A DNA stretch of 37,248 bases from Candidatus Nanopelagicaceae bacterium (GTDB taxonomy: Bacteria; Actinomycetota; Actinomycetes; Nanopelagicales; Nanopelagicaceae): the NCBI GenBank assembly GCA_947454425.1, contig CANGJV010000005.1:1-37248 (forward strand), read 5' to 3'. Position 1 is the first letter of the stretch, and every line of letters begins with the position of its first letter. Below, in pieces: positions 1-37,248 of this stretch. The position numbers were made by a program, and so were the translations under genes. Below the pieces are notes generated by a model. That model was not told the origin of the DNA, searched no databases, and worked only from the letters and a program-made list of their open reading frames with translations.

Positions 1-51
1 CTAGAAGCGCTCTACACCTTTACCGATATTTCGGAAGAGTACGAGCGTTAA
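1..51 (+). CDS. C-terminal end of an unidentified protein (partial)
   Basis: An open frame enters from the left edge and stops at TAA 49-51. It encodes only 16 visible residues, ending in ISEEYER. The frame leads directly into the photolyase gene with about 10 bases between, so the two may be co-transcribed. Too little is visible to name a family. Confidence 0.5.
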   Translation, partial: LEALYTFTDISEEYER

Positions 52-61
52 GAGTAAAGAA

Positions 62-1534
62 ATTCAACGCGCGCTCTATATTCCGTTTGATCAACTCCAC
101 CAAAGCTTTGGTGCGCTGAAATCAGCTGATAAGAAGAGCGATCTGATTCTCTTCGTCGAAAGCCAATCAATGGTTTCAGGTGCTGATTGGCACCCAGAGC
201 GGTTATTTTTCTTAATCTCATCCGCTCGCCACTTTGCGGCAGAACTTCGCGAAGCAGGTTTTGAAGTGCGATACCTCAAGGCTGCGAATACAGCGGCAGG
301 GCTGCAAGAAATTAAAGATGAATTTTCAGATATTACTTTTTTAGCTGCCGAACAATCTTCATATCGACTCACCCGCTCATTGACTGAGTTTGGGGTTGAG
401 TTTGTTGAAAACGACTTCTTCCTTACTCCACGGACTCTCTTTAAGTCGTGGGCTGACTCGCAAAAGTCATACTTGATGGAGAACTTTTATCGCAAGCAAC
501 GGGTGCGGCTGAATGTATTGATGGAAGGCGACGGACCTATTGGTGGTCAATGGAATTACGATAAAGATAATCGTCTACCGCCGCCAAAAAATTACACCTG
601 GCCGAAATATCTAGAACACCAACGTGATGCTATTGATCTTGTAGTTGCAGCCGAGCTGAAGATGAGCCCAACAACGATTTGGGCAACGACTCGAAAAGGT
701 GCACTCGCTCAACTCAACTACTTTATTGAGCATCACTTTGAAAAATTTGGTCCCTATGAAGATGCAATGGCACTCGATAGCTGGTCACTACATCACTCGG
801 TGTTAAGCCCATATATCAACAATGGCTTGCTCCACCCATCCGAAGTAATCGATGCAGCGTGCGCCAGCTTCTATAAAGGAAAAATTCCCATTGAATCGGC
901 AGAAGGTTTTGTTCGTCAGATCATCGGGTGGCGCGAATACATCAACGGCATGTACTGGTTCCTAGGTGAGGATTACCGAGAAAATAATCAGTTATCCGCC
1001 AATCGAGAACTCTTACCTCTTTTTACTGATCCAACAAAGACTTCGATGAACTGTATGAAATCGATTGTCGGCGATATTAAAGAACGTTCCTGGGTCCATC
1101 ACATTCCACGATTGATGTTGCTCAGCAATTTGGCACTCATTACCGGAACAAACCCACAGCAATTTCTTGATTGGATGCGCCGTGAATTTATCGATGCCGC
1201 AGATTGGGTAATGGTGCCCAATGTCATCGGCATGGGCGTTCACGCAGATGGCGGCCAGATGATGAGTAAGCCATATGCAGCAGGCGGTGCCTATATCTCG
1301 CGCATGAGTAATTACTGCAGAGGATGTATTTATAACCCGAAGCTTCGCGTTGGCGATGATGCATGCCCATTCACCACGCTCTATTGGGATTTTCTTGATC
1401 GCCACAAGGAAACTTTTATCAAAAATCACAGAATGGGTCAGCAGGTCAACGGCTTAAAACGTTTAAGTGATTTAGATGAATTAAAACACAGGGCGCAGGA
1501 AGTCTTAAGCGGCTTGGAAAAGGGCGAGATTTAA
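62..1534 (+). CDS. FeS-type cryptochrome/photolyase-related protein (PhrB-like)
   Basis: A flavoprotein of the prokaryotic FeS-BCP family (PhrB/CryB), which uses light to repair (6-4) photoproducts or acts as a cryptochrome. The frame includes a photolyase-like N-terminus (YIPFDQLHQSF), then HPERLFFLISSARHFAAEL, and a C-terminal helical FAD domain. Counting from codon 62, four cysteines lie at 331, 419, 422 and 435. This C-x87-C-x2-C-x12-C spacing equals the one I recall for the [4Fe-4S] ligands of Agrobacterium PhrB. No ATG, GTG or TTG exists in frame between the stop at 2-4 and ATG 170, yet conserved N-terminal sequence lies upstream of 170. I place the start near ATT 62 (490 aa); 170 would give a truncated 454-aa protein. 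The family is confident, the start is not. Confidence 0.85.
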   Translation: MQRALYIPFDQLHQSFGALKSADKKSDLILFVESQSMVSGADWHPERLFFLISSARHFAAELREAGFEVRYLKAANTAAGLQEIKDEFSDITFLAAEQSSYRLTRSLTEFGVEFVENDFFLTPRTLFKSWADSQKSYLMENFYRKQRVRLNVLMEGDGPIGGQWNYDKDNRLPPPKNYTWPKYLEHQRDAIDLVVAAELKMSPTTIWATTRKGALAQLNYFIEHHFEKFGPYEDAMALDSWSLHHSVLSPYINNGLLHPSEVIDAACASFYKGKIPIESAEGFVRQIIGWREYINGMYWFLGEDYRENNQLSANRELLPLFTDPTKTSMNCMKSIVGDIKERSWVHHIPRLMLLSNLALITGTNPQQFLDWMRREFIDAADWVMVPNVIGMGVHADGGQMMSKPYAAGGAYISRMSNYCRGCIYNPKLRVGDDACPFTTLYWDFLDRHKETFIKNHRMGQQVNGLKRLSDLDELKHRAQEVLSGLEKGEI

Positions 1535-1535
1535 T

Positions 1536-1541
1536 TAGAAT
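1536..1541 (+). promoter_or_regulatory. -10 box (TAGAAT) of a leaderless promoter
   Basis: TAGAAT lies 7 bp before the ATG at 1549 and no Shine-Dalgarno sequence is present. This spacing places the transcription start at or next to the start codon, so the aminotransferase mRNA is probably leaderless. Confidence 0.6.
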
Positions 1542-1548
1542 CGCACCT

Positions 1549-2910
1549 ATGTCACAGATTATTCGCCCCGAACGTATTGCAGAGCTAATGAAGATTGAAG
1601 AGCAACGTTTTCTTGATCTCCATAAAGAATCAACAGCTGCCTTTCATCGTTCATCAAAGGTGATGCATGAAGGTGTGCCAATGTCATGGATGGCGAAATG
1701 GCCAGGTGCCCACCCGGTATTTGTACAAGAGGCAAAAGGTGCGCACTTCACCGACCTTGATGGCCACGACTACATCGACTTCTGTCTCGGTGATACCGGT
1801 TCCATGACAGGGCACTCGCCAGCGGCCACGGTAGCCGCAGTGAAGGCACAGATAGATAAAGGCATTACCGCAATGTTGCCCTCTGAGAATGCAGCGATTG
1901 TCTCTGATTTGTTGCGCGAACGATTTGGTCTGCCGCTCTGGCAATTTACAGTCTCTGCAACCGATGCCAATCGCCACGTTATTCGTTACTCACGCATGAT
2001 TACCGGACGCAGCAAGATTGTTGTTATTGATCGCTGCTATCACGGCTCTGTTGATGAAACCTTTGCAACGTTAGATGATGCAGGATTTACGATTAAGCGC
2101 GAAGGCAATATCGGTGCTCCTGTTGATCTCGATGTGACTACACGAGTTGTTGAATTTAATGACCTTGCAGCGATGGATAAAGCTCTAGCCCATGGTGATG
2201 TGGCCGCAATTTTGATGGAACCTGCGATGACTAATATTGGAATTGTCTTGCCAGAGCCTGGCTATTTAGAGGGCGTGCAGGATCTCTGTAAGAAGTACGG
2301 CACACTTTTAATTATTGATGAGACACATACAATCTCTGTTGGCCCTGGTGGAATGACCGCACAGTTGGGTCTCAAGCCTGACTTCTTCACAATCGGCAAG
2401 GCGCTTGCCGCTGGTATTCCAGTAGGCACCTTCGGAATGACCCAATCTGTTGCAGATGCAATCAAAAAACATATCGAGATCGAAAAAATTGATACCGGTG
2501 GAATAGGTGGCACTTTAGCTGGAAATATTCTGGCGCTCGCGGCGATGCGTGCAACTCTTAGTGATGTTCTCACCGAGACCAACTTTGCAAAGATGATTGC
2601 TCTCGGGGACCGCTGGTCAGATGGCGTCGACGCAGCAATAACTGAATTTGATCTCGATTGGCATTGCAATCGCTTAGGTGCGCGAGGTGAATACATCTTT
2701 AAAGGTAAGGCACCACGCACTGGCAAAGAAGCTGCAGACTCTGGCGATTTCGCGCTCGAGCAGTACATACATTTACGCCTGCTCAACGATGGATTCTTAT
2801 TAACGCCATTTCACAATATGGCACTGATGTGTCCAGATACAACAGAGGCCGATGTCGATGCACACACCGCAGCTTTCCGCACGATGTGTGCCGATTTAAT
2901 TAAATCCTAG
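1549..2910 (+). CDS. class-III PLP aminotransferase (glutamate-1-semialdehyde aminotransferase-like)
   Basis: A 453-aa fold-type I PLP enzyme of the class-III aminotransferase family. Landmarks are the substrate-binding N-terminal part (GHDYIDFCLGDTGSMTGHSP), the PLP phosphate region, IIDETHT carrying the Asp that contacts the pyridine nitrogen, and the Schiff-base lysine Lys284 in FTIGKALAAGIPVG. It resembles the glutamate-1-semialdehyde aminomutase branch more than acetylornithine or GABA transaminases. No other haem genes are nearby, so it may be an amino-acid:2-oxoacid transaminase of unknown substrate rather than HemL. A -10-like TAGAAT at 1536 suggests its own leaderless transcript. Its last 15 bases overlap the convergent mshD-like gene. 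Confidence 0.8.
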   Translation: MSQIIRPERIAELMKIEEQRFLDLHKESTAAFHRSSKVMHEGVPMSWMAKWPGAHPVFVQEAKGAHFTDLDGHDYIDFCLGDTGSMTGHSPAATVAAVKAQIDKGITAMLPSENAAIVSDLLRERFGLPLWQFTVSATDANRHVIRYSRMITGRSKIVVIDRCYHGSVDETFATLDDAGFTIKREGNIGAPVDLDVTTRVVEFNDLAAMDKALAHGDVAAILMEPAMTNIGIVLPEPGYLEGVQDLCKKYGTLLIIDETHTISVGPGGMTAQLGLKPDFFTIGKALAAGIPVGTFGMTQSVADAIKKHIEIEKIDTGGIGGTLAGNILALAAMRATLSDVLTETNFAKMIALGDRWSDGVDAAITEFDLDWHCNRLGARGEYIFKGKAPRTGKEAADSGDFALEQYIHLRLLNDGFLLTPFHNMALMCPDTTEADVDAHTAAFRTMCADLIKS

Positions 2911-3369
2911 AGATTTATAAAGCCCAATACCAGCTTCGTTATCTTCATCGACATACAAGATTGCGCTCTTGATGCCTTTATTCCGAAGGTAGATCAGCCC
3001 TTCCGTGCAGACCGCCTTTCCAATTCCTTGATTCGCGCTATCTGGCGCAACACCAATGACATATAACTCTCCGACTGGATCAACATTTACAAAGTCATGA
3101 TGAATCTTGGTCCAACAGAAACCAACGATTGCACCGTCCCTCAAGCATAAAAAGAAACCATTGCAATCAAACCAAGGTTCTTGCATTCGGTTATTGAGAT
3201 CGGCTAGCGCCCAATTACCTTGGTCGGGGTGCACCTTAAATATCTCATTATTGAGATCAAGCCATGCTTTCGAATGTAGCGCTGCATCAAATGTAATAAA
3301 TTCGTACTGGTGATCAATAGGGGAAATGGACTGATCAAGCGCTCTTGATAGTTTGAGAATCTTGCGCAT
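2896..3369 (-). CDS. mshD: MshD-like GNAT acetyltransferase, half-length (mycothiol synthase-like)
   Basis: A 157-aa GNAT protein. It resembles the active C-terminal half of mycothiol synthase, which acetylates Cys-GlcN-Ins with acetyl-CoA in the last step of mycothiol synthesis. Visible MshD-like features are the NNEIFKVHPDQGNWALADL segment, EPWFDCNGFFL, FCWTKIHH, the acetyl-CoA loop GVAPDSANQGIGKAV, and LYVDEDNEAGIGLYKSLGF. Typical MshD has two tandem GNAT domains in about 300 residues. Here the N-terminal domain is absent, and the protein stops right after LGF, earlier than usual. It lies 5 bp downstream of glnR in the same direction, so the two are probably co-transcribed. mshA is in the same window, which supports a mycothiol role. 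A generic GNAT is the alternative. Confidence 0.7.
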   Translation of the reverse strand: MRKILKLSRALDQSISPIDHQYEFITFDAALHSKAWLDLNNEIFKVHPDQGNWALADLNNRMQEPWFDCNGFFLCLRDGAIVGFCWTKIHHDFVNVDPVGELYVIGVAPDSANQGIGKAVCTEGLIYLRNKGIKSAILYVDEDNEAGIGLYKSLGFN

Positions 3370-3374
3370 GCTGG

Positions 3375-4085
3375 TTAGACCAATTCAGATGTTGCTTCGC
3401 GCCCAGGTTGCTGGACTGTGAAGCGGTAACCCACATTTCGAACTGTTCCGATAATTGATTCAAATTCAGGGCCAAGCTTTGAACGTAAACGACGAATGTG
3501 AACATCAACGGTGCGAGTTCCACCAAAGTAGTCGTAGCCCCAAATTTCCTGCAACAACTGCGCGCGCGTAAAGACTCGTCCAGGATGTTGTGCGAGGTAT
3601 TTAAGAAGTTCAAACTCTTTAAAAGTTAAATCAAGAGAAGTTCCACGAATTTTCGCGGTATATGTTCCTTCATCAATCACAACATCGCCTTGGCGAATCT
3701 CTGTTGAAACGCCTTCCGCCGCGATTCGTGCAAAGTTAAGTGAATCTACCGCCAAGCGAATTCGTGCATCGACTTCTGCAGGTCCAGCTGAATCGAGGAT
3801 GACGTCAGAGATTTGCCAGTCAGCGCTGATTGCTGTGAGTCCACCTTCGGTTGTGATTGCAATTATTGGTTGCTCTACGCCGGTTGTAGCAAGCAATCGA
3901 GTCAGAGATTTAGCGGTTGGAAATTCGCGGCGTGCATCAACGAAGATCAAATCCATCACAGGGGCATCGACAAGGACAGCGGCCTCCAGTGGAAGAACTT
4001 TTACTTGGTGCGACAAAAGGCCGAGCGCTGGCAGAACCTCTGCACTTGCGCCTTGGGTATTTGTCAGTAGCAACACCTTGGCCAT
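3375..4085 (-). CDS. glnR: GlnR, orphan OmpR-family nitrogen regulator
   Basis: A 236-aa response-regulator-like protein closely resembling Streptomyces GlnR, the global regulator of nitrogen assimilation. The receiver-like domain (1-120) contains [13 protein letters not shown], the conserved Asp50 in FVDARREF and a TEGGL segment. The winged-helix DNA-binding domain contains [51 protein letters not shown] and [11 protein letters not shown]. GlnR proteins have no partner kinase, and none is adjacent here. I chose ATG 4085 (MAKVLLLTN) rather than an upstream ATG at 4121: it matches the family N-terminus, and a TATTCT -10 box sits 6 bp before it. It diverges from a thioredoxin gene with only 17 bp between the starts. 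Confidence 0.93.
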
Positions 4086-4091
4086 TGTGTG

Positions 4092-4097
4092 AGAATA
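4092..4097 (-). promoter_or_regulatory. -10 box (TATTCT) of the leaderless glnR promoter
   Basis: Read on the minus strand, TATTCT is 6 bp before the glnR ATG. The same bases overlap GAGAAT (4091-4096), which stands 6 bp before the divergent GTG at 4103. Two start-proximal promoters therefore appear to share one short segment. Confidence 0.5.
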
Positions 4098-4102
4098 CTC
4101 GT

Positions 4103-4516
4103 GTGAAAAGTTATCTTCCACTTCTGATCGTGCTGGCTATCGCCTCTGCCTACGGTTTCTGGTGGAAGGCTACTCGAGGCGCAATTCGTAGCAAAAAACC
4201 TATCCCTGGCAATCATTTGAGCCCTTCAGTGCTGGGCGAGGAGCTTGGATCTCGAGCCACGATGGTGCAATTCTCATCGGCTTTCTGCACCCCCTGCCGC
4301 GCAACCCACGCCCTCCTTGCTCAAATGGTGACATCGATGCCTGATGTGAAGCACATCCAGATTGATGCCGAGTCACATCTAGAACTCGTTCGCCAGCTAG
4401 ATATTCGATCAACGCCTACAACGCTCTTTCTCGATAAGGCAGGGGTCGAAGTTGGTCGCGCAGCCGGAACTCCAAAGCGAGATCAAGTTCTCGCTGCGCT
4501 CAGCGCAATCAACTAA
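4103..4516 (+). CDS. membrane-anchored thioredoxin-like protein
   Basis: A 137-aa protein starting at GTG 4103. An N-terminal hydrophobic segment ([18 protein letters not shown]) is followed by a linker and a thioredoxin fold with the redox pair Cys62-x-x-Cys65 (FCTPCRATH). A cis-Pro motif (RSTPTTLFL) and a glycine-rich end ([12 protein letters not shown]) complete the fold. The topology suggests the thioredoxin domain faces outward, for thiol-disulfide exchange at the membrane. The open frame extends upstream to 3917 across glnR, but the membrane anchor and fold begin at the GTG, so that extension is rejected. It lies just upstream of the sulfurtransferase operon. Confidence 0.85.
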
Positions 4517-4561
4517 TAACTCGCAAACTATTCGCAAGTAGTGTTACTTCAACTTCTCACT

Positions 4562-4567
4562 TACTAT
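4562..4567 (+). promoter_or_regulatory. -10 box (TACTAT) of the sulfur operon leader
   Basis: TACTAT lies 6 bp before the ATG of the 28-codon leader ORF, the same spacing as at other leaderless starts in this window. It is the probable promoter of the leader-DUF4395-sseA-sseC transcript. Confidence 0.6.
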
Positions 4568-4573
4568 TTCTCC

Positions 4574-4660
4574 ATGTTCGAAATTCCAACCAGCTTCTTC
4601 ACAAAGCGCCGAGTCATTGACTACGGACGCCTTGCTGGTGCCCTCTGTCGCCCTTTCTAG
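4574..4660 (+). CDS. 28-aa putative Cys-responsive leader peptide
   Basis: A short ORF (28 codons plus stop) ending KRRVIDYGRLAGALCRPF. The pattern RR-x-[VI]D-x-x-R-[LV]-x-x-ALCR resembles the small putative leader peptides found before sulfur-metabolism genes in Streptomyces and relatives. Leaderless Cys-containing uORFs are established cysteine-responsive attenuators in mycobacteria. Here it has its own TACTAT -10 box 6 bp before ATG and no Shine-Dalgarno sequence. A 7-bp inverted repeat follows at 4665-4687, and the DUF4395 gene begins 72 bp downstream. The CRP tripeptide just before the stop could be a stall site. A regulatory role is inferred; the ORF and its position are seen directly. 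Confidence 0.7.
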   Translation: MFEIPTSFFTKRRVIDYGRLAGALCRPF

Positions 4661-4664
4661 TCAC

Positions 4665-4687
4665 ATTCAAATCGCAAGCTTTTGAAT
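4665..4687 (+). promoter_or_regulatory. inverted repeat between leader ORF and DUF4395 gene
   Basis: ATTCAAA (4665-4671) and TTTGAAT (4681-4687) form a 7-bp stem with a 9-base loop, immediately after the leader ORF. No U tract follows, so it is not an obvious intrinsic terminator. It could be part of an attenuation or translation-coupling structure. Confidence 0.4.
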
Positions 4688-4732
4688 CTCATTAGCTGCA
4701 ACTAGGAAACCAGAGAAGAAAAAGGAATTGAA

Positions 4733-5179
4733 ATGTCAGAAGTTCTCAACAAGCCAGAGGTAGCGCGCATTTACATCGATGCACGTGGCCCACGTTTCGG
4801 CGCCATCATTACAACTACAGTTCTTGCAATCACTCTTGTCACCGGAAATAAGTGGATTTTGCTTGCACAAGGAGTTGTCTTTGCAATTGGTGCACTTCGC
4901 GGACCACAGCACACACCATATGGATTGATCTTTAAGAACTTGATTAAGCCACGACTTTCACAACCAGGACCAACCGAAGATGTGCGACCACCGAAGTTTG
5001 CACAAGCTGTTGGTTTTGCCTTTGCACTCGTAGGGACAATCTCAGCGTTCCTAGGTGCTGACATTGTCTTTACAGTTGCAGTGGGTTTTGCCCTTGGCGC
5101 CGCATTTCTCAACGCGGCTTTCAATTACTGCCTTGGTTGCGAGATGTATCTACTTCTCGTCCGCTTCACTACTAAGTAA
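4733..5179 (+). CDS. DUF4395 family membrane protein
   Basis: A 148-aa protein with about four hydrophobic segments (near residues 23-40, 41-57, 88-110 and 112-130). It ends with the family hallmark FNYCLGCEMYLLL, which contains a CxxC. DUF4395 proteins are repeatedly found next to thiosulfate sulfurtransferase genes in Actinobacteria. A role in moving or handling a sulfur species at the membrane is plausible, but its biochemistry is not known to me. A good Shine-Dalgarno (AAGGA, 4722-4726) sits 6 bp before ATG 4733, unlike the leaderless genes nearby, so translation here depends on a conventional ribosome site that the leader could control. Confidence 0.85.
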   Translation: MSEVLNKPEVARIYIDARGPRFGAIITTTVLAITLVTGNKWILLAQGVVFAIGALRGPQHTPYGLIFKNLIKPRLSQPGPTEDVRPPKFAQAVGFAFALVGTISAFLGADIVFTVAVGFALGAAFLNAAFNYCLGCEMYLLLVRFTTK

Positions 5180-5220
5180 TTTCCACTTCCAATATATTTC
5201 AAAGAAAAGAAGGAGTTTTT

Positions 5221-6054
5221 ATGTCACGCGAAACAGCTCTCGTTACAGCAGATTGGGTTGCTGAGAACATCAATAATCCGGCAGTAGTAATTGTCGAGGT
5301 CGATGAAGACACAACCTTGTATGCACAAGGTCATATCGAAAACGCGATCACATTTAATTGGCGCGAAGATCTACAAGATGGACTTCGTCGCGACATCATC
5401 TCAAAGGAAGGCTTTGAAGCCCTCCTTTCAAAGAGTGGTATCGCTAATGACACTACCGTCGTTCTTTATGGTGGTAACAACAACTGGTTTGCTACCTATG
5501 CATACTGGTACTTCAAGCTCTACGGACACCAAGATGTACGCCTGATTGATGGCGGACGTAAGCGTTGGGAACTCGATGCTCGCCCACTCGTAACAGCTGT
5601 GCCAACTCGCACCGCAACTCGTTATGTGGCAAAGGAGCAAGATCTTTCATTGCGAGCATTCCGCGATGAAGTGATTGCAGCAATCGGCGTCAAGAACATC
5701 GTTGATGTTCGCTCACCAGCTGAGTTCTCAGGAGAGCTTGCAGCACCTGCGCACCTTCCACAAGAAGGCGGACAGGTAAAGGGCCACGTTCCAACTGCAA
5801 AGAACATTCCGTGGTCAAAGGCTGCAAATGAAGATGGAACTTTCAAGTCACAAGATGAATTAAAAGAGATCTACACAGCAGCAGGAGTCGATCTCGCGAA
5901 GGACACCATCGCGTATTGCCGAATTGGTGAGCGTTCTGCATTCTCATGGTTTGTGCTGCACGAACTTCTTGGAGTAACAAATGTAAAGAACTACGACGGA
6001 TCATGGACCGAATACGGTTCACTCGTCGGCGTACCGGTAGAGATCGGCGCGTAA
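5221..6054 (+). CDS. sseA: thiosulfate sulfurtransferase (rhodanese), SseA/CysA type
   Basis: A 277-aa two-domain rhodanese that transfers sulfane sulfur from thiosulfate to an acceptor thiol or cyanide. The N-terminal inactive rhodanese domain is about residues 8-125 and the C-terminal catalytic domain about 150-270. The persulfide-forming Cys233 lies in AYCRIGERSAFSW, the actinobacterial CRIGERS active-site loop. The domain signature DVRSPAEFSGE is also present. A strong Shine-Dalgarno (AAGGAG, 5210-5215) precedes ATG 5221. The gene lies between DUF4395 and sseC and is probably transcribed from the leader-peptide promoter. Whether the in vivo donor is thiosulfate or 3-mercaptopyruvate cannot be read from sequence; the Arg/Gly-rich loop favours thiosulfate. 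Confidence 0.95.
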   Translation: MSRETALVTADWVAENINNPAVVIVEVDEDTTLYAQGHIENAITFNWREDLQDGLRRDIISKEGFEALLSKSGIANDTTVVLYGGNNNWFATYAYWYFKLYGHQDVRLIDGGRKRWELDARPLVTAVPTRTATRYVAKEQDLSLRAFRDEVIAAIGVKNIVDVRSPAEFSGELAAPAHLPQEGGQVKGHVPTAKNIPWSKAANEDGTFKSQDELKEIYTAAGVDLAKDTIAYCRIGERSAFSWFVLHELLGVTNVKNYDGSWTEYGSLVGVPVEIGA

Positions 6055-6378
6055 ATGAAAACTTGCGGTGCACGCCCTGGCGGCCCATCAACTGATGGCA
6101 TAGATCTTTCGAAGCAGACAGTTATCCAAGGACAGATTCTTCGGGACGGGAGCTCTGACTCGGTGCCAAATGGCACTGCTGTTTCTAATGGTCATGTGCG
6201 ATTGCTTGATTCCACTGGGGAGTTCACCGCAGAAGTTCCAACAAATACGGAAGGTCAATTCCGTTTCTTCGCTAGCCCAGGGGCTTGGACTCTTGTAGTT
6301 CAGGCACCTGGCGCTCGCGTCGAAAAGAAAATAGTTGCCGAACGCGGCAATGCAACTGATTTAGTCATCAGCATCTAA
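6055..6378 (+). CDS. sseC: SseC / DUF1416 protein
   Basis: A 107-aa protein of the DUF1416 family, called SseC in mycobacteria, where it is also encoded directly after the thiosulfate sulfurtransferase. The ATG follows the sseA stop codon without a gap, so translation is probably coupled. Features are an N-terminal CGARPGGP segment and a transthyretin-like beta-sandwich (GQILRDGSS, GHVRLLDSTGEFTAEVPTN, GQFRFFASPGAWTLVV). Its molecular function is not established; the context places it in sulfur transfer. Family and context agree well. Confidence 0.9.
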   Translation: MKTCGARPGGPSTDGIDLSKQTVIQGQILRDGSSDSVPNGTAVSNGHVRLLDSTGEFTAEVPTNTEGQFRFFASPGAWTLVVQAPGARVEKKIVAERGNATDLVISI

Positions 6379-6398
6379 CAGATAACGTAAAACGAAAG

Positions 6399-6404
6399 TA
6401 GAGT
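6399..6404 (+). promoter_or_regulatory. -10 box (TAGAGT) of the leaderless fur-like promoter
   Basis: TAGAGT ends 6 bp before ATG 6411 and there is no ribosome binding site. The regulator gene therefore has its own promoter, separate from the sulfur operon. Confidence 0.55.
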
Positions 6405-6410
6405 TGCGCC

Positions 6411-6818
6411 ATGGTAGAAAAACACGAGCTTCACGAAAAAGGTTTACGACTTACACCTCAGCGAGAGCTCGTACTTCAAGCGGTCCGCGAACTTGGACAT
6501 GCAACCCCAGAAGAAGTTGCAGATAAAGTTCGCCAGACACATCCGGGGATCAATCTCTCAACGGTCTATCGCAACCTAGAAACCCTTGAAAATGTAGGTT
6601 TGGTGCAGCACACCCACCTTGGCCATGGTGGTGCTACCTATCACGCAGCAGAAGAGCTCACACATCTCCATCTGGTCTGTGGCGAATGCGGATCTGTAGG
6701 AGATGCACCTATTGATGTTGCGGCAAACTTCGTTCAAAACTTGGCTGATGATTATGGTTTCCGTACCGATGTCACACACTTTGCCATCTACGGAACTTGC
6801 GCTGCTTGCGTTAAATAG
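6411..6818 (+). CDS. Fur-family metal-responsive repressor
   Basis: A 135-aa Fur-superfamily repressor. An N-terminal winged helix (RLTPQRELVLQAVRELGHATPEEV, NLSTVYRNLETLENVGLV) is followed by a dimerisation and metal-binding domain. That domain carries HLHLVCGECGSV and a C-terminal CAAC, two CxxC pairs forming the structural zinc site. Whether it senses iron, zinc (Zur) or peroxide cannot be decided from the motifs alone. In related actinobacteria a fur-like gene is often beside the folate-binding YgfZ gene, as here, which fits a link to iron or Fe-S homeostasis. Confidence 0.88.
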   Translation: MVEKHELHEKGLRLTPQRELVLQAVRELGHATPEEVADKVRQTHPGINLSTVYRNLETLENVGLVQHTHLGHGGATYHAAEELTHLHLVCGECGSVGDAPIDVAANFVQNLADDYGFRTDVTHFAIYGTCAACVK

Positions 6819-6838
6819 CGGTATTGAGCACGCGCTCC

Positions 6839-6844
6839 TAGACT
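6839..6844 (+). promoter_or_regulatory. -10 box (TAGACT) of the leaderless ygfZ promoter
   Basis: TAGACT is followed by 7 bp and then ATG 6852, with no Shine-Dalgarno sequence between. Confidence 0.55.
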
Positions 6845-6851
6845 TACCTCT

Positions 6852-7763
6852 ATGACTGCAGTCCATGTTGAAGATGGCCCAGACAAGGGCGCAATCTGGC
6901 ATTTTGGGCAACCAGCACAAGAACAACGAGCACTTGCTGAAGGTAAAGCATGGGCAGATTTATCCCATCTTTCAATCATCGCAATCACAGGCGATGACCG
7001 CATTAAATGGTTGCACGATTTAACAACGCAACACCTACTCAATATTTCTGCTGGCGATTGGTTGCCTGCGATGATCCTCGATCACAATGGTCACGTTGAG
7101 TATCAATTTAATCTCGTAGATGACGGAACAACTACATTTGCGGTTATCGATTCATCATATGCAGAGGGACTCCTTACATATTTACTCAAGATGCGATTTA
7201 TGTTGCGGGTCGATGCAAGTGATGCCAGCTCTCAATACGCGGTTCTTAGAGCGCCAGGAGTTGCAACAGATATTGGCGGCCCATTTGCATTGGTGCCTCG
7301 GCCCGAGCTTGATTCAATGAAAAAACTATTTAATGAAAGTGCAAAGGAAGTTGGTACTTGGTCGCTTGATGCCGAACGCGTTGCTGCCGGTCGACCACGC
7401 CATGGAATCGATTCTGATCACAAAGCAATTCCTAATGAACTCGGTGTTCTGAACAAAGATGTTCATATGAATAAAGGCTGCTATCGCGGACAAGAGACAG
7501 TGGCGAAGGTATTTAATTTAGGCGCGCCTCCGCGGCGATTAGTGATGCTCCACCTTGATGGCTCGGCGGTAGTATTTCCAGAACCTGGAACTCCGATTGA
7601 ACTCAACGGCAACCAAGTTGGTTTTCTTGGCACAGTTGTGCGCCATCATGAACTTGGACCAATTGCACTTGCCCTAGTGAAGCGATCTACACCAACTGAT
7701 GCAGTGCTCACAGTTGCCGGTATCGCAGCCTCCCAAGAAGTGATTGTGAAGGGGACGCGATGA
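6852..7763 (+). CDS. ygfZ: YgfZ-type folate-binding Fe-S cluster protein
   Basis: A 303-aa protein of the aminomethyltransferase-like (GcvT-fold) family. YgfZ (IBA57 in mitochondria) binds tetrahydrofolate and helps build or repair certain Fe-S enzymes. The defining motif KGCYRGQE is present with its conserved cysteine at residue 210. The N-terminal folate-binding fold includes ITGDDRIKWLHDLTTQH and the C-terminal barrel includes LGTVVRHHELGPIALALVKR. The length is normal for the family. Its stop codon overlaps the start of a 24-aa membrane mini-protein (ATGA), which implies translational coupling. Confidence 0.92.
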   Translation: MTAVHVEDGPDKGAIWHFGQPAQEQRALAEGKAWADLSHLSIIAITGDDRIKWLHDLTTQHLLNISAGDWLPAMILDHNGHVEYQFNLVDDGTTTFAVIDSSYAEGLLTYLLKMRFMLRVDASDASSQYAVLRAPGVATDIGGPFALVPRPELDSMKKLFNESAKEVGTWSLDAERVAAGRPRHGIDSDHKAIPNELGVLNKDVHMNKGCYRGQETVAKVFNLGAPPRRLVMLHLDGSAVVFPEPGTPIELNGNQVGFLGTVVRHHELGPIALALVKRSTPTDAVLTVAGIAASQEVIVKGTR

Positions 7764-7834
7764 AATTCATCGGTCAGTTATTGATTGTTTCTCTCGCCTG
7801 CCTCGCGATTATGTGGGCTGTCCGCAAGCTCTAG
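7760..7834 (+). CDS. 24-aa single-span membrane mini-protein
   Basis: An ORF whose ATG overlaps the ygfZ stop as ATGA. It encodes a lone hydrophobic helix (LLIVSLACLAIMW) flanked by Lys near the N-terminus and Arg-Lys at the C-terminus. The overlap is the usual arrangement for translational re-initiation, which supports real translation. I do not recognise a family, and no function can be assigned. Confidence 0.5.
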   Translation: MKFIGQLLIVSLACLAIMWAVRKL

Positions 7835-7838
7835 CCAT

Positions 7839-7844
7839 TAACAT
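7839..7844 (+). promoter_or_regulatory. -10 box (TAACAT) of a leaderless promoter
   Basis: TAACAT lies 6 bp before ATG 7851. It supports a promoter for the 44-aa membrane protein, nitrobindin and asparaginase cluster. Confidence 0.45.
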
Positions 7845-7850
7845 TGGCTT

Positions 7851-7985
7851 ATGGAGTTACTTACAACATCACTGCTGGGGCTCGTCTCCATTTCAATCGG
7901 TGTAGGGCTTCTTATCTACGGCATCCGTGGGCGCCGTCAATCACAAGCACGAGATGCGCGCACATATAAGAGAGGCAGAATCTAG
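7851..7985 (+). CDS. 44-aa single-span membrane protein
   Basis: A small ORF with one hydrophobic helix (LLGLVSISIGVGLLIYGI) followed by a strongly basic tail (RGRRQSQARDARTYKRGR). The tail suggests an N-out/C-in topology with the positive tail in the cytoplasm. Its stop codon abuts the ATG of the nitrobindin gene with no gap, and a TAACAT -10-like box precedes its start by 6 bp. Both suggest it is the first gene of a small operon. No family is recognised. Confidence 0.55.
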   Translation: MELLTTSLLGLVSISIGVGLLIYGIRGRRQSQARDARTYKRGRI

Positions 7986-8498
7986 ATGGCATTTGTTATC
8001 CCCGAAGGACTCCACGAAGATCTCTATCCAGTTGCGTGGATGGTCGGCAAATGGGGCGGCACTGGGATGGGCGAATGGCCAGGCTCGGAAAAATTTCAAT
8101 TCGAACAAGAAGTCACATTTCGCCACGATGGTCGAGCATTTCTTGAATACACATCACATTCATGGATTTTAACTGCGGATGGAAAACGAGATCGTCCTGG
8201 TGCATCAGAGGCTGGCTATTGGCGTATCAAGCCAAATAGAGTTATTGAATTAGTACTTGCTCATAGCACCGGAATTTCAGAAGGTTGGCTGGGAAAGATC
8301 AGTGATGATCGTCCTGCAATTCAACTCGCACTTGATCATGCATATGTTGCACCAACTGCAAAAGGTGTAACCGATGGCGCTCGCCTCTATGGACTCGTCG
8401 ATGGCCAACTCTTCACTTCTTACGATATGGCCGCACCAGGTAAAGAATTACAGGCGCATATCTGGTCATCACTCGAGCGTCAGGTGGAGAACTTATGA
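7986..8498 (+). CDS. nitrobindin-like heme-binding protein (FABP-like family)
   Basis: A 170-aa protein of the nitrobindin/THAP4-like beta-barrel family. Bacterial members bind ferric haem and can isomerise peroxynitrite to nitrate. Visible features are the N-terminal LYPVAWMVGKWGGTGMGEWP (the family's G-x-W-x-G-x-G motif), a run of amphipathic barrel strands, EAGYWRIKP, and an ending with MAAPGKELQAHIWSSLER. The length matches the family. The gene overlaps the asparaginase start by 4 bp (ATGA), showing tight coupling. Function is inferred from the family. Confidence 0.87.
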   Translation: MAFVIPEGLHEDLYPVAWMVGKWGGTGMGEWPGSEKFQFEQEVTFRHDGRAFLEYTSHSWILTADGKRDRPGASEAGYWRIKPNRVIELVLAHSTGISEGWLGKISDDRPAIQLALDHAYVAPTAKGVTDGARLYGLVDGQLFTSYDMAAPGKELQAHIWSSLERQVENL

Positions 8499-9415
8499 AA
8501 GATGTAGTCCTCGCTGAATATGTTCGTAGTTCAGTTGTTGAATCACAACACCGTGGTTTTCTCCTTGCACTTAACGCTGATGGTTCGACCAATCTCGAAC
8601 TCGGAGATAGCTCGCATTTAATCTTTCCTCGTTCGACGGTGAAGTCATTTCAAGCTGCTGCCATGGTGCGCAACGGGTTAAAACTCGAGCCACGATTGCT
8701 GGCACTGGGTGCATCAAGCCATTCTGGTTCGCCTGCACACATATCTGCCGTGCGAGAAATTCTTGCAACAGTTGGTCTCGATGAAAACGCACTTCAATGT
8801 ATGCTCGATAAGCCACTCGGCGAAGCAGAACGTCGTGCATATGGAGATCAAGCACCTACACGCATTGCGATGAATTGCAGCGGAAAACACGCGGCAATGT
8901 TGGCAACCTGCGTTACAAATAATTGGCCGATTGAAAATTACCTTGATGCAAGTCATCCACTTCAGATTGCATGTCGTGAAGAACTTGAAAATCTTGCAGG
9001 TGAGAAAATCACAGTGACAAGTACAGATGGTTGTGGAGCACCACTATTCCTGATCTCTGTCGCTGGCCTTGCTCGCGCGGTTCGTGCAATCACCATTTCA
9101 ACTGATATTGCACATCGCAGCGTTGTTGAAGCATCACGTGCATTTCCAGAGATGGTTGCAGGCGATGGCCGTTTAACAACGACGATGATGCGCGAAGTCC
9201 CCGGCCTTTATATGAAGGATGGAGTTGAAGCAGTTGAAGTTGCCTCAATGCCTGATGGTCGTACCTTGGTCTTTAAGGTCAGCGATGGCTCATTGCGCCC
9301 ATTTCGCAGCCTGGTTCACGCCGGCTTAAAGCGGCTCGGCATCGACACACATTATGAGGTTGAAGCAGTACTTGGTGGCGGCAAAGTCATCGGCGAGCTC
9401 CGCGCAACATTTTAA
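8495..9415 (+). CDS. L-asparaginase II family protein
   Basis: A 306-aa member of the Asparaginase_II family (Pfam PF06089 type, distinct from the classical AnsA/AnsB fold), which hydrolyses L-asparagine to aspartate and ammonia. Recognisable segments are RSSVVESQHRGFLLAL, PRSTVKSFQAAAMV with the likely Ser/Thr-Lys catalytic region, GASSHSGSPAHI, NCSGKHAAMLATC, TSTDGCGAPLFLIS and a C-terminal GGGKVIGELRA. No signal peptide is visible, so it is cytosolic. It overlaps the nitrobindin stop and is co-expressed with it. It could supply ammonia, but no direct link to GlnR can be seen. Confidence 0.88.
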   Translation: MKDVVLAEYVRSSVVESQHRGFLLALNADGSTNLELGDSSHLIFPRSTVKSFQAAAMVRNGLKLEPRLLALGASSHSGSPAHISAVREILATVGLDENALQCMLDKPLGEAERRAYGDQAPTRIAMNCSGKHAAMLATCVTNNWPIENYLDASHPLQIACREELENLAGEKITVTSTDGCGAPLFLISVAGLARAVRAITISTDIAHRSVVEASRAFPEMVAGDGRLTTTMMREVPGLYMKDGVEAVEVASMPDGRTLVFKVSDGSLRPFRSLVHAGLKRLGIDTHYEVEAVLGGGKVIGELRATF

Positions 9416-9440
9416 TTAAGCGAATTTCTCAATACCTGCG

Positions 9441-9446
9441 TACCCT
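9441..9446 (+). promoter_or_regulatory. -10 box (TACCCT) of the leaderless mshA promoter
   Basis: TACCCT is followed by six bases and the mshA ATG at 9453, with no Shine-Dalgarno sequence. Confidence 0.5.
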
Positions 9447-9452
9447 TAACGT

Positions 9453-10712
9453 ATGAATCGCCGCGTCGCCACTTTGATGGTGCACACATCGCCACTTGAT
9501 CAGGCGGGACTTGGCGATGCCGGCGGAATGAATATTTATGTCTGCGAATCAGCGCAGCAGATGGCAGCGCAAGGTATCAAGGTAGATATTTTTACACGTC
9601 GTGCAAATAACGATTATCCCGATATCGTCGATCTCGGCAATGGTGTGCGAGTCATCCATCTCAATGTTGGTCCTGTAGATGGAGTGACAAAGGAAAATCT
9701 TCCAGCGCTGTTGCCGGATTTGTCCCATGCATTTAAAGCAGCGCTATTAGGCGAAGATCGATATGACATTATCCATTCACATTATTGGATTTCAGGCAAA
9801 GTCGCGATGCCGGTTGCCGCTGAGTTAAATATTCCATTAGTGCATACGATGCACACAATGGCTCGCGTGAAGAATCTCAATCTAGCTGAAGGTGAAAACC
9901 CAGAGCCGATGATTCGTGTTCAGGGTGAATCTCAGGTTGTGGCCGCAGCAGATGCGCTAATCGCCAACACTGATGCGGAAGCTGCAAGTTTGGTTTCACT
10001 CTATGAAGCTTGTCCTGACAATGTATCAGTCGTCAGCCCTGGCGTTAATCTCTCGATGTTCACTGCGGGATCAGGAAAGAACGCTGCCCGCAAGATTCTT
10101 AATTTGCCGACAGATGCTCATCTAGTGACCTTTGTTGGACGAATCCAGCCACATAAAGGTCCAGAGGTTCTTATCCGCGCAATTGCAGAAATGGTGACAC
10201 ATTCACCTGCGCTTCGAGCAAAACTGATAACACTTATTGTTGGTGGAGCATCCGGAGGTAATGGCGCAGAGGTAGAACGGATGAAAGAGCTTGTGAATTG
10301 GCTCGGCATTAGCGATGTTGTCCGCTTTGCCCCTCCCGTTGATCGTGCCGGACTTGCCGATTATTACCGTGCATCTGATCTTGTCTGCGTACCTAGTTAC
10401 TCTGAAAGCTTTGGTCTAGTCGCACTTGAAGCACAAGCTTGTGGAACACCAGTTGTTGCAAGCGCGGTGGGAGGTTTGCGAACAGCAGTCGCTGATGGAA
10501 TCTCAGGTGTATTAGTTGATGGCCACGATTCACGCGCATGGTCATCTGTGCTGGCGCGTTTATTGCAAGAACCACAGCGTCGAATCCTTCTCTCGCTTGG
10601 CGCAGTAGAACATGCTTCACACTTCGGTTGGGATGCGACATCTCGCGGAACCTTAGATATCTATGACCGGGTACTTTCAATTCGTACTGATGCGAAGAAG
10701 AACATCGGTTAA
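9453..10712 (+). CDS. mshA: MshA, D-inositol-3-phosphate glycosyltransferase
   Basis: A 419-aa GT-B fold (GT4) enzyme. It transfers N-acetylglucosamine from UDP-GlcNAc to 1L-myo-inositol 1-phosphate, the committed step of mycothiol synthesis. The N-terminal acceptor domain shows HTSPLDQAGLGDAGGMNIYV. The C-terminal donor domain shows VGRIQPHKGPEVLIRA and the sugar-nucleotide motif PSYSESFGLVALEAQACGTPVVAS. Length and start agree with the family. The YbjN gene begins right after its stop, as in mycobacteria. An -10-like TACCCT six bases upstream of ATG predicts a leaderless transcript. Confidence 0.95.
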   Translation: MNRRVATLMVHTSPLDQAGLGDAGGMNIYVCESAQQMAAQGIKVDIFTRRANNDYPDIVDLGNGVRVIHLNVGPVDGVTKENLPALLPDLSHAFKAALLGEDRYDIIHSHYWISGKVAMPVAAELNIPLVHTMHTMARVKNLNLAEGENPEPMIRVQGESQVVAAADALIANTDAEAASLVSLYEACPDNVSVVSPGVNLSMFTAGSGKNAARKILNLPTDAHLVTFVGRIQPHKGPEVLIRAIAEMVTHSPALRAKLITLIVGGASGGNGAEVERMKELVNWLGISDVVRFAPPVDRAGLADYYRASDLVCVPSYSESFGLVALEAQACGTPVVASAVGGLRTAVADGISGVLVDGHDSRAWSSVLARLLQEPQRRILLSLGAVEHASHFGWDATSRGTLDIYDRVLSIRTDAKKNIG

Positions 10713-11183
10713 ATGTCTGTATCTGCAACAATTGAAAGTTTTCTCCTTGCGCAAAAGATTGATTTTGAAAAGACCGGCAACTCCTTTCTCGTAACTCTGC
10801 CGGGAGAGAAGAAGTTACAGACGCATTGCGCGCTCATTGTTGGAGATCACTCCTTGAGCATCAATGCATTTGTGATTCGAAAGCCAGATGAGAATGAAGC
10901 TACAGTCCATCACTGGTGTATGACGAAGAACGCATCTATGTACGGAATGGCATTTGCGATAAATGAGCTCGGAGATATTTACCTAGTAGGTCGTTTGCCA
11001 CTAGATGCAGTCAATTCCCACGAGCTCGACCGATTGCTTGGCGCTGTATTGCAGTACTCAGAATCTTCATTTAACCCACTTCTAGAGTTGGGATTTGCAA
11101 ATGCGATTCGTCGTGAATGGGCTTGGCGAGTATCTCGCGGTGAATCTCTGGCAAATCTCAAAGCCTTTTCGCATTTGATCTAA
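10713..11183 (+). CDS. YbjN domain-containing protein
   Basis: A 156-aa protein of the YbjN / type III secretion chaperone-like family, with no secretion system implied. Visible features include the alternating beta-rich N-terminal half (FLVTLPGEKKLQTHCALIVGDHSLSINAFVI), HHWCMTKNASMYGMAFAINELGDIYLVGRLP, and a C-terminal helical part. It starts immediately after the mshA stop codon, a neighbourhood kept in mycobacteria (downstream of mshA, upstream of gpmA). Its biochemical function is unknown. Confidence 0.85.
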   Translation: MSVSATIESFLLAQKIDFEKTGNSFLVTLPGEKKLQTHCALIVGDHSLSINAFVIRKPDENEATVHHWCMTKNASMYGMAFAINELGDIYLVGRLPLDAVNSHELDRLLGAVLQYSESSFNPLLELGFANAIRREWAWRVSRGESLANLKAFSHLI

Positions 11184-11213
11184 TTTCCTTGAATCTCGTG
11201 GGAAGATAGCGCC

Positions 11214-11963
11214 ATGACGAAATACACGCTAATCCTTTTACGCCACGGTGAATCCGAGTGGAATGCAAAAAACCTCTTTACTGGCTGGGTAGATGTTCGT
11301 CTTTCAACCGCAGGTGAAGCAGAGGCCCGTCACGGTGGCACGCTCCTTGCAGAGCGCAATCTTTTGCCCGATGTAGTTCACACATCTCTCTTACGACGCG
11401 CGATCCACACTTCGCAGTTAGCGCTTGATTCATGCGACCGTCACTGGATTCCAGTGAAGCGCTCTTGGCGACTAAATGAACGGCACTATGGCGCATTACA
11501 AGGTAAGGATAAAGCGCAGACTTTGGCCGAATACGGCGAAGAACAATTTATGTTGTGGCGCCGCTCTTATGACACTCCGCCACCACCGATTGTTACTGGC
11601 ACTGAATTTTCGCAAGATGCAGATCCACGTTATGCAGATCTTGGAAAAGATCTTCCGCTGACAGAGTGTCTCAAAGATGTTGTCACGCGCATGATTCCGT
11701 ATTGGGAGCAATCAATAATTCCAGATCTCGCAGCTGGAAAAATAGTTCTCGTTACCGCCCACGGTAATTCACTTCGCGCACTTGTGAAGCACCTTGATGG
11801 AATCAGCGATGAGGATATTGCCGGTTTAAATATTCCGACTGGAATTCCACTGCTCTACGAATTAGATGAAAATTTTGCACCCATTAAAAAAGGTGGCGAG
11901 TACTTAGATCCAGTAGCTGCAGCGGATGCAATTAAAGCGGTTGCGAATCAGGGAAAGAAGTAG
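11214..11963 (+). CDS. gpmA: 2,3-bisphosphoglycerate-dependent phosphoglycerate mutase
   Basis: A 249-aa histidine-phosphatase-fold enzyme that interconverts 3- and 2-phosphoglycerate in glycolysis. The phospho-accepting His11 lies in [10 protein letters not shown], followed by [12 protein letters not shown]. The second active-site elements are [17 protein letters not shown] and the C-terminal [15 protein letters not shown]. The length is the dPGM norm. It follows the YbjN gene by 30 bp. A GAAGAT hexamer lies 6 bp before ATG, so separate leaderless initiation is possible. Confidence 0.95.
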
Positions 11964-11971
11964 AAAAGAAC

Positions 11972-12625
11972 TTAAGACTGCTTCTCTGCAAATTCGCCGG
12001 TGACTAAGAAGTAGACACGGCGAGATACTGAAACGGTGTGATCTGCGCAGCGCTCGTAGTATCGACCGAGCAAAGTCATATCAATTGCTGCCTCAATGCC
12101 ATGTGACCAAGAATCATCAAGGAGAGCTTCAAAGAGTTTGCGGTGCAATCTATCCATCTCATCATCGTCACGCTCAACTTCAAGCGCAACATTGATATCG
12201 CGGCTCTCAAGTAAGCCTGTGACCTTATTGATAAGGGCTACTGCAACATCACCCATTGATTGGATAGTTGCTTCAAGCTCGGCCGGAACTGCCTTATTTG
12301 GATAGCGCATTCGTGCAATGCGCGCGACGTGATGCGCAAAATCGCCCATACGTTCAAAATCCGCTGACATGCGAAGTGATGTAACAAGGTTGCGAAGGTC
12401 ACTTGCGACCGGCTGCTGACGTGCCATCACATCGAGAGTCTTATTATCAAGATCATGCTGAATCGCATCTACGCGATCGTCATCTGCAATGACCTGCTCT
12501 GCCAATTCTAGATTTGGAGAAAGGAGCGCAGTGGTGGCGCGACCCATTGCCCCTGCAACAAGGGTAGACATCTCTACGAGAGTCTGGTTGATGGCATCAA
12601 GGTCATCATGGAAGGCGTCGCGCAT
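11972..12625 (-). CDS. phoU: PhoU phosphate signalling regulator
   Basis: A 217-aa helical protein with two PhoU repeats (about residues 15-105 and 120-205). PhoU links the Pst transporter to the PhoR/SenX3 kinase and restrains phosphate-starvation signalling. Motifs include ADDDRVDAIQHDLDN, ADFERMGDFAHHVARIARMRYP and RYYERCADHTVSVSRRVYFLVTGE, with the acidic clusters of the family. It diverges from senX3-regX3, a typical actinobacterial arrangement. No pst transport genes are in this window. TATTCT at 12632-12637 (minus strand) stands 6 bp before the ATG. Confidence 0.93.
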   Translation of the reverse strand: MRDAFHDDLDAINQTLVEMSTLVAGAMGRATTALLSPNLELAEQVIADDDRVDAIQHDLDNKTLDVMARQQPVASDLRNLVTSLRMSADFERMGDFAHHVARIARMRYPNKAVPAELEATIQSMGDVAVALINKVTGLLESRDINVALEVERDDDEMDRLHRKLFEALLDDSWSHGIEAAIDMTLLGRYYERCADHTVSVSRRVYFLVTGEFAEKQS

Positions 12626-12631
12626 AGGCTA

Positions 12632-12637
12632 AGAATA
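12632..12637 (-). promoter_or_regulatory. -10 box (TATTCT) of the leaderless phoU promoter
   Basis: Read on the minus strand, TATTCT precedes the phoU ATG by 6 bp. A divergent promoter for senX3 is in the same 142-bp gap. Confidence 0.5.
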
Positions 12638-12668
12638 ATGCGTTCTCGCGGTCTTAGACACCACCAAA

Positions 12669-12697
12669 GGTGAACGCGCGCTGGATTGGGCGTGAAT
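12669..12697 (-). promoter_or_regulatory. possible PHO-box-like repeat pair
   Basis: On the minus strand GTTCACC (12669-12675) and ATTCACG (12691-12697) are 22 bp apart, two helical turns, in the phoU/senX3 gap. They resemble the GTTCACC units bound by PhoP/RegX3-type regulators. This is a weak two-unit match only. Confidence 0.25.
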
Positions 12698-12755
12698 ACT
12701 AGGTAAATCGACCTTTCGAAATGAAATTTCAAGTCAGGCAAACGGATGCAACCTC

Positions 12756-12761
12756 TACGAT
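12756..12761 (+). promoter_or_regulatory. -10 box (TACGAT) of the leaderless senX3 promoter
   Basis: TACGAT lies 6 bp before ATG 12768 with no ribosome site. It supports the start that lacks membrane helices. Confidence 0.5.
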
Positions 12762-12767
12762 TGCGAC

Positions 12768-13841
12768 ATGGTTCGGGCCTTAAGGCGAAAGAAAACTTCA
12801 GAGGGATTTGAGATCTCCTTTGCCACCCGTGAAGTCCGAAATGTGCTCGACTTACTGGAAGAAGCAAGCGTTGTTTTCGGCCCAGGAAATCGACTTGAAT
12901 ATTTTTCTGAGTCAGCCAATACCCTTGGAATTGTTCGCGAGGAAAAGATTGTCGGTGATGCACTCTTTTCTCTAGTGCGCAAAGTGCGCAAAACTCGTCT
13001 TCCACAAGTTATAACGATAGAAGTTCCGCGTGGACCAATCGGTGAAGGCACACGAAAGCTATCCGCTCGAGTCAGCTTCCTTGAAGGCTACGACTCAGTG
13101 ATTGCAACATTTACTGATGAGAGCGAAGCCGAACGTATCGATGCAGTACGCCGAGATTTCGTGGCGAATATTTCACACGAACTCAAAACCCCTATTAGCG
13201 CTCTGCGCACACTCAGTGAAGCCGTCTCTGTCGCATCCGATGATCCTCAAGTAAATAAATTTTCCGGAATGATGCAGAATCAAGTTGAGCGCCTTTCAAT
13301 TCTTGTCCAAGAAATTATCGATCTATCTCGATTGCAGGATGCCGATCCTTTGCTGGATGCCCTACAAGTCGATGTCGATGAAGCAGTCAATGAAGCGATA
13401 GATCAATGTCAGTTCTTGGCGGAGACACGAGAGATTGAAATTATTCGTGGGCCACAGGTGAATGTTTCTGTCATTGGTGATCGCACGCACCTCATCATGG
13501 CTTTTCACAACCTGATTGAAAATGCGATTAATTACAGCCCTGATAAAACCCGAGTTGCTGTCAATACAATCACCACCGATAAAATTGTTGAAATAGTTGT
13601 AATCGACCAAGGTGTTGGAATCTCTGAATCCGATCAATCGCGAATATTCGAACGTTTCTACCGAGTTGATCCAGCACGCACTCGAATAACCGGTGGAACA
13701 GGTTTAGGACTTTCTATTGTTAAGCACGTTGTAGGTAACCATGGTGGAGATATCTCACTCTGGAGCTCAGCAGGGATTGGCAGTACTTTCACAATCAGAC
13801 TTCCGATTGCAGATGATTCATCAGATGAAGGAGCGCAGTAA
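12768..13841 (+). CDS. senX3: SenX3-like sensor histidine kinase lacking membrane helices
   Basis: A 357-aa kinase paired with RegX3 for phosphate-starvation signalling. A PAS-like domain fills about residues 15-115. The HisKA domain follows with phospho-acceptor His137 in VANISHELKTPISALR, then a HATPase domain with the N box (HNLIENAINYSPDKT), G1 (DQGVGISESDQSRIFERFYR) and G2 (TGGTGLGLSIVKHVVG). SenX3/PhoR homologues usually begin with one or two membrane segments, and none is present here. An in-frame stop near 12700 and the short non-hydrophobic sequence after it rule out a missed transmembrane start. The stop overlaps the regX3 ATG (TAATG). Sensing is therefore probably cytoplasmic, for example via PhoU. 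Confidence 0.9.
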   Translation: MVRALRRKKTSEGFEISFATREVRNVLDLLEEASVVFGPGNRLEYFSESANTLGIVREEKIVGDALFSLVRKVRKTRLPQVITIEVPRGPIGEGTRKLSARVSFLEGYDSVIATFTDESEAERIDAVRRDFVANISHELKTPISALRTLSEAVSVASDDPQVNKFSGMMQNQVERLSILVQEIIDLSRLQDADPLLDALQVDVDEAVNEAIDQCQFLAETREIEIIRGPQVNVSVIGDRTHLIMAFHNLIENAINYSPDKTRVAVNTITTDKIVEIVVIDQGVGISESDQSRIFERFYRVDPARTRITGGTGLGLSIVKHVVGNHGGDISLWSSAGIGSTFTIRLPIADDSSDEGAQ

Positions 13842-14527
13842 TGGCAAAGATCTTGGTGGTTGAAGACGAAGAGACGCTCTCGGAGGCAATTGCCTTTCTA
13901 TTAGGCAAAGAAGGATTCGAAGTCACGGTTGCGGCAAATGGTCCGGATGCGATTAATAAATTTGATGATTCTGGTGCAGATTTAATCCTGCTTGACCTTA
14001 TGTTGCCTGGTTTATCCGGAACAGAGGTGTGCCGCCAGATACGCGCAAAGTCAGCAGTCCCAATCATCATGCTGACTGCCAAGGACTCCGAAATCGATAA
14101 GGTGGTTGGGCTAGAACTTGGCGCAGATGACTATGTAACAAAGCCTTATTCATCACGCGAGCTGATTGCTCGAATTCGCGCCGTCCTGCGTCGTGGAGAA
14201 TTGCAAGATACAACAGATGCCATAGGAGCGCTTGAAGTTGGACCAGTTCGCATGGATATCGAGCGCCATGTGATTAGCGTCAATAATGAGCAAATTGCTC
14301 TGCCATTAAAAGAATTTGAACTCCTTGAGTTCTTGATGCGAAATGCCGGCAGAGTCCTCACACGTATTCAGTTAATTGATCGCGTCTGGGGAAGTGACTA
14401 TGTCGGAGATACAAAGACTCTCGATGTTCATATTAAGCGTCTACGAGCAAAGATAGAGAAAGATCCCGCTAATCCAGAATATATTCAGACAGTGCGCGGT
14501 ATGGGTTACAAAATGGAGCGCAGTTAA
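13841..14527 (+). CDS. regX3: RegX3 response regulator
   Basis: A 228-aa OmpR/PhoB-family regulator. The receiver domain (1-115) has the acidic pocket (VVEDEE), phospho-acceptor Asp52 in LILLDLMLPG, MLTAKDS and Lys in YVTKPYSSREL. The winged helix (about 130-228) contains LPLKEFELLEFLMRNAGRVLTRIQLI, VWGSDY and KTLDVHIKRLRAKIE. It is the partner of the overlapping senX3 gene and should activate phosphate acquisition genes when phosphorylated. Its stop codon abuts the stop of the convergent lipoprotein gene with no spacer. Confidence 0.95.
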   Translation: MAKILVVEDEETLSEAIAFLLGKEGFEVTVAANGPDAINKFDDSGADLILLDLMLPGLSGTEVCRQIRAKSAVPIIMLTAKDSEIDKVVGLELGADDYVTKPYSSRELIARIRAVLRRGELQDTTDAIGALEVGPVRMDIERHVISVNNEQIALPLKEFELLEFLMRNAGRVLTRIQLIDRVWGSDYVGDTKTLDVHIKRLRAKIEKDPANPEYIQTVRGMGYKMERS

Positions 14528-15055
14528 TTACTTAACAGGAGAAGCAGCAGGTGTTGCCAGCTTTGATCCTGAAGTCACGTTCGCGTAAATATCTCGCTTA
14601 TCGCGAATAATCGCCTTAACTTTGACTAGCCCCGCACGCGCAAAGCCGATAGTCACATCTACGGTGGTGCCTGCAACTGGATTTACACCTGGGAATACCG
14701 CTTTTGCATTAGCTGATTCACCTTCAAAGCGAACTGGCTTATTTGAATAAAGCTTAGTCTCGCCGGTGATAACTGCCTGACTTGAACCGACTGCAATTCC
14801 CAGAATTTGATCGGTCGCCTCTGCGCGATTATTGATTGTGGCAACAAGAACTGCAGAACCATCTTCAGTTGCGACAAGCAGCAGATTGTCCACGCGTAAG
14901 TTACTGCCATCAGTGTTGACATCTACTTCATTTCCATCTGTCACGCGATTAATCATTCGGGTTGCAGCATTCGGGCCTGCGCCGTAACAAGAGGTAAGTG
15001 AAAGTGCGAGTGCAACAGAAACAGTTGTGATTGCAACTTTTTTTGATTTGCGCAT
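14528..15055 (-). CDS. predicted lipoprotein of unknown function
   Basis: A 175-aa secreted lipoprotein. The n-region MRKSKK is followed by a hydrophobic core (VAITTVSVALALSLTSC). The lipobox is LTSC, and the acylated Cys is followed by YGAGPNAATR. The mature part is predicted beta-rich, with LLLVATEDGSAVLVATINNRAE and a C-terminal low-complexity tail (LATPAASPVK). A comparable lipoprotein gene lies between regX3 and carD in other actinobacteria. Function is unknown; it may be a cell-envelope or metal-handling copper-chaperone-like fold, but I cannot show that. GATAAT lies 6 bp before the ATG on the minus strand. Confidence 0.8.
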   Translation of the reverse strand: MRKSKKVAITTVSVALALSLTSCYGAGPNAATRMINRVTDGNEVDVNTDGSNLRVDNLLLVATEDGSAVLVATINNRAEATDQILGIAVGSSQAVITGETKLYSNKPVRFEGESANAKAVFPGVNPVAGTTVDVTIGFARAGLVKVKAIIRDKRDIYANVTSGSKLATPAASPVK

Positions 15056-15141
15056 GGCGTGATTATCTCATGCCCGCAAACCCTTTATTGACGCCCATTT
15101 CACGCCATTTATATGGGGTTTCATCATCTAGGGAACGCTGG

Positions 15142-15147
15142 TAGAAT
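15142..15147 (+). promoter_or_regulatory. -10 box (TAGAAT) of the carD promoter
   Basis: TAGAAT lies 36 bp before ATG 15184, so this mRNA has a short 5' leader. The leader carries a Shine-Dalgarno-like GAGAGG (15172-15177), in contrast to the leaderless genes around it. Confidence 0.55.
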
Positions 15148-15183
15148 TGGCACTTCAATCCCCAGTTGTACGAGAGGCTCTCC

Positions 15184-15666
15184 ATGACATTTAAGGTCGG
15201 CGAAACCGTTGTTTATCCCCATCATGGAGCAGCTCTTATCGAAGCAATCGAAACTCGCGTAATCAAAGGCGAAGAGCGCACTTACCTCGTTTTGAAGGTA
15301 GCCCAGGGAGACCTCACAGTTCGCGTTCCTGCAGATAATGTTGATCTCGTGGGTGTTCGTGACGTTGTCGATTCTGCTGGCCTTGATCTTGTTTTTAACG
15401 TACTTCGTCAGCCATATACAGAAGAGCCAACCAACTGGTCACGTCGCTATAAGGCTAATCTCGAAAAACTCGCATCAGGTGATGTCATCAAGGTCGCTGA
15501 AGTTGTTCGCGATCTCTATCGCCGCGACCTCGACCGTGGACTTTCAGCTGGTGAAAAGCGCATGCTCGCCAAGGCGAAGCAGATCCTTGTCTCAGAACTC
15601 GCTCTCGCTGAGCGCACTGATGAAGTGAAGGCTGCAACTCTCCTTGATGAGGTTCTCGCTTCTTAA
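15184..15666 (+). CDS. carD: CarD RNA polymerase-binding transcription factor
   Basis: A 160-aa CarD. It binds the RNA polymerase beta subunit through its N-terminal RID domain ([20 protein letters not shown]) and stabilises the open complex with its C-terminal helical domain ([38 protein letters not shown]). Nearly every segment matches the mycobacterial protein. I chose ATG 15184 (MTFKVGE) over ATG 15166 because it fits the family N-terminus and has GAGAGG 6 bp upstream. The fused ispDF gene follows by 17 bp, a neighbourhood conserved in actinobacteria (carD-ispD-ispF-cysS). Confidence 0.97.
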
Positions 15667-15683
15667 ATTAAGCGCTAATCAAT

Positions 15684-16802
15684 ATGATCGCCGCAATAAT
15701 TGCAGCTGCAGGCAGTGGCGAACGTTTTGGTGCATCAATTCCAAAAGCTCTGATTCATCTTGGCGATAAAACTCTTATCGAGCATGCGATATCAAATATT
15801 GCACCGGCAGTTCAGCAGATTGTTGTCACAGCGCCGACTGGATATGAAGATCAGATCCGCGCACTAGTGGGCGATGAGATAACAGTGGTCACAGGTGGTG
15901 CTACTCGATCAGAATCTGTTCGTTTGGGATTAGCTGCCTTGCCACCAGAGACTGAATTTGTTCTTGTGCATGATGCCGCTCGGGCACTTGCAAGTAAAAC
16001 CCTCGCGCACTCTGTGATTGAGGCACTTCGAAATGGTGATGTAGCTGTTATCCCAGGTATGCCCGAAGTCGACACTGTCAAAGTTGTAGATACTCAAGGA
16101 TTTGTAGTTTCAACCCCAGAACGAGCATCGCTTCGCAAAGTACAAACGCCACAAGGTTTTACATTCGCAGTTCTAAAGTCAGCACATCAAGTCGCTGCCG
16201 ATGCAACGGATGATGCAGTGCTGGTCGCAAACGCTGGCCATAAGGTGCGAATAATTGCCGGCGAAGAGCGTGCTCTTAAAATCACTACGCCATCAGACCT
16301 TGCAACTGCGATGACATTTATCGGTGATGCGAAGTCATTCCGAACAGGTGTCGGAACTGATGCTCATGCATTCGGTGAAGGTCGAGAACTTTGGTTGGCT
16401 GGATTGTCATGGCCAGGAGAAGTTGGCGTTGATGGTCACTCAGATGGAGATGTTGCAGCGCATGCAATCTGCGATGCACTCTTTGCAGCAACTGGTACAG
16501 GTGATCTCGGTAGCAACTTTGGAACCTCTCGCCCCGAATACGCAGGCGCATCAGGCACACAACTATTGCAGGAGACTCTCAAGATTATTACTCAGGCTGG
16601 TTACTCAATATCAAATGTGACGGTGCAGATTATTGGTAATCGTCCGCGCATTGGTGCGCGCCGAGCAGAAGCAATCGCAGCAATCTCATCAGCTCTCGGT
16701 GGAGCGCCGGTTTCAATTCTCGCTACAACCACCGATGGAATGGGTCTTACAGGTGAAGGCAAGGGCATTGCAGCCATCGCTTCCGCCCTCGTTTTCAAGT
16801 AA
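15684..16802 (+). CDS. ispDF: bifunctional IspD-IspF (MEP isoprenoid pathway)
   Basis: A 372-aa fusion of two enzymes of the MEP isoprenoid pathway. Residues 1-213 form IspD, which makes CDP-methylerythritol from MEP and CTP ([42 protein letters not shown]). Residues 215-372 form IspF, which makes methylerythritol cyclodiphosphate ([12 protein letters not shown] metal ligands, [36 protein letters not shown]). IspE, which acts between them, is not here. In many actinobacteria ispD and ispF are separate adjacent genes; fusion is known in several bacterial groups. It is probably co-transcribed with carD. Confidence 0.96.
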
Positions 16803-16817
16803 TAAGGTGCCACGGGT

Positions 16818-16823
16818 TAGAAT
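16818..16823 (+). promoter_or_regulatory. -10 box (TAGAAT) of the leaderless cysS promoter
   Basis: TAGAAT precedes ATG 16830 by 6 bp, without a Shine-Dalgarno sequence. Confidence 0.55.
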
Positions 16824-16829
16824 TACCCA

Positions 16830-18245
16830 ATGAGTTCGCTACATCTTTACGACACCAAGTCGCGAACCACCTCCCTATTTACCCCAATAAAAGAGGGTGA
16901 AGTCGGTATTTATCTCTGCGGTGCCACTGTCCAAGCACCTCCACATATTGGCCATGTTCGATCTGGTGTTAACTTCGACATTTTGCGACGTTGGTTAACA
17001 AAGAGCGGATATAACGTGACATTTATTCGCAATGTCACTGATATCGATGACAAGATTTTGCATCGCGCAATTCATGAAGAGATGCCTTGGTGGGCGCTCG
17101 CGATGAAGTATGAACGAATCTTCGCCGAAGCGTATGCCGCCCTTAATGTCTTGCCGCCAACATACGAACCTCGCGCAACTGGTCACATCACACAGATGAT
17201 TGACTTGATGCAATTGCTCATCGAACGCGAGATGGCATATGCGCCAGGTAATGGAGACGTTTATCTGGAAGTGCGAAAATTAGAATCTTACTTAACCCTC
17301 TCACGTCAGAAGTTAGATGATCTTCAACCAGCAGCTGATGCGGATGAGACTTTTAAAAGGGATGTACGCGACTTCGCGCTCTGGAAAGCTGCAAAACCAG
17401 GCGATCCATCGTGGCCAACTCCTTGGGGTCCAGGTCGTCCAGGATGGCACCTCGAATGTTCTGCCATGGCACATCAATACTTAGGCGAATCTTTCGATAT
17501 CCACGGCGGCGGTCTTGATTTGATTTTCCCTCACCACGAAAATGAGATTGCACAATCCGAGGCAGCGGGTTACGGATTTGCTCAACGTTGGTTACATAAT
17601 GCGTGGGTTACAGCCTCAGGAGAGAAGATGTCTAAATCTCTCGGCAATTCATTACAGGTTCACGAACTTCTCAAGAGCGTACGCGGAATTGAGTTGCGTT
17701 GGTATTTAGGATCTGCGCATTATCGATCAATGCTTGAGTTTTCACATGAATCACTTGCAGAGTCTGCGACAGGATTCCGTCGCATCGAGTCATTCCTTCA
17801 TAGATCTGTCGAAATTCTAGGAACTCTGCCCACACCAGTGCTGGGTAACGCTTTTATCGATGCCATGAACGATGATCTTGCAGTTCCTGCCGCACTTGCC
17901 TCAATCTCAGAAGCGCTTCGTTTAGGAAATTCAGCGATTACCTCTGGCGATAAGACTGTTATTGAGAGTTCCGCAAACGAGATACGCGGTGCACTCGAGG
18001 TATTAGGTTGCGATCCATTTGATTCAGCTTTTGTATCAGGCTCAGCAAATGAGGACTTAACAGCTGCACTTGATGGCACAATCAAGCTCGCACTTTCACA
18101 ACGTGAAGCCGCTCGCCTCCGTAAAGACTTTGAAAGTTCAGATGCAATTCGTGATGGCCTCACCGCTTTAGGAATTGTTATTGAAGATACAGCGCAAGGA
18201 CCACGATGGTCGATCTCACGTAAGTCTGAAGGAAGTGGTTCGTAA
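16830..18245 (+). CDS. cysS: cysteinyl-tRNA synthetase
   Basis: A 471-aa class I aminoacyl-tRNA synthetase that charges tRNA-Cys. It has the Zn-binding Cys in LCGATVQ, the HIGH motif in PPHIGHVRSG, further zinc ligands around WHLECSAMA and FPHHENEIAQSE, and KMSKS in ASGEKMSKSLGNSL. A C-terminal DALR-like anticodon-binding domain is present. The paralogue MshC (mycothiol ligase) is the main alternative. The full C-terminal domain and the neighbourhood ispDF-cysS-rlmB favour CysS. The stop overlaps the rlmB start (TAATG). Confidence 0.95.
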   Translation: MSSLHLYDTKSRTTSLFTPIKEGEVGIYLCGATVQAPPHIGHVRSGVNFDILRRWLTKSGYNVTFIRNVTDIDDKILHRAIHEEMPWWALAMKYERIFAEAYAALNVLPPTYEPRATGHITQMIDLMQLLIEREMAYAPGNGDVYLEVRKLESYLTLSRQKLDDLQPAADADETFKRDVRDFALWKAAKPGDPSWPTPWGPGRPGWHLECSAMAHQYLGESFDIHGGGLDLIFPHHENEIAQSEAAGYGFAQRWLHNAWVTASGEKMSKSLGNSLQVHELLKSVRGIELRWYLGSAHYRSMLEFSHESLAESATGFRRIESFLHRSVEILGTLPTPVLGNAFIDAMNDDLAVPAALASISEALRLGNSAITSGDKTVIESSANEIRGALEVLGCDPFDSAFVSGSANEDLTAALDGTIKLALSQREAARLRKDFESSDAIRDGLTALGIVIEDTAQGPRWSISRKSEGSGS

Positions 18246-19192
18246 TGGCCGGAAATTCAAAACCTCGTGGCGCGGTTCGTAAATCTAAAAAAGGACCATC
18301 TGTTGGATCCGGCGGTAATCGCAAGCGCGGGTTAGAGGGCAAGGGACCAACACCAAAGGCAGAGGACCGTCCATATCACGCAGCGCATAAGGCGAAGAAG
18401 CGAGCAGAGAAGAGCGCAGAGAAGCGTCCTGCTGCAGCGCGTCTACCCAAATCTGAAATGCCAAAGGGCGAAATAGTCTCTGGTCGTAACGCGGTACTAG
18501 AAGCGCTTCGCGAGAGCGTTCCCGCAACTGAAATTATGGTTGCCCGCGGAGTCGATATCGATGATCGCATTGCAGAATCACTCCAACTGGCACTTAACCT
18601 TGGACTTCAAATTAAAGAAGTTCACCGTGCGCAGCTTGAAACAATTGCACCAAATAGCCAAGGAATCATTCTCGGCATCAAGCCATTCCAATATTCCAGC
18701 TATGAAGAAATCTGCGATCGCGCAAAGGGCGCGAAGCTGATCGTTGCACTTGATGGGGTAACAGATCCTAGAAACCTTGGCGCGGTGACTCGATCTGCTG
18801 CAGCATTTGGAGCATCCGGAATCATTATTCCTGAGCGTAGAGCAGCAGCTTTGACCGCCTCAGCTTGGAAATCCTCCGCTGGAGCAGCAGCCCGTTTGCC
18901 GATTGCACAGGTGACAAACCTTGCCCGCACAATCGATGATGCGAAAAAGCGTGGCATGTTCGTTGTTGGCTTAGATGGAGAATCTGATGTGCAACTTTCA
19001 GAGATGAAAGTTGCAAAGGAAGACTTGATGATTATTGTCGGCTCTGAAGGTAAAGGTCTTGCACGTCTCACCCGTGAAAAGTGCGACCTGATTGTTTCGA
19101 TTCCAATTTCTTCATCAACCGAGTCACTCAATGCATCAGTTGCAACTTCAATTACATTATTCTGGATTGACGAGCAACGTCGCAAAGGATAA
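18245..19192 (+). CDS. rlmB: RlmB, 23S rRNA Gm2251 2'-O-methyltransferase (TrmH family)
   Basis: A 315-aa SPOUT methyltransferase. Residues 1-75 are a highly basic Lys/Arg/Gly/Pro-rich extension common in actinobacterial RlmB. Then comes the RNA-binding substrate domain (SGRNAVLEALRE), then the knotted catalytic domain with ALDGVTDPRNLGAVTRSAAAF, IVGSEGKGLARLTREKCD and IPISSSTESLNASVATSI. It methylates G2251 in the P loop using SAM. The gene overlaps cysS by 1 base and is part of the same transcript. Confidence 0.94.
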   Translation: MAGNSKPRGAVRKSKKGPSVGSGGNRKRGLEGKGPTPKAEDRPYHAAHKAKKRAEKSAEKRPAAARLPKSEMPKGEIVSGRNAVLEALRESVPATEIMVARGVDIDDRIAESLQLALNLGLQIKEVHRAQLETIAPNSQGIILGIKPFQYSSYEEICDRAKGAKLIVALDGVTDPRNLGAVTRSAAAFGASGIIIPERRAAALTASAWKSSAGAAARLPIAQVTNLARTIDDAKKRGMFVVGLDGESDVQLSEMKVAKEDLMIIVGSEGKGLARLTREKCDLIVSIPISSSTESLNASVATSITLFWIDEQRRKG

Positions 19193-19195
19193 GAA

Positions 19196-19984
19196 ATGAA
19201 ATTCAATCGATTAATTGTCTGCGGTGACTCTTTCAGTGAGGGCATGACTGATGAAGTCGTTGAAGGTAAATTTCGAGGTTGGGCAGATCGCCTGGCAGAT
19301 GAATTAGCAGAACACTCACCTGGATTCACATACGCCAATCTTGCGATTCGCGGAAAGCTAGTGGGTGAAGTAATCGATGACCAGGTACCAGTCGCACTTA
19401 CATTTGTAACAGGTCCCGAGACTCTCATCTCTTTTCATGCAGGTGCCAATGATGCGCTTCGTCCGGGTTATGACGCTGCAGTTACTATTGCAAAATACCA
19501 AGGCGCGGTAAGAAAATTGGCGGCTTCGGGAGCATCAATCCTGCTCTTCACTGTCTTGGAAGATACCGGCAACAAGGGTCGTGGTGCGGAAGTGTGGAAG
19601 AAACGATTCTTTGAACTCAACGCTGCAATCATGGAAGTTGGCAAGGAAGTTGGCGCAACAATCTCTAACGCCAACGAATTAGATTTCTTTAAAGATAATA
19701 GATTTTTAGCATTTGATCGACTACACCTCAACCCTGATGGACATTGGCGAGTTTCACAAGGTGTGCTTGAAGTTCTCGGCTATCCATTTGATTCTGCTTG
19801 GCGCACGCCATTGCCGCCTGCCCCAAAAACGCCATGGATTAAGCGGCGAGCCATTGGAGTTTTATGGTTCTTCGTCTTTGCCTTGCCATGGATCTGGCGC
19901 AGATTGCGCGGAAAGTCATCAGGTGATGGTCGAGTCTCTAAATATCCAGAACCAGTTTTATGGCCAAAGCGAGCGAGCCGCTAG
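19196..19984 (+). CDS. SGNH/GDSL-family hydrolase
   Basis: A 262-aa lipase/esterase-like hydrolase. Block I holds the nucleophile Ser12 in CGDSFSEG, with a Gly in the middle (NLAIRGKLVG), Asn in HAGANDALRPG (block III), and the catalytic Asp174/His177 pair in FDRLHLNPDGH (block V). A hydrophobic stretch (GVLWFFVFALPWIW) near residues 220-233 with flanking basic residues could anchor it to the membrane. There is no signal peptide at the N-terminus. It begins 4 bp after rlmB. The substrate is unknown; acyl esters or deacetylation are both possible. Confidence 0.88.
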   Translation: MKFNRLIVCGDSFSEGMTDEVVEGKFRGWADRLADELAEHSPGFTYANLAIRGKLVGEVIDDQVPVALTFVTGPETLISFHAGANDALRPGYDAAVTIAKYQGAVRKLAASGASILLFTVLEDTGNKGRGAEVWKKRFFELNAAIMEVGKEVGATISNANELDFFKDNRFLAFDRLHLNPDGHWRVSQGVLEVLGYPFDSAWRTPLPPAPKTPWIKRRAIGVLWFFVFALPWIWRRLRGKSSGDGRVSKYPEPVLWPKRASR

Positions 19985-19988
19985 AAAA

Positions 19989-21737
19989 TTAACGTTGAGC
20001 GCCTCTTGCTGGCAATGCGAAAGTACTACGAGAAACTTCAGTATTCGCACTCGACCAGACCGTGCTCTTTCTATTTCGGACAACAATTGTGATTGCCCGC
20101 TTTCCTTTACCTTCAATTCTTGTGAGAGCAGAAGATTTAACAGAGACCACAGTTGACTTCTGAGGTGCAATGAATGGAATCGAGCTAACTCCTCGTGCAA
20201 TTTCAATTTCATCTCTGGTGATGGACCATTCAATTTCAAAATCCGACGCCGGTAGAAAAACTTGATTATTGCTTACATTAAATTTACCGCTCGCCGCACT
20301 CTTGGTTGTGACTGAAATTATTGGTTGTACATCTTCAAAAGCTGCATCACATTCTTCATCATCAAAACCCAAGAGTGGACGCGAGGAATCCATCGCCTGA
20401 ATGTATGCAGCCGCGGTTTCGAAATTGATTCCGGCATCTGATTGGTCTCCAAGTGACCAGGCAATTACAGAGGGATGATGTATGTCGCGCTGGACCATTC
20501 GACTAGCTCGGTCGACAAATGCGGCGAGGTAAGTTGGATCATCGGCTAGGAATTCAGCTATCGGGACCAATTGAATATTTGGCTCAGCAATCACGTAGAA
20601 GCCAAGCTCATCACAGAGATCTAGGAAGGTCGGCGTGCTTGGGAAATGGGAGGTATGTAAAGCAGTGAAATTACGTCGCTTTAATTCAAAGAGAATTTGT
20701 CTCAACTGGTCACGGTTTGCAATACGGTTGATAGCAGAACCTAATTCTCTGCGGTCGACACCAGTAAGTCGGATTGCCTTGTTATTGACTAGAAGATCAA
20801 AACCCTTCACTTGAACGCTTCTAAAACCTATTTTTTGGCTGGAAATCTGAACGATATTTCCAAGCGGATCGACTAATTCTAAATGGAGTGTATAAAGTTG
20901 TGGGTTTTCAGCCGACCAAGGCAAAATCTTTCCTATCTGAGCCTCAAAGAAGATTTCTCCTGTGGTTGCAGCTGTATCGGCATCAAGTGTTGCAGCCATT
21001 GACGCACTCTTTACCTTTGGAAGCTCTTCAATCGCCGCACGTAAGGTAAAACCCTCGCGAGATTTTCCATTTACCGCTCCAATGAAAGCTTGAATCTCAA
21101 GTGATCCAGTTTTAAGGTCTCGAGATATTCCAGTTGATGTATAAAGTCGCTCAATAAAGACTTCGGTGGATGCATATAACTTGATTGATTGCGATATTCC
21201 CCCGTGCCAAGAGTGATCTAAATCTTCAATAAATGAAGCATCAGAGAATTTGCTGACATAAAGACGAATTGAATTTTTTCCACCTTTTAAGGATTTGGTG
21301 ATATCAAACTCAGCGGCCATTCGAGCATCTTTACTTATTCCGATTTCATATCCATTAACTAGCACTCGGACAACAGATTCGAATCCACCAAGTTGTAGAA
21401 CGATTCTTTTATTCTCCCAAGAGCCAGGAATTTCAAAGTCTCGCTCGTAGACACCGGTAGGGTTCTCAGAATTTGAATGAGGCTCTAACTTATCTATCGG
21501 CAGCCCGCCATTCGTGGTTACAACTTGATCGAAGATAAAATTCTTATCTTCTTCCATAGTCCAAAGGCTTGGAAGCTCGAACTTCGCCCAACGCTTTCTT
21601 AGTGATTCATTTGGGGTATGAAGTAATTGAAAGCTCCAAGTGCCATCGAGGGACAACTTCTCGACGTGCTCAATATTGAGAATGGGAAGACGATTGACCG
21701 ATGTAGTCTCCGGGCTCGCCCAATACTGTGGATGCAT
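19989..21737 (-). CDS. degenerate glycoside hydrolase family 2 (LacZ-like) protein
   Basis: A 582-aa protein built like GH2: a sugar-binding jelly roll (about 25-190, GVYERDFEIPGSWENKRIVLQLGG), an Ig-like domain (190-300), and part of a TIM barrel (310-460). The barrel aligns with LacZ as GVDRRELG, TALHTSHFP, LCDELGFYVIAEPNI and HHPSVIAWSLGDQSD. The acid/base Glu461 of WSLGNESG is replaced by Gln432. The nucleophile segment (CEYAHAMG in LacZ) is missing, and the barrel runs directly into a second Ig-like domain. LacZ (about 1020 aa) is almost twice as long. The frame is intact over 1.7 kb, which argues against a fresh pseudogene. It is probably a non-catalytic carbohydrate-binding protein. 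No signal peptide is seen. Confidence 0.8.
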   Translation of the reverse strand: MHPQYWASPETTSVNRLPILNIEHVEKLSLDGTWSFQLLHTPNESLRKRWAKFELPSLWTMEEDKNFIFDQVVTTNGGLPIDKLEPHSNSENPTGVYERDFEIPGSWENKRIVLQLGGFESVVRVLVNGYEIGISKDARMAAEFDITKSLKGGKNSIRLYVSKFSDASFIEDLDHSWHGGISQSIKLYASTEVFIERLYTSTGISRDLKTGSLEIQAFIGAVNGKSREGFTLRAAIEELPKVKSASMAATLDADTAATTGEIFFEAQIGKILPWSAENPQLYTLHLELVDPLGNIVQISSQKIGFRSVQVKGFDLLVNNKAIRLTGVDRRELGSAINRIANRDQLRQILFELKRRNFTALHTSHFPSTPTFLDLCDELGFYVIAEPNIQLVPIAEFLADDPTYLAAFVDRASRMVQRDIHHPSVIAWSLGDQSDAGINFETAAAYIQAMDSSRPLLGFDDEECDAAFEDVQPIISVTTKSAASGKFNVSNNQVFLPASDFEIEWSITRDEIEIARGVSSIPFIAPQKSTVVSVKSSALTRIEGKGKRAITIVVRNRKSTVWSSANTEVSRSTFALPARGAQR

Positions 21738-21880
21738 GTGTGAATCTTGCCATGTATCCAGTAAGCCAATTACAACGCTCAGCGAAGAGAGGCGAAAAAT
21801 AGCCCCTATTTATGCGGTGAGAATGCGATTTTTAGAATTCGCGGTTCGGTGCCATAATTACGCCGTTCCAAAAGCAGTAC

Positions 21881-21955
21881 GCCTCCTTAGCTCAGTGGTA
21901 GAGCAGCTCACTTGTAATGAGCAGGTCATCCGTTCAAATCGGATAGGGGGCTCCA
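21881..21955 (+). tRNA. tRNA-Thr (anticodon TGT)
   Basis: A cloverleaf can be drawn. The acceptor arm GCCTCCT pairs with AGGGGGC (one G-T), with a D arm of TAGCTCAGTGGTAGAGCA and an anticodon stem GCTCA/TGAGC around loop CTTGTAA. The anticodon is TGT (21913-21915). The T arm is TCCGTTCAAATCGGA, the discriminator base is T, and CCA is encoded (21953-21955). CATAAT at 21853-21858 could be its -10 box. Confidence 0.95.
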
Positions 21956-21960
21956 ACTAT

Positions 21961-22881
21961 TTAAGCGCTTTCTCTGCGATTCCGCTTCATGCTCGCAACT
22001 ATCGCAACAGCCATTACTGCAAGAATAATTCCAAGTGATACATAAGTTGGAATCTTAAAGAGCGCATGGCTCACAACCATCTTTATACCAACCCATACCA
22101 GAATAATCGAAAGCCCTTCTTTAAGGTAGGTGAATTTCTCCATCAAATTAGCAATTAAGAAGTACATCGAACGTAGCCCCAAGATTGCTAGCGCGTTACT
22201 TGCGAAGACAAGGAAGGGTTCCTCTGTGACTGCAAAGATTGCTGGGATTGAGTCAACCGCGAAGACAAGGTCCATAAACTCAACCATCACAAGAACTAAA
22301 AAGAGCGGCGTGAAATAACGTAAGCCATTGATACGAACAAGAAACCTCTGGTCATGAAACTCTGAAGTCATCCGCAACTTACGATTTAGATATTGGTAAA
22401 ACTTAGAGTCATTGATATCAAAGTGCTCGTTTCGACCAGCAAACATCTTGTAACCTGTGTAGATCAAGAATGCACCAAAAATATATAGAGTCCAGCTCGC
22501 CTCTTTAATCAAAGCAGCTCCTGCGAAAATCATTGCACCGCGCATCACCAAAGCACCAACAACTCCAAAGAAGAGAACTCGGTGCTGGAACCGTTGTGGA
22601 ACTGCGAGGGCGCTAAAGAGAAGCCCCCACACAAATACGTTATCTACCGCCAACGACTTTTCGATGAGATATCCACTGTAATACTGAAGTGCAAAGTCTC
22701 CGCCGCTGAAGAACCAGATGACACCACCAACGGCTAGACCACAGGCGACCCAAATTGTGGACCAGAATGCTGCTTCTTTAAAGGAGATTTCTTGATGACC
22801 GCGGTGAAGAAATAAGTCGATGATCAGCATTATGCCGACAAATGCGAGCAATGCAATCCATGCGTAAGTGGTGACGTTCAT
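21961..22881 (-). CDS. TerC/Alx-family membrane protein, probable Mn2+ exporter
   Basis: A 306-aa integral membrane protein with about nine hydrophobic segments. It carries the TerC family acidic motifs in the membrane: SLAVDNVFVWGLLFS, a central EFMDLVFAVDSIPAIFAVT, and SNALAILGLRSMYFL. These Asp residues are the likely metal ligands. Members such as Alx and YkoY export Mn2+. This gene sits behind a yybP-ykoY Mn2+ riboswitch, which strongly supports manganese efflux. Its ribosome site (AAGGGGG, 5 bases before ATG) can pair with upstream riboswitch sequence. Other TerC roles (tellurite tolerance) are less likely here. The gene begins 220 bp from the divergent carbonic anhydrase. Confidence 0.92.
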   Translation of the reverse strand: MNVTTYAWIALLAFVGIMLIIDLFLHRGHQEISFKEAAFWSTIWVACGLAVGGVIWFFSGGDFALQYYSGYLIEKSLAVDNVFVWGLLFSALAVPQRFQHRVLFFGVVGALVMRGAMIFAGAALIKEASWTLYIFGAFLIYTGYKMFAGRNEHFDINDSKFYQYLNRKLRMTSEFHDQRFLVRINGLRYFTPLFLVLVMVEFMDLVFAVDSIPAIFAVTEEPFLVFASNALAILGLRSMYFLIANLMEKFTYLKEGLSIILVWVGIKMVVSHALFKIPTYVSLGIILAVMAVAIVASMKRNRRESA

Positions 22882-22882
22882 T

Positions 22883-22928
22883 GAGACCCCCTTGTGTATG
22901 GCTCCGTAGAGCAGTTACACAAGGTCTC
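22883..22928 (-). promoter_or_regulatory. riboswitch expression platform sequestering the terC ribosome site
   Basis: On the minus strand, GAGACC at the end of the aptamer (22923-22928) is complementary to GGTCTC (22883-22888) just before the terC ATG, and TTGTGTA pairs with TACACAA. This long hairpin includes the GGGGG Shine-Dalgarno. GAGACCTTG is also needed for the aptamer P1 stem, so the two folds are mutually exclusive. Mn2+ binding should free the ribosome site. Confidence 0.7.
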
Positions 22929-23015
22929 TTCCACCGAATCACTTCGGCCTAGGCACCGGCTGCTTTCGCAACGTATTGACGACACCTAGCTTTGGGAATA
23001 CTCCCCTTGATGGCT
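22916..23015 (-). promoter_or_regulatory. yybP-ykoY manganese riboswitch aptamer
   Basis: Read on the minus strand, the aptamer begins CATCAAGGGGAGTATT and ends GGAAGAGACCTTG, the characteristic L1 and P1 ends of the yybP-ykoY family. Between them are CGTCAATACG, a GAAA-capped hairpin (TGCGAAAGCA), CCGGTGCC and a CCGAAGTGATTCGG hairpin. Complementary CTAGG/CCTAG pairs close the internal helix. CAAGG at the 5' end pairs with CCTTG at the 3' end. The family senses Mn2+ and turns on exporters of the TerC and UPF0016 types. The gene immediately downstream is TerC-like. The identification is by memory of the consensus, without a covariance search. Confidence 0.85.
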
Positions 23016-23029
23016 TAATGATGAAGGAA

Positions 23030-23035
23030 AATATA
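23030..23035 (-). promoter_or_regulatory. possible -10 box (TATATT) of the terC riboswitch transcript
   Basis: Read on the minus strand, TATATT is about 15 bases before the start of the aptamer, suitable for a transcript beginning just ahead of the riboswitch. No clear -35 is visible. Confidence 0.35.
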
Positions 23036-23088
23036 TGGTGATGCAAGCCGAACCACGATACCTACCTGCGCGTTCGTAGCTATTCGCC

Positions 23089-23094
23089 TAAAGT
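23089..23094 (+). promoter_or_regulatory. -10 box (TAAAGT) of a leaderless promoter
   Basis: TAAAGT lies 7 bp before ATG 23102. It faces away from the terC promoter and riboswitch. Confidence 0.45.
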
Positions 23095-23101
23095 AGGGCT
23101 C

Positions 23102-23614
23102 ATGAGTAACTTTCCTATGGATGAGTTTGCAGATATTACTAAGGCAAATGCCGAGTACATCAAGACCTTCAAATATTCAGAGTTGACCGGTGTTGCCCAA
23201 AAAGGTCTTGCAATCGTTACCTGTATGGATTCACGAATCAATCCACTCTCTGTTGTAGGTATGAATTCAGGCGATGCAAAAATTCTTCGAAATGCTGGAG
23301 CGCGCGTAACAGAGGACGTTCTTCGTACCCTAGTGCTCGCTACTTATCTTTTGGGAGTAAAAAGAATATTGATTATGCCGCACACTCAATGCCGTATGGC
23401 TGAAAATACTGAGGAAGAGATCCACGCAAAGATTGATGCTGAATTTGGAGTTAATACTTCTTCACTTGAATTCCGTACGACCAATGACCAACTAGGTGCG
23501 CTCGCTAAAGATGTAAATCGAGTTCGCTCTTATCCCTTACTCAATACTGGTGTCTCTGTTGGTGGAGCAATCTACGACGTAAAGACCGGTGCAATTACTC
23601 CGATTGATTGTTAG
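23102..23614 (+). CDS. beta-carbonic anhydrase
   Basis: A 170-aa beta-class carbonic anhydrase that interconverts CO2 and bicarbonate. The zinc ligands are visible: Cys41 in VTCMDSR (with the Asp43-Arg45 dyad), His94 and Cys97 in MPHTQCRMAE. The segments ILRNAGARVTEDVLRTLVLATYLLGVKRI and SVGGAIYDVKTGAI fit the family core. It is a short member without an N-terminal extension. TAAAGT stands 7 bp before the ATG, suggesting a leaderless mRNA. Its end overlaps the convergent alpha/beta-hydrolase gene by 20 bases. Confidence 0.92.
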   Translation: MSNFPMDEFADITKANAEYIKTFKYSELTGVAQKGLAIVTCMDSRINPLSVVGMNSGDAKILRNAGARVTEDVLRTLVLATYLLGVKRILIMPHTQCRMAENTEEEIHAKIDAEFGVNTSSLEFRTTNDQLGALAKDVNRVRSYPLLNTGVSVGGAIYDVKTGAITPIDC

Positions 23615-24377
23615 CGCGACGCTGCGGCATCTTGGTCTGCGGATAACTTAAATCGCCAAGGAACTCTCGGATAAACATTTGAAACATCTCAGGCTTCTCT
23701 TTATTTGCTTGATGAGATGTACCAGGGATAACTGCTAGCCGCCCTTGCGGTAGCGCCTCAAATAGCTCGATTGTATGGTGATGAGAAATTACATCGTCAT
23801 CACCAACGAGAACTAATACCGGGCAGAGGATCTTTGAAACATCGGCAACAGTAAATTCAGGTTCGGAGTACCAGATAGAAAACATCTTGCGAATCTTTGC
23901 CTCTTGAGTCTCGGGCGCATCAGGTGAAGTCTGCGCATATTCTGCTCGGTCACTCTCTGAGATATTTCCATCAAAATCAGGCATTGGGCGCTGTCCTGAG
24001 TAATGGAAGAGTCCGCCGAAGAAAACAAGGGACTTCACAAGATCTGGACGGCGCATCGCCACCATCAGAGAAATAATTGCACCATCGCTATGTCCGATTA
24101 AATGTGCCGGCTCTTTCACGACATCTTCAAGGTATGCAATCGCTTCTGCACATTGAAATTCAAAGTGCATACTGCCGGCTTGATCACCGGTAAATCCATG
24201 ACCTGTGCGGTCAAAACCAAAGATATGAAATTTGCCCTCTACCGCTGGAAGAACGCTCTCATCAAAATGAGAAGTCTGACTTAATCCACCATGGAGCAAG
24301 AGCAATGCTTCACCTTCATTTGGCCACTCGTAAGAGAAAACTTGGTGACCGCGAAGGTTGATGTATGCAGAATTCAT
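23595..24377 (-). CDS. alpha/beta-hydrolase fold protein
   Basis: A 260-aa alpha/beta hydrolase. The oxyanion region is LLLHGGLSQTSHFDESVLP, the FGFDRTGHGFT segment follows, and the nucleophile elbow GHSDGA (Ser in LIGHSDGAIISLMV) is clear. The catalytic Asp is probably in LVLVGDDDVISHHHT, and the catalytic His in PGTSHQANKEKPEMF. The lid region (GLFHYSGQRPMPDFDG) is short. It lies immediately downstream of the type II NADH dehydrogenase gene with no spacer, so the two are co-transcribed. The substrate cannot be told; haloperoxidase/esterase-like members look similar. Confidence 0.87.
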   Translation of the reverse strand: MNSAYINLRGHQVFSYEWPNEGEALLLLHGGLSQTSHFDESVLPAVEGKFHIFGFDRTGHGFTGDQAGSMHFEFQCAEAIAYLEDVVKEPAHLIGHSDGAIISLMVAMRRPDLVKSLVFFGGLFHYSGQRPMPDFDGNISESDRAEYAQTSPDAPETQEAKIRKMFSIWYSEPEFTVADVSKILCPVLVLVGDDDVISHHHTIELFEALPQGRLAVIPGTSHQANKEKPEMFQMFIREFLGDLSYPQTKMPQRRANNQSE

Positions 24378-25628
24378 TTAGTCGAGCGAATCCATAATGT
24401 GCCGGTTGCCTCGGTCAAAGGTGAGGTAGTTCCAAGTCCAGTCTGCGATGGTGCCGACTTTATTTCGACCACCCAAGAGATAGAACAAGTGCAAGAACAA
24501 CCAAGCAAACCAGGCGGGGATGCCAACCATGGTGAACTTTCGAACTTGTAGCACTGCTTTATGGCGGCCGATGGTTGCCATTGAACCTTTATCTTTATAT
24601 TTAAAGTTGGTGAGAGCCTTTCCAGATTCAACTTTGAGAATCTGCTCGGCCGCAAATTTTCCTTGTTGAAGTGCAACTGGTGCAACCATTGGATAGAAAC
24701 GACCATCTGGAGCAAGCGCTCCTGAGATATCTCCGATTGCCCAAATATGTGGATAGTTCTCTACTTGCAGGGTTGGTCCAGAAGCGATGCGTGTTCCAAC
24801 AATGGGAAGATTGAGCGCAGTTGCAGTTGGTTCACCTTTTACTCCTGCAGCCCACACTGTAACTTCGGCTGGAATCGGCTCACCTTCTTTAAGAATAATT
24901 TGGCGAGCTTTGATCTCTCGTACTGCAGTGTTGGTGCGAACATGAACGCCAAGTTTTTGTAGATCACGTGTTGCGCGAAGAGAGAGCTTCTCAGTAAACA
25001 TAGAGAGAATTCGTGGACCAGCCTCAATCAAATAAATATCCATATGGTCGGCTGCGTGTGCCATGTCATTGCGAAGTGGACCGCGCTTGAGTTCGGCTAG
25101 TGCACCGGCCATCTCAACTCCAGTAGGTCCACCACCAACAACTGCAATCGATAAACGTGTCTCATCTTCAAATCGACATAAATCCTCAAAGCGGCGCATT
25201 ACCTCTGCCCGAATTGCCAGCGCTTCATGGACGCTCTTCATTCCAAGTCCGTACTCGGCTACTCCCGGAACTCCGAAATCTGCAGTAACGGAGCCCATTG
25301 CAACAATCAGGTGGTCAAAAGGGAGAACTTCAGACGAATCTAATTTCACCGTCTTGTTCTTATGATCAATAGATATAGGTGAGCCCATCCGGAATTTAAT
25401 ATCTGTCTTTCGAAGTGCGCCACGAACCGGGTGAACTACGTGATCTGCCGCGAGGCCAGCAGTAGCTACCTGGTAGAGAAGTGGGAGAAATGTTTGAAAA
25501 TTGTGGCGGTCAACGACTATGACATCAGCCTTGCCTGCAAGTGCACGGGCAGCGTTGAGACCACCGAATCCAGCGCCGAGAATTACAACTTTCGGCTTGC
25601 CGTGGGGTGTTCGAGTAGAAGTGCTCAT
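24378..25628 (-). CDS. ndh: type II NADH dehydrogenase (NDH-2)
   Basis: A 416-aa two-Rossmann flavoprotein that passes electrons from NADH to quinone without pumping protons. The FAD motif is VVILGAGFGGLNAARAL, followed by RHNFQTFLPLLYQVATAGLAADHV typical of NDH-2. The NADH-binding GGGPTGVEMAGAL comes next, then AIGDISGALAPDGR and VAPVALQQGKFAAEQIL near the FAD/quinone site. The C-terminal hydrophobic segment (PAWFAWLFLHLFYLLGGRNK) probably associates with the membrane. -10 TAGACT lies 6 bp before the ATG on the minus strand and overlaps the promoter of the divergent SDR gene. Confidence 0.93.
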   Translation of the reverse strand: MSTSTRTPHGKPKVVILGAGFGGLNAARALAGKADVIVVDRHNFQTFLPLLYQVATAGLAADHVVHPVRGALRKTDIKFRMGSPISIDHKNKTVKLDSSEVLPFDHLIVAMGSVTADFGVPGVAEYGLGMKSVHEALAIRAEVMRRFEDLCRFEDETRLSIAVVGGGPTGVEMAGALAELKRGPLRNDMAHAADHMDIYLIEAGPRILSMFTEKLSLRATRDLQKLGVHVRTNTAVREIKARQIILKEGEPIPAEVTVWAAGVKGEPTATALNLPIVGTRIASGPTLQVENYPHIWAIGDISGALAPDGRFYPMVAPVALQQGKFAAEQILKVESGKALTNFKYKDKGSMATIGRHKAVLQVRKFTMVGIPAWFAWLFLHLFYLLGGRNKVGTIADWTWNYLTFDRGNRHIMDSLD

Positions 25629-25634
25629 GGAGTC

Positions 25635-25644
25635 AGTCTAGGCT
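25635..25644. promoter_or_regulatory. overlapping divergent -10 boxes in a 23-bp intergenic gap
   Basis: AGTCTAGGCT holds TAGACT on the minus strand (6 bp before the ndh ATG) and TAGGCT on the plus strand (7 bp before ATG 25652). They share the central TA pair, so the two leaderless genes probably cannot be initiated at once from this segment. Confidence 0.65.
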
Positions 25645-25651
25645 CTCAAAC

Positions 25652-27151
25652 ATGGAGAAGCAGAACGAGATACGTAAAATTCTTGTGACGGGCGCCTCTG
25701 GTTATGTTGGCGGACGCCTTGTACGAGATTTACTCAACAATAATGAGCATGTTCGCATATTAGTGCGCGACAAAAATAAAGTATTAGGCCAAGTCTGGGC
25801 CGCTCACGTTGAAATTGTTGAAGGCAATGCCACCAATGCCGCTGATCTCGATCGCGCTCTAGAAGGAATCCACACTGCTTTTTATTTGATGCATTCAATC
25901 AACGTCGGAACTAATTATGATGCGATTGAATCCGCAATGGCGAAGGGTTTTTCCGAAGCCGCAGAACGGGCAGCTATTTCACAGATTGTTTACCTTGGTG
26001 GAATTGCTAACGATGAAAACCGAAGTCGCCACCTGACCTCACGAATGAACACCGGAATTCAATTAGCTTCTGGTTCCACGCCAGTTTTAGAAATGCGCGC
26101 AGGAATCATCATCGGATCTGGTTCGGCTTCATTCGAGATGTTGCGCCACCTCACTCACCGATTGCCAATTATGACTACTCCAAAATGGGTATCAAATAGA
26201 ACTCAACCAATCGCAATCCGAGACATCCTTTATTACCTATGTGCTGCGGCAAAACTCGAAACACCAGTTGATGGAGTGCGAGATATCGGCGGCCCTGAAG
26301 TTGTTACCTACGCAATTATGATGCAGAAGTTTGCTGCTAAATCTGGTCTTCGCAAGCGCATCATTATTCAAGTACCCGTTCTTACGCCGAAACTTTCAAG
26401 TTTATGGATTGGCCTTGTTACACCGGTACCAACATCACTTGCGCGTCCGCTAGTTGAATCGCTGATTAGTGAAGTTGTGGTTGATCCAAATAAGAGCATT
26501 GATGCCCTCATACCAAAGCCGAAAGAAGGGCTATTAAGTGTTGATGAGGCAATTGATTTAGCTCTGACGAGAACAGCGAGCAACAATGTTCAAACTCGTT
26601 GGTCAGATGCGGCGCATCCAACAATGCCATGGCAAAAGGCGCAGAGCGATCCAGCTTGGGCTGGCGAGTTAACGTTGAAAGATCATCGTGAAATTCTTAC
26701 CGATGTCCCAGCAGAATTTTTATGGAAAGAAATCGAAGGCATTGGCGGCAGCAATGGCTGGTATGGCTCCGGTTGGATGTGGTACTTACGCGGATTGATT
26801 GACCGCCTCTTTGGCGGAGTTGGTTTGCGTCGAGGACGTAGAGATCCGCAATTCTTAAGAATCGGAGATAGCGTCGATTTTTGGAGAGTTGAAATTCTTG
26901 AGAAAGAGAAGACTCTGCGACTCTATGCCGAAATGATTCTGCCTGGTAAGGCATGGCTCGAATTTAAATTGGAGGATTCCAATGGGAAGACTCTGATTAC
27001 ACAAGAGGCCCTATTTGCTCCACGTGGATTAGGTGGTCAGATTTATTGGTATCTCGTCTCTGTCTTTCACCTTGTCATCTTTCCAACGATGTTACGTAAT
27101 ATCGTCAAAGCTGCCCGCAACTCATATTTAACATCCCACACTTTGTCGTAG
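25652..27151 (+). CDS. NAD(P)-binding SDR-type oxidoreductase with DUF2867 domain
   Basis: A 499-aa protein. Residues 8-300 form an extended-SDR/NmrA-like Rossmann domain with glycine motif TGASGYVGGRLV and a FYLMHSINVG segment typical of this group. Residues 320-490 are a DUF2867 domain (WSDAAHPTMPW, GSNGWYGSGWMWYLRGLIDRLFGGVGLRRGRRDP) ending in a hydrophobic helical stretch (YWYLVSVFHLVIFPTMLRNI). It is probably a membrane-associated NAD(P)-dependent oxidoreductase or isomerase-like enzyme with no known substrate. It diverges from ndh and shares the overlapping promoter. Confidence 0.87.
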   Translation: MEKQNEIRKILVTGASGYVGGRLVRDLLNNNEHVRILVRDKNKVLGQVWAAHVEIVEGNATNAADLDRALEGIHTAFYLMHSINVGTNYDAIESAMAKGFSEAAERAAISQIVYLGGIANDENRSRHLTSRMNTGIQLASGSTPVLEMRAGIIIGSGSASFEMLRHLTHRLPIMTTPKWVSNRTQPIAIRDILYYLCAAAKLETPVDGVRDIGGPEVVTYAIMMQKFAAKSGLRKRIIIQVPVLTPKLSSLWIGLVTPVPTSLARPLVESLISEVVVDPNKSIDALIPKPKEGLLSVDEAIDLALTRTASNNVQTRWSDAAHPTMPWQKAQSDPAWAGELTLKDHREILTDVPAEFLWKEIEGIGGSNGWYGSGWMWYLRGLIDRLFGGVGLRRGRRDPQFLRIGDSVDFWRVEILEKEKTLRLYAEMILPGKAWLEFKLEDSNGKTLITQEALFAPRGLGGQIYWYLVSVFHLVIFPTMLRNIVKAARNSYLTSHTLS

Positions 27152-27159
27152 GTCGCCTT

Positions 27160-27165
27160 TAAGAT
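27160..27165 (+). promoter_or_regulatory. -10 box (TAAGAT) of a leaderless promoter
   Basis: TAAGAT is followed by 7 bp and then ATG 27173 of the DUF3263 gene, without a Shine-Dalgarno sequence. Confidence 0.5.
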
Positions 27166-27172
27166 TGGCCAT

Positions 27173-27439
27173 ATGTCAGCGGTAGAAAATCCAAGTACCC
27201 AAGGTTCAACCCTCTCCGATTTAGAGGGACGTATCCTTGACTTCGAACGTAATTGGTGGCGCTTCGCTGGCGCTAAAGAGAGCGCTATTAAAGAGCTTTT
27301 CAATCTCACCGCTCCTCGTTACTACCAACTCCTCAACGATCTCATCGACCGCGATGATGCTCTCGAAGCTTCACCTATGTTGGTAAAGCGCCTACGCCGC
27401 CTCCGTGAGGCTCGTATGCAGGCTCGTTCAGCCAAGTAA
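27173..27439 (+). CDS. DUF3263 family protein
   Basis: An 88-aa protein of the actinobacteria-specific DUF3263 family. After a short variable N-terminus comes the conserved core LEGRILDFERNWWRFAGAKESAIKE, then LFNLTAPRYYQLLNDLIDRDDALEASPMLVKRLRRLREARM. The core looks like a helix-turn-helix with a basic tail, so a DNA-binding role is plausible but unproven. TAAGAT 7 bp before ATG suggests a leaderless transcript. The tandem repeat begins 24 bp after its stop. Confidence 0.88.
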   Translation: MSAVENPSTQGSTLSDLEGRILDFERNWWRFAGAKESAIKELFNLTAPRYYQLLNDLIDRDDALEASPMLVKRLRRLREARMQARSAK

Positions 27440-27463
27440 CCGCGCTCGCTCCCTCTCCTACAA

Positions 27464-27574
27464 ACTTCGTTTTGCGCTCACCCATTCCGCTTAATACTTC
27501 GTTTTGCGCTCACCCATTCCGCTTAATACTTCGTTTTGCGCTCACCCATTCCGCTTAATACTTCGTTTTGCGCT
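27464..27574. repeat. 32-bp tandem repeat, three full units plus 15 bp
   Basis: Three identical 32-bp units (27464-27495, 27496-27527, 27528-27559) are followed by the first 15 bases of a fourth (27560-27574). Each begins ACTTCGTTTTGCGCTCACC and ends CCGCTTAAT. Within a unit, TTGCGC is followed 17 bp later by TACTTC at the next unit's edge, a promoter-like spacing. The TTGCGC of the partial fourth unit is exactly 17 bp from the TACCCT -10 of groEL. There are no spacers, so it is not CRISPR. Confidence 0.95.
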
Positions 27575-27596
27575 TAGGAATACACCCAACTACCCT
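27568..27596 (+). promoter_or_regulatory. groEL promoter (TTGCGC-N17-TACCCT)
   Basis: A -35-like TTGCGC (27568-27573), donated by the last partial repeat, is 17 bp from a -10-like TACCCT (27591-27596). The expected start site is close to 27603, at the edge of the CIRCE operator. Confidence 0.55.
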
Positions 27597-27601
27597 TGGC
27601 G

Positions 27602-27628
27602 TTAGCACTCACGGGTCGAGAGTGATAA
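27602..27628 (+). promoter_or_regulatory. CIRCE operator (HrcA binding site)
   Basis: TTAGCACTC (27602-27610), nine bases, then GAGTGATAA (27620-27628). The consensus is TTAGCACTC-N9-GAGTGCTAA, so there is a single mismatch. It overlaps the predicted start site and precedes the groEL ATG by 45 bp. HrcA should repress groEL here and release it on heat shock. Confidence 0.93.
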
Positions 27629-27673
27629 ACCCCTAATCGGCCCTAAAAAGTTCAGATAAAGAGGAGTAATTAG

Positions 27674-29293
<1,620 letters not shown>

Positions 29294-29310
29294 AGCATTA
29301 AGCACGCATG

Positions 29311-29349
29311 GAAGGGTCACCGATTAGTCTCGGTGGCCCTTTCTGCTTT
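29311..29349 (+). terminator. intrinsic terminator after groEL
   Basis: AGGGTCACCGA and TCGGTGGCCCT form a stem of about ten pairs with one mismatch and a six-base loop, followed by a T-rich tract (TTTCTGCTTT). It begins 18 bp after the groEL stop. Confidence 0.85.
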
Positions 29350-29354
29350 ACCCT
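29349..29354 (+). promoter_or_regulatory. -10 box (TACCCT) of the DUF3027 gene
   Basis: TACCCT lies 6 bp before ATG 29361, directly downstream of the groEL terminator. Confidence 0.45.
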
Positions 29355-29360
29355 TGCGTT

Positions 29361-30023
29361 ATGAACACCTTTGATGCGCAGTATGTCGCCCGCGAGGCAG
29401 CTCTAGCTGAAGCAGAGTTTGCAACACAGGTCGGTGACTTTATCTCCGTCGATTTTGATGATGAGAACCGCATCGCAACTTATCTTTTTAACGCAGATAT
29501 CCCTGGCTATCGAGGTTGGCGTTGGGCAGTAACAATTGCAAAGGTAGATGAAGATACCGCTGCAACTATTTGTGATGTTGTAGTTCTTCCAGGTCCTGAT
29601 TCACTTCTTGCACCTGACCACGTTCCGTACCGAGATCGAATTCTTCCAGCAGATATCACACCAGGTGTAATCGTCCCAAGTTTGCTTGATGACACTCGAC
29701 TTGTTCCGGGCGCTGCAGCACTTCCACAAGATGAAGATCTCGATGCAACACAAATATTTGAATTAGGTTTAATGCGCCCTCGAGTGATGTCCATCGAAGG
29801 TCGCGACCAAGCTTCAAAGCGTTGGTATGCATCAGATCGCGGGCCAACAACACCGTTGGCTGAGCAAGCTCCAAAACCATGTAACTCATGTGGCTTCTTC
29901 GTTCCGCTTGCAGGTTCACTGCGATCTTCTTTTGGTGTCTGCGCAAATGCAATTGCTCCAGATGATGCTCGCGTGGTCTCGGTAGATCACGGGTGCGGGG
30001 CGCATAGCGAAGCGACCTTATGA
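29361..30023 (+). CDS. DUF3027 family protein
   Basis: A 220-aa actinobacterial DUF3027 protein. The N-terminal two-thirds contains PGYRGWRWAVTIAKVDED and VVVLPGPDSLLAPDHVPY. The C-terminal part contains a cysteine-rich putative zinc site: CNSCGFF, FGVCANAIAPDD and DHGCGAHSE. The family is commonly encoded beside a cold-shock gene, as here, so a role in the cold-shock or translation response is a guess from context. The last codons overlap the first copy of a 13-base direct repeat. Confidence 0.88.
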   Translation: MNTFDAQYVAREAALAEAEFATQVGDFISVDFDDENRIATYLFNADIPGYRGWRWAVTIAKVDEDTAATICDVVVLPGPDSLLAPDHVPYRDRILPADITPGVIVPSLLDDTRLVPGAAALPQDEDLDATQIFELGLMRPRVMSIEGRDQASKRWYASDRGPTTPLAEQAPKPCNSCGFFVPLAGSLRSSFGVCANAIAPDDARVVSVDHGCGAHSEATL

Positions 30024-30053
30024 AGCCGAGCAATAAAAACTAGCGAAGCGACC
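30005..30053 (+). repeat. 13-bp direct repeat at the end of the DUF3027 gene
   Basis: TAGCGAAGCGACC occurs at 30005-30017, inside the last codons of DUF3027, and again at 30041-30053. The copies are 36 bp apart. No function is evident. Confidence 0.6.
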
Positions 30054-30164
30054 CTTTAAGCGTAAAAACCACCTACCGCCATCCCTGATTTGTAAGTTAA
30101 ACTAGCCCTCTGTCCGCATCCCCGCGGCTACACCAGTACCGATATTTCCAAAGGAGTAATCACT

Positions 30165-30548
30165 ATGCCTACAGGTCGCGTGAAATGGTTCTCACTTGAA
30201 AAAGGTTTCGGCTTCATCTCATCAGATGAAGGAGAAGATGTTTATCTTGCAGGATCTGCTCTTCCTGCCGGCGTATCGACTGTAAAGCCAGGAACGAAGC
30301 TTGAGTTCTCGGTAATCGATTCTCGTAAAGGCCCACAGGCAATGTCAGTGCACATTGTTGATGCGCCAGTTTCACTTGCGGAAAATTCACGAGCAAATAG
30401 CGATGATCTCGCTGCAATGATTGAAGACACCATCAAGATTCTCGACAAGGTTGGAAACGGACTTCGCCATGGACGCCATCCATCTGGAGTCGAGGCAGAG
30501 CGCCTAGGTCGCGTGCTTCGCGGTATTGCCACACAACTCGAAGCGTAA
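30165..30548 (+). CDS. cold-shock domain protein with C-terminal extension
   Basis: A 127-aa protein. Residues 1-65 form a CspA-type cold-shock domain with the RNA-binding motifs GRVKWFSLEKGFGFI and DVYL in place of the usual VFVH. About 60 further residues form a helical tail (DDLAAMIEDTIKILDKVGNGLRH and EAERLGRVLRGIATQLEA). Standard CspA proteins are about 67 aa, so it is a longer actinobacterial type. A Shine-Dalgarno (AAAGGAG) lies about 9 bp before the ATG, in contrast to the leaderless genes. It pairs with DUF3027 in a conserved neighbourhood. Confidence 0.92.
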   Translation: MPTGRVKWFSLEKGFGFISSDEGEDVYLAGSALPAGVSTVKPGTKLEFSVIDSRKGPQAMSVHIVDAPVSLAENSRANSDDLAAMIEDTIKILDKVGNGLRHGRHPSGVEAERLGRVLRGIATQLEA

Positions 30549-30561
30549 GAACTTATAAATA

Positions 30562-30577
30562 AATGGCGTAGGCCATT
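30562..30577. terminator. possible bidirectional terminator hairpin
   Basis: AATGGC and GCCATT form a 6-bp stem with a 4-base loop between two convergent genes. On the minus strand it is followed by TATTTAT, which is T-rich. The stem is short, so the call is weak. Confidence 0.35.
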
Positions 30578-30580
30578 GAA

Positions 30581-30811
30581 TTAAATTGAGCTCTTCCGGT
30601 TTCGTCTTATCGAGTAACGAATACCAATTAGTCCAAGCGCGGTTCCAACGAAGCAAGTCCAGAGAATTTTTGACTCTGCCCCTGCTGCAAGTGCAACCAC
30701 GCCAGCGCTGACCCAACAGATTGTTCCGATTGCCACTAGAGTAACTACTGATCCAATTTTGGAACGGTTGCGGTGACTTTGCTCGGATGATGAATTAATT
30801 GGCTCGGACAT
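30581..30811 (-). CDS. DUF2530-like membrane protein
   Basis: A 76-aa protein with two hydrophobic helices (about 18-39 and 48-66) and a basic end (IRRNRKSSI). The segment ILWTCFVGTALGLIGIRY resembles DUF2530, which in actinobacteria is encoded between an MFS gene and the cold-shock gene, just as here. I chose ATG 30811 (MSEPINSS) because TACTCT stands 6 bp before it; a start at 30871 would overlap the divergent MFS gene. The function is unknown. Confidence 0.65.
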   Translation of the reverse strand: MSEPINSSSEQSHRNRSKIGSVVTLVAIGTICWVSAGVVALAAGAESKILWTCFVGTALGLIGIRYSIRRNRKSSI

Positions 30812-30817
30812 GGAAGA

Positions 30818-30823
30818 AGAGTA
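30818..30823 (-). promoter_or_regulatory. -10 box (TACTCT) abutting the MFS start codon
   Basis: Read on the minus strand, TACTCT is 6 bp before ATG 30811 of the DUF2530-like gene. On the plus strand the same six bases directly precede the ATG 30824 of the MFS gene. Confidence 0.5.
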
Positions 30824-32077
30824 ATGCGTAGAACTGTAAATGCGGAAGGTAACTGGCGTGCATTTCGCCACCGCAATTTCCGCATCCTCTATTCAGCTAA
30901 TGCGCTTTCAAATATTGGTACTTGGGCGCAGCGAGTTGCACAAGATTGGCTAGTTCTCGAACTCACCGATAACAACGGAGCTGCACTCGGACTGATCACT
31001 GCAATTCAATTCGCGCCAGTCCTTCTCTTTAGCTTGCATGGTGGCGCACTCGCAGATCGAGTAAATAAACGAAAACTACTCATTACGACAAACATCATCG
31101 CGGCGCTTGCTTGTTATGGAATTGGAATTCTTGTAGTTACTCATCAGATCAAGCTCTGGCACGTCTTTGTCGGCGCTGCGGTATTAGGAATCTCCTCAGC
31201 AATTGATGCGCCAATTCGAATGGCCTTCACCTCAGAAATCGTCGGACATTCCGATGTGGCTAATGCGGTGAGCCTCAATTCAGCTAATTTCAACGTTGGA
31301 CGTTTGGTTGGACCAGCTATCTCTGGTCTCTTGATTGCCCGATTTAGCACGGGGCCTTCATTTCTCATCAACGCTACAACCTATCTCTTTGTCATCACCG
31401 CGCTGATTGCAATGCGCGAACGAGACTTCTTTAACCTTAAAAAAGAGGAGACTCTCGGAACCGTGCGCGAAGGTATTCGCTACGCACTCGCCCGACCTGA
31501 TTTATATGTCGTGATGCTGCTTGTCTTCTTTGCCGCCACCTTCGGACTTAACTTTCAAATCTTTAATGCACTGATGGCGACAAAAGAGTTTGGAAAGGGA
31601 CCAGCCTCTTATGGATTACTAGGTACATTTATTGGAATCGGATCACTTTCAGGTGCGCTCATCAGTGCGCGACTCGAAAGATTTCGTAATGCGCGATTTA
31701 TTATGAAGCTGGGAATCGTATTCTCGACCGTTGTAATAGTTCTATCGCTTGCACCGACATACACATGGTATTCGCTCTGGTTGCCTTTCTGCGGTGTAAG
31801 TGCGCTGACCATGTTGATCTCTGCTAACTCGTATATTCAAACCCGAAGTGATGCCGCAATCCGCGGTCGGGTAATGGGAATCTACTTGCTCATCTTCATG
31901 GGCGGAACGCCATTTGGTTCGTTGTTGATTGGGTACCTGACCGAGGAAATCGGCGCCCGCGAAACAATTGCCGCCTGCGGAGTCATTTCGTTAATAGCTG
32001 CGATAGTTATTTGGCTTGTATTTAAAGATAAAGTTGCTGAACCAGAAGATTTAAGAGTTTCGCGAGTTCTCTCTTAA
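30824..32077 (+). CDS. MFS transporter (EntS/DUF894-type)
   Basis: A 417-aa major-facilitator protein with about 12 hydrophobic segments. It opens with WRAFRHRNFRILYSANALSNIGTWAQRVAQDWLVLELT, typical of the EntS-like transmembrane secretion effector group. The cytoplasmic loop 2-3 signature is GALADRVNKRKLLI. Loop 8-9 and the C-terminal half carry ARLERFRNARFIMK. It is probably a proton-driven exporter, but the substrate cannot be told. It diverges from the DUF2530-like gene with 12 bp between starts and overlaps the convergent MFS gene by 4 bp at its end. Confidence 0.88.
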   Translation: MRRTVNAEGNWRAFRHRNFRILYSANALSNIGTWAQRVAQDWLVLELTDNNGAALGLITAIQFAPVLLFSLHGGALADRVNKRKLLITTNIIAALACYGIGILVVTHQIKLWHVFVGAAVLGISSAIDAPIRMAFTSEIVGHSDVANAVSLNSANFNVGRLVGPAISGLLIARFSTGPSFLINATTYLFVITALIAMRERDFFNLKKEETLGTVREGIRYALARPDLYVVMLLVFFAATFGLNFQIFNALMATKEFGKGPASYGLLGTFIGIGSLSGALISARLERFRNARFIMKLGIVFSTVVIVLSLAPTYTWYSLWLPFCGVSALTMLISANSYIQTRSDAAIRGRVMGIYLLIFMGGTPFGSLLIGYLTEEIGARETIAACGVISLIAAIVIWLVFKDKVAEPEDLRVSRVLS

Positions 32078-33248
32078 ATTTCGAAGCGATCTAAATCAGC
32101 TTGTGGGACATGCGCTGGAACTAGCTTTACAATTAAGGATGCAATCAGAATCAACACCGGCACCATGAGATATGCACGCGAGATTCCATAGTTATCTCCC
32201 AGCACTCCAAGCAAGAACGGTGCGCCTGCAATTGCTAAACCAGCTGCAAGCGAGCTGGTACCAATAGCAAGTTCTGGTCGTCCCTCGCTCTGGTTAATAA
32301 GTCGAAGAGAGGTCAACGCAAACTGCATTGAGATGCCAAGGCCATTTATCAAAAGCATAAGCAAGCTAATTGCCAAATTATGTGAGAGCCAAAGTCCAAA
32401 GAAGCCCAGCGCTTGAATACCGAGAACTATCTGCAGCTGAGTATCTGCAGCGAGCCTATGCATTAATCGACCACCAAAGAAGCGACCGATTGCCATTCCA
32501 ACGCCAAGGGCGATGATTGCGATTGTTGAAATTGCAGCGGTTGCGTCGGTGCGATCGCGCACAAGTGCGGCGGCCCAGAATGCAGTTGCAAATTCTGTAC
32601 TGATTGTCGCAACAAAGCCCGCCCAGGTGATCCAGAAAGCAATCGAAAGCCTTCCCCCTTGTGGCCCATCTGTCGAAGGCGTGTGGCTTTCGACTGTGCG
32701 GTCGCGTCGGAAGAAGTAGAGATAGAGCGCGAGCGGGAGAATAAGTATTAATCCCATTCGCCAAAAGTGTGGTGCGGTCTGTGCAATTGTTCCAATTGTT
32801 GTTGTTCCAACCACATACCCTGCAGAAGAAATGCCATTTGCTTGTCCTACAGCTACTGGTGCAAGTTCGCCGTAGTGGCTATTGAGAGAAACGACAAATG
32901 AATTGATCACAGTTGAGCACCCAAAGCTTGCAACAAATGCAGCGAGAATTGTGAGTTGAATCGGTTGTACAAATGCGAGTGCAAGTAGACCGAAAGAGAA
33001 GATAATCAGACCAATCCAACCTGTCTGGGCGCGACCAAATCGGTGAGTCATTCTTGGAATTGAGAGTCCACAAAAAATTGATGCGATACCCATCGCAGTT
33101 CCATGAAGTCCAGCGACTGCTAGCGATGTGTGCTGATCGGCACGAAGTAAGGGTTGCGCTGGACCAAAGCCGCCGAGGAAGAAATTTACGACAAAGGTTT
33201 GTAGTGCGATGGTCCAGAAGAAACGATCGCGTTTAATTGTCAGCGGCA

Positions 33249-33249
<1 letters not shown>
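32074..33249 (-). CDS. MFS transporter
   Basis: A 391-aa MFS protein with 12 predicted membrane segments (FFWTIALQTFVVNFFLGGFGPAQPLL near the N-terminus). Loop 2-3 reads GLSIPRMTHRFGRAQTG, a reduced version of the MFS motif A. It differs from the MFS next door, which is convergent. The ATG overlaps the serC stop (TAATG), so it belongs to the pdxH-serC-MFS transcription unit on the minus strand. The substrate is unknown; genome context with serine and vitamin B6 genes is not decisive. Confidence 0.85.
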
Positions 33250-34373
<1,124 letters not shown>

Positions 34374-34379
34374 CTAAGA

Positions 34380-35066
34380 CTACGGGTAGTACCGGTTGAC
34401 CGCCCAATTGGATGTGGTGTCAGGTCGCTCATAGCGAAGGCGATCATGTAGTCGCGAGTATCGACCCTGCCAGAACTCGATACTCGTAGGTATCACTCGA
34501 TATCCGCCCCAATGTGGAGGGCATGGCACATCGCCGCCCTCTGGCCACTTAGCTGCCGCACCTTCATAGCGCTGTTCAAGTTCTGCTCGCGATGCAAGCG
34601 GAGATGATTGCGCAGATGCCCAGGCACCAATCTGGGAAGACCAAGGTCTAGTTGCAAAATAACTTTCTATCTCTGCTCGCGAAATTTTCGATGCAAAACC
34701 GCTAATGGTTACTTGACGTTCCATTGGGTACCAAGGAAATAGGAGGGTGACTTGCTCATGCTTTTCAATTGCTTGTGCTTTGCGAGAGTTGTAATTTGTA
34801 AAGAAGGTAAACCCGCCCTCTGAAATATCTTTTAATAAAACAGTTCGAGTTGTTATCGCATCAGATCCATCCGCGGCTGTGCCTAAAGTAGAAAGCACCA
34901 TCGCATTTGCCTCAACAATAAATGGATTCTCGGCAGCTTCATGCAGCCAAGAAGTCAGTGCGATTAATGGATCGGCACCCAGGTCGGTAATACCTGCTTC
35001 GCCATAAGAACGGCGCATCGCCGAGATTGCCTGACGTGTTGCCGGTTCTGGGGTCTGCGCGCTCAT
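34380..35066 (-). CDS. pdxH: pyridoxamine 5'-phosphate oxidase
   Basis: A 228-aa FMN enzyme making PLP from pyridoxamine or pyridoxine 5'-phosphate. Motifs are RTVLLKDISEGGFTFFTNYNSRKAQAI (FMN and substrate), LLFPWYPMERQVTISGFASKI, RPWSSQIGAWASAQSSPLASRAELEQR and the C-terminal RYSRLHDRLRYERP with PdxH-type Arg residues. The start is uncertain: ATG 35066 gives MSAQTPE, while a GTG at 35084 adds six residues. No clear ribosome site favours either. It is followed by serC and an MFS gene in one unit. Confidence 0.92.
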   Translation of the reverse strand: MSAQTPEPATRQAISAMRRSYGEAGITDLGADPLIALTSWLHEAAENPFIVEANAMVLSTLGTAADGSDAITTRTVLLKDISEGGFTFFTNYNSRKAQAIEKHEQVTLLFPWYPMERQVTISGFASKISRAEIESYFATRPWSSQIGAWASAQSSPLASRAELEQRYEGAAAKWPEGGDVPCPPHWGGYRVIPTSIEFWQGRYSRLHDRLRYERPDTTSNWAVNRYYP

Positions 35067-35188
35067 AGGTGTATCGAACCTCACTTTGCCCGAGAGTGCA
35101 TCTCCTCAGCTTTTGGTCGCCAAGACCCCAGTGGCAGGTGCAGAATTAGCCTCAGAATTCACCGCAGTAAATAGACGGGGAGCACCAA

Positions 35189-36304
35189 GTGTCAGATGAT
35201 TTCAAGCCAGGTCTAGAAGGCGTAATCGCATTCGAATCAGAGATTGCAGAACCAGATAAAGAAGGTAGCGCGCTACGTTATCGCGGCGTTGATATCGAAG
35301 ATCTAGTCGGTCGCGTCTCATTCGGAAATGTTTGGGGCCTCTTGGTTGATGATGAGTTCAACCCTGGCCTACCGAATGCAGAGCCATTCCCACTTCCAGT
35401 TCACTCAGGTGATGTGCGAGTAGATGTGCAATCTGCAATTGCGATGCTCGCACCAGCATGGGGATTTAAGCCACTCCTTGATATTGATGATGCAGAAGCA
35501 CGTAGCAACTTGGCGCGTGCATCGGTAATGGTTCTCTCATATTTGGCACAAGCAGCTCGTGGAATTGTTGCTGCACCAGTACCTGAGAAAGAAATTGATA
35601 AGGCGCATACAGTTGTCGAGCGAATGATGATTCGTTGGCGCGGAGAGCCTGATCCACTTCACGTTCGTGCTATTGATGCTTACTTTGTTTCAGCGGCAGA
35701 ACACGGAATGAATGCATCAACATTTACATCACGCGTTATCGCTTCAACTGGTGCAGATGTTGCAGCAGCGCTCTCTGGCGCAATCGGTGCGATGTCTGGC
35801 CCACTTCATGGTGGCGCACCTGCACGTGTACTTTCAATGATTGAAGATGTCGAGAAGATTGGTAATGCCGAGACATACGTTAAGGGGCTACTTGATCGCA
35901 AGGAGCGCTTGATGGGATTCGGTCACCGCGTCTATCGCGCAGAAGATCCTCGCGCTCGCACATTGCGTCGCACTGCGAAAGAACTTAATGCACCGCGTTA
36001 TGCAGTTGCAGAAGCACTTGAACAAGCTGCGCTTAAGGAACTTCGTGAGCGCCAACCTGATCGCGTTCTCGAAACAAACGTCGAGTTCTGGGCTGCAATT
36101 ATTTTGGACTTCGCAGAAGTTCCAGCACCACTCTTTACTTCAATGTTTACCGCAGCACGTACCGCTGGCTGGTCAGCTCACATCCTCGAGCAGAAGCGCA
36201 CTGGTCGTTTGATCCGTCCATCTGCACGATATGTTGGTAAGGGTCCTCGCAAACCAGAAGATGTAACTGGCTGGGATGCAACTGTGGAGCAGCTCCACAA
36301 GTAA
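35189..36304 (+). CDS. citrate synthase (type II-like, short form)
   Basis: A 371-aa citrate synthase condensing oxaloacetate with acetyl-CoA. The catalytic residues are His207 in GPLHGGAPA, His246 in GFGHRVYRAEDPR and Asp307 in ILDFAEVPAPLFT. A GTG start at 35189 has a Shine-Dalgarno GGGGAG 6 bp upstream. This actinobacterial short form lacks the NADH-regulated N-terminal extension of the long Gram-negative enzyme. 2-methylcitrate synthase is the close alternative, but no prp genes are nearby. A terminator follows at 36334. Confidence 0.93.
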   Translation: MSDDFKPGLEGVIAFESEIAEPDKEGSALRYRGVDIEDLVGRVSFGNVWGLLVDDEFNPGLPNAEPFPLPVHSGDVRVDVQSAIAMLAPAWGFKPLLDIDDAEARSNLARASVMVLSYLAQAARGIVAAPVPEKEIDKAHTVVERMMIRWRGEPDPLHVRAIDAYFVSAAEHGMNASTFTSRVIASTGADVAAALSGAIGAMSGPLHGGAPARVLSMIEDVEKIGNAETYVKGLLDRKERLMGFGHRVYRAEDPRARTLRRTAKELNAPRYAVAEALEQAALKELRERQPDRVLETNVEFWAAIILDFAEVPAPLFTSMFTAARTAGWSAHILEQKRTGRLIRPSARYVGKGPRKPEDVTGWDATVEQLHK

Positions 36305-36333
36305 TAGTTGGATAACGTTTATAACGATTTGAT

Positions 36334-36360
36334 AAATGGCCCTCATTGAGGGCCATTTTT
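36334..36360 (+). terminator. intrinsic terminator after citrate synthase
   Basis: AAATGGCCCTC (36334-36344), a three-base loop and GAGGGCCATTT form a perfect long stem followed by a T run. It starts 30 bp after the stop codon. Confidence 0.9.
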
Positions 36361-36457
36361 CATATGTCCTAATTGACCTTATTCTGGAATTAGAGTCCAA
36401 TTGTCCTACTCGGCAGTTCTCATAGTGAGTTCATGCCACATTCCTTGGAGGGAATAT

Positions 36458-37248
36458 ATGAAAAAGCGCTTTAGCGTAGCTAGCTTTGTAGCAGCTGCAG
36501 CTGTAGCGGTATCAGCAATTGCAGTAGCACCTGCACATGCTGCTAATACCGAGATCGTAATCTGGGCAGACGGGCAACGTGGCCCAAACCTTCAGAAGTT
36601 GATGAACCAGAAGAGTGACTGGGTTGCCGGTTATTCATTCAAGGTTGTTTCATACTCAAGCTTCGATGCGCTTAAGGCTGCATTCGATAACGCAACAGAG
36701 AAGTCAGGCCCTGACATCATCATGGCTGCAAATGACTGGGTTCCAGCAGCTGCAAAGGCTGGAAAGCTTGCACCTGTAACTCTTACACCTGCAGTGAAGG
36801 CACAGTTCACACCAGGACAACTCTTTGACCTTTCATACAAGGGCGCTCTCTACGGTCTTCCAGTTGACGTTAACAACGTTGGAATGATCTACAACGCAAA
36901 GCTCGTTAAGTCAGCACCACGTTCTTTCGGTGACATGGTTGATTTCTACCTCGCAAACAAGTCAACACTTAAGGCTGGTCTCTGCGTTGCAGGTGGCGGA
37001 ATGTCATGGGGAGCTCTTGGAGTTTCAACAGCGCTCGGTGCATACCCATACAAGATCAAGTCAGATGGAACTGTTGATTCAGCAGATCCAATGGATGCAA
37101 CAGCAGTTGCAGCAAACGTAACTAAGTACCTACTTGGTGCAGATGGCAAGAGCAACGGCTTCTTCCCTGCATCAGATACAGGTTGCAAGGATAACTTCCT
37201 TGCAGGCAAGGTTCCTTTTGCAATCATTGGTAACTGGGAGTGGAGAGA
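36458..37248 (+). CDS. extracellular solute-binding protein, ABC sugar type (N-terminal part)
   Basis: The first 263 residues of a family-1 extracellular solute-binding protein (maltose/sugar type). MKKRF begins a signal peptide whose core is VASFVAAAAVAVSAIAV, with cleavage after AHA (APAHAA). There is no lipobox cysteine. The mature part starts ANTEIVIWADGQRGP and shows SGPDIIMAANDWVPAAAKAGKLAPV and a hinge region GALYGLPVDVNNVGMIYNAKLV. A Shine-Dalgarno GGAGGG lies 8 bp before the ATG. The window ends in the middle of the gene, so transporter genes downstream are unseen. The exact sugar is unknown. Confidence 0.88.
   Translation, partial: MKKRFSVASFVAAAAVAVSAIAVAPAHAANTEIVIWADGQRGPNLQKLMNQKSDWVAGYSFKVVSYSSFDALKAAFDNATEKSGPDIIMAANDWVPAAAKAGKLAPVTLTPAVKAQFTPGQLFDLSYKGALYGLPVDVNNVGMIYNAKLVKSAPRSFGDMVDFYLANKSTLKAGLCVAGGGMSWGALGVSTALGAYPYKIKSDGTVDSADPMDATAVAANVTKYLLGADGKSNGFFPASDTGCKDNFLAGKVPFAIIGNWEWR

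Follow-up and report, generated by a model that had tools for sequence, protein, structure and literature searches.

A lacZ gene of Candidatus Planktophila probably converted in place into a maintained, non-hydrolytic protein with half a barrel

The 37,248-nucleotide stretch of DNA analysed here (the window; contig CANGJV010000005.1) encodes a shortened LacZ-type GH2 protein which, on the evidence of its sequence, is probably a Ca. Planktophila lacZ turned in place into a maintained, non-hydrolytic pseudoenzyme. Pseudoenzymes usually originate from duplicated genes; in this case a streamlined genome would have had its only lacZ copy converted where it stood, with half of the catalytic barrel removed and the product maintained. 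Short forms of nearly the same design occur in a second genus, and we advance, tentatively, the further reading that two streamlined genera independently cut the same three regions from their only lacZ and that selection keeps the product for a non-enzymatic function.

The source genome (G000) is a Ca. Planktophila MAG of 1.27 Mb, 88% complete and in 99 contigs, with Ca. Planktophila and other Nanopelagicaceae (acI freshwater Actinobacteria) as its nearest named relatives. In the list of open reading frames the gene runs on the minus strand from an ATG at 21737 to a stop at 19989-19991, so the open frame of 582 codons described in the earlier note, which gave no strand, is confirmed (Table 1). 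PF02837, PF00703, PF02836 and PF16353 all score over their cut-offs, establishing GH2/LacZ homology, with GH2_N at residues 29-188, GH2 at 193-306, GH2_C matched over profile positions 1-171 of 302, and LacZ_4 at 486-576. The best PDB matches are beta-galactosidases of the LacZ type (E about 1e-60), and E. coli LacZ can be aligned over residues 28-459. Against the NCBIfam LacZ models the protein reaches 301-336 bits, under cut-offs of 999-1284, and the intact relative L049 also falls below (736 against 999).

Table 1. Features of the short GH2 gene and its surroundings, in window coordinates
Feature	Position	Strand	Basis
Convergent GDSL/SGNH hydrolase (sgnh); 4 bp between its end and the stop of the GH2 gene	19196..19984	+	locus comparison
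Shortened LacZ-type GH2 protein, predicted catalytically dead, 582 aa	19989..21737	-	Pfam, LacZ alignment
Domain 4 (LacZ_4, PF16353), residues 473-582	19992..20321	-	Pfam, alignment
Half TIM barrel (b1-b4 and remnant of last helix), residues 307-472	20322..20819	-	Pfam, alignment, AF2
Asp431-Gln432, replacing the Asn-Glu acid/base pair N460-E461	20442..20447	-	alignment
Gln389 and Val391, replacing Mg ligands E416 and H418	20565..20573	-	alignment
Arg330, replacing H357	20748..20750	-	alignment
Domain 2 (Ig-like, PF00703), residues 191-306	20820..21167	-	Pfam, alignment
Domain 1 (jelly-roll, PF02837), residues 1-190, conserved start	21168..21737	-	Pfam, AF2
Leader directly upstream of ATG, resembling the lacZ leaders of two own-clade species	21738..21761	-	leader comparison
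TerC/Alx membrane protein, upstream neighbour common to window and sister species	21961..22881	-	locus comparison

The three-domain plan that the earlier note had taken to be intact is not. Three in-frame deletions have removed 40 residues of the domain-2 loop region (after residue 256, junction at 20967-20972), 115 alignment columns holding barrel strands b5-b8 and the nucleophile (after residue 455, junction at 20370-20375), and the 262 columns of domain 5, leaving domain 4 in place and the C-terminus at the domain 4/5 boundary. The (beta/alpha)8 barrel is incomplete, as the GH2_C match and the loss of b5-b8 indicate. Aligned with LacZ, the domain-2 deletion falls at the position of E. coli loop 272-288, which completes the active site of the neighbouring subunit (PMC12023411). 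Because the deletions hit the loop region, b5-b8 and domain 5, three of the parts that build or shield the E. coli LacZ active site are gone. In domain 1, 77% of highly conserved columns are retained. AF2 with a family alignment gave the LacZ D1-D4 fold (pLDDT 80, Z about 33), a model biased toward that fold by an alignment consisting mostly of full-length LacZ; the single-sequence model was uninformative (pLDDT 37).

What survives of the active site has been largely rewritten. Eight alignable residues (N102, D201, H357, H391, E416, H418, N460 and E461 in E. coli numbering) are invariant in 51 of 51 full-length relatives, and five of the eight are replaced in the window protein; N76, D174 and H364 stand for N102, D201 and H391, and the rest of the site lay in the deleted segments, including the nucleophile E537 within the CEYSHAMG of relatives. 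The LacZ alignment puts Gln432 at E461 and Asp431 at N460, with Gln389, Val391 and Arg330 at E416, H418 and H357, and it agrees, together with Pfam, with the earlier note's description of a LacZ/GH2-like protein that has lost its catalysis: acid/base Glu turned to Gln432, metal and substrate residues changed, nucleophile segment gone. Neither the E461-E537 pair nor the Mg ligands E416 and H418 expected of an active beta-galactosidase are present, and the protein would not hydrolyse galactosides.

Where did this gene come from? In sister species an intact lacZ of about 1000 aa occupies the same locus, in the synteny sgnh-lacZ-terC/canB; sgnh is the conserved downstream neighbour of lacZ across the family, and a tRNA-Thr and terC form the other flank of the short gene. 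The window's neighbouring genes are mostly 75-99% identical to those of the sister species (rlmB 97%), the short GH2 gene only 53%. Its 24-base leader matches the lacZ leaders of two own-clade species at 17/24 and 15/24 positions, and the others compared at no more than 10/24. From locus, neighbours and leader we take the gene to be the resident lacZ altered in place. Horizontal transfer, suggested earlier from a seemingly unusual composition, finds no support: GC3 is 0.36 against 0.34-0.48 in 15 neighbouring genes, and both flanks and leader match the gene's own clade. Promoter and terminator scans yielded nothing above expectation. No other close LacZ was found in the window genome, which contains galK and galT, so galactose metabolism itself has not been given up. 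Across the genus, 66 of 135 genomes carry a lacZ homologue, about 1000 aa long where unbroken, and the window gene is the only short form with such a domain plan among the 135. Other short frames in the genus (G035, G151, G129 and others) were taken as fragments; those among them whose coordinates were inspected run to contig ends.

A search of 296 family genomes yielded two more short dead forms, in G312 (C24, L142) and G314 (C110, L143) of genus g47; these and the window gene are the short forms referred to below. Both adjoin sgnh at the same locus, where their congeners G308 and G309 have an intact lacZ, and both are 40-41% identical to the window protein over the full length, with the same domain plan and nearly the same deletions: columns 261-303, 508-614 and 743-end, against 262-301, 501-615 and 746-end in the window gene. 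They differ from it in their leader and in an active site that is more thoroughly lost, with a 16-residue loop carrying N102 deleted, D201 changed to Ser and H391 to Asn or Asp. By descent, as read from alignment and domain content, the window protein is a LacZ/GH2 protein that lacks the catalytic residues and the complete barrel of that family. A class-wide profile search of 394 genomes drawn evenly gave no short forms beyond those of G000 and G312 among the matches listed, where G314 does not appear, and viral contigs that were searched held no relatives.

Did the form arise once or twice? It was probably reduced twice in parallel, and we favour this over a single origin, in which it passed between the genera or descended from a common ancestor with intact lacZ kept elsewhere; that alternative is possible, if on balance doubtful. 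It would account for deletion ends that differ by 0-7 columns between the window gene and those of G312/G314, for the weak grouping of the three short forms in the full tree (80/58) and for four shared derived residues (W164F, W355R, A386P and E546K). However, identity ties the window gene to its own clade, at 53% to the intact LacZ there against 40% to the other short forms; its locus, flanks and leader also belong with that clade, it lies nearest to it when placed alone, and the grouping of the short forms joins long branches. AU tests on the two arrangements reject neither (p 0.33 and 0.22), and clade-specific residues are too few to place the window gene.

The notion of a relic, an unneeded lacZ whose fragment drifts before complete removal, has some points in its favour. 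Many members of the genus have no lacZ and in G172 and G043 it has been cleanly excised; the window gene has changed at a very high rate, its terminal branch being 2.17 changes per site long where the median is 0.073 and the nearby rlmB has a branch of 0; and its leader reads GGCAAG where some relatives have GGGAAG, possibly a weaker ribosome site. We nevertheless consider decay unlikely. The gene has no frameshift and no stop codon, with its deletions in frame, whereas neutral simulation that started from the consensus of the relatives and ran to the divergence actually seen produced 14 stops on average and at least 8 in each of 60 runs. Differences at the three codon positions (0.37/0.23/0.63) are most frequent at third and least at second positions. 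In a branch codon model the window branch runs to saturation, which limits its use to the contrast with omega = 1; holding omega at that value on the branch costs 34 lnL. A rough omega of about 0.3 on the branch, from pairwise dN of about 0.33 and flank dS of about 1, is relaxed against the background of 0.06 yet well below 1, all of these values being approximate with synonymous sites near saturation.

A comparison of dN/dS across relatives, as proposed in the earlier note, was made in the second genus too: G312 and G314 give an omega of 0.068 with neutrality rejected (2dlnL 412), and zero indels in 558 codons. The short form is under strong purifying selection between these two genomes, and since both share the dead short form, the simplest reading is selection after catalysis was lost. 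The loss of catalysis with a retained frame described in the earlier note is upheld by the selection tests, and drift, which it gave as an alternative, is rejected (0 stops against about 14; omega 0.07). The neutral or relaxed evolution with a broken frame that marks a pseudogene was not found; the gene looks instead like a pseudoenzyme, an enzyme homologue with its catalytic residues lost that selection has kept. The window form is known from one MAG sequence and its counterparts belong to another genus at about 40% identity; because the protein is kept intact and a near-identical cut-down form exists in that second genus, a new non-enzymatic job is probably the explanation, rather than gene decay.

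What might that job be? The product would be a cytoplasmic protein (no signal peptide is apparent by eye) folded as D1-D2-half barrel-D4 and unable to cleave galactosides, and it may act through D1 and D2 by binding a partner, be it a protein or, at a new site, a ligand, both genera having presumably reached this same form in parallel. The share of highly conserved columns that all three short forms retain is 73% in D2, 50% in D1, 47% in D4 and 33% in the half barrel, and because D2 and D1 are best kept, binding or scaffolding via these beta-sandwich domains is our best guess and, with the old galactose site dismantled, the likeliest role. The glycan sensor or lectin that had been suggested is improbable in the form of a protein holding galactosides uncleaved in the old active site: the window protein does retain the N102, D201 and H391 equivalents, and its genome has galK and galT, but the metal ligands, H357, N460/E461 and all of b5-b8 and domain 5 are gone, and the three remaining contacts were lost as well in G312 and G314. 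Galactoside binding at the old site is most likely absent.

It is highly improbable that the protein has a different enzyme activity, or is an inactive half completed by a second subunit in the manner of LacL/LacM or alpha-complementation. Split beta-galactosidases (LacLM) exist, but LacL retains the catalytic barrel, half of which is deleted here, and neither a PF02929 domain-5 subunit in G000 (88% complete), G312 (98%) or G314 (95%) nor another close LacZ in the window genome was found. An assembly artefact, conceivable for a single MAG, 88% complete and in 99 contigs, is scarcely credible given substitutions spread over the whole gene, continuous flanks and the same plan in two other genomes.

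Set beside LacZ-type GH2 enzymes (E. coli LacZ and the intact Planktophila orthologues), the window protein shares domains 1, 2 and 4 and b1-b4, and with the Planktophila orthologues its locus and neighbours, but it has 582 instead of about 1000 aa and is without the acid/base residue, nucleophile, Mg ligands, b5-b8, domain 5 and domain-2 loop. LacL/LacM is a heterodimeric beta-galactosidase in which LacL, with its catalytic residues retained, has LacM as its partner; like LacL, the window protein is a shortened large chain without domain 5, yet it lacks those residues and no small partner subunit was found in its genome, and by these features it is not a LacL/LacM enzyme. Klotho, a pseudoenzyme derived from a GH1 glycosidase, likewise keeps the glycosidase fold with catalytic residues lost, and we know of no half-barrel deletion among glycosidase-derived pseudoenzymes. 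Searches of the open-access literature turned up neither a dead nor a half-barrel LacZ. The GH28 pseudoenzymes of beetles, also folded as glycosidases with catalytic residues lost, arose in multigene families (PMC6549527). The window protein differs from these and from Klotho in being a GH2 protein, and from the beetle proteins in coming from a sole lacZ copy converted in place.

If the reduction did occur twice, it would offer a natural replicate experiment on an enzyme becoming something else, and a natural example of a multidomain protein that contains a (beta/alpha)4 half barrel. For annotation the gene is a caution, as GH2 and LacZ_4 matches here do not imply lactose use.

Other lacZ loci show further fates. 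The gene is lost in many genus members; the clean excisions in G172 (L134 3762-3939) and G043 (L135 5714-5894) leave sgnh about 180 bp from canB, and in G102 (L136) the same gap is filled by about 4.2 kb without a match to window genes. In G216, lacZ lies in two separate frames of 233 and 521 aa (L172, C1:403900-405790), as would result from ordinary decay or a sequencing error, in contrast to the unbroken short forms. G314 also contains an intact-type lacZ barrel fragment that runs into unrelated sequence at the end of a contig (L171, C72:3364-4443), possibly a contamination or mis-assembly, the contamination of this MAG being 6%. At L076, positions 8006-9220 hold about 1.2 kb more between lacZ and sgnh than other loci. 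MAGs labelled Bifidobacterium breve, Streptomyces griseus and Clavibacter (L059, L060, L076 and L103) group with Nanopelagicaceae by gene content, synteny and trees, and their names look wrong. Finally, the window genome has another GH2-type gene (L138, G000:C3:17500-23500; frame of 847 aa, 33 bits) near apparent ROK-family and pectinase-like proteins, possibly a plant-polysaccharide locus.
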